Position numbers and translations under genes: made by a program
Notes under the pieces: model-generated
What the model saw: the letters and a program-made list of their open reading frames with translations, nothing else
The model's database searches: none
Told to the model about the DNA's origin: nothing
Shown: positions 1-64,000 of the stretch, one piece after another
How the letters are laid out: each line of letters begins with the position of its first letter
Position numbering within the stretch: the stretch's first letter is position 1
DNA from: Neoroseomonas terrae
Lineage (GTDB): Bacteria > Pseudomonadota > Alphaproteobacteria > Acetobacterales > Acetobacteraceae
Length of the DNA: 64,000 bases
NCBI RefSeq assembly: GCF_018129025.1
Contig: NZ_JAAEDI010000004.1
Location: 62,001 to 126,000, forward strand
Direction: 5' to 3'

Positions 1-121
1 ATTACGTCGTTGAGCATGACGCAGACCCACGGACCGGCCGCCACGATAGGACTGCCACTCGGCGTTGGTCCATGCCGCGCCGTGCTGGCGGCGGGCCGTG
101 GGCGATCCTAAGATCGGCGCG

Positions 122-1438
122 ATGCAGACGACCTTCTCGCCGGCCCAGCTGGCCGATCCCGACACGGCGGAGAGCAACCGCATCCTGCGCAGCTGCGTCC
201 ATTGCGGGATGTGCACGGCGACCTGCCCGACCTTCCTGCTGCTCGGCGATGAGCTCGATTCCCCGCGCGGCCGCATCTACCTGATCAAGGAGATGCTGGA
301 GCGCGGCGAGCCCGCGACCGAGCAGGTGGTGCGCCATGTGGACCGCTGCCTGTCCTGCCTATCCTGTATGACGACCTGCCCCTCGGGCGTGCACTACATG
401 CACCTCGTCGATCACGCGCGCGCCTACATCCAGCAAACCTACCGCCGGCCGTGGCCAGAACGGGCGTTGCGGCGCCTTCTCTCCGCCGTGTTGCCCTATC
501 CGGGCCGCTTCCGCCTGGCCCTCAGCGGAGCACGGCTGGCGCGGCCCTTCGCGGGGCTCGTCGCCGGCCGGTCCGCGACCGCGCAGCGTGTGCGGGCGAT
601 GCTGTCGCTCGCTCCCCGGGCGGTGCCGCCCGCATCGAACACCGCGAAGCCGCAACGGCATGCGGCCATCGGGCGGCGCCGCGCGCGCGTCGGGCTGCTG
701 ACCGGCTGCGCGCAGCAGGTCCTCGCGCCATCCATCAACGAGGCGACGATCCGCCTCCTGACCCGCATGGGCATCGAGGTCGTTGTCACGCGGGACCAGG
801 GCTGTTGCGGCGCGCTCGACCACCATATGGGCCATCATGACTCAGCGATGCGCCTCGCCCGCGCGAACATCGCCACCTGGAGCCGGGAGATGGCACGGGA
901 GGGGCTGGATGCGATCGTCATCAACGCATCGGGATGCGGCACGACGGTGAAGGACTACGGGTTCATGTTTCGTGAGGAGCCGGAGCGCGAGGCCGCCGCG
1001 AAGGTTGCCGCACTGGCGGCCGACATCAGCGAGGTGCTGACGCGCTTCGGCTACGCGCCGACCCGCGAGGCGCCGGGGCTGACCGTCGCCTACCACGCCG
1101 CGTGCTCCCTGCAGCACGGTCAGAAGATCACCGCCGAGCCCAAGGCGCTGCTGAAGACCGCGGGTTTCACCGTGAAGGAACCCGCCGAAGGGCATATCTG
1201 CTGCGGATCGGCCGGCACCTACAACTTGCTGCAGCCCGAGATCGCCAGCCAGTTGAAGGAGCGCAAGCAGGCCAACATCGCCCGCACCGGCGCGGCGTTG
1301 GTTGCCTCGGGCAACATCGGCTGCCTGACGCAACTCGGGGACGGAACCATTCCCGCCGTGCACACGGTCGAGCTGCTCGACTGGATGGCGGGCGGGCCGA
1401 TGCCGGCGGCCGTCGCACTCGTGGGGGTCGCAGCGTGA
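122..1438 (+). CDS. glcF: Glycolate oxidase iron-sulfur subunit
   Basis: This is the electron-transfer subunit of glycolate oxidase, which oxidises glycolate to glyoxylate together with GlcD and GlcE (not in the window). The 438-residue protein carries two CxxCxxCxxxC ferredoxin clusters, at C25/C28/C31/C35 and C76/C79/C82/C86. They are followed by two CCG-type domains, whose cysteine motifs read GCCGALDHH and HICCGSAGTY. The ATG at 122 is chosen because the sequence from there (MQTTFSPAQL) starts as GlcF proteins do; an in-frame start at 65 would add 19 residues of no family likeness. The stop overlaps the GTG start of the TPR gene that follows. Confidence 0.93.
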   Translation: MQTTFSPAQLADPDTAESNRILRSCVHCGMCTATCPTFLLLGDELDSPRGRIYLIKEMLERGEPATEQVVRHVDRCLSCLSCMTTCPSGVHYMHLVDHARAYIQQTYRRPWPERALRRLLSAVLPYPGRFRLALSGARLARPFAGLVAGRSATAQRVRAMLSLAPRAVPPASNTAKPQRHAAIGRRRARVGLLTGCAQQVLAPSINEATIRLLTRMGIEVVVTRDQGCCGALDHHMGHHDSAMRLARANIATWSREMAREGLDAIVINASGCGTTVKDYGFMFREEPEREAAAKVAALAADISEVLTRFGYAPTREAPGLTVAYHAACSLQHGQKITAEPKALLKTAGFTVKEPAEGHICCGSAGTYNLLQPEIASQLKERKQANIARTGAALVASGNIGCLTQLGDGTIPAVHTVELLDWMAGGPMPAAVALVGVAA

Positions 1439-2010
1439 CCGGATTGCGCCCGGCCCTGCTCGCTCTTTCACTGCTGATGCTGCCTGGCTCCGTCGCGGCG
1501 CAGCCACCGCCGAGCCGTCAGGAGAATAGGCGCGCCGAGCTCGACACCCTGTTCGAAAGCCTGCGCACCGCGCCGGACGAGGCGAGCGCCGTGATGATCG
1601 AGGCGCGCATCCGCACGCTTTGGATCGAATCCGCCTCACCGGCAGCCGTGCTGCTGCTGCGTCGCGGCGCGCGCAACCTCGCCGCCCGCACGCATGGCGA
1701 GGCGCTGGAGGACTACGATGCAGCCATCATCCTCAGCCCGGACAGCGCCGAGGCGTGGCACCAGCGGGCCCAGGCCTATGCCGCCATGGGGGACGCTACG
1801 GCTGCGGCGCGCGACCTGCAGGAAGCGCTCCGGCTGGAGCCGCGGCATTTCGGGGCGTTGCTGACCCTGTCGATGCTCCAGGAGGAGCGCGGGGACGCCC
1901 GGGCTGCGCTGCGCAGCATGGAGGCCGCGCTGGCGCTGCATCCGAAGCTGCACGGCGGGGCCGAACGCGTACGCGAACTGCGCCGCAAGGCGGAGGGCGA
2001 CGCGACCTGA
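1435..2010 (+). CDS. Periplasmic TPR-repeat protein
   Basis: This 191-residue protein of unknown specific role has an N-terminal signal peptide (hydrophobic run LLALSLLMLPG, then an AxA-type site near residue 22). About three tetratricopeptide-like helical pairs follow at roughly residues 75-180, with the usual spacing of small and aromatic residues (ALEDYDAAIILSP, AEAWHQRAQAYAAMG). TPR domains bind other proteins. The GTG start at 1435 overlaps the glcF stop as GTGA, which implies translational coupling. It may assist the glycolate oxidase complex, but nothing in the sequence proves that. Confidence 0.75.
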   Translation: MTGLRPALLALSLLMLPGSVAAQPPPSRQENRRAELDTLFESLRTAPDEASAVMIEARIRTLWIESASPAAVLLLRRGARNLAARTHGEALEDYDAAIILSPDSAEAWHQRAQAYAAMGDATAAARDLQEALRLEPRHFGALLTLSMLQEERGDARAALRSMEAALALHPKLHGGAERVRELRRKAEGDAT

Positions 2011-2087
2011 CAAGTGAAGCGGGGTCGTCGTGCACCGGAGCAACCCGCGGATGGCAGGGGACGGATGCCCCGTGTCATTCTCCGGCC

Positions 2088-3164
2088 ATGCCAGACGATC
2101 TCCGCATCCCTTCCGCTGACGACGCCCGCTGGGCGGCCGTGCTGGCTCGCGATCCCGCCCCTCCGGCCGGACCCTTCCTGTATGCGGTGACGACGCAGGG
2201 GGTGTTCTGCCGGCCGGGGTGCCCGTCCCGGGCGCCGTTGCGGCGGAATACGCGATTCTTCGCCGATGCGCCCGCCGCGGAGGCCGAGGGGTTCCGGGCG
2301 TGCAAGCGGTGCGACCCGAAGGGGGAGAGGGCGGCGATCCATGCCGCAGCTATCCGGGCGGCGTGCGCGCTGATCGAGGAGAGCGAGACCATCCCCTCTC
2401 TGGCGACACTGGCGGACCGGGCTGGCTATGCGCGCCACCATTTCCTGCGGTTGTTCCGCGACATCACCGGGGTGACGCCCCGGTCATATGCGGAGAGCGT
2501 GCGCGCGCGGCGGCTGGCGGCGGCGCTCGCCGGTGGGGCGCGGGTGGTGGATGCCGTGGCGGAAGCGGGGTTCGGCAGCGAGAGCCGGGTCTACGAAGAT
2601 AGCGGACGCGTGCTTGGCATGACGCCGGGGGCCGCCAGGCGCGGGGGCGATGGCGAGGTGATCCGGGTGGCGCTGGCTGACAGTGCGCTCGGGCTGCTGA
2701 TGGTCGGCGCCACGGAGGCCGGGATCTGCTTCATCGGGTTCGGCGAGGATGAGGCCGGCCTACGGGGAGACGTGATGCATCGCTTTCCGAGGGCGCGGGT
2801 CACAGATGCGCCGGAGGCGCTGGCCGACGCGGTGCGGCAGGTTGTCGCATTCATCGCCGAGCCGAAGGCGGCGCTGGACCTCCCGCTCGATCTGCGTGGG
2901 ACGGCGTTCCAGCGACAGGTGTGGGAAGCACTGCGGGCAATCCCTCTGGGCGAGACGCGCAGCTATGCCGGTCTCGCCGCCGAGATGGGGATGCCGCGCG
3001 CGACGCGGGCGGTGGCGCGGGCTTGTGCGCAGAACAAGGTGTCGCTTGCTGTGCCGTGCCACCGAGTGGTGGGCAAGGATGGCGACCTGACCGGGTATCG
3101 CTGGGGGGTGGAGCGCAAGCGCGCACTGCTCGCCGGAGAGAAGGCCGGGCGGCGGGGCGGATGA
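2088..3164 (+). CDS. ada: Bifunctional Ada regulator / O6-methylguanine-DNA methyltransferase
   Basis: Ada repairs alkylated DNA by taking the methyl group onto its own cysteines and then activates the adaptive response. The 358-residue protein has all three modules. The first is an Ada zinc domain with C41, C45, C72 and C75. The second is an AraC-type double HTH at about residues 85-185. The third is a C-terminal methyltransferase with the active-site motif PCHR, nucleophile C324. The ATG at 2088 is the first that gives the family N-terminus; the open frame extends upstream without likeness to Ada. It is monocistronic, facing the inositol-phosphatase gene tail to tail. Confidence 0.95.
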   Translation: MPDDLRIPSADDARWAAVLARDPAPPAGPFLYAVTTQGVFCRPGCPSRAPLRRNTRFFADAPAAEAEGFRACKRCDPKGERAAIHAAAIRAACALIEESETIPSLATLADRAGYARHHFLRLFRDITGVTPRSYAESVRARRLAAALAGGARVVDAVAEAGFGSESRVYEDSGRVLGMTPGAARRGGDGEVIRVALADSALGLLMVGATEAGICFIGFGEDEAGLRGDVMHRFPRARVTDAPEALADAVRQVVAFIAEPKAALDLPLDLRGTAFQRQVWEALRAIPLGETRSYAGLAAEMGMPRATRAVARACAQNKVSLAVPCHRVVGKDGDLTGYRWGVERKRALLAGEKAGRRGG

Positions 3165-3214
3165 TGCGCAGGGCGGGCAGTGGTTTGTCATCGCTGGCCC
3201 GCGCCCCCGCAGGC

Positions 3215-3235
3215 TCAGGAAGCCGGATTTCCTGA
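3215..3235. terminator. Stem-loop between convergent genes
   Basis: TCAGGAA at 3215-3221 pairs with TTCCTGA at 3229-3235 across a 7-nt loop, in the 149-bp gap between ada (+) and the inositol-phosphatase gene (-). It could end transcription from both sides. No strong T-run follows, so the call is tentative. Confidence 0.35.
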
Positions 3236-3313
3236 TCGGCTGCATAGGCTCGCCGCCTCGATAGTGTCGTCGCTCGCGAGAGCTGGGGCGAAAGCGTGCG
3301 GGGAAGCACCCGC

Positions 3314-4144
3314 TCAAAGGCCCTGTCGCAGCGTCTGGATGGCCTTCGCACTACCGAGGATAAGCGGGCGTCCCCAAACGCGCGGCGGCGGGCTTCCGAA
3401 GCCGCGGAAGTCGTTCCAGGCATCCCCGTCGCGAACCGACGCGGCCAAGCCCGATGCCTGCACCAGGCACACGCCCGCTGCCACATCCCAGACGTTGGGG
3501 CGCGCGAAGTTCGCCACCTCGAGCAGCCCTGCGGCAACGAAGGCGCATTCGATGGCAGCCGAACCAGTCTTGCGGAAATCCCAGCCAGCTTCGTGGATGC
3601 CCGCCAGATAGGGCGTCCCGGCGAGCCTGCGTCGTATCGAGGGGTTCTCGCGCATCGCCATCGCTTCGCCTTCAAATTTCAGCGGACTGCCCGCGTGCGC
3701 ATGGTAGATGCCGGCGCGCAGGGCGTGCGTCGCGGAGCACCAGATGGCGCCAACGACCGGCACGCCTTGATGCAGCACCGCGATCGACGCGGCGAAGAGC
3801 GGAAAGCCGTTGATGAAGTTTGAAGTGCCGTCGACGGGGTCGATCGCCCATACGGTGGCGGCCTCGCGCGACGGCTCGTCCATCTCCTCGCCGAGGATGT
3901 CATGGCTTGGAAACTGATCGGCGACACGCTTGCGGATCAGCGATTCCACATTGTGATCGACTTCCGACACCGGGTCTCGGTAGCGGGGCGGGGCATCCTC
4001 CCCCACAAAGGTCTTGTAGCGGACCGTCAGCGTTCGCCCCAACGCGTTGACGATTTCCGCACCGGCAAGCCGAGCCATCGCAACGGCCGTCTGCTCCCAT
4101 TCGACAAGGACGGCCGGGTCGGGCCAGGCGTCATGCTCATTCAT
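3314..4144 (-). CDS. Inositol monophosphatase family protein
   Basis: This is a Mg2+-dependent phosphatase of the IMPase/FBPase/CysQ superfamily, 276 residues. The metal-binding residues are all visible: GEEMDE at about 85-90, DPVDGT at 102-107, and the second Asp motif in WDVAAG near the C-terminus. The substrate (inositol phosphate, histidinol phosphate or PAP) cannot be told from sequence. The start at 4144 overlaps the stop of the upstream lipid-kinase gene as ATGA. The phosphatase is therefore the last gene of a three-gene minus-strand operon (mgtC-like, lipid kinase, phosphatase), which suggests a role in phospholipid or inositol-phosphate turnover. Confidence 0.9.
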   Translation of the reverse strand: MNEHDAWPDPAVLVEWEQTAVAMARLAGAEIVNALGRTLTVRYKTFVGEDAPPRYRDPVSEVDHNVESLIRKRVADQFPSHDILGEEMDEPSREAATVWAIDPVDGTSNFINGFPLFAASIAVLHQGVPVVGAIWCSATHALRAGIYHAHAGSPLKFEGEAMAMRENPSIRRRLAGTPYLAGIHEAGWDFRKTGSAAIECAFVAAGLLEVANFARPNVWDVAAGVCLVQASGLAASVRDGDAWNDFRGFGSPPPRVWGRPLILGSAKAIQTLRQGL

Positions 4145-5004
4145 GGCAATACCTTTGGTACGAGGACATCGAGCGGACGGCGGCGAAGTCGCATCCGGAT
4201 CGTGCCGGAGGCCTCGCAAAGCTTGTCGTCGACTCGCAGGGAATGACCTTCGATCTCGATCTCGATCCGCCTGGCGGCTATCGCCTTCATTGGGGAATGT
4301 TCTGGATCAGGATCCTGTAGCCATTTGTGCATGGCCGCCCGGTGCTCCTCGAGAAGCCAGCAGGCAACCATGTGCCGCGGAGGCTTGGCCACGTGGAGCG
4401 CCAGAGGCAGGTTTGGACCAATCATCGCGATGTTCGACGCCTCGAACGCGAGCACGGGCTGGTCCAGCATCTCACCATCGATCACGATCCGGGAACGAAG
4501 CGCCTTTGCCTCGGCCAGCGCCTCAATGACGCGCTGTTGCCCAGCCTTCCTTTTGGTCTGACTGTCTTCATGTTGTCCTTTCGCGCTTACCAGGCTGACG
4601 AGCGCGCCAAGCCCGACTCCTTCGACGAACTGACGGGTGAGGTTCTCCGCTGCCAGCTTGCCCACATGAAGGGAGACGCAATCGGCGCCGCCGAAGCTGC
4701 GAAATGCGCTGGCGGGGTCGGTGAAGACGCCCAGTGACCGTGCGACATTGTTTGCCCCGCCCGTCGGGACGATGAGCATCTTCGCAGCCGTCCGATCGAG
4801 CCGGGAGACCGCCTTGGAGATGGTGCCGTCGCCACCGACGACCGCAACGGGCCCGGTCACTGTGGCGAGCGCGCGAAGCGAGGCCGGATCCTTCGCGTCG
4901 AGGTAAGTGGCATTCAGCTTCAGATCCCGGCACAGGGAGAGCACGCGGTCGCGCGGCCATTCCTGCTCTCCGGCCTCTGCGTTGTGGAAGATCGTCAGGT
5001 CCAT
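4141..5004 (-). CDS. Diacylglycerol kinase-catalytic-domain lipid kinase
   Basis: This lipid kinase of the YegS/DgkB type phosphorylates a diacylglycerol-like or sphingoid substrate using ATP. In its 287 residues the ATP-binding GGDGT motif is at 57-61 and PTGGANN at about 80-86 matches the conserved PxGxxN loop. The N-terminal NAEAG replaces the more usual NPxAG. The start at 5004 is preferred because GGTGGA lies about 8 nt upstream; a start at 5037 would overlap the mgtC-like stop. Its stop overlaps the phosphatase start by 4 nt. Confidence 0.87.
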   Translation of the reverse strand: MDLTIFHNAEAGEQEWPRDRVLSLCRDLKLNATYLDAKDPASLRALATVTGPVAVVGGDGTISKAVSRLDRTAAKMLIVPTGGANNVARSLGVFTDPASAFRSFGGADCVSLHVGKLAAENLTRQFVEGVGLGALVSLVSAKGQHEDSQTKRKAGQQRVIEALAEAKALRSRIVIDGEMLDQPVLAFEASNIAMIGPNLPLALHVAKPPRHMVACWLLEEHRAAMHKWLQDPDPEHSPMKAIAARRIEIEIEGHSLRVDDKLCEASGTIRMRLRRRPLDVLVPKVLP

Positions 5005-5020
5005 TTGCGGTCCACCGTTT

Positions 5021-5470
5021 TCAATCTCGATTCTCACGCTTCAGCGGCCCGAGCGCGTAGAGCGTGACGGCGGTGAAGGCCGTAATCACGACCGCGACGT
5101 CATACGCAGCGAGTGCCGCTGAAACGCCGATCGCGCCGGTGGCCCAGAGCGCGGCCGCTGTCGCTGTCCCGTGTACTTCGCCACCATTTTTCAGGATGGC
5201 CCCACCGCCGATGAATCCCATCCCGGTAATGATGCCTTCGATGACGCGGGCGAGAGCTTCGGGATGGTCGGCCGTTATGCGCTCAGTCGCTTGGATGAAC
5301 GCGCACGATGCCGCAGCAACCAGTGGGAATGTCCGAAGGCCGGCGCTTCTCGCTTCGCGTTCGCGATTCCAGCCAATGACCAGCGCCAACGCGTAGGCAA
5401 CGGCCAGGTCCCTGACATGCGGGAAGAAGGCCAGCTGCCTAACGTCCGGCAGGAGATCCGTGGGATTCAT
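5021..5470 (-). CDS. MgtC/SapB-family membrane protein
   Basis: This small inner-membrane protein (149 residues, about four membrane helices) belongs to the MgtC/SapB family. Family members modulate the F1Fo ATPase or support growth in low Mg2+. The family signature is clear: GWNREREARSAGLRT in the first cytoplasmic loop, then GFIGGGAIL and TAAALWATGAIG. It is short and lacks the C-terminal ACT-like domain of long MgtC proteins, so it is of the SapB/YhiD core type. It is the first gene of the operon with the lipid kinase, 16 nt upstream of the latter's start. Confidence 0.88.
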   Translation of the reverse strand: MNPTDLLPDVRQLAFFPHVRDLAVAYALALVIGWNREREARSAGLRTFPLVAAASCAFIQATERITADHPEALARVIEGIITGMGFIGGGAILKNGGEVHGTATAAALWATGAIGVSAALAAYDVAVVITAFTAVTLYALGPLKRENRD

Positions 5471-5635
5471 AGAAGCGGAACGTTGTGCTGCCGGTAGCGG
5501 TTTCGGGCCCGGCGCCCGGGCAACTGCCTGCGGGCCGACGCAATTTGCCGGGATGGTGCGATCTGCCCATAGCGTCCGCCGCGCCTCGCCAAGCATCCGG
5601 CACGCGTCACGAGAATCCCGCTTCACGGCGGAACT

Positions 5636-6130
5636 TCATTGAGGAAGTGGCCTACGGCCCTCGACGCTGCTCTCGGTCAGCGGCCTATGGGTGAGCATCA
5701 GCCCCGTCGACAGGCACGCGATCCGCGCTGCTCCGCGGCCGATATCTCCAAAGCGGCGCTCCTCGACGCATACCGGGAGGCCACGGCAGGCCAGGCCGAA
5801 GAACACCAGGCCGGCTTCCCCTTCACCCGAATCGTCGGTGTAGCCCGTGATAGACAAGGCTATGTCCGCCCGTGACCTGGCCAGAGCACCCGCCGCCATT
5901 GCCTCGGCAACATCGTGCGACACCGCCCCCAACCGCGCCAGCAGGTCGGCATCCACGCCCAGCATCTCGATCTTCGCCTCATCCGCGTAGCAGACGAATC
6001 CGCGCTCGAAGGCGTGGGAGCAGCCTTCGATGTCAGTGAGCAGCGCTGCGAGAAGACCACGGGTGCAACTTTCGGCGGTTGCCACGCGCAGCTCCCGATC
6101 GCACGCGGCCTTCAACACCTCGAACGCCAT
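5636..6130 (-). CDS. pncC: CinA C-terminal-domain protein (nicotinamide-nucleotide amidase type)
   Basis: This stand-alone CinA-C domain of 164 residues is the family of the NMN amidase PncC, which converts NMN to nicotinic acid mononucleotide in pyridine-nucleotide recycling. The active-site stretch reads ATAESCTRG, where most members have ESCTGG; the Ser is kept but the first Gly is Arg. The downstream core (GCSHAFERGFVCYADEAK, AVSHDVAEAMAAGAL, ITGYTDDSG) matches the family. The ATG at 6130 is preferred over an in-frame GTG at 6202, because the longer form would begin inside the 31-nt hairpin at 6201-6231. Confidence 0.85.
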   Translation of the reverse strand: MAFEVLKAACDRELRVATAESCTRGLLAALLTDIEGCSHAFERGFVCYADEAKIEMLGVDADLLARLGAVSHDVAEAMAAGALARSRADIALSITGYTDDSGEGEAGLVFFGLACRGLPVCVEERRFGDIGRGAARIACLSTGLMLTHRPLTESSVEGRRPLPQ

Positions 6131-6200
6131 GTCCGCGACATCGCGAGGAATGGCTGGCGAGATCGTTTTGGGCGCATCACTCGTAGAACATCCAATCACC

Positions 6201-6231
6201 ACGGCGCGGCGGCGGTGCGCCGCCGCGCCGT
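6201..6231 (-). terminator. Perfect 14-bp GC hairpin after the ferritin-like gene
   Basis: Positions 6201-6214 and 6218-6231 are exact reverse complements (14 bp, all but the end pairs G/C) around a 3-nt loop. The hairpin begins 6 nt after the stop of the minus-strand DUF892 gene. That position suggests transcription termination or mRNA 3'-end protection, although no T-run follows. Confidence 0.55.
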
Positions 6232-6236
6232 GCCGA

Positions 6237-6743
6237 TCACGCCCTCTTCATGTTCTTGGCCCGCTGGTTGGCTCCCGCCTTCGCAAGAGAGCTAAGGTCC
6301 TTATCGGTCTTCGTTTCCTCCTGCAGCGTCGCGTCCAGAAGCGCTGCCGCGTCAGGCTGTCCCAGCTCCATGGCCCAGCTCTTGAGCGTGCCGTAGCGGG
6401 TGATTTCATAGTGCTCCACAGCCTGGGCGGCGGAGATCAGGCCCGCGTCGAGCGCCGGCGTGCCCGCGAACTCTTCCATGATCTCCTCGCCCTCGGCGAT
6501 GATTCCCTCGATGGCATCGCAGGTCTTGCCGCGCGCCGCCTTGCCGAAGACTTCGAATACCTGCGTGAGGCGCTCGACCTGGCCCTGTGTCTCGTCACGG
6601 TGTTTGAGGAAGGCTTCCTTCAGCTCCGGCGCCTGCGCTGCGCGGGCCATCTTTGGCAGTGCGCGCAAAATGCGACGCTCCGCGTAGTAGATGTCCTTCA
6701 GCGTGTCGTGGAACAGGTCTTCAAGGGTCTTGTCCTTGGCCAT
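6237..6743 (-). CDS. Ferritin-like DUF892 (YciE/YciF) stress protein
   Basis: This 168-residue four-helix ferritin-like protein is of the DUF892 family, typically induced by osmotic or general stress. The characteristic N-terminus LEDLFHDTLKDIYYAERRI and the later QAVEHYEITRYGTL provide the carboxylate and His residues expected of a di-iron site (E in YAERRI, H and E in EHYEI). A GAAGGA-type ribosome site lies about 9 nt upstream of the ATG at 6743. The gene is probably monocistronic and is followed at once by a strong GC hairpin. Confidence 0.9.
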   Translation of the reverse strand: MAKDKTLEDLFHDTLKDIYYAERRILRALPKMARAAQAPELKEAFLKHRDETQGQVERLTQVFEVFGKAARGKTCDAIEGIIAEGEEIMEEFAGTPALDAGLISAAQAVEHYEITRYGTLKSWAMELGQPDAAALLDATLQEETKTDKDLSSLAKAGANQRAKNMKRA

Positions 6744-7233
6744 GGCTCGGATTCCTTCGTGTGCGGGTCAGCGGCAGATGAATCAGGACGGCATGCCCGG
6801 CACGAGGCTTGCCGCGAGAAAGCTGTCGCCTCGGCGAGTGCCCGAAGCTTCGCCGACCATTCGGCGACTGGCTTCTCTGCCGCCGGCGTCAAAGGGGCCT
6901 TGAGGCCGGCAAGAGATGCCGAAGCGGGGGGACGCGATTGAGGTGTGCCATGATCTCGCCGTTAGGCGACAAAGGCAGAACCGCCTAGCGGGCCGCGAAG
7001 TTTCGCCCGCCACCCTGCGGCAACGAAAAAATGGACCGCTGCGGATGACGAATCTCGTGAGCTTGACGAAGGCGCGCAACTCGCTGCCGCCGGCCAGGCG
7101 GCCGAGGTGTTTGAGGGCCTTCAGATCGGCCAGTCAGGCGGTGAACTGCTTGCCGACCGCGGCGGGGCGGGGAGGCGCGTGGCCTTCAGCTTTTCGGACA
7201 AATCGGGGTTGGGGAGCTTATTCGGGGGACCGT
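6744..7233. other. 490-bp gap with no supported gene
   Basis: The side next to 6743 must hold the promoter and leader of the minus-strand ferritin-like gene. Several short frames are open on both strands, but none has a convincing start, codon use or family likeness. This gap is the left edge of the accessory island that runs to about 9.4 kb. Confidence 0.5.
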
Positions 7234-7608
7234 TCAGGGCGGTGAGGAAGCCGAGGCGACGGATAAGGACGATGAATCTGAGGCCTCGGAGACGGATGGC
7301 TCGGCGGCAGGCGCGGAAGATGAGGGGGCGATCTCGTTCAGGGGGTGGTTGGGAAAGTGGTCCTTGATGGCTTCGAGGAGGCGTTCCCAGAGGCCGGCAT
7401 GGGTGAGGCGGCGGAAGTAGCGGGAGACGGTGTCGGGCTTGCCGTGTTCCGGGGGGAGGGCTCGCCAGGGGTCGGTGGTGCAGGCGAGGTGGAATATGGC
7501 GTTCATGCGGGCGCGGAGGTCGCCGATCTGACGACCGGCGGGGGAGCGGGGGAGGATGAAGGGGAGGAGGGCGTGGAATTGGAGGGGGGTGAGGACGGAG
7601 GGGTTCAT
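7234..7608 (-). CDS. Stand-alone transposase-like protein (IS5-type N-terminal domain)
   Basis: The 124-residue product resembles the N-terminal DUF4096-type helical domain of IS5-group transposases (VLTPLQFHALLPFI, then PEHGKPDTVSRYFRRLTHAGLWERL). It then runs into a Ser/Ala-rich tail. The DDE catalytic domain is absent and no terminal inverted repeats were found, so it is either an IS remnant or a solitary DNA-binding protein derived from one. The ATG at 7608 is preferred over an upstream frame opening at 7656 because the family begins with this motif. It sits beside the AT-rich nucleotidyltransferase gene. Confidence 0.6.
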   Translation of the reverse strand: MNPSVLTPLQFHALLPFILPRSPAGRQIGDLRARMNAIFHLACTTDPWRALPPEHGKPDTVSRYFRRLTHAGLWERLLEAIKDHFPNHPLNEIAPSSSAPAAEPSVSEASDSSSLSVASASSPP

Positions 7609-7736
7609 GGACGGAGCTGTTACGTGCGCCGCGTCAAAAAAGCAATAAATTCCCACCGTGGGCCTGGACAGTCAACGATCGGTAACCCAGGCATGTACCT
7701 ACCGCATAGAAATCTACATCGGAATTCACCATCAGA

Positions 7737-9344
7737 CTATCCGAAGCGACGCAAAGGTAATTGTGCTACCTCGCGCGACAGTTCTTCTATAATATTCTTT
7801 GAATCATCCTTCAGCATCCGATTCAAATATTCAGCCAAAACCCTATCGAAATCAACATTATTTATAGGAGAATCTTTTGGTGCAATAATAAAATTATACG
7901 ATGTCAAATATCTTATGCGGAGGGCGCTGCGTCCAGTCGTGTCTACATATTTTCCGTCAATATATGTTCCACCGTCGTCATATTCAGACCTGCTGAAAGA
8001 GTGTGACCCAGCATACAGGCCATACTCCTCTGAAGCGTAGCCGTTTCGTTCAACGCGCTCTTTTAGTCGATCTGGATCAATATCATAGAGGCCGGTGGGC
8101 ACCATGGGGTCTGCCTCGACGTAAACAAAATTCCATTTATAAGTGGGGCCGGGAACCGCAGCTATTCGTCGAATGCTGAGTTCATCGTGATTAATTAGTA
8201 CGACAGATGTATCAATTTTGTCGAAGTTCTGAATATCAAGGTTCCCGTCGCGCCACCACCAGATCGGAGCCGCGTCGCTAAATCTCAGCGGAGCTTGGAG
8301 TAGACGACCAAGGCGATCGATCGCGTCCGTTGTGTCTTCGAACCATGCCGTGCTTCGAGTGCCGGGAAATGCCTGCTGAAATCGGTCGAAAAAGAAAGAC
8401 AGGGACGTCCCTCCCGCAAAACGTGGTAGCAGCGACTTCGGGTTAACCACAGCCGTGGCGACTGGCGGGCCTGAGCCGGGCGGCACGGGCGGAAGCATTG
8501 GCACGGGCGGCTGAGGCAGCGTGCCGGGCGGCTTCTTTCGGCCGTCTACGGCTAGGTCAAGTACGATTTCGGCTAACAGGAGTTGATCGAAAGGCTTGAT
8601 AGCGCCGCCTTCGCCGCGTGCGCCTCCGCGTTCGGACAGTAACTGATTTAGCTTTCCTAGATGTTCATTGTCGGCCTCATGATTCAGAAGAAATTTCGTG
8701 AGATGATCTAGCCCCAGTCGAGTATCGTACTCGGCTCCTTTTCCGAGGCCGTCAGCTAACGCACGTGCCATGGCGGCTGCGCGCATAATGGGCTTAGGAA
8801 CTCGGTCGTCGCCGTCGAACTGCGGAAGCCCACCCCTATTGTTTGCGGCTACGCTGAGGAACTGATGGCGTACTTTTTGCGTAGCGCTTATGCTGCCCGC
8901 CAGCAGACGATCACAGGGCGCGCTCGAGGCCGCGCCCGGTAAACCGCCAACCAAGGTGCCACTAGGAAGGTCGATGAAAATATTGCTGGAATAGAAGGAG
9001 GGCTGATTCTCCTTCTGTATGTCTAAGTCAATCTCAATTTGAGTGACCGCCACCACGCTTGCAAACGGTTCAACGACACGGCGCTCTAATGTTTGTAGAA
9101 GAGTAAGCTCAAGTTGTTTCTTGTAAGGCAGGAACTGCTCGAGCCAAATAGCGCGCTGCAGTGCATTCATCGATGTTCCGAATTTTATGACAATATCTAT
9201 GTCGCTTAGCGGCGTGAACTGCGCGCCGTTGCGATAGACCAAACTACCAAATAAGAATACTTTTTCTGCGCCACGTTCTTTTATAATTAATTTCGACCAG
9301 TCATCTAGTTCTTTTTTGATTTTATCGATATCTACATTCGACAT
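7737..9344 (-). CDS. AT-rich two-domain nucleotidyltransferase protein, function unknown
   Basis: The 535-residue protein starts with a minimal nucleotidyltransferase fold. It has GS at 33-34, SDIDIVI at 47-53 (metal ligands D48 and D50) and a third acidic strand IEIDLD at 103-108. This GS...DxD...D pattern defines the Pol-beta superfamily (MNT antitoxins, CD-NTases, DNA and tRNA nucleotidyltransferases). A Pro-rich linker at about 274-294 leads to a second domain I cannot name, marked by PIWWWRDGN at 360-368 and FVYVE at 406-410. Base composition is far lower in GC and codon use is unlike the neighbours, which indicates horizontal acquisition. No partner gene of known type is adjacent. The start at 9344 gives the shortest form with the complete fold. 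Confidence 0.72.
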   Translation of the reverse strand: MSNVDIDKIKKELDDWSKLIIKERGAEKVFLFGSLVYRNGAQFTPLSDIDIVIKFGTSMNALQRAIWLEQFLPYKKQLELTLLQTLERRVVEPFASVVAVTQIEIDLDIQKENQPSFYSSNIFIDLPSGTLVGGLPGAASSAPCDRLLAGSISATQKVRHQFLSVAANNRGGLPQFDGDDRVPKPIMRAAAMARALADGLGKGAEYDTRLGLDHLTKFLLNHEADNEHLGKLNQLLSERGGARGEGGAIKPFDQLLLAEIVLDLAVDGRKKPPGTLPQPPVPMLPPVPPGSGPPVATAVVNPKSLLPRFAGGTSLSFFFDRFQQAFPGTRSTAWFEDTTDAIDRLGRLLQAPLRFSDAAPIWWWRDGNLDIQNFDKIDTSVVLINHDELSIRRIAAVPGPTYKWNFVYVEADPMVPTGLYDIDPDRLKERVERNGYASEEYGLYAGSHSFSRSEYDDGGTYIDGKYVDTTGRSALRIRYLTSYNFIIAPKDSPINNVDFDRVLAEYLNRMLKDDSKNIIEELSREVAQLPLRRFG

Positions 9345-9680
9345 ACGTAAAGTCCTCAAGACTAATTGAGAAATTAAGGCACAGATCCACGGCCGGTGCA
9401 ACATCGGCTCTCCACTGTGAGAGCTTCCGTGACGAAATCATAACAATCCTACGTTTCCGGATCGCTTCCGACGAGATATTTCTCAGGCCGAGGGGCTCCT
9501 GAACGTCCCGCTTCCCGTTCGTCGTCGACTACCAGCCCATCGCCACTTACTGGGCCTTCGGGTTGAGCAAGACACACGTCGCGCGTGATCACATACGGAG
9601 TCTCGTGCTGGGTGTGCGGCGTTTGCGTCATGTCCAGGTCAACAGCCTGGTACATCCGGTGCTCATCGAGAGGAAACACC
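9345..9680. other. 336-bp gap at the right edge of the island
   Basis: The left part is AT-rich and should contain the promoter of the minus-strand nucleotidyltransferase gene. From about 9480 the composition returns to that of the host genome. Both strands have moderately long open frames here, but I see no recognisable protein, tRNA or attachment-site repeat. The ribosome site GAGAGGAAACACC of the VOC gene ends the gap. Confidence 0.45.
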
Positions 9681-10154
9681 ATGCCAAAGAACATGATCTG
9701 CCTCTGGTACGACAAGGACGCTGAGCAAGCCGCGCGCTTCTATGCCGGGGTGTTCCCGGACAGTGCGGTGCAGGCCGTGCAGCGGGCGCCGAGCGACTAT
9801 CCGTCGGGCACGAAGGGCGATGTGTTGACGGTGGAGTTCACCGTGTTCGGCATTCCCTGCATCGGGCTGAATGGCGGCACGGCCTTCAAGCACAGTGAGG
9901 CGTTTTCCTTCCAGATCGCGACGGAGGATCAGGAGGAGACTGACCGCTACTGGAATGCCATCGTCGGCAATGGCGGGCAGGAGAGCCAGTGCGGCTGGTG
10001 CAAGGATCGCTGGGGCATTTCGTGGCAGATCACGCCGCGGGTGCTGACGGAGGCGATGGCGGCGGGCGGCGATGAGGCCAAGCGTGCGTTCGAGGCGATG
10101 ATGCTGATGAAGAAGATCGACGTCGCCGCGATCAAGGCTGCCCGCCGCGGCTGA
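9681..10154 (+). CDS. VOC-family protein (PhnB-like)
   Basis: This 157-residue vicinal-oxygen-chelate-fold protein belongs to the PhnB-like / 3-demethylubiquinone-9 3-methyltransferase-domain group. Visible hallmarks are the opening ICLWYDKDAEQAARFYAGVF, then VLTVEFTVFGIPCIGLNGG, and a C-terminal GWCKDRWGISWQITP. The biochemical activity of this group is mostly unknown and the methyltransferase name is historical. A GAGAGGA ribosome site lies just upstream of the ATG at 9681. It is a single gene, convergent with the pyruvate kinase gene. Confidence 0.88.
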   Translation: MPKNMICLWYDKDAEQAARFYAGVFPDSAVQAVQRAPSDYPSGTKGDVLTVEFTVFGIPCIGLNGGTAFKHSEAFSFQIATEDQEETDRYWNAIVGNGGQESQCGWCKDRWGISWQITPRVLTEAMAAGGDEAKRAFEAMMLMKKIDVAAIKAARRG

Positions 10155-10219
10155 CGCGCGCGCTGCGCCGGATGGCTCCCGCACTCGCCACCCGCGCAAC
10201 AGACTGACAGCCCGAAGGT

Positions 10220-10265
10220 GCAGGAAACTGAGTTTCCTGCCGGGGTGCAGGGGCAGAGCCCCTGC
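10220..10265. repeat. Composite double stem-loop element
   Basis: Two hairpins stand in tandem between convergent genes. GCAGGAAAC/GTTTCCTGC with loop TGA spans 10220-10240, and GCAGGGGC/GCCCCTGC with loop AGA spans 10247-10265. The same two-hairpin plan occurs at 38938-38995, 39249-39304 and 44964-45018. It probably ends transcription from both flanking genes and may belong to a dispersed REP-like family. Confidence 0.6.
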
Positions 10266-10279
10266 GTCTCACCGCCGCG

Positions 10280-11929
10280 TCACTTCACGGTCGCGACCCG
10301 CAGCGCGTTCGTCGTCCCTGGCGTTCCGAAGGGCACGCCGGCCGTCACCACCACCTCGTCCCCGTGCTTGGCGAAGCCTTCTGCCTGTGCTGCGCGGACG
10401 GCGCGGGCGACCATCTCGGTCATGGAGTGGATTTCGCTGACTTCCACCGGGTGCACACCCCACACCACTGCCATGCGGCGGGCGGTGGTTTCGCTTGGGG
10501 TCAGGCCCAGGATGGGGCAGTTCGGGCGTTCGCGCGCGACGCGCAGGGTGGTGGAGCCGGTGGAGGAGAAGGTGGCGATCACCTCCGCCTCGATCGTTTC
10601 GGCCACCTGGCGGGCGGCGGTGGCGATGGCGCCGGCGCTGCTGCGCTCGGGGGTGGGGCGGGATGAGTCCATCAGGCGCCGCCAGTCTATGTCCTGTTCC
10701 ACGCGGGCGACGATGCGGTCCATCATGTTCACCGCCTCATAGGGGTATTGGCCGGCGGCGGTTTCGGCGGAGAGCATGACGGCGTCCGCGCCATCGAAGA
10801 CTGCCGTCCCGACATCGGACACCTCGGCGCGGGTCGGCGATGGCGCCGTGATCATCGATTCCAGCATCTGGGTGGCGACAACGACGGGCTTGCCGAGGGC
10901 GCGGGCGGTGCGGACGATGCGCTTCTGGACGAGGGGGACTTCCTCGGGTGGGAGTTCGACGCCGAGGTCGCCGCGGGCGACCATGACGCAGTCCGTCAGG
11001 GCCAGGATGGCGTCGAGGTTCTCGACTGCCTGCGGCTTCTCCATCTTCACCATCACCCAGGCGCGCCCGTCGACGATGCGCTTGCATTCGGCGACGTCCT
11101 CGGCGCGCTGCACGAAGGACAGGCCGATGTACTCGACGCCCAGCGGGAGCACGAAGTCGAGGTCGGCGCGGTCCTTCTCGGTCAGCGCGGGGATGGGAAG
11201 GGCGACGTCGGGGACGTTGACGCCCTTGCGGTCGGAAAGGGGGCCGCCGACGACGACTTCGGTTTCGAGGTGATCGGGGCGCGCGCGGGTGACGCGGAGG
11301 CGTAGCTTGCCGTCATCGAGCAGGAGCGTGGTGCCGATCTGGGCGGCCTCGATGATCTCGGTGTGCGGCAGGTTCACGCGGCGGACGTCGCCGGGGGTGG
11401 GGTTGAGGTCCAGGCGGAAGGACTGGCCGGTCTGGAGCTGGACGCGACCGGCTTGGAACTTGCCGACGCGGAGCTTGGGGCCTTGGACGTCCACGAGAAT
11501 GCCGATGGGCCGCCCGACCTTGTGTTCGACGTCGCGGATCATGGCGATGCGGGCGGCATGGTCTTCGTGGGAGCCATGGGAGAAGTTGAGGCGGAAGACG
11601 TCGACGCCGGCACGGTGGATGCGTTCGATCATCTCCGGAGTGGATGAGGCGGGACCAAGGGTGGCGAGGATCTTGGTGCGGCGGCGGCGGCGAAGGGCCG
11701 GGCGGGTGGCCATGCGGACATATCCTTCCGGCTTCGAGGCGGGCGGGTCGTCTAGGTCGGGGCGGAGAAGCTTGGTTTCGACGCCGAGGATGCGCGCGAC
11801 GTCGATGACGCGGTCGTCGGGAACGCGACGCCATTGGGAGACGGCGGCGGTGGAGATGCCGAGCTCGGTTGCGATGCGGGTGATGGCGCCGCGGCGGGCG
11901 AAGAGGTCTTCGAGGGTCGGGTCGCGCAT
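10280..11929 (-). CDS. pyk: Pyruvate kinase with N-terminal HTH domain
   Basis: Residues 73-549 are a complete pyruvate kinase, which makes pyruvate and ATP from phosphoenolpyruvate and ADP. Motifs seen include RLNFSHG, VMVKMEKPQAV (catalytic Lys), VARGDLGVELP and DAVMLSAETA. In the same frame, residues 1-50 form a Cro/YdaS-like helix-turn-helix (ITRIATELGISTAAVSQWRR). A pyruvate kinase of about 477 residues is usual, so the extra 72 are unexpected. An internal ATG at 11713 has GGAAGGA 9 nt upstream, so a normal-length form may also be made. The gene follows glycerate 2-kinase, the pairing known from ttuD-ttuE in tartrate catabolism. Confidence 0.9.
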   Translation of the reverse strand: MRDPTLEDLFARRGAITRIATELGISTAAVSQWRRVPDDRVIDVARILGVETKLLRPDLDDPPASKPEGYVRMATRPALRRRRRTKILATLGPASSTPEMIERIHRAGVDVFRLNFSHGSHEDHAARIAMIRDVEHKVGRPIGILVDVQGPKLRVGKFQAGRVQLQTGQSFRLDLNPTPGDVRRVNLPHTEIIEAAQIGTTLLLDDGKLRLRVTRARPDHLETEVVVGGPLSDRKGVNVPDVALPIPALTEKDRADLDFVLPLGVEYIGLSFVQRAEDVAECKRIVDGRAWVMVKMEKPQAVENLDAILALTDCVMVARGDLGVELPPEEVPLVQKRIVRTARALGKPVVVATQMLESMITAPSPTRAEVSDVGTAVFDGADAVMLSAETAAGQYPYEAVNMMDRIVARVEQDIDWRRLMDSSRPTPERSSAGAIATAARQVAETIEAEVIATFSSTGSTTLRVARERPNCPILGLTPSETTARRMAVVWGVHPVEVSEIHSMTEMVARAVRAAQAEGFAKHGDEVVVTAGVPFGTPGTTNALRVATVK

Positions 11930-11937
11930 GGGATTAT

Positions 11938-11989
11938 CTTATACGGGATAAGTCGGCGGTGCCGAGTATCAAGTTTTTCTTACGATACT
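11938..11989. promoter_or_regulatory. Two palindromes upstream of the HTH-pyruvate kinase gene
   Basis: CTTAT at 11938-11942 and ATAAG at 11948-11952 form a symmetric site 8 nt from the start codon. A second inverted repeat, AGTATC/GATACT, spans 11965-11970 and 11984-11989. The stretch is AT-rich within GC-rich DNA and has no Shine-Dalgarno sequence. It is the likely promoter/operator, perhaps bound by the gene's own HTH. Confidence 0.45.
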
Positions 11990-12003
11990 TAAGTTAAGGG
12001 GCT

Positions 12004-13293
12004 TCATCCGATGAGGATGGCGCGGAAGTCGTTGACGTTGGTGAGGGTCGGGCCCGTGACGAGCAGGTCGCCGACCGTGGAGAACAGGCGGTGGCTGTCG
12101 TGGCCGGCGAGGAGGGCGCGGGGGTCGAGGTCGGCTCGGCGGGCGCGGGCGAGGGTGTCGGGCGTGGCGAGGGCGCCGGCGTTGTCCTCGGAGCCGTCGA
12201 TGCCGTCGGTATCGGCCATCAGGATCCAGATGCCGGGGTTCCCGGCGAGAGCGAGCGTGGCGCCGAGGAGACACTCGCCGTTGCGGCCGCCGCGGCCCGG
12301 CGTGGGGGAACGGATGGTGACAGTGGTCTCGCCGCCGGAGAGCAGGACGCAAGGGGCCGGCAGTGGGTGGCCGTGGGCGCGGGCGGAAAGGGCAACGCCG
12401 GCAAGGGCGGTGCCGAGTTCGCGGGCCTCGCCTTCGAGAGCGTCGCCGAGGATGAGCGGGGTGAGGCCGAGGGTACGAGCGGCCGAGGCGGCGGCGTCGA
12501 GAGCCATGAGCGGTGTGGCGATGAAGCGGTAGTCGGTGGTGGCGAGGCGGGGGTCGCCGGGCTTGGGGGATTCCTCGGTGGCGGCGGCCAAGTGGGCGAT
12601 GACGGCGGCCGGCAGCGTCATGCCGTAATGGGCGACGAGGGCGCGGGCGTGCTCGAAGGTCGATGGGTCGGGGACGGTGGGGCCGGAGGCGATGACGGTG
12701 GGGTCGTCGCCGGGCACGTCGGAGATGGCGAGGGTGATGAGGCAGGCGGGGTGGGCCGCTGCCGCGAGCCGGCCGCCGGAGAAGGCGGAGAGGTGGCGGC
12801 GGATGCAGTTCATCTCGTGGATGGTCGCACCCGAGGCCAGGAGGGCCTTGTTGACGGCGATGAGGTCCGGGAGCGTCAGGCCGGGCGCGGGGAGGGTGGT
12901 GAGCGAGGAGCCGCCGCCGGAGACGAGGAAGAGGACGAGGTCGTCCGGGCCGGCCTGGGCGGCGAGGTCGAGCATGCGTTGGGCGGCGGTGGCGCCGGCC
13001 TCGTCCGGGACGGGGTGGGCGGATTCGGCGACCTCGATGCGGGTGGTCGGGTAGCCGTGGCCGTAGCGGGTGGTGACGAGGCCGTGCATCGGGACGTCGG
13101 GCCAGGCGGCCTCGACGGCGGCAGCCATGACGGCGGCGGATTTGCCGGCGCCGAGGACCAGGACGCGGCCGGCGGGCTTCTCGGGCAGGTGGTGGGCCAG
13201 CACCTTGCGTGGATCGGCGCTGGCTACCGCCGCATCGAACAGGCTGCGTAGCGCCCGCCTCGCGGCTGCGTCGTCAAATGCCATGCGCGTCAT
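12004..13293 (-). CDS. gckA: Glycerate 2-kinase (GckA/TtuD type)
   Basis: This 429-residue enzyme of the DUF4147/MOFRL family phosphorylates D-glycerate to 2-phosphoglycerate, feeding lower glycolysis; older annotations call it hydroxypyruvate reductase TtuD. Motifs seen are VLGAGKSAAVMA near the N-terminus, VSGGGSSL, SDVPGDDPTVIASGPT, LSGGETTVT and ADTDGIDGSEDNAGA. An alternative ATG three codons downstream (13284) is equally plausible. Together with the adjacent pyruvate kinase it would turn glycerate into pyruvate through enolase. That fits a cell with glycolate oxidase, whose glyoxylate product can be converted to glycerate. Confidence 0.9.
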   Translation of the reverse strand: MTRMAFDDAAARRALRSLFDAAVASADPRKVLAHHLPEKPAGRVLVLGAGKSAAVMAAAVEAAWPDVPMHGLVTTRYGHGYPTTRIEVAESAHPVPDEAGATAAQRMLDLAAQAGPDDLVLFLVSGGGSSLTTLPAPGLTLPDLIAVNKALLASGATIHEMNCIRRHLSAFSGGRLAAAAHPACLITLAISDVPGDDPTVIASGPTVPDPSTFEHARALVAHYGMTLPAAVIAHLAAATEESPKPGDPRLATTDYRFIATPLMALDAAASAARTLGLTPLILGDALEGEARELGTALAGVALSARAHGHPLPAPCVLLSGGETTVTIRSPTPGRGGRNGECLLGATLALAGNPGIWILMADTDGIDGSEDNAGALATPDTLARARRADLDPRALLAGHDSHRLFSTVGDLLVTGPTLTNVNDFRAILIG

Positions 13294-13367
13294 CCCGTCC
13301 GGTGTAGCGCGGCATCATCCCCGGTCCTGGCCGGAGAGCAATCCCGGGCTCGCCGGCAGGCTGGCGG

Positions 13368-13754
13368 CTAGCTGCAGCTCATCTCGTCCCAGGCCTGCAC
13401 GGTCAGGTGACGCCGGATGCGGCCGTCGCGCAGTTCGAGCGTCATCGCCGAGACCACGTGGCAGCCATCCGGATAGGCGCAGCGCTCCACGAAGGCGGCG
13501 CGACCGCCGCCGACGACTTCCTCTCCGACCGCATGGGTCATCTCGCGCGCGCAGACGTCGCGCCAGAAGGCCTCGATCGCGGGGCGGCCGACCAGGCGCA
13601 TGGGGGCGCTCGGTGGGCGATCGCGGTCGACGATCTCCATCTCCGCATCATCGGCGTAAAGTCCGATGAGCGTATCGACATCGCTCCGTTCCAGGGCCTG
13701 CTTCATGGCTGCGAGGTCGAAGCGGGCCGTGCCGGCCCCGGCGCTGTCAATCAT
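13368..13754 (-). CDS. SnoaL-like / NTF2-fold protein
   Basis: This 128-residue protein has the cone-shaped alpha+beta barrel signature of the SnoaL-like family. It begins with a helix (AAMKQALERSDVDTLIGLYADDAEMEI), followed by GRPAIEAFWRDV and a string of beta strands ending in LTVQAWDEM. Family members include isomerases, dehydratases and small-molecule-binding proteins, so the specific function is unknown. The ATG at 13754 has a GGAGGA-type ribosome site upstream and gives the normal family length. It is monocistronic. Confidence 0.75.
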   Translation of the reverse strand: MIDSAGAGTARFDLAAMKQALERSDVDTLIGLYADDAEMEIVDRDRPPSAPMRLVGRPAIEAFWRDVCAREMTHAVGEEVVGGGRAAFVERCAYPDGCHVVSAMTLELRDGRIRRHLTVQAWDEMSCS

Positions 13755-13903
13755 GGCCGATCCTCCCTGCGCGACGGCCATGGTGCCGTCGCGCCGGCGA
13801 CTATAGCCCGGCCGTCGCCGCTTGGCCGGATTTCCGAAGATGCAGGGAGGTTGGCGGAAGGGCCGGCCTGCCCCAGATTGCGGGGCAGCAAGGAGGTTCT
13901 GCC

Positions 13904-14215
13904 ATGCCAGTTCCCGAGATGGACGACGCCACGCGCACCGCGCTCGAAGCCGCGGCCTTCCGCAGATTGGTGCAGCATCTGCGCGAGCGCAACGATGTGC
14001 AGAACATCGACATGATGAACCTGGCCGGCTTCTGCCGGAACTGCCTGTCGCGCTGGTATCGGGAGGCGGCTGTGGCGCAGGGCATCGCCCTGGCCGACCC
14101 CGATGCGCGGGAGATCGTCTATGGCATGCCCTATGCCGAGTGGCAGGCGCAGCACCAGACGGAGGCGACGCCTGAGCAGAAGGCGAAATTCGCCGCCGGG
14201 AATCCGCGGCATTGA
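13904..14215 (+). CDS. DUF1244 family protein
   Basis: This 103-residue cytosolic protein belongs to the conserved proteobacterial DUF1244 family. The diagnostic block is NIDMMNLAGFCRNCLSRWY at about 44-62, with two Cys spaced CxxC that could bind metal, then REIVYGMPYAEWQ. The function is not established. AGGAGG lies about 8 nt ahead of the ATG. It is followed after 12 nt by gapR in the same direction, a likely two-gene transcript. Confidence 0.9.
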   Translation: MPVPEMDDATRTALEAAAFRRLVQHLRERNDVQNIDMMNLAGFCRNCLSRWYREAAVAQGIALADPDAREIVYGMPYAEWQAQHQTEATPEQKAKFAAGNPRH

Positions 14216-14227
14216 GAGGCAAGGTTG

Positions 14228-14548
14228 ATGGCGCGCCGCCCCAAGGCTAAACCCGCCGCCCTTCAGACGGAGGCGCGGAACATGTCAGCAGCGGCGAAAC
14301 AGGAAGACACCGAGGTCGGCGGTATTGCGGCCGATCGGCTGCGCTCGATCATCGAGCGGGTCGAGCGGCTCGAGGAGGAAAAGAAGGCCCTTTCCTCGGA
14401 CATCAAGGACATCATGGCCGAGGCGAAGTCGGCGGGCTTCGATGTGAAGGTGATCCGCGCGATCATCCGCATCCGCAAGCAGGAGCCGGCGGATGTGGAG
14501 GAGCAGGAGACGCTGCTCGACCTGTACCGCCGCGCGCTGGGCATGTGA
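14228..14548 (+). CDS. gapR: GapR-family nucleoid-associated protein (DUF2312)
   Basis: GapR binds overtwisted, AT-rich DNA ahead of replication and transcription forks in alphaproteobacteria. The DUF2312 core is complete: RLRSIIERVERLEEEKKAL, then GFDVKVIRAIIRIRKQE and the C-terminal LDLYRRALGM. The ATG at 14228 follows GAGAGG at 14214-14219. A second start at 14282 has GGAGG at 14269-14273 with 8-nt spacing and would give an 88-residue protein, very close to Caulobacter GapR. The extra N-terminus is short, basic and Pro/Ala-rich, so either start is possible. Confidence 0.9.
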   Translation: MARRPKAKPAALQTEARNMSAAAKQEDTEVGGIAADRLRSIIERVERLEEEKKALSSDIKDIMAEAKSAGFDVKVIRAIIRIRKQEPADVEEQETLLDLYRRALGM

Positions 14549-14612
14549 CGGAGCGACAGGCGGGCCGCGACGGCGTCAGGCCCGCCTGTGCGACATCCGT
14601 CCAAGGTGATGC

Positions 14613-14677
14613 GCGCGCCTCCGTCAGTTCACGGTAGTGCGCGCCTCCGTCAGTTCACCGTGATGCGCGCCTCCGTC
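14613..14677. repeat. Short tandem repeat, 26-bp period, at a gene 3' end
   Basis: The motif GCGCGCCTCCGTCAGTTCAC occurs at 14613 and 14639, and its first 13 bases recur at 14665, giving an exact 26-bp period. The copies cover the end of the minus-strand Bug receptor gene (stop at 14650-14652) and the DNA just beyond, so the C-terminal codons have been duplicated past the stop. Confidence 0.7.
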
Positions 14678-15630
14678 GCGACGCTGCGCCAGCGCAGGAC
14701 GTCCTCGCGTAGGGCCTCGCGGAACTGCGGCAGGCCGAGCGGCGCGGGGCGCGCGCCTTCGGCTTCCAGGAAGCGGAGATAGGACGGCACCCGCACGGCC
14801 TTTCCGATTTCCTCGTTCAGCCGCTGCTGCACCGGGGCAGGGACGCCGCGCGGGGCGAGGATGCCCCACCACACCGTCACTTCGAAATCGATGCCGGTGG
14901 ATTCGCGGATGGTTGGCACGTTCGGCAGGTCCACGTCGCGTTCGGCGGTGCTGACGGCGATCATCGGCACGGTGCCGGCCTCCAGCAATCCGCGCACCGA
15001 GGCGATCGTCGTCATCAGGAAGTCGATACGCCCGGCGACGAGGTCGGCCTGCGCCGGGGCGATGCCCGCATAGGGCACCGCCTCCATCCGGAGGCGGCTG
15101 GCCAGATTGAACGCCTCCTTCGCGAAATGGCCGACGCCGCCGAGGCCGGCCATGCCGTAGAGCAGCGCGCCGGGGTTTGCCCGGGCATAGTTCACGAGCT
15201 GCCCCATGGTGCGGAACGGGCTGTTCGGCTTGGTGACGACCACCATCGGCGCCGTGCACAGGCGCTGGATCGCGTCGAAGCTGTCCAACGCATCGAAGGA
15301 GGTGCGGCGAATGGTCGAGCTGGTCGCGAAGGAACTCGACGCCAGCAGCAGCGTATGGCCATCGGCCGGCGCGCTTGCGACGAAGGCGGCGCCGATCGAC
15401 CCGGCGGCGCCGGGGCGGTTCTCCACCACCACCGGCCGGCCCAACGAGCCGTGCAGCATCTCGGCGACCGGCCGGGCGAAGTTGTCGTTGCTGCCGCCGG
15501 GGGTGAACGGCACCACAAGGCGGAGGTTCTGGCTCGGCCAGCCCGGCGTCGGGTTCGCGAGGGCGAGCCCGGGCGCGGACAGCCCTGCAGTCACGGTGAG
15601 CAGGCTGCGGCGATTCAGTCGGACGGACAC
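14650..15630 (-). CDS. Bug-family tripartite tricarboxylate transporter substrate-binding protein
   Basis: This periplasmic solute receptor (326 residues) is of the Bug/TctC family, which captures small carboxylates for TTT transporters. It has an Arg-rich signal peptide (RLNRRSLLTVTAGLSAPGLALA) and the family motifs LVVPFTPGGSNDNFARP, GRPVVVENRPGAAGSIGA and VPYAGIAPAQADLVAGRID. Translation most likely starts at GTG 15630, because AGGAGGAA stands 5 nt upstream. No TctA or TctB is in the window, so it is an orphan receptor. It is divergent from a GntR regulator and shares its operator-bearing promoter region. Confidence 0.9.
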   Translation of the reverse strand: MSVRLNRRSLLTVTAGLSAPGLALANPTPGWPSQNLRLVVPFTPGGSNDNFARPVAEMLHGSLGRPVVVENRPGAAGSIGAAFVASAPADGHTLLLASSSFATSSTIRRTSFDALDSFDAIQRLCTAPMVVVTKPNSPFRTMGQLVNYARANPGALLYGMAGLGGVGHFAKEAFNLASRLRMEAVPYAGIAPAQADLVAGRIDFLMTTIASVRGLLEAGTVPMIAVSTAERDVDLPNVPTIRESTGIDFEVTVWWGILAPRGVPAPVQQRLNEEIGKAVRVPSYLRFLEAEGARPAPLGLPQFREALREDVLRWRSVATEARITVN

Positions 15631-15692
15631 GGCGTTTCCTCCTTCAGCACCGCCAAGGCATGGTGCTATCGACGCTTGATGAATTGATATTG

Positions 15693-15714
15693 TTGTACGG
15701 ACATGATTATGACC
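15693..15714. promoter_or_regulatory. Putative GntR operator, copy 1
   Basis: The site reads TTGTACGGACA then TGATTATGACC, in the gap between the Bug receptor gene (-) and its divergent gntR gene (+). Twenty of its 22 bases recur at 18145-18166. Its dyad core TGT-nnnn-ACA suits a GntR-family dimer. Confidence 0.6.
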
Positions 15715-15731
15715 TTCTGGCGCATGAATCA

Positions 15732-16544
15732 ATGAACCGCGCGCGACGCGGTCGGCCCGCACCCTCTCTCGCGGCACCGGCGGCGGTGACGGATGCTGCT
15801 CAGCTCCTGGCCGGCAGCCAGCCGCTTTACGCATCAGTGGCGACGGCACTCGCGGCGGAGATCCTCGACGGCCGGCGCCCCGTGGGCACGCTGCTGCCGA
15901 CGGAACAGGAGCTGTGCCAAAGCTTCGGCGTCAGCCGGTCGACCGTGCGGCAGGCGCTCCGCCGACTCGGGGAACTCGGCCTGGTCGCGGGTGCGCAGGG
16001 GGTCGGCACGCGCGTCGTCGCCGACCAGCCGCGCGGGCAATACGTGCTTGCCGTGCAGTCCGTGACGGATGTCATGGGCTATGCGGCGCGTGCCCGGCTG
16101 GAGATCGGCGGGCGGGAAACGGTCACCGCCGACGCGCTGCTGGCCGACCGCATCGGCTGCCAGCCGGGGTCGCGCTGGGTCCATGTCTCGGGCCTGCGGC
16201 GTCCAGCGGAAGGGCGCGGCATCATCTCGATCTGCGATCTGTACATCGCCGATGAGTTCGCGGAGCTCGCCATGTCCGACGAGCTCGCGGCGACGCCGGC
16301 CTATCGGCTCATCGCGCGCCGGCGCGGCATCGCCGTGGAGGCGGTGGAACAGGACATCGGCGCGATCGCGCTCGACACGGCGCAGGCGGCGGCGCTCGGC
16401 GTCGCGGAGGGATCGCCGGGCCTGCATATCCGCCGGCAGTTCTTCGCCGCGGCGGGCAAGCTGATCGAAGCGACGACGAACATCCACGCGGCGGCGGAGC
16501 ACTTCGTCTATTCGCTGAGGCTCGGGGCGCCGGAGGACGCGTAA
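15732..16544 (+). CDS. GntR-family (HutC subfamily) transcriptional regulator
   Basis: This 270-residue regulator has an N-terminal winged HTH (SQPLYASVATALAAEILDG, LPTEQELCQSFGVSRSTVRQ, LGLVAGAQGVGTRV). A C-terminal UTRA effector-binding domain follows, so it belongs to the HutC/FarR-like subfamily. It probably represses the divergent Bug receptor gene and, through the second operator copy, the MmgE/PrpD and enoyl-CoA hydratase promoters. The ligand is unknown, presumably the carboxylate or CoA ester degraded by the module. The ATG at 15732 is the first that leaves a short tail ahead of the HTH. An 8-bp stem terminator with a T-run follows. Confidence 0.88.
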   Translation: MNRARRGRPAPSLAAPAAVTDAAQLLAGSQPLYASVATALAAEILDGRRPVGTLLPTEQELCQSFGVSRSTVRQALRRLGELGLVAGAQGVGTRVVADQPRGQYVLAVQSVTDVMGYAARARLEIGGRETVTADALLADRIGCQPGSRWVHVSGLRRPAEGRGIISICDLYIADEFAELAMSDELAATPAYRLIARRRGIAVEAVEQDIGAIALDTAQAAALGVAEGSPGLHIRRQFFAAAGKLIEATTNIHAAAEHFVYSLRLGAPEDA

Positions 16545-16555
16545 GAAAAGAAGAG

Positions 16556-16591
16556 CGGGGGAGTGAACTCCCCCGAATCCCCCTCCTTTTT
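16556..16591 (+). terminator. Rho-independent terminator of the gntR gene
   Basis: CGGGGGAG at 16556-16563 pairs with CTCCCCCG at 16568-16575 around loop TGAA. A C/T-rich stretch with a TTTTT run near 16587 follows. It lies just after the gntR stop. Confidence 0.7.
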
Positions 16592-16632
16592 CTATCAGTT
16601 GGAGACTGACAGCCGAGGTCGGCGCCAATAGC

Positions 16633-16673
16633 CAGAAAAAGGGTGGGGGTTCGGGGGAGGTTCTCCTCCCCCG
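16633..16673 (-). terminator. Terminator cassette of the MmgE/PrpD gene, copy 1 of 2
   Basis: CGGGGGAGG/CCTCCCCCG (9 bp, loop TTCT) lies at 16652-16673. Read on the minus strand it is followed by a C-rich spacer and TTTTT at 16636-16640. It begins 4 nt after the MmgE/PrpD stop. The 41-nt cassette recurs with one mismatch at 51501-51541. Confidence 0.75.
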
Positions 16674-16677
16674 ACCT

Positions 16678-18096
16678 TCAGCCGGCCAGCGCCTCGGCGA
16701 GCGGCGCGACGTCGGCCAACTCGTCCACCCGCCACAGCATCTCCAGCGCCTGCTTCGCACGCGCCTCGCCCAGCCGCGGCGCGGCGAGGCCGAGGAACTT
16801 CTCGATCACCGCCTCGTCGCTCAGTGGCTTGGTCGCGGAGCCGTAGGGCTCCATCACGGTGCGCCGCAGGACGCGGCCATCCGTGGTCGTCACGGCCACT
16901 TTCGCGCCGCGCTTGCGCGGGTAGATATCGTCGCACTCGGCCTCGACCTCGGTGAGGATGCGCGGGGCGAGGCCCAGGATCGCTTCGTCGGCGCGCTCCG
17001 CCTCCCCGAAATCGGCGAGCGTCACGCGGCCGCGCACGAGGGCGGTGGCGACAACGAAGGGGATGCTCATCTGCGCGGTGGTCATCTCGGACCAGCCGAC
17101 CTTGCCGTGGGCCGCAGCGACGGCGTAGCTGCCGATGTCCACGGCCTTCACCTGGTCGGCGGTGAGGCCGTCATCCGCTGCCATTTCGAGTACCGCATCC
17201 ACCATGGCGTGGATGTGCCGGCAGGAAGCGTAGGGCTTCATGTAGCAGTTCGCGACAGCGAAGCGGGACTTCGGGTGATTGTCGCCGGCCGCGAGGATGT
17301 CGAGCGTCGAATAGTCGAACTGGCCGGTATCCCCGCCGGCATAGGCGTTGAAGTAGCCGTCCTTGAACTCCAGCGCGCCGCGAGGTGCGGGCAGGCCAGC
17401 TTCGGTCAGCAGGGCGGCGAGCACGCCCTCGCGCGTGGCATGCCCCGGGTGGGTCCGCTTCACGTCGCCGCCTGCGAGGAAGGTGAAGAGGCCCGCGGCC
17501 GAGGAGGCGGCGGTGCCGATGACATTCTCCACTTGGTCGGCATCATAGTTGAGCAGCACGGCGGCGGTGCAGCCGGCGGCGAAAACGCCCGCGGTGCCGG
17601 TGTTGTGAAAGCCCCGCCAGCGTGCGCGGGGATGGCTGGCCGCCGAGATGCGGCAGGCGACCTCGTAACCGGCGACAACGGAGGCGAGGAAGGTCTCGCC
17701 GTCCACGTGGCGCTGCGCGCCGAGCGCCAGCGCAGCCGGGACGACGACGCCGCCGGGATGGACGGAACCGGCCCGATAGCCGTCGTCGAGTTCCAGCCCA
17801 TGGCCGCAGGTGCCGCCGACATAGGCGGCGGAGAGCACGTCGTAGCGCTGCTGCACGCCGGCCATCGGGACCGTGCCAGCGCCGATGCCGGCGGCAGCGA
17901 AGGCCTTCTCCACCGATGCTGTCGCATCCTGCGTGGCGCCGGCGATCATCGCGCCGAGCGTGTCGATGGTGTGGCGCCGCGCGGCATGCCGTGCGAAATC
18001 GTCGACCTGCGCGAGGTCGAGGCCCGCCACGAACTCCGAGAGGACGCGCGTGGGGCCGGTCGTCGTGGCGCGGGCGTCTGGGATGGGCATGTCCAT
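16678..18096 (-). CDS. MmgE/PrpD-family protein
   Basis: This 472-residue protein belongs to the superfamily that contains 2-methylcitrate dehydratase PrpD, cis-aconitate decarboxylase and immune-responsive gene 1. Family features are GATQDATASVEKAF in the first helical domain, the conserved GHGLELDDGYRAGSVHPGG loop, and the second-domain CRHIHAMVDAVLEM. The exact reaction is unknown; a dehydratase or decarboxylase acting on a tricarboxylate-like substrate is likely. The ATG at 18096 has AAGGA upstream. It diverges from the enoyl-CoA hydratase gene, and a GntR operator copy lies between them. Confidence 0.88.
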   Translation of the reverse strand: MDMPIPDARATTTGPTRVLSEFVAGLDLAQVDDFARHAARRHTIDTLGAMIAGATQDATASVEKAFAAAGIGAGTVPMAGVQQRYDVLSAAYVGGTCGHGLELDDGYRAGSVHPGGVVVPAALALGAQRHVDGETFLASVVAGYEVACRISAASHPRARWRGFHNTGTAGVFAAGCTAAVLLNYDADQVENVIGTAASSAAGLFTFLAGGDVKRTHPGHATREGVLAALLTEAGLPAPRGALEFKDGYFNAYAGGDTGQFDYSTLDILAAGDNHPKSRFAVANCYMKPYASCRHIHAMVDAVLEMAADDGLTADQVKAVDIGSYAVAAAHGKVGWSEMTTAQMSIPFVVATALVRGRVTLADFGEAERADEAILGLAPRILTEVEAECDDIYPRKRGAKVAVTTTDGRVLRRTVMEPYGSATKPLSDEAVIEKFLGLAAPRLGEARAKQALEMLWRVDELADVAPLAEALAG

Positions 18097-18144
18097 GGCT
18101 GCGTTTCCTTCTGCCTAAGCCCCGGCGGGCGGCTTGTTGTCATC

Positions 18145-18166
18145 TTGTGCGGACAAGATTATGACC
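18145..18166. promoter_or_regulatory. Putative GntR operator, copy 2
   Basis: The site reads TTGTGCGGACA then AGATTATGACC, in the divergent gap between MmgE/PrpD (-) and the enoyl-CoA hydratase gene (+). It matches the site at 15693-15714 in 20 of 22 bases. Here CTTGT/ACAAG makes the dyad perfect over a 4-nt spacer. Confidence 0.65.
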
Positions 18167-18212
18167 GCGGCCATCTGAACGCAAGCTGGCGGCGACACGA
18201 GGAAACGAGAGC

Positions 18213-18995
18213 ATGACCGAGCCCGACACCCTTCTCGAAGCGCAGGACGGGTTCGTCGTCACGCTGTCGATCAACCGGCCGCCCAACAACCACATCAACC
18301 GGGACCTGATCGTCCGCCTCGCCGAACGGCTGGAGGCGCTGGATGAGGATGAGGGCTGCCGCGCCATCGTGCTGACCGGCGCGGGCAAGCACTTCTGCGC
18401 GGGGGCAGATTTCTCGAAGGGTGATTCGGGCGGGCTGGCCTCGCCGGAGGGCAAGCCCGGGCGCATCCTGTATGTCGAGGCGACGCGGCTGTTCCGCACG
18501 CGGAAGCCCATCGTCGCGGCGGTGCAGGGGGCGGCGATCGGGGCGGGGCTCGGCCTGGCGGTGGTGGGCGATTTCCGCGTGACCTGTGCGGAGGCGCGGT
18601 ATTCGGCGAATTTCGCCCGGCTCGGTTTCCATGCCGGCTTCGGGCTGTCCTACACGTTGCCGCGGCTGATCGGGGAACAGAAGGCCGCGCTGATGTTCTA
18701 CACCGGTCGCCGCATCGATGGGACGGAGGCGGAACGCATCGGCCTGGCCGACATGCTGGTGCCGCAGGCGGAGGTCCTGCCCGCGGCGCAGGCGCTCGCG
18801 AAGGAGGTGGCGGTGTCCTCGCCGGCCGCGGTGCAAAGCATGCGGGCGTCGATGCGCCGCGACATGGCGGTGGAGTTCGAGCGCGCGACGGAGCGCGAGT
18901 TCCACCAGCAGAGCTGGCAGCGCCAGATGGAGGATTTCGCCGAGGGGCGCGCCGCGATGAGCGAGCGCCGCGAGCCGAACTTCAAGGGCCGCTGA
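18213..18995 (+). CDS. Enoyl-CoA hydratase/isomerase family protein
   Basis: This crotonase-fold enzyme of 260 residues most likely hydrates a 2-enoyl-CoA. The oxyanion-hole motifs are present: LTGAGKHFCAGADFSKGD at about 51-68 and VQGAAIGAGLGLAVVGDFRV at about 107-126. The catalytic Glu positions of rat hydratase are not obviously conserved, so isomerase or hydrolase activity is possible. GAGGAAACGAGAGC provides the ribosome site. The acyl-CoA synthetase gene begins 4 nt after the stop, so the two form one transcript with the acyl-CoA dehydrogenase gene. Confidence 0.9.
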   Translation: MTEPDTLLEAQDGFVVTLSINRPPNNHINRDLIVRLAERLEALDEDEGCRAIVLTGAGKHFCAGADFSKGDSGGLASPEGKPGRILYVEATRLFRTRKPIVAAVQGAAIGAGLGLAVVGDFRVTCAEARYSANFARLGFHAGFGLSYTLPRLIGEQKAALMFYTGRRIDGTEAERIGLADMLVPQAEVLPAAQALAKEVAVSSPAAVQSMRASMRRDMAVEFERATEREFHQQSWQRQMEDFAEGRAAMSERREPNFKGR

Positions 18996-18999
18996 GGGG

Positions 19000-21090
19000 A
19001 TGAACGCGATCTCCGACCGCGCGGTGCTGGCCGATGCGATCTTCCGCCCGCGCGCCATCGCGCTGATCGGCGCGACCGCCGACCAGACGAAGAACAATGC
19101 GCGCGCCCAGCGCGTGCTGAAGAAGAACGGCTATGGCGGCCGCATCCTGCCGATCAACCCGAAGGCGGCGGAGATCATGGGGGATACGGCGTATCCCGAT
19201 ATCCGCGCGGCCCCCGGGCCGGTCGACCATGCCTTCATCATGGTGCCCGCGGCCGCGGTGCCGGACGCGATCGCCGGCTGTGTCGAGAAGGGCGTGAAGG
19301 TCGCGACGCTGTACAGCGCAGGCTTCGCGGAGCTGGGCGCCGAGGGGCGCGCGGCGCAGGACCGCATCGTCGCGATGGCACGCGAAGGCGGGCTGCGGCT
19401 GATCGGGCCGAACTGCCTCGGTCTGGTCAACGTCACCGATGGCGTGCCGATCACCAACAACGCGGCGGTCGAGGCCGAGGCGCTGAAGCCGGGCTGGCTC
19501 TCGGTGGTGTCGCAGAGCGGGTCGATCATGGGCGCGCTGCTGTCGCGCGCCATGGCCCGCAACTTCACCTTCGCGAAGCTGGTCAGCGTCGGCAATGAGA
19601 GCGACATCGGCGCCGGCGAGATGGCCGAGCTGATGGTCGAGGACGCGGCGACGCGTTGCGTGCTGATGTTCCTCGAAACGCTGCGCGATGCGCCGAAGCT
19701 GGCGGCGGCGGCGCGGCGCGCCCATGCGCTGGGCAAGCCCATCATCGTCTACAAGCTCGGCCGGTCGGATGTCGGGCGGCAGATCGCCGTGTCGCATACC
19801 GGCGCGATGGTGGGCGCGGATGAACTCGCCGCGACCTTCTTCCGGGAGAACGGCATCCTGCGTGTCGAGACCCTGGAAGCGCTGGTGGAACTGCCGCGAC
19901 TGGTGCTGGGGCGCACGCCGCCCAAGGGCAATCGCGTCGCGGTGCTGACCGGCACGGGCGGCGGGGCCGCGATGGTGGTGGATGGTGTCGGGCTGCGCGG
20001 GGATGGCGTGGTCGGACCGACGCCGGAGATGCGGGCGCGACTGGCGGCCCAGGGCGTCGAGGTGAGCGACTCCCCGCTCATCGACCTGCCGATGGGCGGT
20101 GGCAAGGGCCAGTACACGACGGTGCTGAAGGAGCTTGTCGCATCTGACCATTGCGACGCGGTGGTCGCGGTGCTGGGTTCCACGGCCCGCCTGCGGCCGA
20201 CGCAGGTGAACGATAACGTGCTCGACGTCTATGACGGGTCGAAGCCGATCGCCGTGTTTGCCGCACCCCAGGCGGATGAGGCGATCCGCATCTGCGACGA
20301 GGCCGGCATCGCGGCTTTCCGCACGCCGGAGACCTGTGCGGATGCGCTGCACACCTTCCTGAACTGGCGCGCGCCGAAGCCGGTGGAGAACGTGCCGGCT
20401 GCCGCCTGGCGCGGCGCGGCGGAGAAGCTCTACGCCGTCGGCGCGCCGCGGCTCGATGAGGCGCAGGCCTGCGGGGTGTTCGAAGCACTCGGCATCGAAG
20501 GCCCCGGCAGCCGCATCGTGGCGACCCCGGCCGAAGCGGCGGGCTTCACCGGGCCGGTCGCGGTGAAGCTGCTGTCGCCCGACATCCTCCACAAGACCGA
20601 TGCCGGGCTGGTGCGGTTGAATGTCGAGGGCGATGCCGCGATCGGTGCGACCGTTGCCGAGCTGCTGAAGATCGCGGCGGAGAACTTCCCGAAGGCCGAG
20701 GTGAAGGGCGTGCTGGTCGCGCCGATGCATCGCGGCCTCGCGGAAGTCATCCTCGGTTATCGGCGCGATCCCGAGGTCGGGCCGGTGGTGATGCTCGGCA
20801 TGGGTGGCGTGCTGGCGGAGCTGAAGCGCAGCTACTGCGTGCGGCTGGCGCCCGTGACCGAGGCGACCGCGATGGAGATGATCGCGGCGCTGCCGGAGCT
20901 GAAGCTGATCCAGGGGTTCCGCAACCTGCCGCGTGGCGATGTCGCGGCGCTGGCGCGCGCCATCCGTTCGATCTCGCTGCTCGCCTGCCTCGATGGCGCG
21001 GCCGTGCAGGAAGCCGAGATCAACCCCCTCATCATCCGTGCCGAAGGGCAGGGGGCCGTCGCGGTCGACGGTCTCATCGCCCTCGGCTGA
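19000..21090 (+). CDS. ADP-forming acyl-CoA synthetase (acetate-CoA ligase family)
   Basis: This single-chain 696-residue enzyme joins a carboxylic acid to CoA with ATP hydrolysis to ADP. Domains run in order: a CoA-binding Rossmann domain (FRPRAIALIGAT at 9-20), a succinyl-CoA-ligase-like domain (SQSGSIMGALLSRA; phosphorylatable His in VSHTGAMVGAD near 265), and an ATP-grasp C-terminal domain (GPVAVKLLSPDILHKTDAG; AEINPLIIRAEG). The architecture is that of fused alpha/beta NDP-forming synthetases. Placed between a hydratase and a dehydrogenase gene, it probably activates the acid imported by the nearby Bug receptor. The start lies 4 nt after the previous stop. Confidence 0.9.
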   Translation: MNAISDRAVLADAIFRPRAIALIGATADQTKNNARAQRVLKKNGYGGRILPINPKAAEIMGDTAYPDIRAAPGPVDHAFIMVPAAAVPDAIAGCVEKGVKVATLYSAGFAELGAEGRAAQDRIVAMAREGGLRLIGPNCLGLVNVTDGVPITNNAAVEAEALKPGWLSVVSQSGSIMGALLSRAMARNFTFAKLVSVGNESDIGAGEMAELMVEDAATRCVLMFLETLRDAPKLAAAARRAHALGKPIIVYKLGRSDVGRQIAVSHTGAMVGADELAATFFRENGILRVETLEALVELPRLVLGRTPPKGNRVAVLTGTGGGAAMVVDGVGLRGDGVVGPTPEMRARLAAQGVEVSDSPLIDLPMGGGKGQYTTVLKELVASDHCDAVVAVLGSTARLRPTQVNDNVLDVYDGSKPIAVFAAPQADEAIRICDEAGIAAFRTPETCADALHTFLNWRAPKPVENVPAAAWRGAAEKLYAVGAPRLDEAQACGVFEALGIEGPGSRIVATPAEAAGFTGPVAVKLLSPDILHKTDAGLVRLNVEGDAAIGATVAELLKIAAENFPKAEVKGVLVAPMHRGLAEVILGYRRDPEVGPVVMLGMGGVLAELKRSYCVRLAPVTEATAMEMIAALPELKLIQGFRNLPRGDVAALARAIRSISLLACLDGAAVQEAEINPLIIRAEGQGAVAVDGLIALG

Positions 21091-21110
21091 CCACGACAGG
21101 ACGCGTAGCG

Positions 21111-22277
21111 ATGACGATCATCACCGAAGAGGCCCGCATGCTGCAGGACCTCGTCGCCAAATTCGTGGAACGCGAGCTGATCCCGCTGGAGCCGGCCGTG
21201 CTGGCGCGCGAGGCATCGGGCCAGAAATGGGCGATGACCGAGGCGGAGGAATCCGCGGTCATGGCGAAGTGCAAGGAACTCGGCCTTTGGGGCCTGGACG
21301 TGCCGGAGGAGATGGGCGGCGCGAACCTCGACAACGTCACGCGCATGCTGGTGGAGGAGGAAGTCTCCCGCACCATCACGCCCTTCGAGTTCCCGCCCGA
21401 CAGCCCGAACCTGCACATGATGCTGTCGGTGGTGAACGAGTATCAGCGCGAGCGGTATCTCCAGCCCTATGCCGACGGCACGGCGAAGTCGGGCATCGCG
21501 ATCTCCGAGCCCGGCGCCGGCGGCGACCCGGCGGGCATGATCACCCGGGCGCGCAAGGACGGCACCGACTGGGTCATCAACGGCCGCAAGATCTGGGTCA
21601 GCCGCGTGCCGGCCGCGGACTTCATCATCGTCATGGCGCGCACCGGCGAGGGCAAGCGCGCCGAGGGCATGACCGCCTTCATCGTCGAGAAGGACACGCC
21701 GGGCTTCATCATCGAGCGCGAGATCAAGATGATCGGCGGCCGGCTGACCTATGAGCTGGTCTTCGACGAATGCCGCGTGCCGGAAAGCCAGGTGCTGGGC
21801 GCGCTCGGGCAGGGCTATGAGCCGATGCAGCTGCGGCTGAACGTGCGCCGCCTGCAGATGGGCGCTCGCTGCGTCGGGATGTGCCGCCGCGCCATCGAGA
21901 TGATGACCGAGCAGGCGAAGCAGCGCGTGACCTTCGGCGTGCCGCTCGCCGAGCGCCAGGCCATCCAGTGGTGGATCGCGGATGCCGCCATCAAGATCCA
22001 TGCGACGCGGCTGATGGTGCTGTCCGCCGCTGAGAAGATGGATCGCGGCGAGGACGTCAAGGACGAGGCGTCGATGATCAAGGTCTTCTCGACCGAGATG
22101 GCGCGCGACGTGCTGGACCAGGCCATGCAGACCTTCGGCGCCATGGGCATGACGAAGGAAATGCCGCTGCAGCTGTTCGCGCAGCAGGCGCGGCTGATGC
22201 GCATCTACGAAGGCCCGACCGAGGTGCATCGCATGGCGATCGCGAAGCGCGTGCTGCGGCGCGGTTCGGCGTTCTGA
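21111..22277 (+). CDS. Acyl-CoA dehydrogenase
   Basis: This FAD enzyme of 388 residues introduces the alpha,beta double bond into an acyl-CoA. Family motifs are AISEPGAGGDPAGMITRA (FAD/substrate loop), GRKIWVSR, and the C-terminal RIYEGPTEVHRMAIAKRVL, which carries the second FAD contact. It lies 20 nt downstream of the acyl-CoA synthetase and is the last gene of the three-gene plus-strand operon. The chain length preferred cannot be told. It is convergent with the cysteine synthase gene. Confidence 0.92.
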   Translation: MTIITEEARMLQDLVAKFVERELIPLEPAVLAREASGQKWAMTEAEESAVMAKCKELGLWGLDVPEEMGGANLDNVTRMLVEEEVSRTITPFEFPPDSPNLHMMLSVVNEYQRERYLQPYADGTAKSGIAISEPGAGGDPAGMITRARKDGTDWVINGRKIWVSRVPAADFIIVMARTGEGKRAEGMTAFIVEKDTPGFIIEREIKMIGGRLTYELVFDECRVPESQVLGALGQGYEPMQLRLNVRRLQMGARCVGMCRRAIEMMTEQAKQRVTFGVPLAERQAIQWWIADAAIKIHATRLMVLSAAEKMDRGEDVKDEASMIKVFSTEMARDVLDQAMQTFGAMGMTKEMPLQLFAQQARLMRIYEGPTEVHRMAIAKRVLRRGSAF

Positions 22278-22314
22278 CGCCGGCCGGCTTCCGCAGACCG
22301 GTCGGGGACGCCGG

Positions 22315-23280
22315 TCAGAGCCCGGCGAAAAGGCGCGTCGAGAGGTAGCGTTCCGCGAAGGAGGGGGCGATGGCGACGACGAGGCGCCCCTCCATCGGCC
22401 TCTCGCGCGCCACGACGAGCGCGGCGGCGAGGGCAGCGCCGGAGGAGATGCCGATCGGCAGTCCTTCCTCCCGCGCGCAGCGGCGCGCCATGTCGATGGC
22501 ATCCTGCTCGCCGACACGCATGACGGCGTCGAGCAGGTCCAGTTCCAGCACGGCCGGCTTGAAGCCAGCGCCGATGCCCTGGATGTCGTGCGGACCGGGC
22601 TCTTCACCCGACAGCACGGCGGATTCGGCGGGTTCCACGCCGATCACGCGCAAACCGTTGCGGCGCGGCTTCAGTAGCCGGGCGATGCCGGTCAGCGTGC
22701 CGCCGGTGCCGATGCCGCCGACGACCGCATCGACCTCGCCGCCGGTGTCGGCCCAGATCTCCTCGGCCGTGGTCGCAGCGTGGATGTCGGGGTTCGCCGG
22801 GTTGTCGAATTGCCGCGGCATCCAGGCGCCGGGAGTGGAGGCGAGGATCGCCTCGGCGCGGGCTATGGCGCCGGCCATGCCACGCTTCGCGGGCGTCAAC
22901 TCCAGCTCCGCGCCCATCAGCCGCATCATTCGGCGGCGTTCGATGCTCGCGCCGTCCGGCATCACGACGATCAGGCGGTAGCCCTTGGCCGCGGCGGCGA
23001 AGGCGAGGGCGATGCCGGTGTTGCCGGAGGTGGGTTCCACCAGCACGGAGCGGTCGGGCGCGATCAGACCGCCCCGTTCCGCGGCCTCGACCATCGCGAG
23101 GCCGATGCGGTCCTTCACCGAGCCCAGCGGGTTGAAGAATTCGAGCTTCAGGGCGACGCGCGCCGCCAGTCCCTCGGCTGCGGCCAGCCGCGGCAGCAGC
23201 ACGAGCGGCGTGCCGCCCACCGTTTCGAGGATGCTGCCATAGAGGCGGCCGCGCGGGGCGGCGGTTGGCGTCGCCTCCAT
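22315..23280 (-). CDS. cysK: Cysteine synthase (O-acetylserine sulfhydrylase family)
   Basis: This PLP enzyme of 321 residues makes L-cysteine from O-acetylserine and sulfide. Motifs seen are NPLGSVKDRIGLAM (PLP lysine), VEPTSGNTGIALAFAAAAKG (substrate loop), GGIGTGGTLTGIARLL (phosphate loop) and the C-terminal GISSGAALAA. The start at 23280 (MEATPTAAPRG) is chosen because homologues begin about 12 residues before the first strand. In-frame ATGs at 23331 and 23349 exist, and none has a strong ribosome site. An Rrf2 regulator is divergent, as in other cysteine synthase loci, and a sulfur-acquisition operon follows it. Confidence 0.88.
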   Translation of the reverse strand: MEATPTAAPRGRLYGSILETVGGTPLVLLPRLAAAEGLAARVALKLEFFNPLGSVKDRIGLAMVEAAERGGLIAPDRSVLVEPTSGNTGIALAFAAAAKGYRLIVVMPDGASIERRRMMRLMGAELELTPAKRGMAGAIARAEAILASTPGAWMPRQFDNPANPDIHAATTAEEIWADTGGEVDAVVGGIGTGGTLTGIARLLKPRRNGLRVIGVEPAESAVLSGEEPGPHDIQGIGAGFKPAVLELDLLDAVMRVGEQDAIDMARRCAREEGLPIGISSGAALAAALVVARERPMEGRLVVAIAPSFAERYLSTRLFAGL

Positions 23281-23494
23281 GGCTGCGGTGGTCCGCCGGG
23301 CGCGGCTTGGTGGGACGTTTCCTTTGGCCATGGGGAAGGGACGTATCACGGCTGCGCCGCGCCGTTCAGGGGGGAACGATCACTGTCGCCAAGCCACTTC
23401 GTGGAATTTTCCTTCGCGCGGCGCCCGGCGCCCCTCGCAATTCACGCTTCGGTGGCGTAAATAAAACGCGAGAACACTTCGGGAGGGATTCGCC

Positions 23495-23944
23495 ATGCTG
23501 CTGCGCCGGGATCGCGCGCTGACGGCCGTCGCCATCATGCTCGACATCGCTTTCCATGCGGGGCGGACCGGGGAACTGGTTAGCGGCGCCGACGTCGCCG
23601 AGCGCATGGGCGCCGCCCGCCGGGGCGTCGAGCCCGTGTTCCAGGCGCTTTCCCGCGCCGGGCTGCTCGACAGCGTGCGCGGGCCGCGCGGGGGCTATCG
23701 GCTCGGCCGGCGTCCGCGCGAATTGCGCCTGTCGGACATTGTGGCCTGCGTGCGGGAGGATGCCGAACCCTCAGCCGAACTGACCGGCCGGCTGCAGGCG
23801 GCGGTGGTGATGCCGCTGTGGCGGGAGATGGATGCCGAGCTGCGGAACCGACTCGCCGGCGTCACCATCGAGGATCTGTTGAAGCGAGCACAGGCCGCCG
23901 GCCTGCGCCGCGCCGCGGTCGAGCCGCTGAACTTCGCCATCTGA
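23495..23944 (+). CDS. Rrf2-family transcriptional regulator (CymR-like)
   Basis: This winged-HTH regulator of 149 residues begins DRALTAVAIMLDIAFHAG, with recognition region AERMGAARRGVEPVFQALSRAG and wing SVRGPRGGYRLGR, as in Rrf2 proteins. IscR-type members carry three clustered cysteines for an Fe-S cluster; this one has a single Cys (in IVACVRED). It is therefore more like CymR, which senses cysteine supply through a complex with CysK. Its position divergent from cysteine synthase supports a sulfur role. GGGAGG lies upstream of the ATG. Confidence 0.85.
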   Translation: MLLRRDRALTAVAIMLDIAFHAGRTGELVSGADVAERMGAARRGVEPVFQALSRAGLLDSVRGPRGGYRLGRRPRELRLSDIVACVREDAEPSAELTGRLQAAVVMPLWREMDAELRNRLAGVTIEDLLKRAQAAGLRRAAVEPLNFAI

Positions 23945-24124
23945 ACCGGCGCGGCACGCGCCACGGAATCACGAGCGGCATTCGGATAAATCGCGGGCGC
24001 CGACGGCGGAGGGCGGCCGGAGCCTCGCCGGCAGCATGAATGTGGCACGCCAGAGGCCGATGAGGGTCATCATTGGCGCGCGGATAGCTTTGTTCATAAA
24101 AAACTAATCGAAATCGTTTATTGG

Positions 24125-24154
24125 TTGACTTCACGCTCGTGAATCGCTTGTTAT
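24125..24154 (+). promoter_or_regulatory. Promoter with embedded palindrome ahead of the sulfur operon
   Basis: A -35-like TTGACT at 24125-24130 and a -10-like TGTTAT at 24149-24154 are separated by 18 nt. Between them lies TTCACG-CT-CGTGAA (24130-24143), a perfect 6+6 dyad. Transcription would begin only a few nt before the leader ORF at 24161. The AT-rich 24090-24120 stretch could be an UP element. Confidence 0.5.
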
Positions 24155-24160
24155 TCGTCC

Positions 24161-24262
24161 ATGGACACGCGCAGCGCATCGCTCCGGATGATGAGGCTTT
24201 CCGCCGCGGCCCCGCCCGCGGGGATGGGGCGCTGTCGCGGCGGCTGTCGGCGCGCCGGCTGA
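24161..24262 (+). CDS. Candidate cysteine-responsive leader peptide (33 aa)
   Basis: A small open frame starts at ATG 24161 and ends at TGA 24260-24262, encoding 33 residues. It starts with MDTRSASLRMMRL and ends in GRCRGGCRRAG, with two Cys codons (TGT) close to the stop. It precedes SfnB-like, SsuD-like and methionine/sulfonate transport genes and is followed at once by two overlapping GC hairpins. This is the layout of a transcription-attenuation leader, in which ribosome stalling at Cys codons when cysteine is scarce would favour read-through. Identification rests on context and sequence only; I know of no exact family name. Confidence 0.55.
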   Translation: MDTRSASLRMMRLSAAAPPAGMGRCRGGCRRAG

Positions 24263-24301
24263 CCGGAGCCGTCCTGCTCCGGCCGGCATCCTGATCCGGC
24301 C
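24263..24301 (+). promoter_or_regulatory. Mutually exclusive hairpins after the leader peptide
   Basis: Hairpin 1 pairs CCGGAGC (24263-24269) with GCTCCGG (24276-24282). Hairpin 2 pairs GGCCGG (24281-24286) with CCGGCC (24296-24301). They share 24281-24282, so both cannot form fully at once, as expected of an attenuator. The first hairpin starts right after the leader stop codon. Confidence 0.5.
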
Positions 24302-24367
24302 GCCATCGCCACCCCGCCGATGCCTTAGCGGCCACGCGACACCTCACATTCCGAAGGGCTTCAACCG

Positions 24368-25633
24368 ATGACCCCTGCGAACCCCGAGCCTGGCACCCGC
24401 CAGGCCGGCCGGCCGCACGATGCTGTCCTGCGCCCCATTGGCCGGACTGCCGCCCCGCGGCGCGCGGACGATGCCGTGCAGCCGGCGGCTGCTGCCCTCA
24501 GCCCCGTGCTTCAGGCCATTGCGACTGCCGCGGCCGGGCATGACCGGGACGGTAGCTTTCCCGTCGACAGCCTGGCCCGCCTGCGCGACGCCGGCGTCCT
24601 CGCCCTGACCGTGCCGACGGCGCTCGGTGGCGGCGGGGCTGGTCTGGTCCTGGCGGCGGAGGCCGTACAGCAGGTCGGCAGCGCCTGCCCGGCGACGGCG
24701 CTGGTGCTGGCGATGCAGCTCACGCGCCAGGCCGCCATCGCACGCAACCCCGCTTGGCCGGCGCATCTGCGCCAGCGCGTGGGGCGTGAGGCCGTGACCG
24801 ACGGTGCGCTGATCAATTCGCTCCGCGTCGAACCGGAACTCGGTTCCCCGACGCGCGGCGGCCTGCCGGACACGGTCGCGCGGCTGCGCGCGGGGCATTG
24901 GTCGATCAGTGGACGCAAGCGCTACGCGACCGGCGCGCCGGGGCTGCGCTGGATGGAGGTGCTGGCCCGCACCGAGGAGGAGACCCCGCGCATCGGCAGC
25001 TTCCTGGTGTCCGCGGATGCCGCCGGCATCGAGATCGTCGAAACCTGGGACCATCTCGGCCTGCGTGGTTCGGGCAGCCACGACGTCGTGTTCAGCGAGG
25101 TCGCGGTGCCGCTGGACCACGGTATCGGTCTCGTGCCCGCCGGCGAATGGGGGCGGCCCGACCCGGTGCAGGCCGCCTGGAACACCCTGCTCGTCTCGGC
25201 CGTCTACAGCGGGGTGGCCCGCGCGGCGCGGGACTGGGTCGTCCGCTTCGTGAAGACGCGCGTGCCGTCGAACCTTGGCGCGCCGCTCGCGACCCTGCCG
25301 CGCGTCATCGAGACGGTCGGCGCGATCGAGGGCGCCATCGCGGCCAATGCCCGCATCACGGAGGCCATCGCTTCCGCCACGGATGCGGGCTTCCCGCCGG
25401 CCGCGGCGGAAAACGGCCTGCTCAAGGTGACGCAGACTGAGAATGCGGTGCGGGCCGTGGAACTCGCGGTCTCGCTCGCCGGCAACCACGCGCATGACCG
25501 CGCGCATGCCTTGGAACGGCATTGGCGCGACGTGCAATGCGCGCGCGTCCATGCGCCGACCGCCGACGCCGCCCATACCGCAGGGGGCCGTGCCGCGCTC
25601 GCTGCCAGCAAGCCCCTGGAGACACTGCAGTGA
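24368..25633 (+). CDS. SfnB-like acyl-CoA-dehydrogenase-fold oxidoreductase
   Basis: This 421-residue flavin-dependent protein of the acyl-CoA dehydrogenase fold resembles the SfnB/DszC branch used in sulfur acquisition. The usual ACAD landmarks are present: the helix DRDGSFPVDSLARLRDAGVL, the mid-domain GRKRYATGAPG, and WDHLGLRGSGSHDVVFSEV at about 230-248. The acyl-CoA catalytic Glu is not evident, which fits a monooxygenase or reductase role rather than beta-oxidation. The first ~40 residues are Pro/Arg-rich and disordered-looking. It lies 105 nt after the leader ORF and its stop overlaps the GTG start of the Bug gene. Confidence 0.82.
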   Translation: MTPANPEPGTRQAGRPHDAVLRPIGRTAAPRRADDAVQPAAAALSPVLQAIATAAAGHDRDGSFPVDSLARLRDAGVLALTVPTALGGGGAGLVLAAEAVQQVGSACPATALVLAMQLTRQAAIARNPAWPAHLRQRVGREAVTDGALINSLRVEPELGSPTRGGLPDTVARLRAGHWSISGRKRYATGAPGLRWMEVLARTEEETPRIGSFLVSADAAGIEIVETWDHLGLRGSGSHDVVFSEVAVPLDHGIGLVPAGEWGRPDPVQAAWNTLLVSAVYSGVARAARDWVVRFVKTRVPSNLGAPLATLPRVIETVGAIEGAIAANARITEAIASATDAGFPPAAAENGLLKVTQTENAVRAVELAVSLAGNHAHDRAHALERHWRDVQCARVHAPTADAAHTAGGRAALAASKPLETLQ

Positions 25634-26589
25634 CCATCATCCGCCGCCGCGCCCTGCTGACGGGCGTGCTCGCCCTGCCGGCCATCGCCCAGGCCAATGA
25701 GGCCTTCCCGTCCCGCCCCATTCGCTATGTCTGCCCGTTCCCGCCGGGGGCCACGAACGACAACGTCTCCCGCACCATGTCGCGGGCGTTGCAGGCGCGG
25801 CTCGGCGTGCCGGTGGTGGTCGAGAACCGCGCCGGTGCCGGCGGTGCGGTCGGCGCACGCTTCGTCGCGGAAAGCAGGCCGGACGGGACGACGCTGCTGA
25901 ATGCCTCGGCGGGCAACCTGACAATCGCGCCGCACCTCTCGGCGGTGGGCTACGACCCGCTGCGCTCCTTCGCGCCGGTCGCCTCGGCCGGGGAGAGCTA
26001 CAGCATCGTGGCGGTGCATCCGTCCCTGCCGGTGAACAACCTGGCGGAACTCATCGCCTATGGCCGTGCCCATCCGGGCAAGCTGAACTACGCCTCCGCG
26101 GGCATCGGGTCGGGCGGCCATCTGCGCGGCGCGCTGCTCGCCGACGAGGGCGGCTTCGAGGCCGTCCACGTGCCCTATCCGGGCAGTGCGCCGGCGGCGA
26201 ACAGCGTCGTCGCGGGCGATTGCCACATGATGCTGGACCCCATCACGGCGCCGCATGTCGTGGGCGGGCGGCTGCGCGCCATCGCCTCGCTGGGTGAGGA
26301 CCGCTGGGATGCCTTCCCCGAGCTACCGACGGCGCTGGAGCAGGGCGTCGGGCGAAACTGGCCGTCGGGCGGTTGGTTCGGGCTGTTCGCGCCGGCCGGT
26401 ACGCCGCCGGACATCGTCGAGCGCCTGAACGCCGCATTCAACGAGGGCCTGGCGGACCCAGAGGTCGCCGCCACGCTGCGCCGCTTCGGCCTGCGGCCCG
26501 AGGCCCTGACCCCCGAGCAGCTCGGCGCCCGCGTCGCGGCGGACCACGCCGTGACCGGCGAAGCGCTGCGCCGCCTGTCCATCGTCTGA
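25630..26589 (+). CDS. Bug-family substrate-binding protein (sulfur operon)
   Basis: This periplasmic solute receptor has 319 residues, a signal peptide (IIRRRALLTGVLALPAIAQA) and the Bug motifs YVCPFPPGATNDNVSR, GVPVVVENRAGAGGAVGA and VPYPGSAPAANSVVAGD. It starts with GTG at 25630, overlapping the SfnB-like stop as GTGA. Its position between a SfnB-like and an SsuD-like gene suggests capture of an organosulfur carboxylate such as a sulfonate, not a simple tricarboxylate. No TctAB membrane partner is encoded nearby. Confidence 0.88.
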   Translation: MTIIRRRALLTGVLALPAIAQANEAFPSRPIRYVCPFPPGATNDNVSRTMSRALQARLGVPVVVENRAGAGGAVGARFVAESRPDGTTLLNASAGNLTIAPHLSAVGYDPLRSFAPVASAGESYSIVAVHPSLPVNNLAELIAYGRAHPGKLNYASAGIGSGGHLRGALLADEGGFEAVHVPYPGSAPAANSVVAGDCHMMLDPITAPHVVGGRLRAIASLGEDRWDAFPELPTALEQGVGRNWPSGGWFGLFAPAGTPPDIVERLNAAFNEGLADPEVAATLRRFGLRPEALTPEQLGARVAADHAVTGEALRRLSIV

Positions 26590-26601
26590 GGAGCAATCGC
26601 C

Positions 26602-27702
26602 ATGTCCGCCCACGACATCGAGTTCATCGGCATGATCTCCCACCGCGCGCAATCGGAGATCCATCCGCCCACCGGCCCGGTGCTCGACCCGGCTTACGTG
26701 GCGCGTTTCGCGCGGGTACATGAGGAGGGCGGCTTCGACCGTGTCCTCGTCGCCTGGCATTCCAGTCATCCCGACGCGCTGCTGGTGGCGAGCCACGCGT
26801 CTGCAAATACGACGCGGATCGGCTTCATGGTCGCGCACCGGCCAGGCTTCATCGCGCCGACGGTCGCGGCCAGGCAGTTCGCGACCTTCGACCAGTTCTC
26901 CGGCGGGCGCGCGGCTATCCATATCATCACAGGCGGCAACCCGGCCGAGCAGCAGCAGGACGGGGATTTTCTCGACCACGACCAGCGGTATGCGCGCAGC
27001 GACGAGTATGTCGGGCTGCTGCGCCGCGTCTGGACCAGCGATGCGCCGTTCGACCATGAGGGCGCGTATTACCGGGTGAAGGGCGCCTTCTCGGAGATCA
27101 AGCCGGTCCGGAAGCCGCATATCCCGATCTTTTTCGGCGGCTCCTCTCACGCCGCGGTCGAGGCGGCGGGGCGCCACGCGGATGTCTACGCCTTCTGGGG
27201 GGAGACGCTGGAGCAGGCGCGCGAGACCATCGCCCGGGTACGGGCGAGCGCGGCGCGGGCGGGGCGCGACCCGGCCTCGATCCGCTTCAGCCTGTCGGTG
27301 CGGCCGGTGCTGGGCGCGACCGAGGAACAGGCCTGGACGCGGGCGAATGACATCCTGGAGCGCATTCGCGCGCTGCGAGGCGACCGCTTCGGCATGGCCA
27401 ACCCCAAGCCGGAGAGCGAGGGCTCGCGCCGGCTGCTCGAGGCGGCGAGGGGCGGAAGGGTGCGCGACCGCCGGCTATGGACCGAGGTCGCGGCCGCCGT
27501 CGGGGCGGGGGCGAACACCACGGCGCTGGTCGGCACGCCGGAGCAGGTCGGGGAGGCGCTGGCCGAATATCACGCGCTCGGCGTCACGACCTTCCTGATC
27601 CGCGGCTTCGATCCGCTGGAGGACGCCATCGCCTATGGGCGGGAACTTCTGCCGGCGACGCGCGCGATCGTCGCGGCCCGGCGCAGGGCCGCGGCGGCCT
27701 GA
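26602..27702 (+). CDS. SsuD-like FMNH2-dependent monooxygenase
   Basis: This LLM-class flavin monooxygenase of 366 residues is close in pattern to alkanesulfonate monooxygenase SsuD, which releases sulfite from C1-C2+ sulfonates using reduced FMN. Motifs seen are AWHSSHPDALLVASHA, GFMVAHRPGFIAPTVAARQ, RAAIHIITGGNPAEQQ and PIFFGGSSHAAVEAAGRHAD. A partner flavin reductase is needed and is not in the window. GAGGAGC stands upstream of the ATG. The gene is 12 nt after the Bug gene and about 80 nt before metN. Confidence 0.88.
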   Translation: MSAHDIEFIGMISHRAQSEIHPPTGPVLDPAYVARFARVHEEGGFDRVLVAWHSSHPDALLVASHASANTTRIGFMVAHRPGFIAPTVAARQFATFDQFSGGRAAIHIITGGNPAEQQQDGDFLDHDQRYARSDEYVGLLRRVWTSDAPFDHEGAYYRVKGAFSEIKPVRKPHIPIFFGGSSHAAVEAAGRHADVYAFWGETLEQARETIARVRASAARAGRDPASIRFSLSVRPVLGATEEQAWTRANDILERIRALRGDRFGMANPKPESEGSRRLLEAARGGRVRDRRLWTEVAAAVGAGANTTALVGTPEQVGEALAEYHALGVTTFLIRGFDPLEDAIAYGRELLPATRAIVAARRRAAAA

Positions 27703-27781
27703 CGGCCACGCCGCGCCGATGGCTGACCTGCAGGATGGGGGGGTTCACGCGGGTGCGATAATTCCACATATCGCGCCGATC

Positions 27782-28828
27782 ATGCGTGAATTGGATACTC
27801 CCCCCGCGATCCGGCTGACCGGGTTGCGCAAGCGTTTCGCGGCCGGCGGCACGGTGGCGCTGGACGATGTGTCGCTCGAGGTCGCCCAGGGCGGCATCTT
27901 CGGCATTGTCGGCCGGTCCGGCGCCGGCAAGTCCACGCTGATCCGGTCGGTGAATCTGCTGGAGCGGCCGGATGCCGGGCGCGTCGAGGTGCTGGGCGCG
28001 GATATGCTGGCGCTGGGCGAGAGCGCGTTGCTGGCGGCCCGGCGCGGCATCGGCATGGTGTTCCAGCATTTCAACCTGCATGCGCGCCGGACGGTGGCGG
28101 AGAACGTCGCCTTCCCGCTGGAGGTCGCCGGCCTGCCGCGGGCAGAGCGCGCGGCGCGCGTGGCCGAGATCCTGCCGCTGGTCGGGCTCGAGGCGAAGCG
28201 GGACAACTATCCCGCGCAGCTTTCCGGCGGGCAGAAGCAGCGCGTGGGCATTGCGCGCGCGCTGGCCTCGCGGCCGCGCATCCTGCTGTCGGACGAGGCG
28301 ACGAGCGCGCTCGACCCCGAGACGACGCAGGAGATCCTGGCCCTGCTACGGGCGCTGCGCGACCGGCTGGACCTGACGGTGCTGCTGATCACGCATGAGA
28401 TGGGCGTGGTGAAGGCGATCTGCGACCAGGTTGCGGTCATGGAGGCCGGGCGGATCATCGAGCAGGGGCGCGTCTTCGACGTCTTCACCCGCCCCGCGCA
28501 CGCCACGACGCGGCGCTTCGTCGCGGAGGTCATTGGCCATGCGGTGCCGGCGGGCACGCTCGCGCGGCTTCCCGCCCCGGGGGAGGGGCAGGAGCGCCGC
28601 CTGGTGCAGGTGGTCTTCGCCGGGCCGAACAGCACCCGCGCCGTGGTCAGCGAAGCGAGCCGCGATTTCGGCATCGACATCAACATCATCTCGGGCCGGG
28701 TGGACGAGATCGCGGGCGAGCCGTTCGGGGTGATGGCGCTCGCGGCCTATGGCCCGCCGGGCCGCGTCGGTGCCGCGCTCGACTGGATGCGCGGCCTCGG
28801 CCTGGACGTCACGGAGATCGCCCCATGA
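27782..28828 (+). CDS. metN: Methionine ABC transporter ATP-binding protein
   Basis: This ATPase powers uptake of methionine or a related sulfur compound. In 348 residues it has Walker A GRSGAGKST, Q-loop VFQHFNLHARR, signature LSGGQKQR, Walker B ILLSDEATSALDPE and the H-loop ITHEMG. A C-terminal NIL regulatory domain (about 265-345), typical of MetN, inhibits transport when methionine is bound. The ATG at 27782 gives the standard length; an ATG at 27719 would add 21 residues. The stop overlaps the metI start as ATGA. Confidence 0.92.
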   Translation: MRELDTPPAIRLTGLRKRFAAGGTVALDDVSLEVAQGGIFGIVGRSGAGKSTLIRSVNLLERPDAGRVEVLGADMLALGESALLAARRGIGMVFQHFNLHARRTVAENVAFPLEVAGLPRAERAARVAEILPLVGLEAKRDNYPAQLSGGQKQRVGIARALASRPRILLSDEATSALDPETTQEILALLRALRDRLDLTVLLITHEMGVVKAICDQVAVMEAGRIIEQGRVFDVFTRPAHATTRRFVAEVIGHAVPAGTLARLPAPGEGQERRLVQVVFAGPNSTRAVVSEASRDFGIDINIISGRVDEIAGEPFGVMALAAYGPPGRVGAALDWMRGLGLDVTEIAP

Positions 28829-29487
28829 GCTGGCTGACCCCCGCCATGCAGGACCTATTGCTGGAGGCGTTGTGGCAGACGGCCCTGATGGTCGGCGCCA
28901 GTGCCGCCATCGCCGTCGTGATCGGCCTGCCAATCGCGCTGCTGCTCTATGCCACGGGGCCGGACGGGCTGCGCCCGGCGCCCTGGATCAACCGTCCGGT
29001 CGGGCTGCTGGTGAATGCGGCGCGCTCGACGCCCTTCATCATCCTGATGGTGGCGATCATTCCCTTCACCCGGCTGGTGGCCGGTACCTCGATCGGTACG
29101 ACGGCGGCGATCGTGCCGCTGGCCATGGCGGCGACGGCCTTCCTCGCGCGGTTGTTCGAGAACGCGCTGCGCGAAGTGGACAAGGGCGTGATCGAGGCGG
29201 CGCGCGCCATGGGGGCATCGCGGCTGCAGATCCTGCTGAAGGTCTTGGTGCCGGAGGCACTGCCGTCCCTGATCGCGGCGACGACCGTCGCACTCGTCTC
29301 GCTGGTCGGTTTCTCGGCCATGGCGGGCGCGGTCGGCGGCGGCGGGCTCGGCGATCTCGGCATCCGCTTCGGCTACCAGCGCTTCATGCCGGAAGTCATG
29401 GCAACCGTCGTCCTCATCCTCATCTTCCTGGTGCAGGGGCTGCAATCCTTCGGGGATTGGCTGGTCCGCCGCACCTCGCATCGCTGA
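28825..29487 (+). CDS. metI: Methionine ABC transporter permease
   Basis: This inner-membrane permease of 220 residues with about five helices pairs with MetN. The EAA cytoplasmic loop is clear (VIEAARAMGASRLQILLKVLVPEALPSL), and the family marker SAMAGAVGGGGLGDLGIRFGYQRF lies near the C-terminus. It overlaps metN by 4 nt. Its stop overlaps an ATG at 29487 and it is followed directly by two metQ genes. Confidence 0.93.
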   Translation: MSWLTPAMQDLLLEALWQTALMVGASAAIAVVIGLPIALLLYATGPDGLRPAPWINRPVGLLVNAARSTPFIILMVAIIPFTRLVAGTSIGTTAAIVPLAMAATAFLARLFENALREVDKGVIEAARAMGASRLQILLKVLVPEALPSLIAATTVALVSLVGFSAMAGAVGGGGLGDLGIRFGYQRFMPEVMATVVLILIFLVQGLQSFGDWLVRRTSHR

Positions 29488-29501
29488 TGGAGCTGCCTGT
29501 C

Positions 29502-30299
29502 ATGTTGTCCCGTCGTCTGCTCACCCTCGCGGCGCTCGCCGCGCCCGCCGTCGCGCAGGCGCAGGAGATGGGCTCCGCGCAGCGGCCAATCCGTATCGCC
29601 GGCACGGCCGGTCCGCATTCCGAGGTGCTCGACAAGGTGAAGGAGATCGCGGCGCGCGACGGCCTGAACATGCGCGTCATCGAGTTCCGGGACTACATCC
29701 AGCCGAACGCGGCGCTGGCAGCCGGCGACCTCGACGCCAACAGCTACCAGCACCAGCCCTTCCTCGACCAGCAGGTGCGCGACCGGGGGCTGCGCATCGT
29801 CAGCGTGGGCAAGACCCTCGTCTTCCCGATGGGCATCTATTCGCGCCGGCATCGTGCTCTGGATGCCGTGCCGGCAGGCGGGCGCATCGCCATCCCGAAC
29901 GATCCGACCAATGGCGGGCGCGCGCTGGTGCTGCTGGCGAAGAACGGCGCCTTCAGCCTGCGGGAAGGGGCGGATTTCTCCGCCTCCGTCGCCGACATCA
30001 CCGCCAACCCACGCCGCCTGCGGGTCATCGAGCTGGAAGCCGCGCAGATCCCCCGCGCGCTGGAGGAACTGGAGGCCGCGGCGATCAACACCAATTTCGC
30101 GATCCCGGCCGGGCTGAACCCGGTGCGCGATTCCATCGCGCTGGAAGCCGCCGACAGCCCCTATGCCAACCTGATCGCGGTGCGCGAGCAGGACCGCAAT
30201 GCGCCGTGGGTGCCGCGCCTCCTCGCCGCCTACCAGAACCAGGAGGTGAAGGATTTCGTGCAGGCGACCTTCCAGGGCGCCGTGGTTCCGGCCTTCTGA
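29502..30299 (+). CDS. metQ: MetQ/NlpA-family substrate-binding protein, copy 1
   Basis: This periplasmic receptor of the MetQ family has 265 residues with a cleavable signal peptide (MLSRRLLTLAALAAPAVAQA) and no lipobox. Family signatures are IEFRDYIQPNAALAAGDLDA, NSYQHQPFLDQQ, GRIAIPNDPTNGGRALVLLA and INTNFAIPAGLNPVRDS. The start at 29502 is preferred since GGAG lies 9 nt upstream; an in-frame ATG at 29487 overlaps the metI stop. It is one of two tandem paralogues, which hints at two ligands served by one MetNI pair. Confidence 0.9.
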   Translation: MLSRRLLTLAALAAPAVAQAQEMGSAQRPIRIAGTAGPHSEVLDKVKEIAARDGLNMRVIEFRDYIQPNAALAAGDLDANSYQHQPFLDQQVRDRGLRIVSVGKTLVFPMGIYSRRHRALDAVPAGGRIAIPNDPTNGGRALVLLAKNGAFSLREGADFSASVADITANPRRLRVIELEAAQIPRALEELEAAAINTNFAIPAGLNPVRDSIALEAADSPYANLIAVREQDRNAPWVPRLLAAYQNQEVKDFVQATFQGAVVPAF

Positions 30300-30303
30300 G
30301 GAG

Positions 30304-31113
30304 ATGCGCCCCATGTTGCGACGGTCGATCCTCGCCATTCCCGCACTGCTGCCGGGCCTCGCCCTCGCGCAGGGTGCCGAGCCCGGCACGGCGGCGCGCC
30401 CCTTGCGCGTCGGCGTGACCAACGGCGTCCATGCCCAGGTCTTCGAGAAGGTGAGCGAGGTCCTCGCGCGCGACCGCTTCGTCACGCGGGCGGTCGAGTT
30501 CGGCGACTTCATCCAGCCCAATGCCGCGCTCGCCGCCGGGGATCTCGATGCCAACGCCTATCAGCACCTGCCGTTCCTGGAGGCGCAGCGGGTGCAGCGC
30601 GGCTACGACTTCGTGCCGGTGGGAAAGACCGTACTGACGCTGATGGGCGTCTTCTCGCGCCGGCATGCGACCCTCGCCGCGCTGCCGCAGGGCGGGCGCA
30701 TCGCCATCCCGAACGACCCGACGAATGGCGGCCGCGCGCTGCTGCTGCTCGCGCAGAACGGTGCGTTCAGGCTGCGCGACGGGGCGGACCACCGCGCGAC
30801 GGTCGCCGACATCGCCGAGAATCCGAAGCGCTTGCGAATCCTCGAGCTGGAGGCGGCCTCGATCGTCCGGTCGCTGCAGGATGTCGATGCCGGCGCGATC
30901 ACCGGGAACTACGCAGTGCCGGCGGGGCTGAACCCGCTGCGCGACGCGCTGGCGCGGGAGACGGAGCAAAGCGTCTACACCGTGCTCGTCGTGGTCCGCC
31001 GCGCGGACCAGGAGCAGCCCTGGGCGCGGCGGCTCGCCGCCGGCTATGGGCATCCCGAGGTCCGCGCCTTCGTCGAGGCGACCTTCGGCGGCGCGGTGAT
31101 CTCCGGCGCCTGA
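30304..31113 (+). CDS. metQ: MetQ/NlpA-family substrate-binding protein, copy 2
   Basis: This is the second receptor for the MetNI transporter, with 269 residues and a signal peptide (RRSILAIPALLPGLALAQG). It shares with copy 1 the blocks FIQPNAALAAGDLDAN, GRIAIPNDPTNGGRAL and PAGLNPLRD. It differs in other ligand-contact stretches (LEAASIVRSL against LEAAQIPRAL; AGAITGNYA against AAAINTNFA). The ATG at 30304 is 4 nt after the stop of copy 1; an ATG at 30313 is an alternative. The gene closes the transport part of the sulfur operon. Confidence 0.9.
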   Translation: MRPMLRRSILAIPALLPGLALAQGAEPGTAARPLRVGVTNGVHAQVFEKVSEVLARDRFVTRAVEFGDFIQPNAALAAGDLDANAYQHLPFLEAQRVQRGYDFVPVGKTVLTLMGVFSRRHATLAALPQGGRIAIPNDPTNGGRALLLLAQNGAFRLRDGADHRATVADIAENPKRLRILELEAASIVRSLQDVDAGAITGNYAVPAGLNPLRDALARETEQSVYTVLVVVRRADQEQPWARRLAAGYGHPEVRAFVEATFGGAVISGA

Positions 31114-31186
31114 GGCGCGGGGCCGCCTCACGCTTCCGAGAGGTGGCGGCCCTTTTGTTGAATGATCGCACCGCGATCGTGCTATC

Positions 31187-31210
31187 GCTCCGATGCCACA
31201 GCATCGGAGC
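31187..31210 (+). promoter_or_regulatory. Perfect 10-bp hairpin burying a ribosome site
   Basis: GCTCCGATGC at 31187-31196 and GCATCGGAGC at 31201-31210 pair fully around loop CACA. The 3' arm contains GGAG (31206-31209), 9 nt before the GTG start of the downstream FAD/NAD(P) gene. Folding would hide the ribosome site. Confidence 0.55.
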
Positions 31211-31218
31211 GGGAAATC

Positions 31219-32631
31219 GTGCAGCAAACCATTGCGGTGATCGGGGCCGGCTTCAGCGGGACCCTGCTTGCCCTCCATCTGCTGCGCCGGTGCCCGCCGA
31301 CGACCAGTGTCGTGCTGATCGAGCGGAACAGCGGCTTTGGCCGGGGCCAAGCCTATGCTACGGGCAACGCCAACCACCTGCTGAACGTCCCGGCCGGGCG
31401 TATGAGCGCCTTCCGCGACCGCCCGGATGACTTCGTGGCCTGGCTGCAACGCCAGGCTGGCGCCGACGGCACCGCCGCCCCGGCACCGGGCGCCTTCATT
31501 TCACGCGGTCTGTTCGGGAATTATGTCCGGCACCTTCTGGAGGTGGAGCGGCAGGCGCCCGGGCGTGGCGAGCGCCTGCTGCTGCTGCAGGGCGACGTCG
31601 TCGGGCTGCGCAAGCATCCCGGCAGCTTGGCGCTGCTGATGGCGGATGGGCGGGAGGTGCCGGCGGGCCTCGCCGTGCTCGCGGTCGGCAACTTCCCGCC
31701 GGAACTGCCGCCGGGCGCCGACCCGGGCGCCGTCGACCGCCCCTGGTATCGGCCAGACCCCTGGGCGCCCGACACTTTTTCAGAGCTCGACGCCGACGCG
31801 CCGGTGCTGCTGATCGGCACCGGGCTTAGCACGGTGGATGGCGTCGTCTCGCTGCTCGATGCCGGCCATCGCGGGCCGATCCATGCGCTGTCGCGCCGGG
31901 GCCTGCTGCCGCGCTCCCACGCACGGCGGGCCGACGTGATTCTGCCATCCCAGGTGCCGCCGCTGCCGACCGCACTGTCCGCCCTGACGCGGCTGGTGCG
32001 CGACCAGGCGCGCCGCCGCGTCACGCAGGGCGGGTCGTGGCACGCGGTCGTGGATGCGCTGCGGCCCTTCACGCAGGAGCTGTGGCAGGCGATGGCGCAC
32101 GACGAGAAGGCGCGCTTCCTGCGCCACCTCCGCCCCTGGTGGGACGTGCACCGCCATCGCATGGCCGTGCCGGTCGCGGAGCGCATCGAGGCGGCGCTGG
32201 CATCGGGCCAGTTCCGCATCCATGTCGGGCGCATCCGGCAGATCCGCGACGAAGGCGACGGCGCCGCCGTGGACTTCCGCCGCCGTGCGGATGGCCAGGA
32301 GGAGACGCTGACGGTCGCGCGCATCGTCAACTGCGCGGGTCCGGGCTGCGACTATGACCGCATCCGCGATCCGCTGGTGCGCGACCTGCTGGCCACGGGC
32401 CATGCGCGGCCGGACCCGTTCCGCCTCGGCCTCGACATCACCGGCGCCTGCGCGGTGCGGGCTGCGGATGGAGCGATCTCTCGGCGCATCTTCGCGGTCG
32501 GGCCAGTGACCAAGGCGGCGTTCTGGGAGATGACCGCCGTGCCGGACATCCGGCGCCAGTGCGAGGCACTGGCGGAACACCTGGCGGCGGTGGTCGCGGT
32601 GTCCCCGCCGCTCGCGGTGCCGGCGGTCTGA
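31219..32631 (+). CDS. FAD/NAD(P)-binding protein (YdhS-like)
   Basis: This 470-residue flavoprotein belongs to the FAD-NAD(P)-binding (YdhS / hydroxyacyl-type) family. A dinucleotide fold opens the protein (IAVIGAGFSGTLLALHLL), with a second nucleotide site at VLLIGTGLSTVDGVVSLL and a late VNCAGPGCDYDRI. The substrate is unknown. The GTG at 31219 is preferred because GGAG is 9 nt upstream; the frame is open further back. It lies about 100 nt after the second metQ gene, on the same strand, so it may extend the sulfur operon or have its own promoter. Confidence 0.8.
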   Translation: MQQTIAVIGAGFSGTLLALHLLRRCPPTTSVVLIERNSGFGRGQAYATGNANHLLNVPAGRMSAFRDRPDDFVAWLQRQAGADGTAAPAPGAFISRGLFGNYVRHLLEVERQAPGRGERLLLLQGDVVGLRKHPGSLALLMADGREVPAGLAVLAVGNFPPELPPGADPGAVDRPWYRPDPWAPDTFSELDADAPVLLIGTGLSTVDGVVSLLDAGHRGPIHALSRRGLLPRSHARRADVILPSQVPPLPTALSALTRLVRDQARRRVTQGGSWHAVVDALRPFTQELWQAMAHDEKARFLRHLRPWWDVHRHRMAVPVAERIEAALASGQFRIHVGRIRQIRDEGDGAAVDFRRRADGQEETLTVARIVNCAGPGCDYDRIRDPLVRDLLATGHARPDPFRLGLDITGACAVRAADGAISRRIFAVGPVTKAAFWEMTAVPDIRRQCEALAEHLAAVVAVSPPLAVPAV

Positions 32632-32639
32632 CGGCCCTA

Positions 32640-33989
32640 TCAACCGAGCCCGGTCGGCTCCGGCGACGCTGCCGGCCGCCTGATGCCGGCCTGGCGCAGC
32701 GTGCGTTCCAGCAACTGGCTGTAGATCGGCCGGCCGCCGGCCCATTGCGCGGCGAGGTCGGCGACGCCGCAGGTGATCAGCAGCGGCACCACCAGCGCGT
32801 AGGAGCCGGTGAGCTCCAGCGCCAGCGCGACGCCGACGATCGGCGCGCGGATCGAGGCGGAGAACAGCCCGCCCATCGCCACGATGGCGAAGGCGAGCGG
32901 CACGATGCCGGCATCCGGCAGCAGCATCCGCGCGGCTTCCCCGAAGGCGAAGCCGATGCAGACGGCGAGGGTGAGCATCGGCGCGAAGATGCCGCCGGGC
33001 ACGCCGCTCGAATAGCTGCCGATGGTGGTGAGGAAGCGGATCCCGGCGAGCAGGAGCAGCGCCGACAGCCCGGGATGGGCGGCGGCGAGCTGGAGGATGA
33101 CGCCGTCGCCGCCTGTCACGGATTGCGGCAGCAGGATGACCAGCGCGCCGACGGCGAGCCCGATCACCGCCGGATACAGGTAGGGGGCATGACGCTGGCA
33201 GCGCGCGCTGAACTCGACGGCCCCGAGGATGGCGGCGTTGAGCGCCACGCCGGCCACGCCCAGCACTGCGCCGAGCAGCAGGAAGGCCGGCAGCAGACTC
33301 AGCGGTACGCTCTCGACCAGTAGCGGCAGGTCGGCGCCGGTGCCGATTATTGCCTGCGTGACCACCGTGGAGGTCACCGCCGCGAAGACGACACCGAGAT
33401 AGGTGCGGAAGGTGTAGGGAAATTCGCGGTGGGTTTCCTCGACGACGAACAGCACCGCGGCGAGCGGTGCGTTGAAGGCGCAGGCGAGGCCTGCCGCCGC
33501 GCCGGAGGCCAGCAGGCCGCGGCGCTCCAGCTCGCTGACCCGGAAGAACTCGGCCACGGCCGCGGCTGCCGAGGCGCCGATATGGATCGTCGGCCCTTCG
33601 CGGCCGAGCACGAGGCCCGAGGAGATCGCGGTCACGCCGGCGACGAACTTCACCGGCAGCACGCGGCGCCAGCGCACCGGGCGCAGGCCTTCCATCGCGC
33701 CTTCGATTTCCTGCACGCCGCTGCCGCCGGCTTCGGGGGCGAAGCGGCGGACGATGAACACGGCGAGCAGCGTGCACAGCATGGTCACCAGCGCCGCCGC
33801 GCCGACCAGGTGCCAGCCCTGGACCACCTGCTCCAGCCAACGCGGCCAGACCATCAGGTGATTGATGGCGAGGTGGAAGAAGGAGCCGATCACGCCGGCG
33901 AGCGCGCCAGCTAGGATGGTGAGCGCCGCGTAGCGCGCCTCTCCCCGCGCATCGCCCGGTTGGCCCTGGGCCAGAAGTTCCTCGTCCAT
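32640..33989 (-). CDS. ClC-family chloride channel / H+-Cl- antiporter
   Basis: This integral membrane protein of 449 residues exchanges Cl- for H+ or conducts Cl-. The ClC selectivity motifs are present: GSGVQEIEG (for GSGIP), GREGPTIHIG with the gating Glu, GVPGGIFAPML, and the Tyr in GRPIYSQLLE. The internal proton Glu is kept (EETHREF), which favours an antiporter. No CBS domains follow, so it is the short prokaryotic form. It sits between the FAD/NAD(P) gene (convergent, 8-nt gap) and hutC. Confidence 0.92.
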   Translation of the reverse strand: MDEELLAQGQPGDARGEARYAALTILAGALAGVIGSFFHLAINHLMVWPRWLEQVVQGWHLVGAAALVTMLCTLLAVFIVRRFAPEAGGSGVQEIEGAMEGLRPVRWRRVLPVKFVAGVTAISSGLVLGREGPTIHIGASAAAAVAEFFRVSELERRGLLASGAAAGLACAFNAPLAAVLFVVEETHREFPYTFRTYLGVVFAAVTSTVVTQAIIGTGADLPLLVESVPLSLLPAFLLLGAVLGVAGVALNAAILGAVEFSARCQRHAPYLYPAVIGLAVGALVILLPQSVTGGDGVILQLAAAHPGLSALLLLAGIRFLTTIGSYSSGVPGGIFAPMLTLAVCIGFAFGEAARMLLPDAGIVPLAFAIVAMGGLFSASIRAPIVGVALALELTGSYALVVPLLITCGVADLAAQWAGGRPIYSQLLERTLRQAGIRRPAASPEPTGLG

Positions 33990-34044
33990 CAGCCTCGCGA
34001 CGCCTCGGTGCCGCGGCGACCATGCGTCGGGCGCTTTGCGGGGG

Positions 34045-34779
34045 TCAACCTCGGGCGGGCGATGCGCCGGCGGCGAATCGGCCCACCAGGCGGTGTCGGT
34101 CGCCGGCGTGCCAAAGGCGCGCGAAGGTGACGGGCGTGGCGCCGTTCCAGGTCCGGCGTTCCACCACCAGCGCGGCCGCCCCGCGCGTCATGCCAAGCAG
34201 CGTCGCGACGCGCGCCGGTGCCGCAGTGGCGTGGATGGCATGCTCGGCCTCGGTCCAGGGGACGTGATCGAGCAGCCAGCGGCCGGGCGGGGTGGTGGAG
34301 AAGGGCGCGGCCGCTGCGTCCGGGGCGGCGTCGAGGTTGATCAGCCGTTCCTCCACCTGCATCGGCGTCGCGTCGGCGAGATGGCGCGTCGTGATGTCGA
34401 GCAACGGCGTGCCCGCGGCGAGGTCCATTTCCTCGCCCGTTGCGGGGCGGATGGTGCGGGACAGGATGTCGAAGCGGTGCTGCTGGCCGGCGGCGGCGAT
34501 CTCGGCGCCGATGTCCCAGATCTCGAAGACGGCGCGGCCGCGGGCTTCGGGGCTCGCGACCGTGCCGGCGCGGCGGTTGCGGCGGACGAGGCCCTCGGCG
34601 GCCAGCGCCGCGACGGCGCGATGGACCGTCATACGGGAGGCACCGAACAGCGCCATCAGTTCGTTCTCGGGCGGGATACGGCCGCCGGGGGGAATACGCC
34701 CTGTGAGGATTGCGCTGCCCAGGGCGCGGCGGATCTGGGCGTGCAGCGGGCCGTCGCCGTCGAGGGTGAGCGCGGTCAT
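34045..34779 (-). CDS. hutC: Histidine utilisation repressor
   Basis: HutC is a GntR-family repressor released by urocanate. The 244-residue protein has the winged HTH (GPLHAQIRRALGSAILTGRI, PPENELMALFGASRMTVHRA, EGLVRRNRRAGTV) and a UTRA ligand domain (PMQVEERLINLDAAPD; VVERRTWNGATPVTFARLWHAG). It is cotranscribed with hutF, whose stop overlaps its start by 4 nt (ATGA). It probably controls itself, hutF and the divergent hutIHU genes through the palindrome at 36145-36164. Confidence 0.92.
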   Translation of the reverse strand: MTALTLDGDGPLHAQIRRALGSAILTGRIPPGGRIPPENELMALFGASRMTVHRAVAALAAEGLVRRNRRAGTVASPEARGRAVFEIWDIGAEIAAAGQQHRFDILSRTIRPATGEEMDLAAGTPLLDITTRHLADATPMQVEERLINLDAAPDAAAAPFSTTPPGRWLLDHVPWTEAEHAIHATAAPARVATLLGMTRGAAALVVERRTWNGATPVTFARLWHAGDRHRLVGRFAAGASPARG

Positions 34780-36125
34780 GCGGCGAGGATGCGGGTGAGC
34801 ACGGCGGCGACGCGGCGTTCGGCGGCGGCGCGGGCGGGATGGGCGCCGGCTTCGACCACGCGGGCGCCGCGGACCCAGACCTCGCTGATGGCGCCGTCGC
34901 GGGCGGCGAAGACGAGGCTGTCGAGGATACGGTCGCCGTGGCGTGCCGCGAGGGCGGGGGCGGCGGGGTCGAGCAGGACGAGATCAGCGAAAGCGCCGGG
35001 TGCAATGCCGGCGGGCGCGGCGGCGAGGGCCTGAGCACCGCCTGTCAGCGCGGCCTGCCAAAGTGCGACCGCGGTGGAGCCGCCACGCGGGGCGAGGGCG
35101 TTGCGCGTGCGATGGGCGAGGCGCTGGGAATACTCCAGCGTGCGGAGTTCAGCGGGCGCGGAGATCAGCACGTTGGAATCCGTGCCGACGCCGAAGCGGC
35201 CGCTCGCTGCGCGATAGGAAATCGCGGGGAAGGTGCCGTCGCCGAGGTTGCTCTCGGTGACGGGGCAGAGGCCGATGACGGCGCGAGCGTCAGCTACGCG
35301 GGCGAGTTCGGCCGCGGTGCCATGGGTCGCGTGGATCAAGCAGGTGCGGGCGTCGACCAGGCCGGCATCGAGCAGGGCCGCGATCGGCGGCTGGCCGAGG
35401 ATGCGCTGCGCGGCCTCGACTTCCTTCACCTGCTCGGCGGCGTGGATGTGCAGGGGTTCGTCCCGGTGTGCCATGGCGCGGACGGCGCGGATTTCCTCGA
35501 TCGTCGCGGCGCGCAGCGAATGCGGGGCGAGGCCGAAGGTCGCGCCCGGCAGGGCGGCGATGGCGCGGCGGCTGCCCTCGGCCAGCGCGGCGAAGCTGTC
35601 GAGGTCGTTGAGGAAGCGGCGCTGACCGGGAACGGGTGGCGCGCCGCCGATTTCGCCATGCGCATAGAAGCAGGGCAGGAGGGTGAGGTTGATGCCGGTG
35701 GTTGCCGCCGCGGCGGCGATGCGGGCGGCCATCTCGGCATGGTCGGCGTAGCGCGAGCCGTCCGGCGCGTGGTGCAGGTAGTGGAACTCGCCGACCCGGG
35801 TGAAGCCGGCCTCCAGCATCTCGGCATAGGCGAGGGTGGCGATCGCCTCGACATCGTCCGGGGTGAGATGGGCGAGGAAGCGGTACATCAACTCGCGCCA
35901 GGTCCAGAAGGAATCCTCGCTGTCGCCGGCATGCTCCGTCAGGCCGGCCATGCCGCGCTGGAAGGCGTGGGAATGGAGGTTGGGCAGGCCGGGAAGGGCG
36001 ACCAGGCGGCCGGGTTCGGCGTCGGGCGTGACGCTCGCGATGCGGCCATCCGCCTGGATCTCGATGCGCACGTCGCGGCGCCAGCCGTCGGGCAGCAGGG
36101 CTTCCGAAAAAACGAGCTTGCGCAT
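34776..36125 (-). CDS. hutF: Formimidoylglutamate deiminase
   Basis: HutF hydrolyses N-formimino-L-glutamate to N-formyl-L-glutamate and ammonia, the fourth step of the five-step histidine pathway. This amidohydrolase-fold enzyme has 449 residues. The metal-binding motif LPNLHSHAFQRGM is near residue 55-67, with further His ligands in PLHIHAAEQ and CLIHATHGT and the Asp in GVGTDSNVLIS. The ATG at 36125 gives the expected N-terminus (MRKLVFSEALLPDGW). It leads the hutF-hutC transcript and diverges from hutI. HutG, needed to finish the route, is not in the window. Confidence 0.94.
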   Translation of the reverse strand: MRKLVFSEALLPDGWRRDVRIEIQADGRIASVTPDAEPGRLVALPGLPNLHSHAFQRGMAGLTEHAGDSEDSFWTWRELMYRFLAHLTPDDVEAIATLAYAEMLEAGFTRVGEFHYLHHAPDGSRYADHAEMAARIAAAAATTGINLTLLPCFYAHGEIGGAPPVPGQRRFLNDLDSFAALAEGSRRAIAALPGATFGLAPHSLRAATIEEIRAVRAMAHRDEPLHIHAAEQVKEVEAAQRILGQPPIAALLDAGLVDARTCLIHATHGTAAELARVADARAVIGLCPVTESNLGDGTFPAISYRAASGRFGVGTDSNVLISAPAELRTLEYSQRLAHRTRNALAPRGGSTAVALWQAALTGGAQALAAAPAGIAPGAFADLVLLDPAAPALAARHGDRILDSLVFAARDGAISEVWVRGARVVEAGAHPARAAAERRVAAVLTRILAA

Positions 36126-36144
36126 CGGCGGGGCTCCGGAGCAG

Positions 36145-36164
36145 GATAATGTATATACATTATC
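36145..36164. promoter_or_regulatory. 20-bp perfect palindrome, probable HutC operator
   Basis: GATAATGTATATACATTATC is fully symmetric, lies 19 bp from the hutF start codon, and occupies the divergent hutF/hutI promoter gap. Its AT richness stands out from the surroundings. The TGTATATACA core is of the type bound by GntR/HutC dimers. The link to HutC is inferred from position and gene content. Confidence 0.8.
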
Positions 36165-36210
36165 GGCGCCGAGTGGCTGAGGCCAGCGCCGAATGCGGGA
36201 GAACCGGCAC

Positions 36211-37422
36211 GTGGCAGCCCTCAAGGCCGATCTGCTGTTCACCGGGGCGCGGCTTGCGACCATGGCGGGCCGCGCGGGCCTGGGCGTGGTCGAGGATGCC
36301 GTCGTCGCGGTGGCGGATGGGCGGATCGCCTGGGCCGGGGCGCGGGGCGAGGCGCCGCCGGTCGATGCCGCCGAGCGCTTCGATTGCGCGGGGCGGTGGA
36401 TCACGCCAGGGCTAGTCGATTGCCACACGCATCTGGTCTTCGCCGGCAATCGTGCGGATGAGTTCGCGCGGCGGTTGGCCGGTGAATCCTATGCCGACAT
36501 CGCGCGGTCGGGCGGCGGGATCGCGGCGACGGTGCGGGCAACGCGCGCGGCGGATGAGGATGCGCTGATCGCGGCGTCCTTGATGCGGCTCGACGCGCTG
36601 CTGGCGGAAGGCGTGACGACCGTCGAGATCAAGTCGGGCTATGGGCTCGATGAGGCGACGGAGCTGCGGCAGCTTCGCGTGGCGCGGCAGCTTGCGGCGC
36701 GGCGGGCGGTGTCGGTCGCAGCGACGTATCTCGGGGCGCATGCGGTGCCGCCGGGCGGTGATCGCGCGGCGTATCTCGACCTGGTGTGCGAGCGGATGAT
36801 CCCGCGCATCGCGGCGGAAGGTCTCGCCGATGCGGTGGATGTCTTTCAGGAGGGGATCGCCTTCAGCGCCGAGGAATGCGCGCGCGTCTTCGCCGCCGCG
36901 GGCACGGCCGGGCTGCGCGTGAAGTCGCATGCCGACCAGTTGAGCGATGGCGGCGGCGCGGCGCTGGCGGCGGCGCATCGGGCGCTGTCGGCGGATCATC
37001 TCGAATACACCAATGCCGAGGGCGCGGCCGCGATGGTGCGCGCCGGCACGGTCGCGGTGCTGCTGCCGGGCGCGACGCTGATGCTGAAGGAGGAGCGGCA
37101 TCCGCCGGTCGATGCCTTCCGCGCGGCGGGTACGCGCATGGCGGTGGCGACGGACCTCAATCCGGGATCGTCGCCCATCGCATCGCTGCGTGTCTGCGGA
37201 ACGCTGGCCTGCGTGCTGTTCCGCATGACGGTGGAGGAGGTGCTGCGCGGCATCACCATCGAGGCGGCGCATGCGCTCGGGCGCGCCGACCGCATCGGCA
37301 GCGTCGAGGCCGGGAAGGATGCGGACCTTGCCGTGTGGTCGGTCGAGACGCTGTCCCAACTCGTCGCGCAGATCGGGCCGTCGCCGCTCTTCGCGCGATT
37401 TCATCAGGGGGTGCGGGCATGA
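36211..37422 (+). CDS. hutI: Imidazolonepropionase
   Basis: HutI opens the ring of 4-imidazolone-5-propionate to give N-formimino-L-glutamate. It is an amidohydrolase of 403 residues with metal motif [17 protein letters not shown], the loop [20 protein letters not shown] (His ligand) and the Asp in [10 protein letters not shown]. The GTG at 36211 has GGGAG 9 nt upstream and is preferred; an ATG at 36193 would add six residues. The stop overlaps the hutH start as ATGA. Confidence 0.94.
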
Positions 37423-38924
37423 TGCTGATGCCGGGTGACGTGTCGCTCGCCGCGTGGCAGGATATCCTGTCCGGGGCGGCGATGCCGCTCGATCCCGCGG
37501 CGCGCGCGGCGGTGGATCGTGGCGCGGCGGCGGTGACGCGCGTGATCGAGGCGGGCGAGACCGTCTATGGCGTCAACACCGGCTTCGGAAAGCTGGCTTC
37601 TGTGCGGATCGGGGATGGCGACCTCGAAACGCTGCAGCGGAACCTGATCCTGTCGCATGCCTGCGGCGTCGGTGCGCCGCTGCCCCCGTCTATCGTTCGG
37701 CTGATCATGGCGATGAAGGCGGCGAGCCTCGCGCGCGGCGCCTCCGGCGTGCGGTGGGAGGTGATCGCGCTGATCGAGGCCATGCGCGCGGAAGGCGTGC
37801 TGCCGGTGATCCCGGCGAAGGGATCGGTGGGCGCGTCGGGCGACCTGGCGCCGCTTGCGCATCTGACGGCGGCGATGATCGGCGAAGGGGACGTGCTGCC
37901 GGGCGTGCCGGCGCAGGACGCGTTGCGCGCGGCAGGGTTGGCGCCGGTCGTGCTGGGGCCGAAGGAAGGACTCGGGTTGATCAACGGCACGCAGGTCTCG
38001 ACGGCGATCGCGCTGGCGGGGCTGTTCGCGGCGGAGCGCGTGTTCCAGGCCGCGCTGGTCGCGGGCGCGATAACCGTGGATGCGCTGCGCGGGTCCGACA
38101 CACCCTTCGATCCGCGCATCCACGCGCTGCGCGGTCATGCCGGGCAGGCGGAGGTCGCGGACGCGCTGCGGGGGCTGCTCGCAGGAAGCGCCATCCGCGA
38201 GAGCCATCGGAATGGCGACGATCGCGTGCAGGACCCGTACTCGCTGCGCTGCCAGCCGCAGGTGATGGGTGCGGTGCTGGACATGCTGCGCTTCGTGGCC
38301 CGCACGCTGGAGGTCGAGGCGAATGCGGTGACCGACAACCCGCTGGTGCTGGACGATGGCAGCATCGTCTCCGGCGGCAATTTCCATGCGGAGCCGGTGG
38401 CGTTCGCGGCCGACCAGATCGCGATTGCGCTGGCGGAGATCGGCAGTCTTTCGGAGCGTCGCATCGCGTTGTTGGTCGATCCGGTGATGAGCGGGCTGCC
38501 CGCCTTCCTCGCGCGCGATGCCGGGCTGAATTCGGGGCTGATGATCGCGCAGGTGACGGCCGCTGCGCTGGCGTCCGAAAACAAGCAGCGGGCGATGCCG
38601 GCGAGCGTTGATTCGCTGCCGACCTCCGCGAACCAGGAAGACCACGTGTCGATGGCGACGCATGCGGCGTATCGGCTGCTCGACATGGCGGCGAATGCTG
38701 CGTCGATCATCGGGATCGAGGCGCTGGCGGCGGCCGAGGCGCTGGAGCATCGGAGGCCGTTGACGTCGTCGCCACCGCTGGAAGTCGTGCACGCCACAGT
38801 GCGGGCGCATATCGCGCCGCTGGTGTCGGATCGGTTCCTGGCGCCGGATATCGCGGCGGCGACGGAGCTGGTTCGCGGCGGTGGGCTGGTCGGAGCGCTG
38901 GAACTGCCGGGGGTGGCGCGGTGA
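37419..38924 (+). CDS. hutH: Histidine ammonia-lyase
   Basis: HutH removes ammonia from L-histidine to form urocanate, the first step of histidine catabolism. The 501-residue protein has the ASG triad at 139-141 ([15 protein letters not shown]) that cyclises into the MIO electrophile, and the catalytic Tyr50 in [12 protein letters not shown]. It also shows [25 protein letters not shown] and the C-terminal [12 protein letters not shown]. It overlaps hutI by 4 nt. A 369-bp inverted-repeat element separates it from hutU. Confidence 0.96.
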
Positions 38925-38937
38925 CGACGGGCGTGTT

Positions 38938-39306
38938 GGAGAGGGGCGCCGCCCCTCTCCAAGCCTCTCCCCGCCAAAGGCCGAAGGGCCTTTGGAAACC
39001 TCGATTTGGCGCTGGGCGCGGCGGTTCGATCCGGCGGCCTGATGGCGATCCGTGCTGGAGAACGACGCGGGGGCTGGGTCCGTCTTCGTGCCAACGGTCA
39101 CGATACCATCCACGATCTTCACTTGGCACCGTGCCCGACGGCGTTGCTGCGGCGACGCGGCGTGCCTTGTGCGCGGCGCCCGAACGATCCTGCATGCGAC
39201 CTGCATGGACGCGGAACACGATGACCGCCCAGCACCAAGTCAAGGTTTCCAAAGGCCTTTCGGCCTTTGGTGGGGTGGGGTCCGGGGAGGGGCGACGCCC
39301 CTCCTC
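38938..39306. mobile_element. MITE-like element with ~80-bp inverted ends inside the hut operon
   Basis: The ends, at 38938 to about 39018 and 39226-39306, are imperfect reverse complements over about 80 bp (roughly 80% identical by eye). Each contains two stem-loops: GGAGAGGGGC/GCCCCTCTCC plus CCAAAGGCC/GGCCTTTGG on the left, and CCAAAGGCC/GGCCTTTGG plus GGAGGGGC/GCCCCTCC on the right. Next to them TTTGGAAACCT and GCTGGGCG are shared in inverted order. The ~210-bp centre has no supported gene. No transposase is encoded, so it is either a non-autonomous element or a pair of opposed REP-like repeats. Confidence 0.6.
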
Positions 39307-39338
39307 GGTCCTGTCCTGAACAGCGAAGGACCACCGCC

Positions 39339-41015
39339 ATGACACCCCGCATCGCCAACTCCCGCATCGTCACTGCGCCTCGCGGTGGCACGCCTGTCTG
39401 TCGGTCCTGGGGTGCCGAGGCGGCGATGCGGATGTTGATGAACAATCTCGATCCGGAGGTTGCCGAGAAGCCGGATGAGCTTGTCGTCTATGGCGGCATC
39501 GGGAGGGCGGCGCGGGATTGGGAGTCGTTCGACCGGATCGTGGCGTCGTTGAAGGCGCTCGATCCGGAGGACACGCTGCTGGTGCAGTCGGGCAAGCCGG
39601 TGGGCATCTTCCGCACCACGGCGGATGCGCCGCGGGTGCTGATCGCGAATTCGAATCTCGTGCCGCATTGGGCGACCTGGGAGAAGTTCAACGAGCTCGA
39701 TCGCCGCGGGCTGATGATGTACGGCCAGATGACGGCGGGGTCCTGGATCTACATCGGCAGCCAGGGGATCGTGCAGGGGACGTACGAGACCTTCGCCGAG
39801 GTCGGGCGGCAGCACTATGGCGGCAGTCTCAAGGCGCGGTGGATCCTGACGGGCGGGCTCGGCGGGATGGGTGGGGCACAGCCGCTGGCGGCGACGATGG
39901 CCGGGGCCTCGATGATCGCGGTGGAATGCCAGGCGTCGCGGATCGAGATGCGGTTGCGGACGCGGTACCTCGATGCGCAGGCGGCGACGCTCGATGAGGC
40001 GCTGGCGATGGTCGAGGCGGCGAAGCTAGAGGGGCGCGCCGTTTCGGTCGGGCTGCTGGGCAATGCGGCGGAGGTGTTTCCGGAGATCCTGCGCCGCGGC
40101 ATCCGGCCGGATGCGGTGACGGACCAGACCAGCGCGCATGATCCGCTGAACGGGTACCTGCCGGCGGGATGGACCATCGCGGAGTGGGAGGAGCGGCGGG
40201 AGCGCGATCCGGCGGGCACGACGCTGGCCGCGAAGAAGTCGATGGCGACGCATGTCGAGGCGATGCTCGGGTTCCATCGGCTCGGCATTCCGGTGCTCGA
40301 TTACGGCAACAACATCCGACAGATGGCGAAGGAGATGGGGGTCGCTGACGCCTTCGATTTCCCGGGCTTCGTGCCGGCCTATATCCGGCCGCTGTTCTGC
40401 CGCGGCGTGGGCCCGTTCCGCTGGGCCGCGCTGTCCGGCGACCCGGAGGATATCGCGAAGACGGATGCGAAGGTGCGGGAGCTGCTGCCGGATGACGCGC
40501 ATCTGCACAATTGGCTCGACATGGCGGGCAGGCGGATTGCGTATCAGGGGCTGCCGGCGAGGATCTGCTGGGTGGGGCTGGGGGATCGGCATCGGCTCGG
40601 CCTGGCGTTTAACGAGATGGTGGCGAAGGGCGAGCTGAAGGCGCCGATCGTCATCGGTCGGGATCACCTCGATTCAGGGTCGGTCGCCTCGCCGAACCGG
40701 GAGACGGAGGCGATGAAGGATGGATCGGATGCGGTGTCGGACTGGCCGCTGTTGAATGCGCTGCTGAACACGGCATCCGGGGCGACCTGGGTGTCGCTGC
40801 ATCATGGCGGTGGCGTGGGGATCGGGTTCTCGCAGCATGCCGGCGTGGTGATCGTGGCGGACGGCACCGAGGCGGCGGCGAAGCGGTTGGCGCGGGTGCT
40901 GTGGAACGATCCCGGCACCGGCGTGATGCGGCATGCGGATGCGGGGTATGACATCGCCATCGAGCATGCGAGGCGGATGGGGATGAAACTGCCGGCGCTT
41001 GGGATTGGAGTCTGA
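39339..41015 (+). CDS. hutU: Urocanate hydratase
   Basis: HutU converts urocanate to 4-imidazolone-5-propionate using tightly bound NAD+ as electrophile. The 558-residue protein has [20 protein letters not shown] near the N-terminus, the NAD-binding [26 protein letters not shown] and the C-terminal [24 protein letters not shown] stands upstream of the ATG at 39339. The frame opens 24 codons earlier inside the repeat element, but that part is not family-like. It is 414 bp from hutH because of the inserted element. Confidence 0.95.
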
Positions 41016-41018
41016 TCG

Positions 41019-41372
41019 ATGTTTGCCGCACCCGACAGCATCACGGGCTGGCATGCCCATGTGTACTATGAGGAGGGCTCACGCGACGCGGCGCAGCGGT
41101 TGCGGGACGGCATCGGTGCGGCGTTTCCGGATGCGATGCTGGGGCGCTGGCATGACGTGCCGGTCGGGCCGCATCCGGGCGCGATGTACCAAGTGGCCTT
41201 CCCGCCGGCGCTGTTCCCGGCGCTGGTGCCGTTCATCGCGCTGAACAGGGAGGGGCTGACGGTGCTGGTGCATCCCGATACCGGTCATCCGCGCGCGGAT
41301 CATGAGCGTCACGCGCTGTGGCTCGGTGCGGTGCTGCCGCTGAAGACCGCGATGCTGCCGGAGCGAGCCTGA
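41019..41372 (+). CDS. DOPA 4,5-dioxygenase-family protein
   Basis: This 117-residue protein matches the small DOPA 4,5-dioxygenase family (fungal/plant betalain type and bacterial relatives), which cleaves catechol rings with non-haem iron. Conserved His-rich motifs are WHAHVYYEEGSRDAA near the start and VLVHPDTGHPRADHERHALWLG near the end. It starts 3 nt after the hutU stop, so it is cotranscribed with histidine genes, where it has no textbook role. The true substrate is unknown. Confidence 0.85.
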   Translation: MFAAPDSITGWHAHVYYEEGSRDAAQRLRDGIGAAFPDAMLGRWHDVPVGPHPGAMYQVAFPPALFPALVPFIALNREGLTVLVHPDTGHPRADHERHALWLGAVLPLKTAMLPERA

Positions 41373-41448
41373 ACGCCGTCGGCAATCGTGCCTTGACGGC
41401 GCGGGCCCCGTGCCTCGCCGACCCCATCAATGCCCGCTGCGCCGGTGG

Positions 41449-42834
41449 CTACGGTGATCCCGCCCAGGCCGGCTTGTGGCTGCCGAGCGGCATGGAGGGC
41501 AGCGCCCAATGCGCGGGCGTCGCGGAAAGCTGCGCGGTGTGGCGCAGGGCGGTCATCGGGCCGAAGCCGCTGTCGGTCTGCTCCTGGAAGCGCGCGACGT
41601 CGCCGATGCCCGGGGCGGCGAGGCCACCCTCGACCCGGCCGAGGCGTTTCAGCCACTCGCCGGTGCCGGCGAGGGCGACGCGCACCAGCCACGACCCGCC
41701 TTCCTGGGACCGGCGCAGCAGCGCGGCCATGGCACCGAGGGCAAGGAGATACCCTGAGGCGTGGTCGAGCGCCTGGCAGGGCAGGGGTCGCGGCTTCGCC
41801 TCGCCGCCGGCCTGCTGCTCCGCGTCGTTGATGCCGTTGGCGTTCTGCACGAGGGAGTCGAAGCCGCGGCGGCCGGACCACGGACCGACATGGCCCCAGG
41901 CGGAGAGCGAGACGCAGACGATGCCGGGCTTCATGGCCGCAAGGGCCTCCGGCGCGAAGCCGTGGCCGGCGATGGCGCCGGGCCGGTAGCCCTGGAGGAA
42001 GATGTCGGCGCTGCCGACGAGGTCCCGCATCGTCGCGCGCTGTGTTGCGTGGCGCAGGTCGAGGAAGGCAGTGCGCTTGCCGCGGCCGGTATCCATCGAC
42101 AGCGCCGGCAGCGGCTGCAGGTGGGCGGCGGCGATGTGCAGAACCTCCGCGCCATGCGCGGCGAGCGTCCGCCCCGCGACGGGGCCGGCGATGACCTTCG
42201 TGAGGTCCAGCACGCGGATACCGTCGAGCGGGCGCGCGCCGAGCGGGGGCAGCGGCGTCGGCGGCGCGTCGCCGATGCGTTCGATGACCAGCGCCGGCAG
42301 GGTGGCGATCGCCTCGCCCTGCGGATGGGCGGCCCATTCGGCCAGGCTGCGCGTCATCGTGGCGACGCCGCCGGCATCGTAGATCGCGGTCTCGGCGGCT
42401 TCGGCCTGCCAACCGGCGAGAGCGCCAGCCACGGCATCTCGATCACACGGGCAGCCCAGCACGGCCAGCACGGCGTTGCGGTGATGGTCGTGGTTGGTGT
42501 GCAGCCTGATCCAGCGTCCGTCGCCGCAGCGATACAGGCCGGCGATGGCATCCCATTCATGGGCGTCGAAGCCGGGGACGTGCATGTGGCGCTCGGAATG
42601 AAACTCGGCGAGCGCGTGGGCCATGTCGGCCGAGACGGTTTGCGCCGGGCCGCCGCGCGCCTCGTGGATGGCCGCCGCCGCAATGGCGGAGGCAGCGATC
42701 GACGCGACCGCCGCGGTGCCGACCGCAAAGGTCGAAGGCTGGATCGGGTCGGCGCCGGTTAGCGTCGCCTCGGCGGGCGGGAGGCCGGCGAGGGCGAGAA
42801 GGTCAGCCAGAGTTGCGGCAGGGATGTTAGGCAT
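41449..42834 (-). CDS. Family III CoA-transferase (CaiB/BaiF)
   Basis: This class III CoA-transferase-like protein of 461 residues moves CoA between carboxylic acids. The family core begins only at about residue 200 with the characteristic PLDGIRVLDLTKVIAGPVAGR. It continues with DTGRGKRTAFLDLR, FLQGYRPGAIAGHGF and SLSAWGHVGPWSGRRGFDS. The first ~200 residues look like a second, diverged CaiB-type half (HEARGGPAQTVSADMAHALAEF). Both halves of the fold may thus be present in a rearranged order. The substrate is unknown. It lies downstream of an acyl-CoA ligase gene on the same strand. Confidence 0.82.
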   Translation of the reverse strand: MPNIPAATLADLLALAGLPPAEATLTGADPIQPSTFAVGTAAVASIAASAIAAAAIHEARGGPAQTVSADMAHALAEFHSERHMHVPGFDAHEWDAIAGLYRCGDGRWIRLHTNHDHHRNAVLAVLGCPCDRDAVAGALAGWQAEAAETAIYDAGGVATMTRSLAEWAAHPQGEAIATLPALVIERIGDAPPTPLPPLGARPLDGIRVLDLTKVIAGPVAGRTLAAHGAEVLHIAAAHLQPLPALSMDTGRGKRTAFLDLRHATQRATMRDLVGSADIFLQGYRPGAIAGHGFAPEALAAMKPGIVCVSLSAWGHVGPWSGRRGFDSLVQNANGINDAEQQAGGEAKPRPLPCQALDHASGYLLALGAMAALLRRSQEGGSWLVRVALAGTGEWLKRLGRVEGGLAAPGIGDVARFQEQTDSGFGPMTALRHTAQLSATPAHWALPSMPLGSHKPAWAGSP

Positions 42835-42947
42835 CGCACAGCGTCGCGCCGGCGGGAGCCGCCGTCCAGATACCGTCTAGCCCTGCCGCACCGGCTTCAG
42901 CCTCGGGGGCGTGCATAGGGAGGGGCGCCGCGCTCCCGGCTGCGCCC

Positions 42948-44672
42948 TTAGCGATACAACCCCTCCACCTCCCCCTGCCGCGCCTCTATCACGGCTCGCC
43001 GCTTCACCTTCATCGTCGGGGTCAGCAGGCCGTTCTCGATGGTGAAGGGTTCAGTCGGGGTGAAGTGGCGGATTCGTTCGATGGTGGCGAGCTTGCCGTT
43101 CACGCGCCGGATGGCCTCGGCGACCCTGTCCGCCATGCCGTCGGCCGGGACGACCAACGCCACCAGCGCCGGCTTGCCCTCGCCGGCGACGATCGCCTGG
43201 TGAATCTCAGGTTCCGCCATCAGCAGGCTTTCGACCTTGGCGGGGCTGACCATGTCGCCGCCGAGGGTCTTGATGAAGTCCTTCTTGCGGTCGGTGATGC
43301 GGAGGTTGCCGTCCTCGATCACGCCGACATCGCCCGTGTGCAGCCAGGGGCGGTCCTCGCCGGGCGGGGTTTGCAGGGCGGCGGCGGTGGCTTCGGGGTT
43401 GTTCCAGTAGCCGGTCATGACAAGGTCGCCGCGGACCAGCAACTCGCCATCCTCGGCGATGCGGCATTCGACGCCCTTCAGCGGCGGGCCGACGGTGTGG
43501 CGGCGATTGGCCCAGGGCAGATTGACGCTGATGACCGGGCCGGCCTCGGTCTGGCCGTAGCCCTGGATGACCGGCAGGCCGAGCGCGATGAAGAAGCCGG
43601 ACAGGTCCGGATCGAGCCGCGCGCCGCCCGATACCATGGCCTGGAGCTGTCCGCCGAAGCGGGCGCGGGTCTTGTCGCGGACGAGTTTGTCGAGGACCAG
43701 GTCCTGAAGCCGCTCGAAGATGCCGAGGGGCGGGCCGTCCATCCTGCGCAGGCCGAGTTCGACGGCCTTGTCGAACAGCTTGCGCTTGAACGGGGTCTCC
43801 TTCTCGAGACCGCCGAGGATGCGGCCGCGCAGCACCTCGAACAGGCGGGGCACGGCAGTGATGACGGCTGGCTTGATCTCAGCGAGTTCGTGGCTCAGCC
43901 GGTCGGCGCCGCGCGAATAGACCACTTCCAGGCCGACGGAGGGGAGCAGGAAGCCGCCGACGGTGTGCTCATAGGAATGTGAGAGCGGCAGGAAGGACAG
44001 GTAGCACTTGCCGTCCAGCTCCAGCCGCTTCGCCAGTGGCAGAACCCCGGCGCGGTTCGCCAGCAGGGCACGGTGGGGAAGCATCACGCCCTTGGGAAGC
44101 CCGCCGGTGCCGGAGGTGTAGATCAGGCATGCCAGGCTGTCGGCCGGGGCGATCGCCGCCTCGGCAGCCAGGGCAGCGACGTCGCCAGGCGTCGCCAGCG
44201 CCTCCTGCCAGCGATGGGTCTCGAGGCCGGGGGCGGCGGGTGGATCCTCTGTGCAGATCAGCAGGTCGAGGCCGTTCGCCAGTGCCGCGCCTTCAAGCAC
44301 CTTCTCGGCCAGCTTGCGGGTCGAGACGACGGCGGCGCGGGCGCCGGAATCCCGCAGGATGTGAGCGTGATCGGTGGCGAGGTTGGTCGTGTAGGTGGGG
44401 ACGGTGATGGCGCCGATCGCCATGATGGCGGTGTCGGCGATGGGGAATTCCGGGCGGTTCTCGCTGACCAGCAGGACGCGGTCGCCCGGGTTGATACCGC
44501 GGGCGCGGAGGAAGGCGGCGACGGCGGCGACCTCCAGCGCGAAATCGCCCCAGCGGAGGCTTTGCCAGCCGCCGTGGCGCCAATGCCGGAACAGCGGCCG
44601 GTCGGCCCATTGCGCGGCGCGGGCCAGCATCATGGCGGGCAGCGTGGGCCAGTCTCCGGCGGAATAGGGCAT
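42948..44672 (-). CDS. AMP-forming acyl-CoA ligase (long-chain type)
   Basis: This 574-residue ANL-superfamily adenylating enzyme activates a fatty or aromatic acid as its CoA thioester. Core motifs are YTSGTGGLPKGVMLPH (P-loop), QGYGQTEAGPV (A5), WLHTGDVGVIEDGNLRITDR (A7-A8) and IKTLGGDMVSPAKVE. The catalytic Lys region near the C-terminus reads LTPTMKVKRR, as in FadD15-like enzymes. The ATG at 44672 gives the normal length. The CoA-transferase gene follows 113 nt downstream and may share the transcript. Confidence 0.9.
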   Translation of the reverse strand: MPYSAGDWPTLPAMMLARAAQWADRPLFRHWRHGGWQSLRWGDFALEVAAVAAFLRARGINPGDRVLLVSENRPEFPIADTAIMAIGAITVPTYTTNLATDHAHILRDSGARAAVVSTRKLAEKVLEGAALANGLDLLICTEDPPAAPGLETHRWQEALATPGDVAALAAEAAIAPADSLACLIYTSGTGGLPKGVMLPHRALLANRAGVLPLAKRLELDGKCYLSFLPLSHSYEHTVGGFLLPSVGLEVVYSRGADRLSHELAEIKPAVITAVPRLFEVLRGRILGGLEKETPFKRKLFDKAVELGLRRMDGPPLGIFERLQDLVLDKLVRDKTRARFGGQLQAMVSGGARLDPDLSGFFIALGLPVIQGYGQTEAGPVISVNLPWANRRHTVGPPLKGVECRIAEDGELLVRGDLVMTGYWNNPEATAAALQTPPGEDRPWLHTGDVGVIEDGNLRITDRKKDFIKTLGGDMVSPAKVESLLMAEPEIHQAIVAGEGKPALVALVVPADGMADRVAEAIRRVNGKLATIERIRHFTPTEPFTIENGLLTPTMKVKRRAVIEARQGEVEGLYR

Positions 44673-45139
44673 GGGGCGGTGTTCCTCGGCGGCGGCGATT
44701 CGGTGCGGCTTCGGCCTGCTTATAACAGCGGTGCCGTGGATTGCTCTGCGGGGCGGGTGTTGCTTGCCGGCGCTATTCCGGTGTTCCGCTCCCGGACGAC
44801 AGGGAGGCTTTTCCCCTCCGATCTGGAAGAGGTGCCTCGCGCCGCAAAGGACCGCCGCGACCCTCCATTCGGCACCGTGCGCCTATCCGGAACCCGCCTG
44901 CCCGCCCGAAGCGGGTTTCGAGGGGGCGGGCGACCGACGCGCCGGGCGCCAGCAGATTGCGGTCCAGGTGGCCCAGCCACCTGGCGGGAGGAGGCTCGGA
45001 GGAGGGCGGAGCCCTCCTTCGATCCCGGCCGGGCCCGGTTCGCCCGATGTTTGCGACCCCGATGTCCCACGGCCACGACAAAGGCATCCGTCCGCATCCT
45101 TCTGCGGCCCCGCAGATGGACCTATATGGGACCGTGATC
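44673..45139. other. 467-bp divergent gap with a composite repeat
   Basis: The gap must contain the promoters of the acyl-CoA ligase gene (-) and the oligoendopeptidase gene (+). The plus frame of the peptidase is open across most of it, but its translation is Pro/Arg-rich and unlike the family. The only clear structure is the double stem-loop at 44964-45018. Confidence 0.5.
44964..45018. repeat. Composite double stem-loop element
   Basis: CCAGGTGGC/GCCACCTGG (loop CCA) spans 44964-44984, and AGGAGGGC/GCCCTCCT (loop GGA) spans 45000-45018. The two are joined by a G-rich spacer like those at 38961-38973 and 39271-39285. It shares the two-hairpin layout with the copies at 10.2 and 38.9-39.3 kb. 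Confidence 0.55.
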
Positions 45140-46963
45140 ATGCGCACCCTGCTGCCCACCCCTGCCTTCGCCCCCCTCGATGCCGCTGCCGGCGATGCCG
45201 CGCTGCCGGTCTGGGACCTTTCCGATCTCTATGGGGGGCCGGACGATCCGGCGCTCGCCGCGGATCTCGACCGTGCGGAGGCGGATGCCCGCGCCTTCGA
45301 AGGCCGGCTGGCCGGGCGATTGGCGACGCTGCCCGGCGATGCGCTGGCGCAGGCGATCGGGGAGTATGAGGCGCTGTGGGAGCGGCTCGGCCGTGTGACG
45401 TCCTTTGCCGGGTTGCTGTTCGCCGGCGATGCGCAGAACCCGGAGAATGGCCGCTTTTACGGCACGACGCAGGAGAGGGTGACGACCATCTCCTCCCACC
45501 TGTTGTTCTTCACGCTGGAGATCAACCGGCTGGAGGAGGCGGTGCTCGAGCAGAAGGTTGCGGGCTCTGCCGCGCTGGAACATTGGCGGCCCTGGCTACG
45601 CGACCTGCGTGTGTTCCGCCCGCACCAGCTCTCCGACGAGGTCGAGAAGCTGCTGCATGAGAAGGAGGTCGCGGGTGCGGCCGCCTGGAACCGGCTGTTC
45701 GACGAGACCATCGCGAATATGAAGGTGACGGTCGGCGGGGAGGAGATGACCGTGTCCGCCGCGCTGAACGGGCTGTCGGACCGCGACCGGGCGAAGCGGG
45801 AGGCCTCGGCGAAGGGGGTTTCCGCGGCGTTCGGTGAGCGGGTGCGGCTGTTCACCCTGATCACCAACACCCTCGCGAAGGACAAGGAGATCGAGGACAA
45901 GTGGCGCCACTATCCGCGCCCCGGGTCCTATCGAAACCGGTCCAACATGGTCGAGGACGAGGTGGTGGACGCGCTCGTCACCGCCGTCCGACAATCCTAT
46001 CCGCGGCTGTCGCACCGCTACTACCAAATGAAGGCGAAGTGGCTCGGGCTGGAGAAGCTGCAGCACTGGGACCGCAACGCGCCGCTGCCGGATGAGGACG
46101 ACCGGCTGGTGCCCTGGCCGGAAGCGGTCGAGCGGGTGCTGACGTCTTACGGGGCGTTCAGCCCCGACCTCGCGGCGGTCGGGAAGCGGTTCTTCGACAA
46201 GCCGTGGATCGATGCGGCGCTGCGGCCGGGCAAGGCGTCAGGCGCTTTCGCGCATCCGACGGTGCCCTCGGCGCATCCCTATCTGCTGCTGAACTATCAC
46301 GGCAAGCCGCGGGACGTGATGACGCTGGCGCATGAGCTGGGGCATGGCGTGCACCAGATCCTGGCCGGGGCGCAGGGATACCTGTTGTCGTCCACGCCCC
46401 TGACGCTCGCGGAGACGGCGAGCGTGTTCGGGGAGATGCTGACCTTCCGCGCTGTGCTGGATGCGGAGACGGACCCGAAGCGGCGGCGCGCCATGCTCGC
46501 CGGCAAGGTCGAGGACATGCTGAACACCGTTGTTCGGCAGATCGCCTTCTACCGGTTCGAGACACTGCTGCATGACGAGCGGCGGAAGGGGGAGATCTCC
46601 TCCGACCGGATCGCGGAACTGTGGATGCAGGTGCAGGTGGAGAGCCTGGGGCCGGCCTTCGAGTTCACGCCGGATTATGGCGTGTACTGGTCCTACATCC
46701 CGCACTTCATCCACTCGCCCTTCTACGTCTATGCCTATGCCTTCGGGGATTGCCTGGTGAATGCGCTGTATGGCGTCTATCGCGATGGTGGGGTGAAGGG
46801 CTTCCAGGCGAAATACCTGGACATGCTGCGCGCCGGGGGCACCAAGCGGCACAAGGAATTGCTGGCGCCCTTCGGGCTGAACGCGGCGGACCCGGCCTTC
46901 TGGATGAAGGGGCTCGACGTCATCTCCGGCTTCATCGACGAACTCGAGAAGACGGATGCCTGA
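45140..46963 (+). CDS. pepF: M3-family oligoendopeptidase F
   Basis: This zinc metallopeptidase of 607 residues cleaves oligopeptides in the cytosol. The HELGH zinc motif is at about 398-402 (TLAHELGHGVHQ) and the third ligand region follows in LTLAETASVFGEM. The N-terminal helical domain (LPVWDLSDLYGGPDDPALAADL) is typical of PepF. The ATG at 45140 (MRTLLPTPAF) is preferred; an ATG at 45116 would add eight residues. The stop lies 8 nt inside the ABC1-kinase gene, so the two are translated in a coupled way. Confidence 0.92.
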   Translation: MRTLLPTPAFAPLDAAAGDAALPVWDLSDLYGGPDDPALAADLDRAEADARAFEGRLAGRLATLPGDALAQAIGEYEALWERLGRVTSFAGLLFAGDAQNPENGRFYGTTQERVTTISSHLLFFTLEINRLEEAVLEQKVAGSAALEHWRPWLRDLRVFRPHQLSDEVEKLLHEKEVAGAAAWNRLFDETIANMKVTVGGEEMTVSAALNGLSDRDRAKREASAKGVSAAFGERVRLFTLITNTLAKDKEIEDKWRHYPRPGSYRNRSNMVEDEVVDALVTAVRQSYPRLSHRYYQMKAKWLGLEKLQHWDRNAPLPDEDDRLVPWPEAVERVLTSYGAFSPDLAAVGKRFFDKPWIDAALRPGKASGAFAHPTVPSAHPYLLLNYHGKPRDVMTLAHELGHGVHQILAGAQGYLLSSTPLTLAETASVFGEMLTFRAVLDAETDPKRRRAMLAGKVEDMLNTVVRQIAFYRFETLLHDERRKGEISSDRIAELWMQVQVESLGPAFEFTPDYGVYWSYIPHFIHSPFYVYAYAFGDCLVNALYGVYRDGGVKGFQAKYLDMLRAGGTKRHKELLAPFGLNAADPAFWMKGLDVISGFIDELEKTDA

Positions 46964-48317
46964 CCGCGAGGGCAGCACGATCTTCGGAGAGGCGCGGCGG
47001 ATGCTGCGCACCTCCGGGGCGGTCGGGGGGATCGCGGCGCGCTATGCCGGGCAGCGCTTCCTCGGCATGAAGGGCGACAAGGCCGCGCATGCGGAGGATC
47101 TGAAGGCCATCCTCGGCGGGCTGAAGGGCCCGATGATGAAGGTGGCGCAGTTCCTGTCCACCGTGCCGGATGCCTTGCCGCCGGAATACGCGAAGGAATT
47201 GGCCACGCTGCAGGCCAATGCGCCGCCGATGGGCTGGCCCTTCGTGCGGCGGCGGATGGCGAGCGAGCTTGGACCCGATTGGGAGACCAAGTTCGCGAGT
47301 TTCGAGCGCGAGGCGGCGGCGGCGGCGTCGCTCGGGCAGGTCCATCGCGCGGTGCTGCATGACGGCACGCGCGTCGCGTGCAAGCTGCAATACCCGGACA
47401 TGGCGTCGGTCGTGGAGGCGGATCTTCGCCAGTTGAAGATCGCCATGGCGCTGTACCGCCGCATGGACCCGACGCTGGAGAATGAGGACGCCTACGCGGA
47501 ACTGTCCGAGCGGCTGCGCGAGGAGCTGGACTACCGGCGGGAGGCATCGCAGCAGCGCCTGTACGGGCTGATGCTGAAGGATGAGTCCAGCGTTCAGGTG
47601 CCGGTGCCGATTGAGGATCGCTGCACCCGCCGGCTGCTGACCATGACTTGGCTGGATGGCCGCGCCATCCAGGCGCGGATCGACGAGAAGCCGCCGGAGG
47701 AAGAGCGCAACGCCTATGCCCGCGCGCTGTTCCGCGCCTGGTACGTGCCGCTGTACCGGTACGGCGTGATCCATGGCGACCCGCATCTGGGCAATTACCA
47801 GGTGCGCGGGTCGGGGCCGGATGACTGGGGCATCAACCTGCTCGATTTCGGCGTGGTGCGGGTGTTCCCGCCGAGCTTCATCGGCGGCGTGATCATGCTG
47901 TACGAGGCGATCCGCGACGATGATTTCGACAAGGCGGCCGCGGCTTACGATATCTGGGGCTTCAAGAACCTGAAGCGCGAGACGATGGAAGTGCTCAACA
48001 TGTGGGCGCGCTTCCTCTACGAGCCGCTGCTGGACGACCGGGTGCGGCCGATCCAGCCCTCCGACGACCCGATGTTCGGCCGCAAGGTGGCGGAGGAGGT
48101 CCATGCTGGCCTCAAGCGCACCGGCGGCGTGCGCGTGCCGCGCGAATTCCCGCTGATGGATCGCGCGGCGATCGGGCTGGGGTCGGTCTTCGTCAGGCTC
48201 GGCGCGCAGCAGAACTGGCACGACCTGTTCCACGAGCTGATCGAGGGGTTCGACGAGGCGAAGCTCGCAGAACGGCAGGCGGCGGCGCTGGCCGAGGCGC
48301 AGGTACCGACCGGCTGA
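46956..48317 (+). CDS. ABC1/UbiB-family atypical kinase
   Basis: This UbiB/ADCK-like protein of 453 residues belongs to a family of atypical kinases and ATPases tied to ubiquinone synthesis and membrane lipids. Diagnostic elements are the KxxQ motif at 62-65 (PMMKVAQFL), the Ala-rich loop AAAASLGQVHRAVL, HGDPHLGNY and the DFG-like LLDFGVVRVF. It overlaps the peptidase gene by 8 nt. A cytosolic AarF-like protein is the best description; the substrate is unknown. Confidence 0.88.
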   Translation: MPDREGSTIFGEARRMLRTSGAVGGIAARYAGQRFLGMKGDKAAHAEDLKAILGGLKGPMMKVAQFLSTVPDALPPEYAKELATLQANAPPMGWPFVRRRMASELGPDWETKFASFEREAAAAASLGQVHRAVLHDGTRVACKLQYPDMASVVEADLRQLKIAMALYRRMDPTLENEDAYAELSERLREELDYRREASQQRLYGLMLKDESSVQVPVPIEDRCTRRLLTMTWLDGRAIQARIDEKPPEEERNAYARALFRAWYVPLYRYGVIHGDPHLGNYQVRGSGPDDWGINLLDFGVVRVFPPSFIGGVIMLYEAIRDDDFDKAAAAYDIWGFKNLKRETMEVLNMWARFLYEPLLDDRVRPIQPSDDPMFGRKVAEEVHAGLKRTGGVRVPREFPLMDRAAIGLGSVFVRLGAQQNWHDLFHELIEGFDEAKLAERQAAALAEAQVPTG

Positions 48318-48432
48318 CCGGCCGCGCTGAGCTTTGTTAAGCGCGCCCGGCCGTCATCGGCGCGCGCTGGACACCCTGCCGCGCCCCCTGTAGGTGCGAT
48401 GCCACGTATTTCGGCGCAGGGAGGGCTCCCGC

Positions 48433-49578
48433 ATGAAACTTGCGGTTCTGACGGAACGGCGAAACGGGGAGACCCGGGTCGCGGCGACGCCCGAGACGGT
48501 CAAGAAATACGTCGGCCTGGGGCTGGATGTGGCGATCGAGTCCGGCGCGGGCGTGGCCTCCGGATTCCCGGATGCGGCCTATGCCGAGGCGGGGGCGACG
48601 GTCGCCGCCGACGCTGCCGCGGCGCTGTCCGGCGCTGAGATCGTCCTGAAGGTGCGGGCGCCGCTTGGCGCGGATGAGGGCGCGGTGGACGAGCTGGCGC
48701 TGATCCCGCGCGGGGCGCTGCTGATCGGCACGCTCGGAGCCGATGCGGCGCTGGCCGGTGCCTATGCCGAACGCGGCATCGAGGCCTGCTCCATGGAACT
48801 CGCGCCGCGCATCACACGCGCGCAGTCGATGGACGTATTGTCCTCCCAGGCGAACCTCGCCGGGTATCGCGCGGTGATCGAGGGGGCGACGGCCTATGAC
48901 AAGGGCTTCCCGATGATGATGACGGCGGCCGGCACGGTACCTGCCGCCAATGCCTTCATCATGGGGGCCGGTGTCGCCGGGCTCCAGGCGATCGCGACGG
49001 CAAGGCGGCTCGGCGGGCGGGTTTCCGCGACCGACGTGCGGCCGGCGGCGAAGGAGGAGATCAAGTCCCTCGGCGCGAGCTTCGTCGGCTACGAGGACGA
49101 GGAGAGCAAGGCGGCGCAGACGGCCGGCGGCTACGCGAAGCAGCTTTCGGCCGAGTTCTACGCGAAGCAGGCCGAAGTGGTCGCCGCGCATATCGCCAAG
49201 CAGGATGTCGTCGTCTGCACGGCGTTGGTGCAGGGGCGCAAGGCACCGACGCTGGTGACGGCGGCGATGGTCGCGTCGATGAAGCCGGGCTCGGTGATCG
49301 TGGACATCGCGTCCGATGCCGGCGGGAATTGCGCCATGACGAAGCCCGGCGAACTGGTCGTCACGGACAACGGCGTGAAGATCCTCGGCTACACCAACTG
49401 GGCGGGTCGGCTGCCGGCGGCGGCTTCGGCGCTGTATGCGCGCAACCTGCTGACCTTCCTGACCACCTTCTGGGACAAGGACGCCAAGGCGCCGAAGCTG
49501 CCCGAGGAGGATGACATCGTGAAGGGCGTGACACTCACCCGCGGGGGCGCCGTCGTGCATCCCTCGATGAAGGCGTAA
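48433..49578 (+). CDS. pntAA: NAD(P) transhydrogenase subunit alpha 1
   Basis: This is the NAD(H)-binding domain I of the proton-pumping transhydrogenase, which makes NADPH from NADH using the proton gradient. The 381-residue soluble subunit has RVAATPETVKKYVGLG, the RQD-loop region AQSMDVLSSQANLAGYRA, the Rossmann GAGVAGLQAIATARRLGG and SDAGGNCAMTKPGE. It lacks membrane helices, as in the three-gene alphaproteobacterial form. GGGAGGG stands upstream of the ATG at 48433. pntAB follows after 13 nt. Confidence 0.94.
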   Translation: MKLAVLTERRNGETRVAATPETVKKYVGLGLDVAIESGAGVASGFPDAAYAEAGATVAADAAAALSGAEIVLKVRAPLGADEGAVDELALIPRGALLIGTLGADAALAGAYAERGIEACSMELAPRITRAQSMDVLSSQANLAGYRAVIEGATAYDKGFPMMMTAAGTVPAANAFIMGAGVAGLQAIATARRLGGRVSATDVRPAAKEEIKSLGASFVGYEDEESKAAQTAGGYAKQLSAEFYAKQAEVVAAHIAKQDVVVCTALVQGRKAPTLVTAAMVASMKPGSVIVDIASDAGGNCAMTKPGELVVTDNGVKILGYTNWAGRLPAAASALYARNLLTFLTTFWDKDAKAPKLPEEDDIVKGVTLTRGGAVVHPSMKA

Positions 49579-49591
49579 GGGGGCAGGGACG

Positions 49592-49987
49592 ATGAACGCG
49601 ACGGAACTCGCCAACCAGGCGCAGGCGACCGCGCTGCGGGCGCTGGACCTTGCCGAGGCGGCGCGGCGCGCGGCCGAATACGCCGCGCCGGTTGCCGCGG
49701 CGGCCGAGCCCTTCCTCTATCTGCTGACGATCTTCCTGCTGGCCTGCTTCGTCGGCTACCACGTGGTGTGGAACGTCACGCCGGCGCTGCATTCGCCGCT
49801 GATGGGCGTGACCAACGCGATCTCCTCGGTGATCGTGGTCGGCGCGATCCTCGCGGCCGGGACGGCTGACACCACGATCGCGCGGATCTTCGGCTTCCTG
49901 GCCGTCACGCTCGCCGCGGTGAACATCTTCGGCGGCTTCATGGTGACGCGGCGGATGCTCGCCATGTTCAAGAAGAAGGGGAGCTGA
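49592..49987 (+). CDS. pntAB: NAD(P) transhydrogenase subunit alpha 2
   Basis: This small membrane subunit (131 residues, about three helices) supplies the first part of the proton channel (domain II). After an Ala-rich amphipathic N-terminus it shows FLYLLTIFLLACFVGYHVVW, LMGVTNAISSVIVVGAILA and VTLAAVNIFGGFMVTRRML, all family features. The gene lies between pntAA (13 nt) and pntB (4 nt) in one operon. Confidence 0.93.
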   Translation: MNATELANQAQATALRALDLAEAARRAAEYAAPVAAAAEPFLYLLTIFLLACFVGYHVVWNVTPALHSPLMGVTNAISSVIVVGAILAAGTADTTIARIFGFLAVTLAAVNIFGGFMVTRRMLAMFKKKGS

Positions 49988-49991
49988 GGCC

Positions 49992-51398
49992 ATGGGTCAG
50001 ACGCTCTCCACGCTCGCCTATCTCGTTTCCTCCGTCCTGTTCATCCTGGCGCTGCGGGGGCTGTCGCACCCCGAAACCAGCCGCCGGGGCAACATGTTCG
50101 GCATGGTCGGGATGGGCATCGCCATCCTGGCGACGATGTTCAGCAAGGGCATGGGCTTCGGCGGCATCGCGCTGGTGATTGCGGGTCTCGCGATCGGCGG
50201 CACGATCGGCACCATCGTCGCGCAGCGCATCCAGATGACGGCGCTGCCGCAGCTGGTCGCGGCCTTCCACTCGCTGGTCGGCATGGCGGCGGTGTTCGTG
50301 GCCGCCGGTGCGTTCTACGCGCCGATGTCCTTCGGCATCGGGACGCATGAGCACATCCATGCGCAGTCGCTGATCGAGATGTCGCTTGGCGTCGCGATCG
50401 GCGCGATTACCTTCTCGGGTTCCGTCATCGCCTTCGCGAAGCTCGCGGGAAAGATGTCGGGCGCGCCGATCACCTTCGCGGGGCAGCATTGGCTGAACCT
50501 CGCGCTCGGCATCCTGCTGGTCATCCTGATCATCGCCTTCGTCGCGACCGGGTCGGGCGTGCTGTTCTGGCTGATCGCGCTGCTGTCCTTCGCGCTCGGC
50601 TTCCTGCTGATCATCCCGATCGGAGGGGCGGACATGCCGGTCGTGGTGTCGATGCTGAACAGCTATTCCGGCTGGGCGGCGGCGGGCATCGGCTTCACCA
50701 TCGGCAATTTGCTGCTTATCATCACGGGTGCACTGGTCGGTGCCTCGGGTGCGATCCTGTCCTACATCATGTGCAAGGGCATGAACCGCAGCATCATCAA
50801 CGTGCTGCTGGGCGGGTTCGGATCGGAAGGTGGTGCCGCGGCCGGTGGCGGCGGCGACGCGGACCGGCCGCCGGTGAAGGCGGGCAGCCCGGAAGACGCG
50901 GCCTACATGATGAAGAATGCGCAGAAGATCATCGTCGTGCCTGGCTACGGCATGGCGGTGGCGCAGGCGCAGCAGGTGCTGCGCGAGATGGCCGATTTGC
51001 TGAAGAAGGAAGGGGTGGAGATCAAATACGCGATCCACCCGGTCGCCGGCCGCATGCCCGGGCACATGAACGTGCTGCTGGCGGAAGCCAACGTGCCGTA
51101 TGACGAGGTGTTCGAGCTCGAGGAGATCAACCCCGAGTTTGCGGATGCCGACGTCGCCTTCGTGATCGGCGCGAATGACGTGACCAACCCGGCGGCGAAG
51201 ACGGACAAGTCGTCCGCGATCTACGGCATGCCGATCCTGGATGTGGAACGCGCCAAGACCGTGTTCTTCATCAAGCGCGGCATGGCGAGCGGGTATGCCG
51301 GGGTGGAGAACGAGCTGTTCTTCCGGCCGAACACGATGATGCTGTTCGGGGACGCGAAGAAGGTGACGCAGGAGATCGTGCAGGCGTTGCAGCGGTAG
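49992..51398 (+). CDS. pntB: NAD(P) transhydrogenase subunit beta
   Basis: This 468-residue subunit forms the rest of the proton channel (about nine helices, residues 1-270) and carries the NADP(H)-binding domain III. Key stretches are LSHPETSRRGNMFGM, GTIGTIVAQRIQMTALPQ, VVVSMLNSYSGWAAAGIGF and, in domain III, VPGYGMAVAQAQQVLREM, HPVAGRMPGHMNVLLAEA and GANDVTNPAAKTD. It ends the pnt operon; a 9-bp GC hairpin follows 24 nt later. Confidence 0.95.
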   Translation: MGQTLSTLAYLVSSVLFILALRGLSHPETSRRGNMFGMVGMGIAILATMFSKGMGFGGIALVIAGLAIGGTIGTIVAQRIQMTALPQLVAAFHSLVGMAAVFVAAGAFYAPMSFGIGTHEHIHAQSLIEMSLGVAIGAITFSGSVIAFAKLAGKMSGAPITFAGQHWLNLALGILLVILIIAFVATGSGVLFWLIALLSFALGFLLIIPIGGADMPVVVSMLNSYSGWAAAGIGFTIGNLLLIITGALVGASGAILSYIMCKGMNRSIINVLLGGFGSEGGAAAGGGGDADRPPVKAGSPEDAAYMMKNAQKIIVVPGYGMAVAQAQQVLREMADLLKKEGVEIKYAIHPVAGRMPGHMNVLLAEANVPYDEVFELEEINPEFADADVAFVIGANDVTNPAAKTDKSSAIYGMPILDVERAKTVFFIKRGMASGYAGVENELFFRPNTMMLFGDAKKVTQEIVQALQR

Positions 51399-51422
51399 TG
51401 GTTGCGCCTTTCGGGACTGGTG

Positions 51423-51446
51423 GCGGCCGGGCATCGTCCCGGCCGC
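51423..51446 (+). terminator. Stem-loop after pntB
   Basis: GCGGCCGGG (51423-51431) pairs with CCCGGCCGC (51438-51446) around a 6-nt loop, 24 nt after the pntB stop. The T-run is weak (TGTCGTTTGG), so termination strength is uncertain. Confidence 0.55.
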
Positions 51447-51500
51447 TGTCGTTTGGAAGGATGGGCGCTTCTGCCGCGCCGGGTTCGCCCTGGTGACAGA

Positions 51501-51541
51501 CAGAAAAAGGGTGGGGGTGCGGGGGAGGTTCTCCTCCCCCG
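51501..51541 (-). terminator. Terminator cassette, copy 2 of 2
   Basis: This 41-nt cassette matches 16633-16673 with one mismatch: CGGGGGAGG/CCTCCCCCG with loop TTCT at 51520-51541, then a C-rich spacer and TTTTT on the minus strand. It stands 3 nt after the stop of the minus-strand peptide-binding protein gene. Confidence 0.75.
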
Positions 51542-51544
51542 CCC

Positions 51545-53110
51545 TTACTGCGCCGCCCGCGCCGCCATCGCCCGCGTGCTCTCGTCCATCCGCGCCTCAT
51601 AGGCCACGCCGCGGCGCGTCGCCCAGGTGTTGATCAGGTGGAACAGCGGCACGACCGCCTGGTCGTCCATCGCCATCTTGATCACCTCATGCAGCACGCG
51701 CTCGCGCGCCTCGTCGTCCAGCGTCGCCGTCGCGCGGTCCACCAGCGCGTCCATCGCCGGGTTGGAATAGCGGCCGGAATTCGACGCCCCGCGCCGCTGC
51801 TCGCGGTTGTAGGTGCCAATGATGTTGATGGCGGCGTAGGAGGCCTCGCCGGTCGAGGAGCCCCAGCCGGCGAGGCGGATGCCGAATTCCTGGCGGGCCG
51901 CGCGCGCGGAGAAGGAGGTCCAGGGCAGGGCCTGAATTTCCGTCCGCACACCGATGCGCGTCCACATCTGCGCGACGGCCTGGGCGGTGCGCGCATCGTT
52001 GGGGTAGCGGTCGTTGGGGGTGGTCAGCACGACGCGGAAGCCCTGCGGGTAGCCCGCCTCGGCCAGCAGCCGGCGGGCGCCATCCGGGTCGAAGGCCGGC
52101 GGCGGGACGTCGGGGTTGTAGGAATAGACGCCCGGCGGCAGCCATTGGCCGGATGGGGCGGCGGTGCCTTCCATCACCCGCTCCGCCAGCGCCTCGCGGT
52201 TGACGCCGATCGACAGCGCACGCCGCACGCGGACATCGAGGAACGGGTTCGCCGGCAACGGCTGCCCGGCATTGTCCGTCACGCCCGGCACGTTGGCGGT
52301 GCGGGTGAAATCGGCCTGCAGGTAGATCATCCGCAGCCCCTGGATCTGGTGCAGGGCGACGCGGGTCTCGCGGCGCAGGCGCTCGAGGTCCGAGGACGGC
52401 ACCTGGTCGATCAAATCCACGTCGCCCGCGATCAGCGCGGCGGTGCGGGCGGAATCATTGGCGATGACGCGATAGGTCGCGCGGGCCCAGGGCTCGCGCC
52501 CGCCATAATAGGCATCATTGCGCTCGAAATCGACGCGCTCGCCCGGCGTATTGCTGCGCAGGCGATAGGGGCCGGTGCCGATGGCCGCGCGGCCGCTGTT
52601 GTAGTCCTCGGTCGACGCGCCCTGGCCGGCGTGGCGGGAGATGATGAAGACGTAGGACAGATCGACCGGCAGCAGCGGATGCGGCGCGCGGGTGTGGATG
52701 CGCAGCGTCAGCGGGTCCACAACCTCGACGCGGCTCACCATGCGAAGGAAGCCGCCGAAGCCGCCGGGGCTGTTGGGGACATTCGGCGCGCGTTCGAAGG
52801 TGAAGACGACGTCGTCGGCGGTGAAATCGCGGCCATCATGCCATTTCACGCCGGGACGCAGCTTGAATTCCCAGACGGTCTCCGAGATCGGCCGCCAGGA
52901 TTCAGCAAGGCCCGGCTGCGGACGCACCTGCGCGTCGCGCTCCACCAGGCGGGAGAAGATGTGCGCCGCTACCGAGCTGTTCGGCGCCGCGTTGAAGAAA
53001 TGCGGGTCGAGCGAGGTGGCGGGCGCGCCCGCGCCCATCGTCAGGTTCTGGGCCGCCGCGGGCAGCGCGACCGAGGAGGCGAGGAGGAAGGCGAGGCTGG
53101 TGCGGCGCAT
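51545..53110 (-). CDS. ABC transporter substrate-binding protein, peptide/nickel type (family 5)
   Basis: This 521-residue periplasmic receptor has a signal peptide (MRRTSLAFLLASSVALPAAAQ). Family SBP_bac_5 motifs are LAESWRPISETVWEFKLRPG, WHDGRDFTADDVVFTFER and IGTGPYRLRS, followed by GDVDLIDQVPSSDLERL. It would bind oligopeptides or similar solutes. The ATG at 53110 begins the signal peptide; a frame opening at 53143 is longer. No permease or ATPase gene is adjacent, so it is an orphan receptor or works with a transporter encoded elsewhere. Confidence 0.9.
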   Translation of the reverse strand: MRRTSLAFLLASSVALPAAAQNLTMGAGAPATSLDPHFFNAAPNSSVAAHIFSRLVERDAQVRPQPGLAESWRPISETVWEFKLRPGVKWHDGRDFTADDVVFTFERAPNVPNSPGGFGGFLRMVSRVEVVDPLTLRIHTRAPHPLLPVDLSYVFIISRHAGQGASTEDYNSGRAAIGTGPYRLRSNTPGERVDFERNDAYYGGREPWARATYRVIANDSARTAALIAGDVDLIDQVPSSDLERLRRETRVALHQIQGLRMIYLQADFTRTANVPGVTDNAGQPLPANPFLDVRVRRALSIGVNREALAERVMEGTAAPSGQWLPPGVYSYNPDVPPPAFDPDGARRLLAEAGYPQGFRVVLTTPNDRYPNDARTAQAVAQMWTRIGVRTEIQALPWTSFSARAARQEFGIRLAGWGSSTGEASYAAINIIGTYNREQRRGASNSGRYSNPAMDALVDRATATLDDEARERVLHEVIKMAMDDQAVVPLFHLINTWATRRGVAYEARMDESTRAMAARAAQ

Positions 53111-53174
53111 GGGGGCGTTCCTGTCCGGCGTCGCAGCGAGCATGCCACGGCGCCGGCGGCGCAGGCGAGAGTCG

Positions 53175-54500
53175 TCACGCCCCCAGGAAAGACAGCGCCA
53201 GCCCGGCCGCCGCGCAGATCGCCAGCACGCGGGCGAGGCCGAGCTTCAGTCCGAACAGCAGCACCGCAGCGAGCAGGCCGAGGCCGAGCGCCGCCGGCTG
53301 GATCGAGGACAGCACCGGCAGGTCGATCGCGGCCGGGCCGATCGGCTGATGCCGCACCTCGGCGAAGATCACGCGCAGCCCGAACCACAGCGCGAGGTTC
53401 GCGATCACGCCCACCACCGCCGCCGTGACGCCCGCCAGCGCCCCGCGCAGCCTTGGCTGGTCGTGCATCCGCTCGACATAGGGGGCGCCGAGGAAAATGA
53501 AGGCGAAGCACGGCGCGAAGGTCACCCAAAGCGTCACCAGCGACGCGCCGATGCCGCCCAGGATGCCGCTGTCGCGGTAGCCGGCGAGGAAGCCCACGAA
53601 TTGCAGCACCAGGATGAGCGGGCCGGGCGTGGTCTCGGCGAGGCCGAGGCCGGCCAGCATCTCGGGCGCAGTCAGCCAGCGGTAATGCTGCACGGCCTCC
53701 TGCGCGACATAGGCAAGCACGGCATAGGCGCCGCCGAAGGTGACGACCGCCATCTTGGAGAAGAACCAGGCGACGTCGCCATAGACGCCCGTGCCCATCA
53801 GCAGCACGACCGGCCACAGCCAGAGCGCAATGGTGACGAGCCCGGCGCGCCGGGCGGTGGGCGTCATGGCCGTGATGCGGCCCGGCTCGGCGGCCAGCAG
53901 CGCGTCGAGCAGGGCGGGCGGGCCATCCTTCGCCTTGCCATGCGCGGCGGCGGCGAAGGCCTCGGGCGCGAGATAGCCGATGCCGAGCGCGGCCAGCACC
54001 ACGATCGGGAAGGGCACGGCGAAGGCGGCCAGCGCCACGAAGGCCGCCGCCGCCAGCGCCCAGGCCGCGCCGCCATGCAGGGCGCGCTTCGCGACGCGCA
54101 GCAGCGCCTCGACCACCAGCACCAGCACGGCGCATTTCAGGCCGAAGAACAGGGCCGCGACGATCGGCACCTCGCCCAGCGTCGCGTAGATGATCGACAA
54201 AGCGAGCATCACCACGGCGCCGGGCAGCACGAACAGCACCCCCGCCGCGATGCCGCCCTTCACCCCATGCATCAGCCAGCCGAGATAGGTGGCGAGCTGC
54301 GTCGCCTCGGGCCCCGGCAGCAACATGCAGAAGTTGAGCGCATGCAGGAACCGCGCGTCGGAGACCCAGTGGCGATCATCCACCACCTCCCGGTGCATCA
54401 CCGCGATCTGCGCGGCCGGACCGCCGAAGGACAGCAGACCGACGCGGAGCCAGACGCGCAGCGCCTCGGCGAAGGTCGGGAAGACAGGCTGGGGCTTCAT
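53175..54500 (-). CDS. chrA: Chromate transporter ChrA
   Basis: This long-chain CHR-family efflux protein of 441 residues expels chromate using the membrane potential. Two homologous CHR halves are visible. The N-half shows LRVGLLSFGGPAAQIAVMHRE and LLPGPEATQLATYLGWL; the C-half shows AVVTFGGAYAVLAYVAQEAV, GLAETTPGPLILVLQFVGF and GAPYVERM. The ATG at 54500 overlaps the chrB stop by 4 nt, so the two resistance genes are translationally coupled. Confidence 0.93.
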   Translation of the reverse strand: MKPQPVFPTFAEALRVWLRVGLLSFGGPAAQIAVMHREVVDDRHWVSDARFLHALNFCMLLPGPEATQLATYLGWLMHGVKGGIAAGVLFVLPGAVVMLALSIIYATLGEVPIVAALFFGLKCAVLVLVVEALLRVAKRALHGGAAWALAAAAFVALAAFAVPFPIVVLAALGIGYLAPEAFAAAAHGKAKDGPPALLDALLAAEPGRITAMTPTARRAGLVTIALWLWPVVLLMGTGVYGDVAWFFSKMAVVTFGGAYAVLAYVAQEAVQHYRWLTAPEMLAGLGLAETTPGPLILVLQFVGFLAGYRDSGILGGIGASLVTLWVTFAPCFAFIFLGAPYVERMHDQPRLRGALAGVTAAVVGVIANLALWFGLRVIFAEVRHQPIGPAAIDLPVLSSIQPAALGLGLLAAVLLFGLKLGLARVLAICAAAGLALSFLGA

Positions 54501-55282
54501 GCTGGTCTCGCGGCAGGCCAGTTGTGGGTCTCGTCGGTCGCGTCGCGCGCCCAGCGATAGAAGGCGTCGTACAGCGCAAGGCCGGCGTCGAGCTGCGCCA
54601 GATCGTCGCGATACATGCGCGACAGGCCGAGGGAGGCGGCCAACAGCCCGGCAGCCTCCGGCGCGAGGTCCGGGCGGGCGGTGTCAGCGCCGCGCACGAT
54701 CATCGCGAGCCGATCCAGCGGGGCGGAGTGCAGGGCGAATTCGTCGAGCATGACGTCGAAAGTGCAAAGATCGCCGCGATGCGACCAGAAGACGCCCTCG
54801 ATATCGAAGGGCGTGGCGCCGAAGCGGTCGGCCACGGCCGCGACCTCCGTGGGCGCGACGAACAGGAAGACGGCGGCGGGATCGACGAACCGGCGGATCA
54901 GCCAGGGGCAGGCGATGCGGTCCACCTTGGGCCGAGCCCGGGTGACCCACAGCGTGCGGCCCTGTGCATCGCGCGGCGGCACTTGGGCGGGGGAGACGAG
55001 CGACAGGCCGGCGTCGCGCCACGCCTCGAACCCGCCTTCAAGGGATTCGGCCGCGCCCTGGCTGAGCTTCAAACCCTTCTGACAGGTGACGACGACTTCG
55101 CGCCCCGCGAAGCCGGCGGCCCAATCCGCGACATCCTGGTGGCTGCGCCGGATGGCGGCGGGCAGGAAGCGCGGATCGGCGGCGGCGTCCTCGGGCGTGC
55201 GCAGGTCGATCAGCACGGGCGCATCGGGCAGGCCGATGCGGCGGGCGAGCTGCTGGGCAGTGATGATGGTCGGTGCCGGCAT
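54497..55282 (-). CDS. chrB: Chromate resistance protein ChrB (rhodanese fusion)
   Basis: This 261-residue protein has an N-terminal rhodanese domain (residues about 5-105, active-site loop VVVTCQKGLKLS with C67) fused to a ChrB C-terminal domain (WVTRARPKVDRIACPWLIRRFVD and CTFDVMLDEFAL). ChrB acts as chromate-responsive regulator or as an accessory to ChrA. The rhodanese fusion suggests a sulfane-sulfur redox role. The ATG at 55282 has GAGAGGA upstream; a start nine codons earlier is possible. It is the first gene of the chrBA operon. Confidence 0.88.
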   Translation of the reverse strand: MPAPTIITAQQLARRIGLPDAPVLIDLRTPEDAAADPRFLPAAIRRSHQDVADWAAGFAGREVVVTCQKGLKLSQGAAESLEGGFEAWRDAGLSLVSPAQVPPRDAQGRTLWVTRARPKVDRIACPWLIRRFVDPAAVFLFVAPTEVAAVADRFGATPFDIEGVFWSHRGDLCTFDVMLDEFALHSAPLDRLAMIVRGADTARPDLAPEAAGLLAASLGLSRMYRDDLAQLDAGLALYDAFYRWARDATDETHNWPAARPA

Positions 55283-55410
55283 GGTGGCGTCCTCTCCGAA
55301 CAGGAGCATGGGACGCGATGCTTCGGCCGGAGCCTCACGGGGTGATCGCGGAAGTCCCCTTGGCGCGAAGGGTGGGGAGCGTGCCGCCGGCTGTCAAGCG
55401 CGGCGGCGTG

Positions 55411-57138
55411 TCATTCCGCGGCGGCGGGCAGCAGGCTCTCGCCGGGTTTCAATCGCGTGAAAGCGACTGGTTGCCAGTCGAGCGCGACGCGCGTCCCGTC
55501 GAGCGTGACGCGGGTGGCGGCGAGCCCGGTGGCATCGTCGTTGGTCTGCGGGAAGTCCTCGCGCCAATGGGCGCCGCGGGATTCCTCGCGCGCTTGCGCG
55601 GCGGCGACGATGGCGCGGCTGACGAGGAACTGCGACTTCAGGTTCAGCCAGTCATGCCAGGTGAGGTTGAAGGCGCGGTCGCTGCCATCGACGCCGGCTG
55701 CATCCGTCTCGGCTTCCAGCGCGTCGAGGCCCGCGACCGCCGCGGCGAGGCTCGCGGCATCGCGCAGGATGCCGGCCTTGTCCCACATCAGGTCGAGCAG
55801 CGCGTCGCGGATGGGCGACAGGTTGCGGGCCGGGCGCACGAAGGGCGCGTGGATGAAAGCTGCCGCTTCATCCAGTGCGGTTGCGTCGGGTTCAGCGAAC
55901 TCGCCATGGCGCGGCACCCAGGCCGCCATGCTGTCGCCGGCGATGCCGCCGAAGACGGTGGAATTCGCGACGCCATTGCCGCCGAGGCGGTTCGCGCCAT
56001 GCACGCCGCCGGTGTCCTCGCCGGCCGCGAACAGGCCGGGCAGGTCCGTTGAGCCGTCGGCGGCGAACACTACGCCGCCCATCATGTAATGCGCAGTCGG
56101 GACCACGGGCACGCGGCCGCCGGCGAGGTCGAAGCCGTTGTCGGCGCAGCGTTCGACCATGCCCTTGAACTCGCGGGCGACGCGGTCGGGGCCGAGATGC
56201 GCCATCTCGATCCACAGCCCGCCTGCATCGTTGACGTTGCCGGCGAGTATCTCCCGCTGCATGGACCGGCTGACGATGTCGCGCGTCGCGCGCTCGTTGC
56301 GTGGATCATATTTGTGCATGAAGCGCTGGCCGTCGCCGCCGAGCAGATAGCCACCGGCACCGCGCAGCCCTTCCTCGATGATCGTGCCGGTCATGCGCGT
56401 GCCGGGGCCGGCGAGGACGCCGGTCGGGTGGAACTGCACCATCTCCATGTCGCGCAGCGGCAGGCCGGCGCGGAGCGCCATCGCCATGCCGTCGCAGGCC
56501 TTGTCGCCGGAGGGAGTATGGTACTTGTACATGGTCGGCCCGCCGCCGGTGCCAAGCAGCACCGCGCGCGCCTGCATGAAGACCAGCCCGCCGCTGCGCA
56601 TGTCGATCAGCAGCACGCCCGACAAGCGCGACCCGTCCGTGCTGCGGATCAGTGCGACGGCGCGATGTTCCTCCAGCCGGTTGATGCCGCGCGCCCAGAC
56701 CTGCTCGGCGAGGCGGTTGACGATCTCGATGCCCGTCAGGTCGCCCTTGTGCACCGTGCGGTCGAAGGTCTGACCGGCGAAGGCCTTCTGGTGGATGCTG
56801 CCGTCCGGGTTGCGGTCGAAGAAGCAGCCCCAGCGGTTCTCAAGTTCGCGGATGCGGCGCTGCGCACCAACGACGAGCGTCCAGGCGAGATCCTGGTCGT
56901 TGAGCCATTTCCCGCCGTCGAGCGTGTCCATGAAGTGTCGCTCGGCGGAATCACCTGCGGCGATGGCAACGTTGTAGCCGCCCTGGACCATGCGGGTGCA
57001 GCCGCATTTGCCGAGCAGCCCTTTCACGGCAATCGTCACATCGAGGTCGGGCGCCGCGTCCTTCGCATGCAGCGCGGCGAGAAGCCCGGCACCGCCGGCG
57101 CCCAGGATCAGCACATCGGTGCGGCGACGTTCGATCAC
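55411..57138 (-). CDS. SDH/FRD-type flavoprotein subunit
   Basis: This 575-residue flavoprotein of the succinate dehydrogenase / fumarate reductase / L-aspartate oxidase family has DVLILGAGGAGLLAALHAK (FAD fold) and MVQFHPTGVLAGPGTRMTGT. It also has IIEEGLRGAGGYLL (catalytic Arg region), PTAHYMMGGVVFA and GANRLGGNGVANSTVFGG. The stretch that carries the covalent FAD His in SdhA (SHTxxAQGG) reads GCTRMVQGG here, so FAD is probably non-covalent. The GTG at 57138 overlaps the stop of the 54-aa gene upstream as GTGA. Fe-S and anchor genes occur upstream in the same chain. Confidence 0.85.
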   Translation of the reverse strand: MIERRRTDVLILGAGGAGLLAALHAKDAAPDLDVTIAVKGLLGKCGCTRMVQGGYNVAIAAGDSAERHFMDTLDGGKWLNDQDLAWTLVVGAQRRIRELENRWGCFFDRNPDGSIHQKAFAGQTFDRTVHKGDLTGIEIVNRLAEQVWARGINRLEEHRAVALIRSTDGSRLSGVLLIDMRSGGLVFMQARAVLLGTGGGPTMYKYHTPSGDKACDGMAMALRAGLPLRDMEMVQFHPTGVLAGPGTRMTGTIIEEGLRGAGGYLLGGDGQRFMHKYDPRNERATRDIVSRSMQREILAGNVNDAGGLWIEMAHLGPDRVAREFKGMVERCADNGFDLAGGRVPVVPTAHYMMGGVVFAADGSTDLPGLFAAGEDTGGVHGANRLGGNGVANSTVFGGIAGDSMAAWVPRHGEFAEPDATALDEAAAFIHAPFVRPARNLSPIRDALLDLMWDKAGILRDAASLAAAVAGLDALEAETDAAGVDGSDRAFNLTWHDWLNLKSQFLVSRAIVAAAQAREESRGAHWREDFPQTNDDATGLAATRVTLDGTRVALDWQPVAFTRLKPGESLLPAAAE

Positions 57139-57299
57139 CGCGGGCAGCGGGGGCTGCTCGGCACGCCGCAGCCACAATCGGCCAGCGTATTGTAGACGAT
57201 GGCGCCGCCCTGGGTGCCGAGCATGACCGTGGAGACAAACTGACCGAGCGGCGGCGGCATGGCGACAATCATCAGGTAGAGCGGCAGCAGCACCGTCAT
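57135..57299 (-). CDS. 54-residue small membrane-like protein in the fumarase/SDH chain
   Basis: A short frame starts at ATG 57299, overlapping the fumarase-beta stop as ATGA, and ends in TGA overlapping the GTG start of the flavoprotein as GTGA. The 54-residue product has a hydrophobic N-terminus (TVLLPLYLMIVAMPPPLG), a second apolar stretch (STVMLGTQGGAIVYNTLA) and a Cys-rich tail (DCGCGVPSSPRCPR). It could be a membrane peptide of the SDH-like complex or a coupling ORF that delivers ribosomes to the flavoprotein start. I know of no family for it. Confidence 0.55.
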   Translation of the reverse strand: MTVLLPLYLMIVAMPPPLGQFVSTVMLGTQGGAIVYNTLADCGCGVPSSPRCPR

Positions 57300-57904
57300 G
57301 CCGCCCCCAGCTTTTCCAGCACGGCCTGGCGGCGGCGCGCGGCCTCGGCATTCACCGTGGCGTAGAGGCTGCCGCCATGCGCATCCATCGCGACCAGCAA
57401 TGGGCCGAAGCCCTTGATGCGGAACTTGTACAGTGATTCAGGGTTGAGGTCGTCGAGATCGACATCCTCAACCGCTTCGATCCAGGTCGTCTCCAGCGCC
57501 GCCGCGCCACCCACCACAGCGAGATAGGCGCCGCCCAGGTCGCGGAAGGCGTCGAGCGATCCCTCCCGCAGCCCGCCCTTGCCGATGATGATCCGCACGC
57601 CCTCGCGTTCCATCAGCGGCCGCGTGAAGCGTTCCATGCGGTCGGAGGTCGTGGTGCCGACGCAGACCGCCTCGTATCCCGAATGGTTGGTGCCGGAGCG
57701 TTCGACCTTGCGCAGGTTTGGCGCCGTGTGCACCACCGCGTGGCCGTTCAGGTCGAACTTCGTGCGACGCCCGCGGTCGAACATGTGGATCTGGGTGGCG
57801 TCGCGGATGCCGAACAGCGTCTCCTCGAGCGTCACCGTATCACCGGCGCGCAATTCGCGGACCTGCGCCTCGGTGATCGGCATGGGCAGGACGTGGTGCG
57901 TCAC
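57296..57904 (-). CDS. Fumarate hydratase class I, beta subunit
   Basis: This C-terminal-domain subunit of a two-subunit class I hydro-lyase (fumarase / L-tartrate dehydratase type) has 202 residues. Conserved stretches are LRAGDTVTLEETLFGIRDATQ, TAPNLRKVERSGTNHSGYEAV and the core GTTTSDRMERFTRPLMEREG, followed by IGKGGLREGSL. The GTG at 57904 overlaps the GNAT stop as GTGA. The alpha subunit gene is next but one upstream, split from it by the GNAT gene. Substrates of this family include fumarate, tartrate, mesaconate and dimethylmalate. Confidence 0.88.
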   Translation of the reverse strand: MTHHVLPMPITEAQVRELRAGDTVTLEETLFGIRDATQIHMFDRGRRTKFDLNGHAVVHTAPNLRKVERSGTNHSGYEAVCVGTTTSDRMERFTRPLMEREGVRIIIGKGGLREGSLDAFRDLGGAYLAVVGGAAALETTWIEAVEDVDLDDLNPESLYKFRIKGFGPLLVAMDAHGGSLYATVNAEAARRRQAVLEKLGAA

Positions 57905-58410
57905 GGCGCCTTCTCCTCCTCGGCGGGCCAGTCCCCGCACGCGGCTGCGGCCAGCGCGCCCCCGGTCAGCCGGTAGAACACCTTGCCCGCCGGCGCGATG
58001 CCGAGCTTCCCATAGAAGGCCTGCGCCCGGCCATTGGTTCCGTCGGTGGTCCAATCGACACGGGTGTATTTGTGCTCGGCGGCGAAGCGCATGGCGCCGG
58101 TCATCAGGGCCCGGGCGACGCCGGTGCCGCGGTGGGCCTCCGCCACGTAGATGTCCTTCAGCAGCAGGCCCCAGGTGAAGTCGAAGGCGGGGAAGAAGCC
58201 CGAGAGCGAGACGAAGCCGGCCGGCAGGTCGTTCTGCCGCGCCACCAGGCAGAAGGGGCCGGCGCGGCCCGCCGGGTCGGTCAGCGCCTCGGCGGCCTGG
58301 GCGAGCAGCGGGGCCGCGGTGCGTTCGGCATAGAAGCGGCCCATCTCGGAGAGCAGCGTCATCAGCGCCATGCGGTCGGCCGGGGTGGCCTCGGCGACGG
58401 TCACGCCCAT
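57901..58410 (-). CDS. GNAT-family N-acetyltransferase
   Basis: This 169-residue acetyltransferase of the GNAT fold transfers an acetyl group from acetyl-CoA to an amine. Motif A, LLKDIYVAEAHRGTGVARAL, contains the pyrophosphate-binding HRGTGVA, and motif B follows in YTRVDWTTDGTNGRAQAFYGK. It is inserted between the fumarase alpha and beta genes, joined to the former by TGATG and to the latter by GTGA. It may acetylate a protein or metabolite of this pathway; no substrate can be named. Confidence 0.85.
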   Translation of the reverse strand: MGVTVAEATPADRMALMTLLSEMGRFYAERTAAPLLAQAAEALTDPAGRAGPFCLVARQNDLPAGFVSLSGFFPAFDFTWGLLLKDIYVAEAHRGTGVARALMTGAMRFAAEHKYTRVDWTTDGTNGRAQAFYGKLGIAPAGKVFYRLTGGALAAAACGDWPAEEEKAP

Positions 58411-59318
58411 CAGAAGCCGATCCGGATGCCGTCGGGCGTGAAGGTCGCGCTCGCGCGACGGGCGGAGTGGCACTGGATGTTCACAGCGACGGGGTTCATC
58501 GTGATGTGGGTCGCCGCCGTCTCGACATGCACGGCGAAGGCGGTGGAATCGCCCCCCAGCCCCTGCGGCCCGATACCGAGGGCATTCACCGCATCCGAAA
58601 GTTCCTGTTCCAACCGTTCGCCTTCCTTGTCCGCGCAGCGCGACCCGAGCGGGCGCGTCGCCGCGATCTTCGCGAGATGCATGCAGAGATCCGAGGTCCC
58701 GCCCACGCCCACGCCGACGATGGTCGGCGGGCAGACCTTCCCGCCGGCCTGGATCACCCGGTCCACCACGAAGCGCTTCACCGCCGCGACGCCATCCGCC
58801 GGGATCAGCATCTGCAGGAAGGATCCGTTTTCCGAACCGCTGCCCTTCGGAATCATCTCGATGCGGAGCTCGCGCTCCGCATCGGTGAAGTCGATGTTGA
58901 TGACGGGCACGCGCTCGCCGCAGGAGGTGTGCTCGTTCTGGCGGGTGATGGGATGCACGACCGAGGAACGCAGCGGATGCTCGCGCGTTGCCCGCGCCGT
59001 GCCGGCAGCGATGGCCTGCTTCAGCGCCCAGCCATCCACCTGCACGTTGCGGCCGACGAACACGTTGAAGATCGGGATGCCCGTGTCCTGGCATAGGAGA
59101 TTATCCATCCGTTCCGCGACACCGATGTTCTCGATCATGGTGGCGAGGATGGTCTTGGCCGTCGCGTCGGTCTCGGAACCGTCCAGGCGCGCGAAGCCGG
59201 CCTTGATGTCGTCGGGCAGGATCTTGCAGGCGCGGATGTAGAGCAGCTTCGCCGCTTCCTCGATGGCCTCCGGTTCGACCCGCAGTGGTTCCACACCGGG
59301 CTTCGTCATCAGCGTCAT
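58410..59318 (-). CDS. Fumarate hydratase class I, alpha subunit
   Basis: This Fe-S subunit of a two-subunit class I hydro-lyase has 302 residues. The [4Fe-4S] cysteines expected of the family are present: C76 in LLCQDTGIP, C196 in GKVCPPTIVGVG and C283 in NIQCHSARRAS. GSGSENGSFLQML and GPQGLGGDSTAFAVHVE are also conserved. It hydrates fumarate to malate or dehydrates a related hydroxy acid. An ATG at 59309 is an alternative start. It follows the TauE gene by 21 nt and precedes the GNAT gene with a 1-nt overlap. Confidence 0.9.
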   Translation of the reverse strand: MTLMTKPGVEPLRVEPEAIEEAAKLLYIRACKILPDDIKAGFARLDGSETDATAKTILATMIENIGVAERMDNLLCQDTGIPIFNVFVGRNVQVDGWALKQAIAAGTARATREHPLRSSVVHPITRQNEHTSCGERVPVINIDFTDAERELRIEMIPKGSGSENGSFLQMLIPADGVAAVKRFVVDRVIQAGGKVCPPTIVGVGVGGTSDLCMHLAKIAATRPLGSRCADKEGERLEQELSDAVNALGIGPQGLGGDSTAFAVHVETAATHITMNPVAVNIQCHSARRASATFTPDGIRIGF

Positions 59319-59339
59319 GGCGCCGTTCCTCCCTTCCGA

Positions 59340-60071
59340 TCAGATCAGCAGCGAAACTCCAGACACGAACAGCAGCACCAGCAGGACGATGCGGAAGCCC
59401 TGCGCCGGCAGTCTGACATAGGCACGCAGGCCGAGCACGGTACCCAACACCAGCGCCGGGACGGCGGCGGCGGTCAGCACAAGGGCGTCGGCCGTGAAGA
59501 AACCGCCGAAGGCCAGGCCAACGGCCGTGATGGCTTGCATGAAGACGATGAAGGGCTGCATGAAGGCCCGCGCGCGGTCCTTCGGCCAGCCCTGGATGTC
59601 CGCCCACATGGCCGGCAACGCGCCGACGAAGCCGCCGATGCCGCCCAATATGCCGCTCGCGAAGCCGACCGCGGCATCGGCGCCGCGACCGCCGCCGACC
59701 TGCGGCGGGGGCAGGCGCAGCGCTATGCGAGCGAGCATGTAGCCCGCATAGACCACCAGCAGGAGCCCGACACCCGCGACGATGGCCGGTGCCGGCCCCT
59801 TCGCCAGCACCAGCAGCCCGACCGGCAGGCCGAGCAGCGCGACGCCGAGAAAGAAGCGCAGCCGCGGCCATTCGATGTGCTTCCACAGCGGCGGCAGGGC
59901 CATTGACTGCGCCATCAGGCTGCCGAGCACCAGCACCGGCGCCGTGATGGAAGGCGGCACGACATGCAGCAGGATGCCGGCTGCGACAAGGACGAAGGCG
60001 AAGCCGGCCATGCCGGCGCAGAAGGCGGCGACGAAACAGGCGCCTGCCACGACACTCGCTTCAAACCACAT
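59340..60071 (-). CDS. TauE/SafE-family permease
   Basis: This integral membrane protein (243 residues, about seven or eight helices) is of the TauE/SafE family, linked to export or import of sulfur oxyanions and small organic acids. Typical elements are the duplicated Gly-rich halves (FCAGMAGFAFVLVAAGILL; GFASGILGGIGGFVGALPAM) with Pro-rich turns. The start at 60071 lies 11 nt inside the upstream anchor gene. Its place between the SDH anchor and fumarase genes suggests it carries the dicarboxylate substrate or product. Confidence 0.85.
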   Translation of the reverse strand: MWFEASVVAGACFVAAFCAGMAGFAFVLVAAGILLHVVPPSITAPVLVLGSLMAQSMALPPLWKHIEWPRLRFFLGVALLGLPVGLLVLAKGPAPAIVAGVGLLLVVYAGYMLARIALRLPPPQVGGGRGADAAVGFASGILGGIGGFVGALPAMWADIQGWPKDRARAFMQPFIVFMQAITAVGLAFGGFFTADALVLTAAAVPALVLGTVLGLRAYVRLPAQGFRIVLLVLLFVSGVSLLI

Positions 60072-60402
60072 TGAACAGGAATACCAACCCCACCAGCAGG
60101 GCGACGCCAGCCGAGGCCGCCACCATGTCCTTCTGCCGCGCCCGCCAGCCGAGGAATTCCAGCGCGAGCACGCGCAGCCCGCCCGCGAGATGCGCGGCGA
60201 GCAGCACGACGAGCACGGTCTCGCCGGCCTTGGCAAGCGGGTTGTCCGTCCAGCGCAGCAGCCCCTCCAGCCGCGCCTCGCCCTGGATGGCGCTGCCGAG
60301 GGCCCAGAAATGGACTGGCAGGAACAGCGCGAGCAGCAGGCCCGAGACGCGGTGCACCACGAAGGCGAGGTAGGTGGGGTGGGAGCGCGGCCGGAGATCC
60401 AT
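60061..60402 (-). CDS. Succinate dehydrogenase cytochrome b-type anchor (SdhC-like)
   Basis: This 113-residue membrane anchor with three helices holds the flavoprotein and Fe-S subunits on the membrane and may bind haem b and quinone. The SdhC signature SHPTYLAFVVHRVSGLLL (H17) and a second His at position 71 (LLAAHLAGGLRVLALEF) are visible. The ATG at 60402 overlaps the stop of the preceding anchor gene by one nt (TGATG). Confidence 0.85.
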   Translation of the reverse strand: MDLRPRSHPTYLAFVVHRVSGLLLALFLPVHFWALGSAIQGEARLEGLLRWTDNPLAKAGETVLVVLLAAHLAGGLRVLALEFLGWRARQKDMVAASAGVALLVGLVFLFNVV

Positions 60403-60770
60403 CACGCATAGAGCCCGATCGCGGCGCGGATGCCGAAGACGGCTGTCGCAAGCCCGATCGCGAGCCAGGCGAGATCGGCGGCGCGGCCGCGCAGGCCGAT
60501 CGTCTCGGCAGCGATGTTGCGCAGGCCGATCGCTCCATGCAGCCCGGCCGCGAGCGCGAATACAACGTAGAAGGCTAGCCAGGCCTCGTTGCCGCGCGTG
60601 CGCCCCAGGATTTCTGCCGCCGACAGCCCGCCGCGCACAGCGCCGATGATCATCACGAGATGCACGACGACCGCGATGGCCAGCACCATCGCGGTTACGC
60701 GCTGTGCCACCCACAGATGCGTCTGCTGGCGCGCAGCACGCGCCGCGCCTCCTGCTGAAGCCGCGCTCAT
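60402..60770 (-). CDS. SDH hydrophobic membrane anchor (SdhD/FrdD-like)
   Basis: This 122-residue protein has three membrane helices (VAQRVTAMVLAIAVVVHLVMII; AWLAFYVVFALAAGLHGAIG; ADLAWLAIGLATAVFGI). The two His within helices 1 and 2 are placed as haem or quinone ligands of SDH anchors. It is the second anchor of the complex. It overlaps the Fe-S subunit gene by ATGA and the SdhC-like gene by TGATG, which fixes both ends. Confidence 0.8.
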   Translation of the reverse strand: MSAASAGGAARAARQQTHLWVAQRVTAMVLAIAVVVHLVMIIGAVRGGLSAAEILGRTRGNEAWLAFYVVFALAAGLHGAIGLRNIAAETIGLRGRAADLAWLAIGLATAVFGIRAAIGLYA

Positions 60771-61504
60771 CGCCGCCCCAGCAGCGTGTCCCAGAACAGC
60801 GTCCGCTTCAGCCCGGCGATCGCCAAGGACGGGTCGAGGTTCTTCGGGCAGCGTTCCGTGCAGGATTGCGTCGAGTGGCAGGAATGGCAGCCGGCATCGC
60901 CCGCGACCGCGTCCAGCCGGTCCCGCCGCGCACCGTCGCGCACGTCGTTCACCAGCGTCCAGGCGCGGTTCAGCGCGGCGGGACCGAGATAGTCGCCATT
61001 CCACGCGACCACGTCGCAGCTTGAATAGCAGACGGCGCAGCCGATGCATTCGATGCCGGCATCGGCCTGGCGGCGCTGCTTCGAGGCCGGCGGCACGATG
61101 GCGAAATCATCGGGCACGGCGCCTTCCTCCGCCTCCTTCGGCTGGAAGGTGCCGCGGGCGCGCGACCATTTGTCGAAGAAGGGTGCGAGGTCGGCGACGA
61201 GGTCGCGGATCACCGGCAGGTTGCCGAGCGGCCGCAGTTCCAGCGCGCCACCCGCGCCCACCACCTTCCGCACATGCGTCCTGCAGGTCCAGCGCGCGCG
61301 ACCGTTCACCGTCATGGCGCAGGACCCGCACATGCCGACACGGCAGGCAAAGCGGTAGGCGAGGGAAGGGTCGAGCTCCCGCTGGATGTAGGTCACGACA
61401 TCGAGCACGGTCTGGTTCTCGCGCGCTGGCACGTCGAAGCGGGCGAAATGCCCCTGCTCGCCGCCGCGCCATACGCTGACCGTCAGGCTGGCCGCTGAGG
61501 CCAT
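60767..61504 (-). CDS. SDH/FRD iron-sulfur subunit
   Basis: This 245-residue electron-transfer subunit has all three clusters of the SdhB/FrdB family. The [2Fe-2S] site is C54, C59, C62 and C74 (ACRVGMCGSC). The [4Fe-4S] site is C153, C156, C159 and C163 (CIGCAVCYSSC). The third centre is in CHSCHSTQSCTERCPKNLDP (206-225). It connects the flavoprotein 3.6 kb downstream with the quinone site of the anchors. GGGAGGAA precedes the ATG at 61504. It is the first gene of the nine-gene chain. Confidence 0.9.
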   Translation of the reverse strand: MASAASLTVSVWRGGEQGHFARFDVPARENQTVLDVVTYIQRELDPSLAYRFACRVGMCGSCAMTVNGRARWTCRTHVRKVVGAGGALELRPLGNLPVIRDLVADLAPFFDKWSRARGTFQPKEAEEGAVPDDFAIVPPASKQRRQADAGIECIGCAVCYSSCDVVAWNGDYLGPAALNRAWTLVNDVRDGARRDRLDAVAGDAGCHSCHSTQSCTERCPKNLDPSLAIAGLKRTLFWDTLLGRR

Positions 61505-61540
61505 GCGCTCGTTCCTCCCGTTGCGACGAGACTGACCCTC

Positions 61541-61559
61541 GCTGGACAGCCTGTCCAGC
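61541..61559. promoter_or_regulatory. 8+8 palindrome in a divergent promoter
   Basis: GCTGGACA (61541-61548) and TGTCCAGC (61552-61559) form a perfect dyad with a 3-nt centre. It lies in the 91-bp gap between the SDH-type operon (-) and the ThDP-enzyme gene (+). A regulator dimer bound here could control both. Confidence 0.5.
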
Positions 61560-61595
61560 CCGTGGCGTGCTGCCGAGCCAGACGGGAGGATGACG

Positions 61596-63224
61596 ATGAA
61601 CGGAACGATGCGCGGCGCGGAGCTGCTGGTGCGTGCCCTGAAGCAGGCAGGCGTCAGCCGCATCTTCAGCCTGTCCGGCAACCACATCATGCCGGTCTAT
61701 GATGCCCTATTCGGCTCTGGCATCGAGATCATCCATACCAGGCACGAGGCGGCCGCCGTCCATATGGCCGATGCCTGGGCACGGCTGACCGGCGAATGCG
61801 GCGTTGTGCTCGTCACCGGCGGGCAGGGGCACACCAATGCCGTCGCTGCCCTGCCGACGGCGCAGGCCGGCGAGGTGCCGGTACTTCTGCTGTCGGGCCA
61901 TGCGCCGCTCGGCGAGCTCGGGCTTGGCGCGTTCCAGGAACTGGAGCAGGCGCGCATGGCCGAGCCGCTGTGCAAGGCGTCGCTGACGGCGTCCTCGCCG
62001 GACACGATTGCGCGCGATGTCGCGCGGGCCATGCACATCGCCCGGTCCGGACGGCCGGGGCCCGTGCATCTGTCGCTGCCGACGGACGTGCTGGAGGCCC
62101 CCTCGGCCGCGCCGGACCTGCCGGACGCCGCTGCCTTCGCGCCGCGGTCCATGCCGCTGTCGGCGGAGGCCGCGGCCTCGATCGCCGCCCTCATCGCCGG
62201 GGCCGAGCGGCCGGTGATGGTCGTGCCGCCGGCCATGTGCACGCCAGCCGGGCGGCGGGCGACTGCGGCGCTTTCGGCCGCCGCCGCCCTGCCGGTCGTG
62301 CCGATGGAAAGTCCGCGGGGCCTCGGCGATCCGTCGCTCGGGGCCTATGCGCAAGCTTTGGCGGAGGCCGATCTTGTCGTGCTGCTCGGCAAGGCGCTGG
62401 ATTTCACGCTGCGCTTCGGCCGCGCGCCGGCGATCGCGGCCGATGCCCGCTTCGTGGTGGTGGACCCGGACGAGGCGCTGCTGGCGCGCGCCGCGAGCGC
62501 GTTGGGTGACCGGATCGCCGTCGCCGCGCTGGCAGGCCCGGCAGAAGCGGTGGCGGCGTTGACGGAGGCCGTCGCGCCGCATCCCGGCCGCACGTGGGTT
62601 GAACGCCTGGCCGGGCACCTTGCCTTCCGCCCTGCCGAATGGGCCGCAATGGCCAACGCGCCGGGCGGGCCGATCCATCCCGCGACGCTGTGCCAGGCGC
62701 TGCGCCCCTTCCTCGATGCGCCGGATGCCGTGCTGGTCAGCGATGGCGGCGAGATCGGGCAGTGGGCGCAAGCAATCCTCCAGGCGCCGGCACGGCTGAT
62801 CAACGGCGTGGCTGGGGCGATCGGCCCCTCCATTCCCTTTGCCCTGGCGGCGCGCTCTGCGCGGCCCACCGGCCGCATCCTGGCAGTGCTGGGGGACGGC
62901 ACCTTCGGCTTCCATATGGCCGAGTTCGATACAGCAGTGCGCCACGGCCTGCCCTTCGTCGCCGTGGTCGGCAACGACGCGCGGTGGAATGCGGAGCACC
63001 AGATCCAGCTCCGCACCTACGGCGCGGCGCGGGCGCACGGGTGCGAGCTGGCCCCAGGTACGCGCTACGACCTCGCGGTCTCGGCGCTCGGTGGGCATGG
63101 GGAGTTCGTGACGCAGGCCGCTGACATCGCCCCGGCGGTGGAGCGCGCCTTCGCCAGCGGCAAGCCGGCCTGTGTCAATGTCCTCATCGCCGGGCAGGCA
63201 GCACCCTCGGTTCGCATGGGATGA
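61596..63224 (+). CDS. Thiamine-diphosphate enzyme (acetolactate synthase-like)
   Basis: This 542-residue enzyme has the three ThDP-enzyme domains. The N-terminal one carries the catalytic Glu51 (HTRHEAAAVHMADAWAR), the middle one is Rossmann-like, and the C-terminal one has GDGTFGFHMAEFDTAV and VVGNDARWN, which bind Mg-ThDP. The closest types are acetolactate synthase large subunits and related decarboxylases or carboligases. Absence of a small regulatory subunit gene suggests a catabolic role. The ATG at 61596 has GGGAGGA 6 nt upstream and is preferred over that at 61590. It diverges from the SDH/fumarase chain. Confidence 0.87.
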   Translation: MNGTMRGAELLVRALKQAGVSRIFSLSGNHIMPVYDALFGSGIEIIHTRHEAAAVHMADAWARLTGECGVVLVTGGQGHTNAVAALPTAQAGEVPVLLLSGHAPLGELGLGAFQELEQARMAEPLCKASLTASSPDTIARDVARAMHIARSGRPGPVHLSLPTDVLEAPSAAPDLPDAAAFAPRSMPLSAEAAASIAALIAGAERPVMVVPPAMCTPAGRRATAALSAAAALPVVPMESPRGLGDPSLGAYAQALAEADLVVLLGKALDFTLRFGRAPAIAADARFVVVDPDEALLARAASALGDRIAVAALAGPAEAVAALTEAVAPHPGRTWVERLAGHLAFRPAEWAAMANAPGGPIHPATLCQALRPFLDAPDAVLVSDGGEIGQWAQAILQAPARLINGVAGAIGPSIPFALAARSARPTGRILAVLGDGTFGFHMAEFDTAVRHGLPFVAVVGNDARWNAEHQIQLRTYGAARAHGCELAPGTRYDLAVSALGGHGEFVTQAADIAPAVERAFASGKPACVNVLIAGQAAPSVRMG

Positions 63225-63415
63225 TCGGGCATGGAATATACTGAATTCAGAAGTAAATAATACTCGACTACGCAGATGGTCGGTCGAAGGACGCAGTATA
63301 GGGATTTGATTTTGACTGAGCCTTAATATCGCCACATTGCGTTCTTCTAGCCCTGACTGTCACTGGGGGTGGGCAGAGGTTTGATCTTTCTGTCGGTTTG
63401 TGGTCGATGGCGACC

Positions 63416-64000
63416 ATGACGACCGCGAATGCATTGCCGGCCACCCCCAGCCGGCGACATCGAGCGGCCCCCCTGTGCCTCCTGGCGCGGGGCGCCCATC
63501 ACCTCAGAACCAGGTTGCACCGGCTGCGGAACGCCCGCCGGACCCGCTTGCTGCTTTCCCCGCTCTGGACGACCGCGCTGGTCGGCACGATGGCGATGTC
63601 CGCCTGTGCCCAGGCGGAGTTGCCGCCACAGCCGGTCGCCGCGGTCGAACCCGCGGCGACGCCGCGCGAGGACCTCTCGCCGCGCGCCGCCTGCCTCGAC
63701 GCCGCCCGCGAGGCGGAGCGCGAGCACAACCTGCCCGAGGGGCTGCTGGTCGGAATCGCGCTGAACGAGAGCGGGCTGCACGCCCATGCGCTGAGCATTG
63801 GCGGCCGCGCATTCTATCCCGAGAAGAAGGAAGAGGCCCTGCGCCTGATCCGCGCCGCCGGCGGCCGCGCGATGGTCGGCTGCCTGCAGGTGAACTACGC
63901 GGTGCATGCGCGCGGCGGGCAGGACTGGCCGCTCGACCCGTATAGGGCCGCGGAATGGGCGGCGAACTACCTGCTCCAGCACTACGAGACCTATGGCGAC
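63416..64000 (+). CDS. Lytic transglycosylase-like protein, truncated by window end
   Basis: The 195 codons present encode a protein with a long Arg-rich N-terminus, a hydrophobic segment ending in VGTMAMSACAQA (secretion signal, possibly a lipobox at the Cys) and then a lysozyme-like SLT domain. The catalytic Glu is in VGIALNESGL, followed by MVGCLQVNY in place of the usual GLMQI motif and AAEWAANYLLQHY. It would cleave peptidoglycan in the periplasm. The true start may be further downstream. The 191-bp gap before it is AT-rich and probably holds its promoter. Confidence 0.78.
   Translation, partial: MTTANALPATPSRRHRAAPLCLLARGAHHLRTRLHRLRNARRTRLLLSPLWTTALVGTMAMSACAQAELPPQPVAAVEPAATPREDLSPRAACLDAAREAEREHNLPEGLLVGIALNESGLHAHALSIGGRAFYPEKKEEALRLIRAAGGRAMVGCLQVNYAVHARGGQDWPLDPYRAAEWAANYLLQHYETYGD

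Follow-up and report, generated by a model that had tools for sequence, protein, structure and literature searches.

Ahead of a sulfur-acquisition operon in Neoroseomonas terrae lies a short open reading frame (ORF) with two cysteine codons close to its stop, and the locus raises the question of whether translation of this frame senses cysteine and, if so, by what route it controls the genes behind it. Comparison of related loci and the base composition of the RNA lead us to think it likely that the product of 24161-24262 is a leader peptide that senses cysteine and governs the operon through ribosome-gated termination by Rho (positions are those of the window, the whole 64,000-nucleotide stretch of DNA analyzed here). 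The neighboring genes that the first-pass annotation had named (SfnB-like, Bug, SsuD-like, MetN/I/Q/Q, and a cysK/Rrf2 pair) were recovered as claimed, with the qualification that the SfnB-like and SsuD-like proteins score far under the curated equivalog cut-offs (107.8 against 430.9 bits and 235.7 against 518.2 bits, respectively). The genes are as follows.

22315-23349, - strand: cysK-like cysteine synthase gene, divergent from the Rrf2 gene (profile search)
23495-23944, + strand: Rrf2-family regulator gene (profile search)
24368-25633, + strand: gene for an SfnB-like acyl-CoA dehydrogenase family protein, first gene of the operon (profile search)
25627-26589, + strand: gene for a Bug/TctC-type solute receptor (PF03401)
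26602-27702, + strand: gene for an SsuD-like flavin monooxygenase (SsuD/LLM-like; TIGR03565, at the score given above)
27725-31113, + strand: metN, metI, metQ, and metQ transporter genes (profile search)

Elsewhere, a chrB-a cis-regulatory RNA (RF03078, 55280-55364, - strand, 68.4 bits) is the sole Rfam match at gathering level in the window.

The leader frame and its probable start

The window sequence contains a 33-codon frame running from ATG to TGA at 24161-24262, and the two TGT codons said to precede its stop were both confirmed; they are separated, and there is no consecutive run of Cys codons. An NCBIfam scan of the 33-residue peptide gave no match at E <= 1. The features of the leader and of the DNA before it are these.

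24125-24130, + strand: -35-like hexamer TTGACT (TTGACTTCAC in the window), seen by eye
24149-24154, + strand: possible -10 hexamer TGTTAT (4/6), placed by its spacing and not by a tool match
24161-24262, + strand: leader ORF of 33 codons, MDTRSASLRMMRLSAAAPPAGMGRCRGGCRRAG, read from the sequence; an ORF of this type is found at 23/26 orthologous loci
24230-24232, + strand: Cys codon TGT, codon -9 from the stop
24245-24247, + strand: Cys codon TGT, codon -5 from the stop, followed by Arg

By eye, a TTGACTNCAC box is present at 5/5 loci of the genus, the window counted, and the distance from TTGACT to the leader ATG at these loci is 36, 36, 37, 70, and 70 nt; in the two 70-nt loci, a GAGG site can be seen before the ATG. 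At three of the five loci, 36 to 37 nt separate the ATG from the first base of the -35-like box, so that the transcript there probably starts at or next to the ATG, and the leader ORF may be leaderless in the window and in two of the other genomes, G020 and G010. The candidate -10 hexamer may place the transcript start at the leader ATG or a few nucleotides from it; a consensus scanner returned no promoter-like site in 23900-24500.

Conservation and codon choice in the Acetobacteraceae

A search of 59 genomes with the leader DNA gave, besides the window itself, six short matches with E values of 8e-4 to 1e-3 that were judged to be chance, and orthologous loci were therefore sought through the first gene of the operon. 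Orthologues of this gene occur in 4 of the 34 other genomes of the genus (72 to 79% identity), and at all four loci the TTGACTNCAC box is followed by a short ORF whose tail is of Cys/Arg type, ending in CRRCRRAG in G020, PCRRWCRDA in G010, RCRCRPA in G012, and RCRSRPG in G032. In G020 and G010, a gene for O-acetylhomoserine (OAH) sulfhydrylase separates the leader from sfnB.

Scanning of genome contigs with nine SfnB-like proteins yielded 53 loci, in which we looked, over the 600 nt preceding the first gene, for an ATG ORF of 12 to 60 codons ending in Cys, then Arg or Lys, then zero to three residues before the stop. Among 26 loci with the order sfnB-bug-ssuD (24 of these 53 together with L066 and the window), 23 carry this motif, against 1.3 expected from shuffled sequence and 2 on the reverse strand, a count whose motif definition postdates the viewing of some of the loci, as is partly offset by the amino acid scan and the element-selected loci described below. 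At L117 and L066 the 600 nt were measured from the OAH sulfhydrylase gene that starts the operon, and there is no motif upstream of sfnB proper at L117; L164, which has the layout and no upstream sequence, was left out of the count. The motif is absent from L122, L130, and L118 (Neoroseomonas lacus), where Cys-Arg is followed by four residues and the single Cys codon, TGC, lies six from the stop. It is also absent from L143 and L144, which share the gene layout and stand outside the 26 (23/28 with them included). The remaining 27 contig loci differ in gene order, are distant, or come without upstream sequence, and L151 alone among them has the motif. Elsewhere in the genus, the motif ORF was found within 600 nt upstream of 0/28 OAH sulfhydrylase genes (the two inside sfnB operons excluded) and of 1/30 SsuA-family genes (5/30 up to 1.5 kb), the latter being the background level. 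The ORF and its Cys codons are conserved beyond chance.

When all 20 amino acids were scanned, each being counted if present anywhere in the last six residues of any ATG ORF of 12 to 60 codons, Cys came out top (25/26 loci against 8.5 expected; z 7.4) and Met second (14 against 5.3; z 4.1). The leader is found at the sfnB operon in nine named genera of the family, besides further assemblies: Neoroseomonas (N. marina, and N. lacus in a looser form), Dankookia, Belnapia, Roseococcus, Rubritepida, Paracraurococcus, Siccirubricoccus, Plastoroseomonas, and Rhodovarius. Roseicella frigidaeris (G169) carries it at L183 and L202, two loci other than this operon.

The leader of Belnapia, Dankookia, and others starts with MQLAPRHQ-LKR, and a pattern made from the MQLAPRHQ start (at most two mismatches) was found at 37 places in 26/299 genomes of the family, with no control match among the matches listed. 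Thirty of these element loci were read; one, L194, was dropped as a false match, having two mismatches and lying inside a long ORF. Of the remaining 29, six of which repeat leaders of the 26-locus count, 25 have Cys among the final six codons, in frame with the start. The gaps from start to tail are multiples of three in ten aligned loci, which is weak evidence given that the rows were preselected as open frames; the eleventh row, L130, deviates at its end.

The choice of Cys codon is striking. Of 42 leaders picked for a Cys tail and not by codon, 41 have TGT as their last Cys codon and one, from N. lacus, has TGC, a count that ignores the kinship of the leaders; TGT makes up about 8% of the Cys codons of ordinary genes (3/40 in the window and 44/548 in long ORFs of relatives). 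The distance from the last Cys codon to the stop is 3 codons in 33 leaders, 4 in 4, 5 in 2, 2 in 2, and 6 in 1, and Arg directly follows that Cys in 38/42. Over the final 45 nt, the other TGT triplets mostly keep to the frame (27/35, and 11/16 in the 16 leaders outside the MQLAPRHQ group) and the TGC triplets mostly do not (10/45 in frame), which argues for selection on the codon and not on a DNA word. It is highly improbable, then, that the ORF is fortuitous and that conservation acts on a motif in DNA or RNA around TGTCG: leaders of the MQLAPRHQ group do share the nucleotide context GCTGTCGGCGCTGA, as that explanation would have it, but the last TGT stands at a varying distance from the stop (2 to 5 codons), the further TGT triplets keep to the frame, and at most element-selected loci the start and the Cys tail share one reading frame.

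Codon choice also bears on whether the nascent chain itself could sense metal or redox state through a CxxxC-like tail, as in CutF of Rhodobacter capsulatus, which the available text of PMC9973294 presents as an exported copper sensor with a proline-rich stall-like motif and a stem that hides the Shine-Dalgarno sequence. As in CutF, a Cys motif would sit in an upstream-encoded peptide that controls the next gene, and several tails have the required form (CRGGC in the window, CRRWC in G010, CRGLC in Roseococcus, and CRMPC in Rubritepida). In others, however, the tail holds CC, CCC, or just one Cys, the downstream genes are sulfur genes, and neither a signal sequence nor a proline-rich stall tail was seen in the leader, unlike CutF as described in the part of that paper available. 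The preference for TGT, moreover, points to decoding and not to peptide chemistry, and we give sensing by the nascent chain very little credence.

By comparison of genomes, then, this type of ORF, its Cys-Arg tail, the choice of TGT, and a tract of RNA richer in C than in G behind it (see below) recur at the sfnB operon across many Acetobacteraceae, so that the earlier proposal of a Cys-codon leader before a sulfur-acquisition operon is strongly supported, with selection for both Cys and TGT.

Some other features of these regions were observed. At many Belnapia-type loci, a conserved small protein of about 65 to 80 residues (M-TSRPIEV-GRFLGVAV...) is encoded between the leader and the SfnB-like gene (for example, L134:4064-4273 and L099:5879-6085); two examples of it gave no Pfam match, and none was seen in the window. 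A repeat of the form GTGACTGGCG...CTCCC.AA..CTCGGCCGG, followed by a hairpin and a T-rich, terminator-like stretch, sits inside or ahead of the leader region in Siccirubricoccus and Rhodovarius (by eye; L097:5665-5735, and upstream of sfnB in L133, L142, and L161). Within the 120 nt that precede OAH sulfhydrylase genes at the genus's other loci, a box GCATTTC.CTTTCGC...CCCGTGGCACTTGA followed by a short spacer appears by eye to be conserved (e.g., L229, L233, and L235) and is possibly a promoter or regulatory site.

Hairpins and base composition behind the leader

The RNA between the end of the leader and the first gene has the following features.

24258-24287, + strand: inverted repeat 1, spanning the stop codon and the RNA behind it, arms 24258-24269 and 24276-24287, 83% complementary (repeat search)
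24280-24302, + strand: inverted repeat 2, arms 24280-24286 and 24296-24302, 100% complementary, overlapping repeat 1, without a U-tract (repeat search)
24275-24367, + strand: leader stop to first gene, candidate Rho-loading region (base composition)

The first-pass annotation had read the two hairpins, which it described as sharing 24281-24282, as an attenuator, taken here as a classical intrinsic one. Both overlapping repeats do exist after the Cys codons, as an attenuator would need, but they do not exceed chance expectation: fold energy is ordinary against shuffles (z -0.10, and -1.16 downstream), and the stem enclosing the leader stop has 4 pairs against 3.9 expected. There is no U-tract, and a search of 23900-24500 for intrinsic terminator-like sites found 0. 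Nor are the stems kept where the Cys leader is kept, since at the four other loci of the genus G020 and G032 have no stem of at least 6 pairs and G010 and G012 have different ones (at +44 and +5, respectively). An intrinsic attenuator formed by these hairpins is therefore very unlikely, and this part of the original reading is not supported.

The base composition behind the leader is more uniform. At 15 to 35 nt past the leader stop, C exceeds G in 42/42 leaders (mean C 54%, mean G 17%), and over 15 to 75 nt the mean difference of C minus G is 0.20, compared with 0.05 in the DNA following ordinary genes and 0.03 in that preceding them; in the window itself, the excess of C is, by eye, weak at 15 to 35 nt and clearer farther down. 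RNA with more C than G suits Rho loading, and such RNA after the leader stop suggests ribosome-gated Rho termination. In the mechanism that we propose, RNA polymerase would begin at or near the leader ATG. With Cys-tRNA plentiful, the ribosome would complete the leader and depart, the C-rich RNA past the stop would be exposed, and Rho would terminate transcription. With Cys-tRNA scarce, the ribosome would pause at the UGU codons near the stop and shield the Rho entry zone, allowing transcription of the operon, with its predicted functions in oxidation and uptake of sulfonates and sulfur esters and its Met/Cys-type ABC importer. The part given to Rho is suggested by base composition, and cysteine is expected to act in the direction described.

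The main rival to Rho termination is translational attenuation, in which a ribosome stalled at the Cys codons would alter a fold hiding the Shine-Dalgarno sequence of the next gene. Possible as this is, we think it rather unlikely. In an alignment of Belnapia-type loci, a GGCGCG...CGCGCC stem can be seen by eye to end at GGGAG, the ribosome site for the gene that follows, and across the 42 leaders the stems around the stop modestly exceed those of shuffled sequence in length (a mean of 4.62 pairs against 3.55). Singly, however, those stems are seldom significant (3/42 at P < 0.05), and near the start of the SfnB-like gene of the window, where the downstream fold is the ordinary one noted above, no such stem was seen. 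Regulation most likely proceeds, from the sequence features at hand, through ribosome-gated termination.

SAM-II-like RNA in relatives and known cysteine leaders

Around the MQLAPRHQ start, the nucleotides CCGCGG-ATTTGA-ATGCAGCTTGC-CCGCG-CACCAA-GCTAAAGCGCC are conserved beyond the needs of the peptide. In a class-level sample of 386 genomes (at most one mismatch), the core was found in three genomes of other families, L205, L206, and L207, with ATT, ACG, or TTG in place of ATG. MQLAPRHQ could be taken for a conserved peptide, but these first codons indicate that much of its conservation is probably at the level of RNA. L205 has a separate upstream ORF (uORF), MSPAHPARSSARGFGKMPMCCR and then a stop, behind a ribosome-site-like sequence; L207 has another, MTFTSRRFSPALIGAMRTCCCRT and then a stop, similarly placed and before a MetN-like gene; and L206 has no Cys tail of this kind. 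Scores for SAM_alpha (RF00521; gathering 36) are 21 bits for L205 and L207, 31.7 for L239, and 54.3 for L244, and L238-L241, L243, and L245 score 20 to 35 bits, under gathering. The Acetobacteraceae copies of the element that were tested gave no Rfam SAM_alpha match, and 23900-24450 of the window gave none to RF00521 or RF01726 at E <= 5. One SAM-II pattern was out by one base in its spacing where the Acetobacteraceae form is concerned, and its matches were used for SAM-II kinship alone. Several of the sub-gathering SAM-II-like elements lie, by eye, ahead of sulfur-looking genes (siroheme synthase-like, MetN, and OsmC-like). On this evidence, the MQLAPRHQ-start element appears to be a divergent SAM-II-like RNA.

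The genes behind MQLAPRHQ leaders are, by eye, the small-protein/SfnB/Bug set, SsuA-SsuD-like pairs at L185, L202, and L204, TauD-like genes at L199 and L200, and MetN-MetI at L189, L193, L195-L197, and L201. Three of these six MetN leaders, L195-L197, lack Cys among their final six codons and have Met codons instead, their tails (MRRMMRMARRN, MRRIMRLVGKG, and MRRIMRLARTG, each read to the stop) following a GGAGG site in each case and Cys lying about 15 codons before the stop; Cys is thus not the sole residue used. L189 and L193 have both Cys and Met, and L201 ends in MRVMMCTSLPL. Tentatively, the Cys leader of the Acetobacteraceae may be built into a SAM-II-like RNA, the leader start lying inside an aptamer-like loop at MQLAPRHQ-type loci, so that SAM would gate initiation and Cys-tRNA elongation, with Met codons serving at several MetN operons; the window would then be a simplified form with the Cys leader alone. 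In many relatives the leader lies in or behind a GAUUUGA...GCUUGC...GCUAAA element, and none was found in the window. In Sinorhizobium meliloti, metA is under SAM-II control with distant start codons (PMC9373788), and the available text of that paper nowhere mentions cysteine.

The leader may work in the manner of the Cys uORFs of mycobacteria. Polycysteine leader ORFs were reportedly predicted in mycobacteria by Seliverstov et al. in 2005. For mycobacterial cys operons, Cys-codon leaders without conserved terminators have been predicted, with Rho raised as a weak possibility in the portion of PMC1262725 available, and cysteine-responsive attenuation by polycysteine leaderless small ORFs (sORFs) is attributed to Canestrari et al. 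2020 in the accessible text of PMC9094748. Like those sORFs, the present leader is short, places its Cys codons near the stop, precedes sulfur or cysteine genes, and has no conserved terminator and a suggested role for Rho; its start may be leaderless in the three loci named above. It differs in belonging to another phylum with no sequence relation seen, in having Cys residues that are often spaced and then followed by Arg in place of long Cys runs (CC or CCC occurs in some relatives only), in its strong choice of TGT, in its SfnB/SsuD/MetN-type operons, and in the frequent joining of relatives' leaders to a SAM-II-like RNA. Closer in phylogeny is uORFC-8-2 of the Rhodobacterales, which lies before cysS and, in the available part of PMC8632094, has tandem Cys codons usually at codons 14-15, UGC dominant, and a terminator-like U run. 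The two share an alphaproteobacterial uORF with Cys codons and a proposed ribosome-mediated attenuation; unlike uORFC-8-2 as described there, the leader in the window does not lie before cysS and has no UGC dominance, Cys at codons 14-15, or U-run terminator. A leaderless leader ORF in an alphaproteobacterium has a precedent in trpL of S. meliloti (PMC10117765, as far as its accessible text goes), which differs in being a tryptophan attenuator. A literature search by title and abstract, with most subscription papers and preprints outside its reach, returned no description of the present leader.

Overall, the leader described here would extend Cys-codon leaders, reported in mycobacteria and predicted at cysS in the Rhodobacterales, to the sulfur-scavenging operons of another family. 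With the rare Cys codon UGU so strikingly selected, the decoding model lends itself to direct testing, and the relatives hint at a single leader on which both SAM and cysteine signals may be read.
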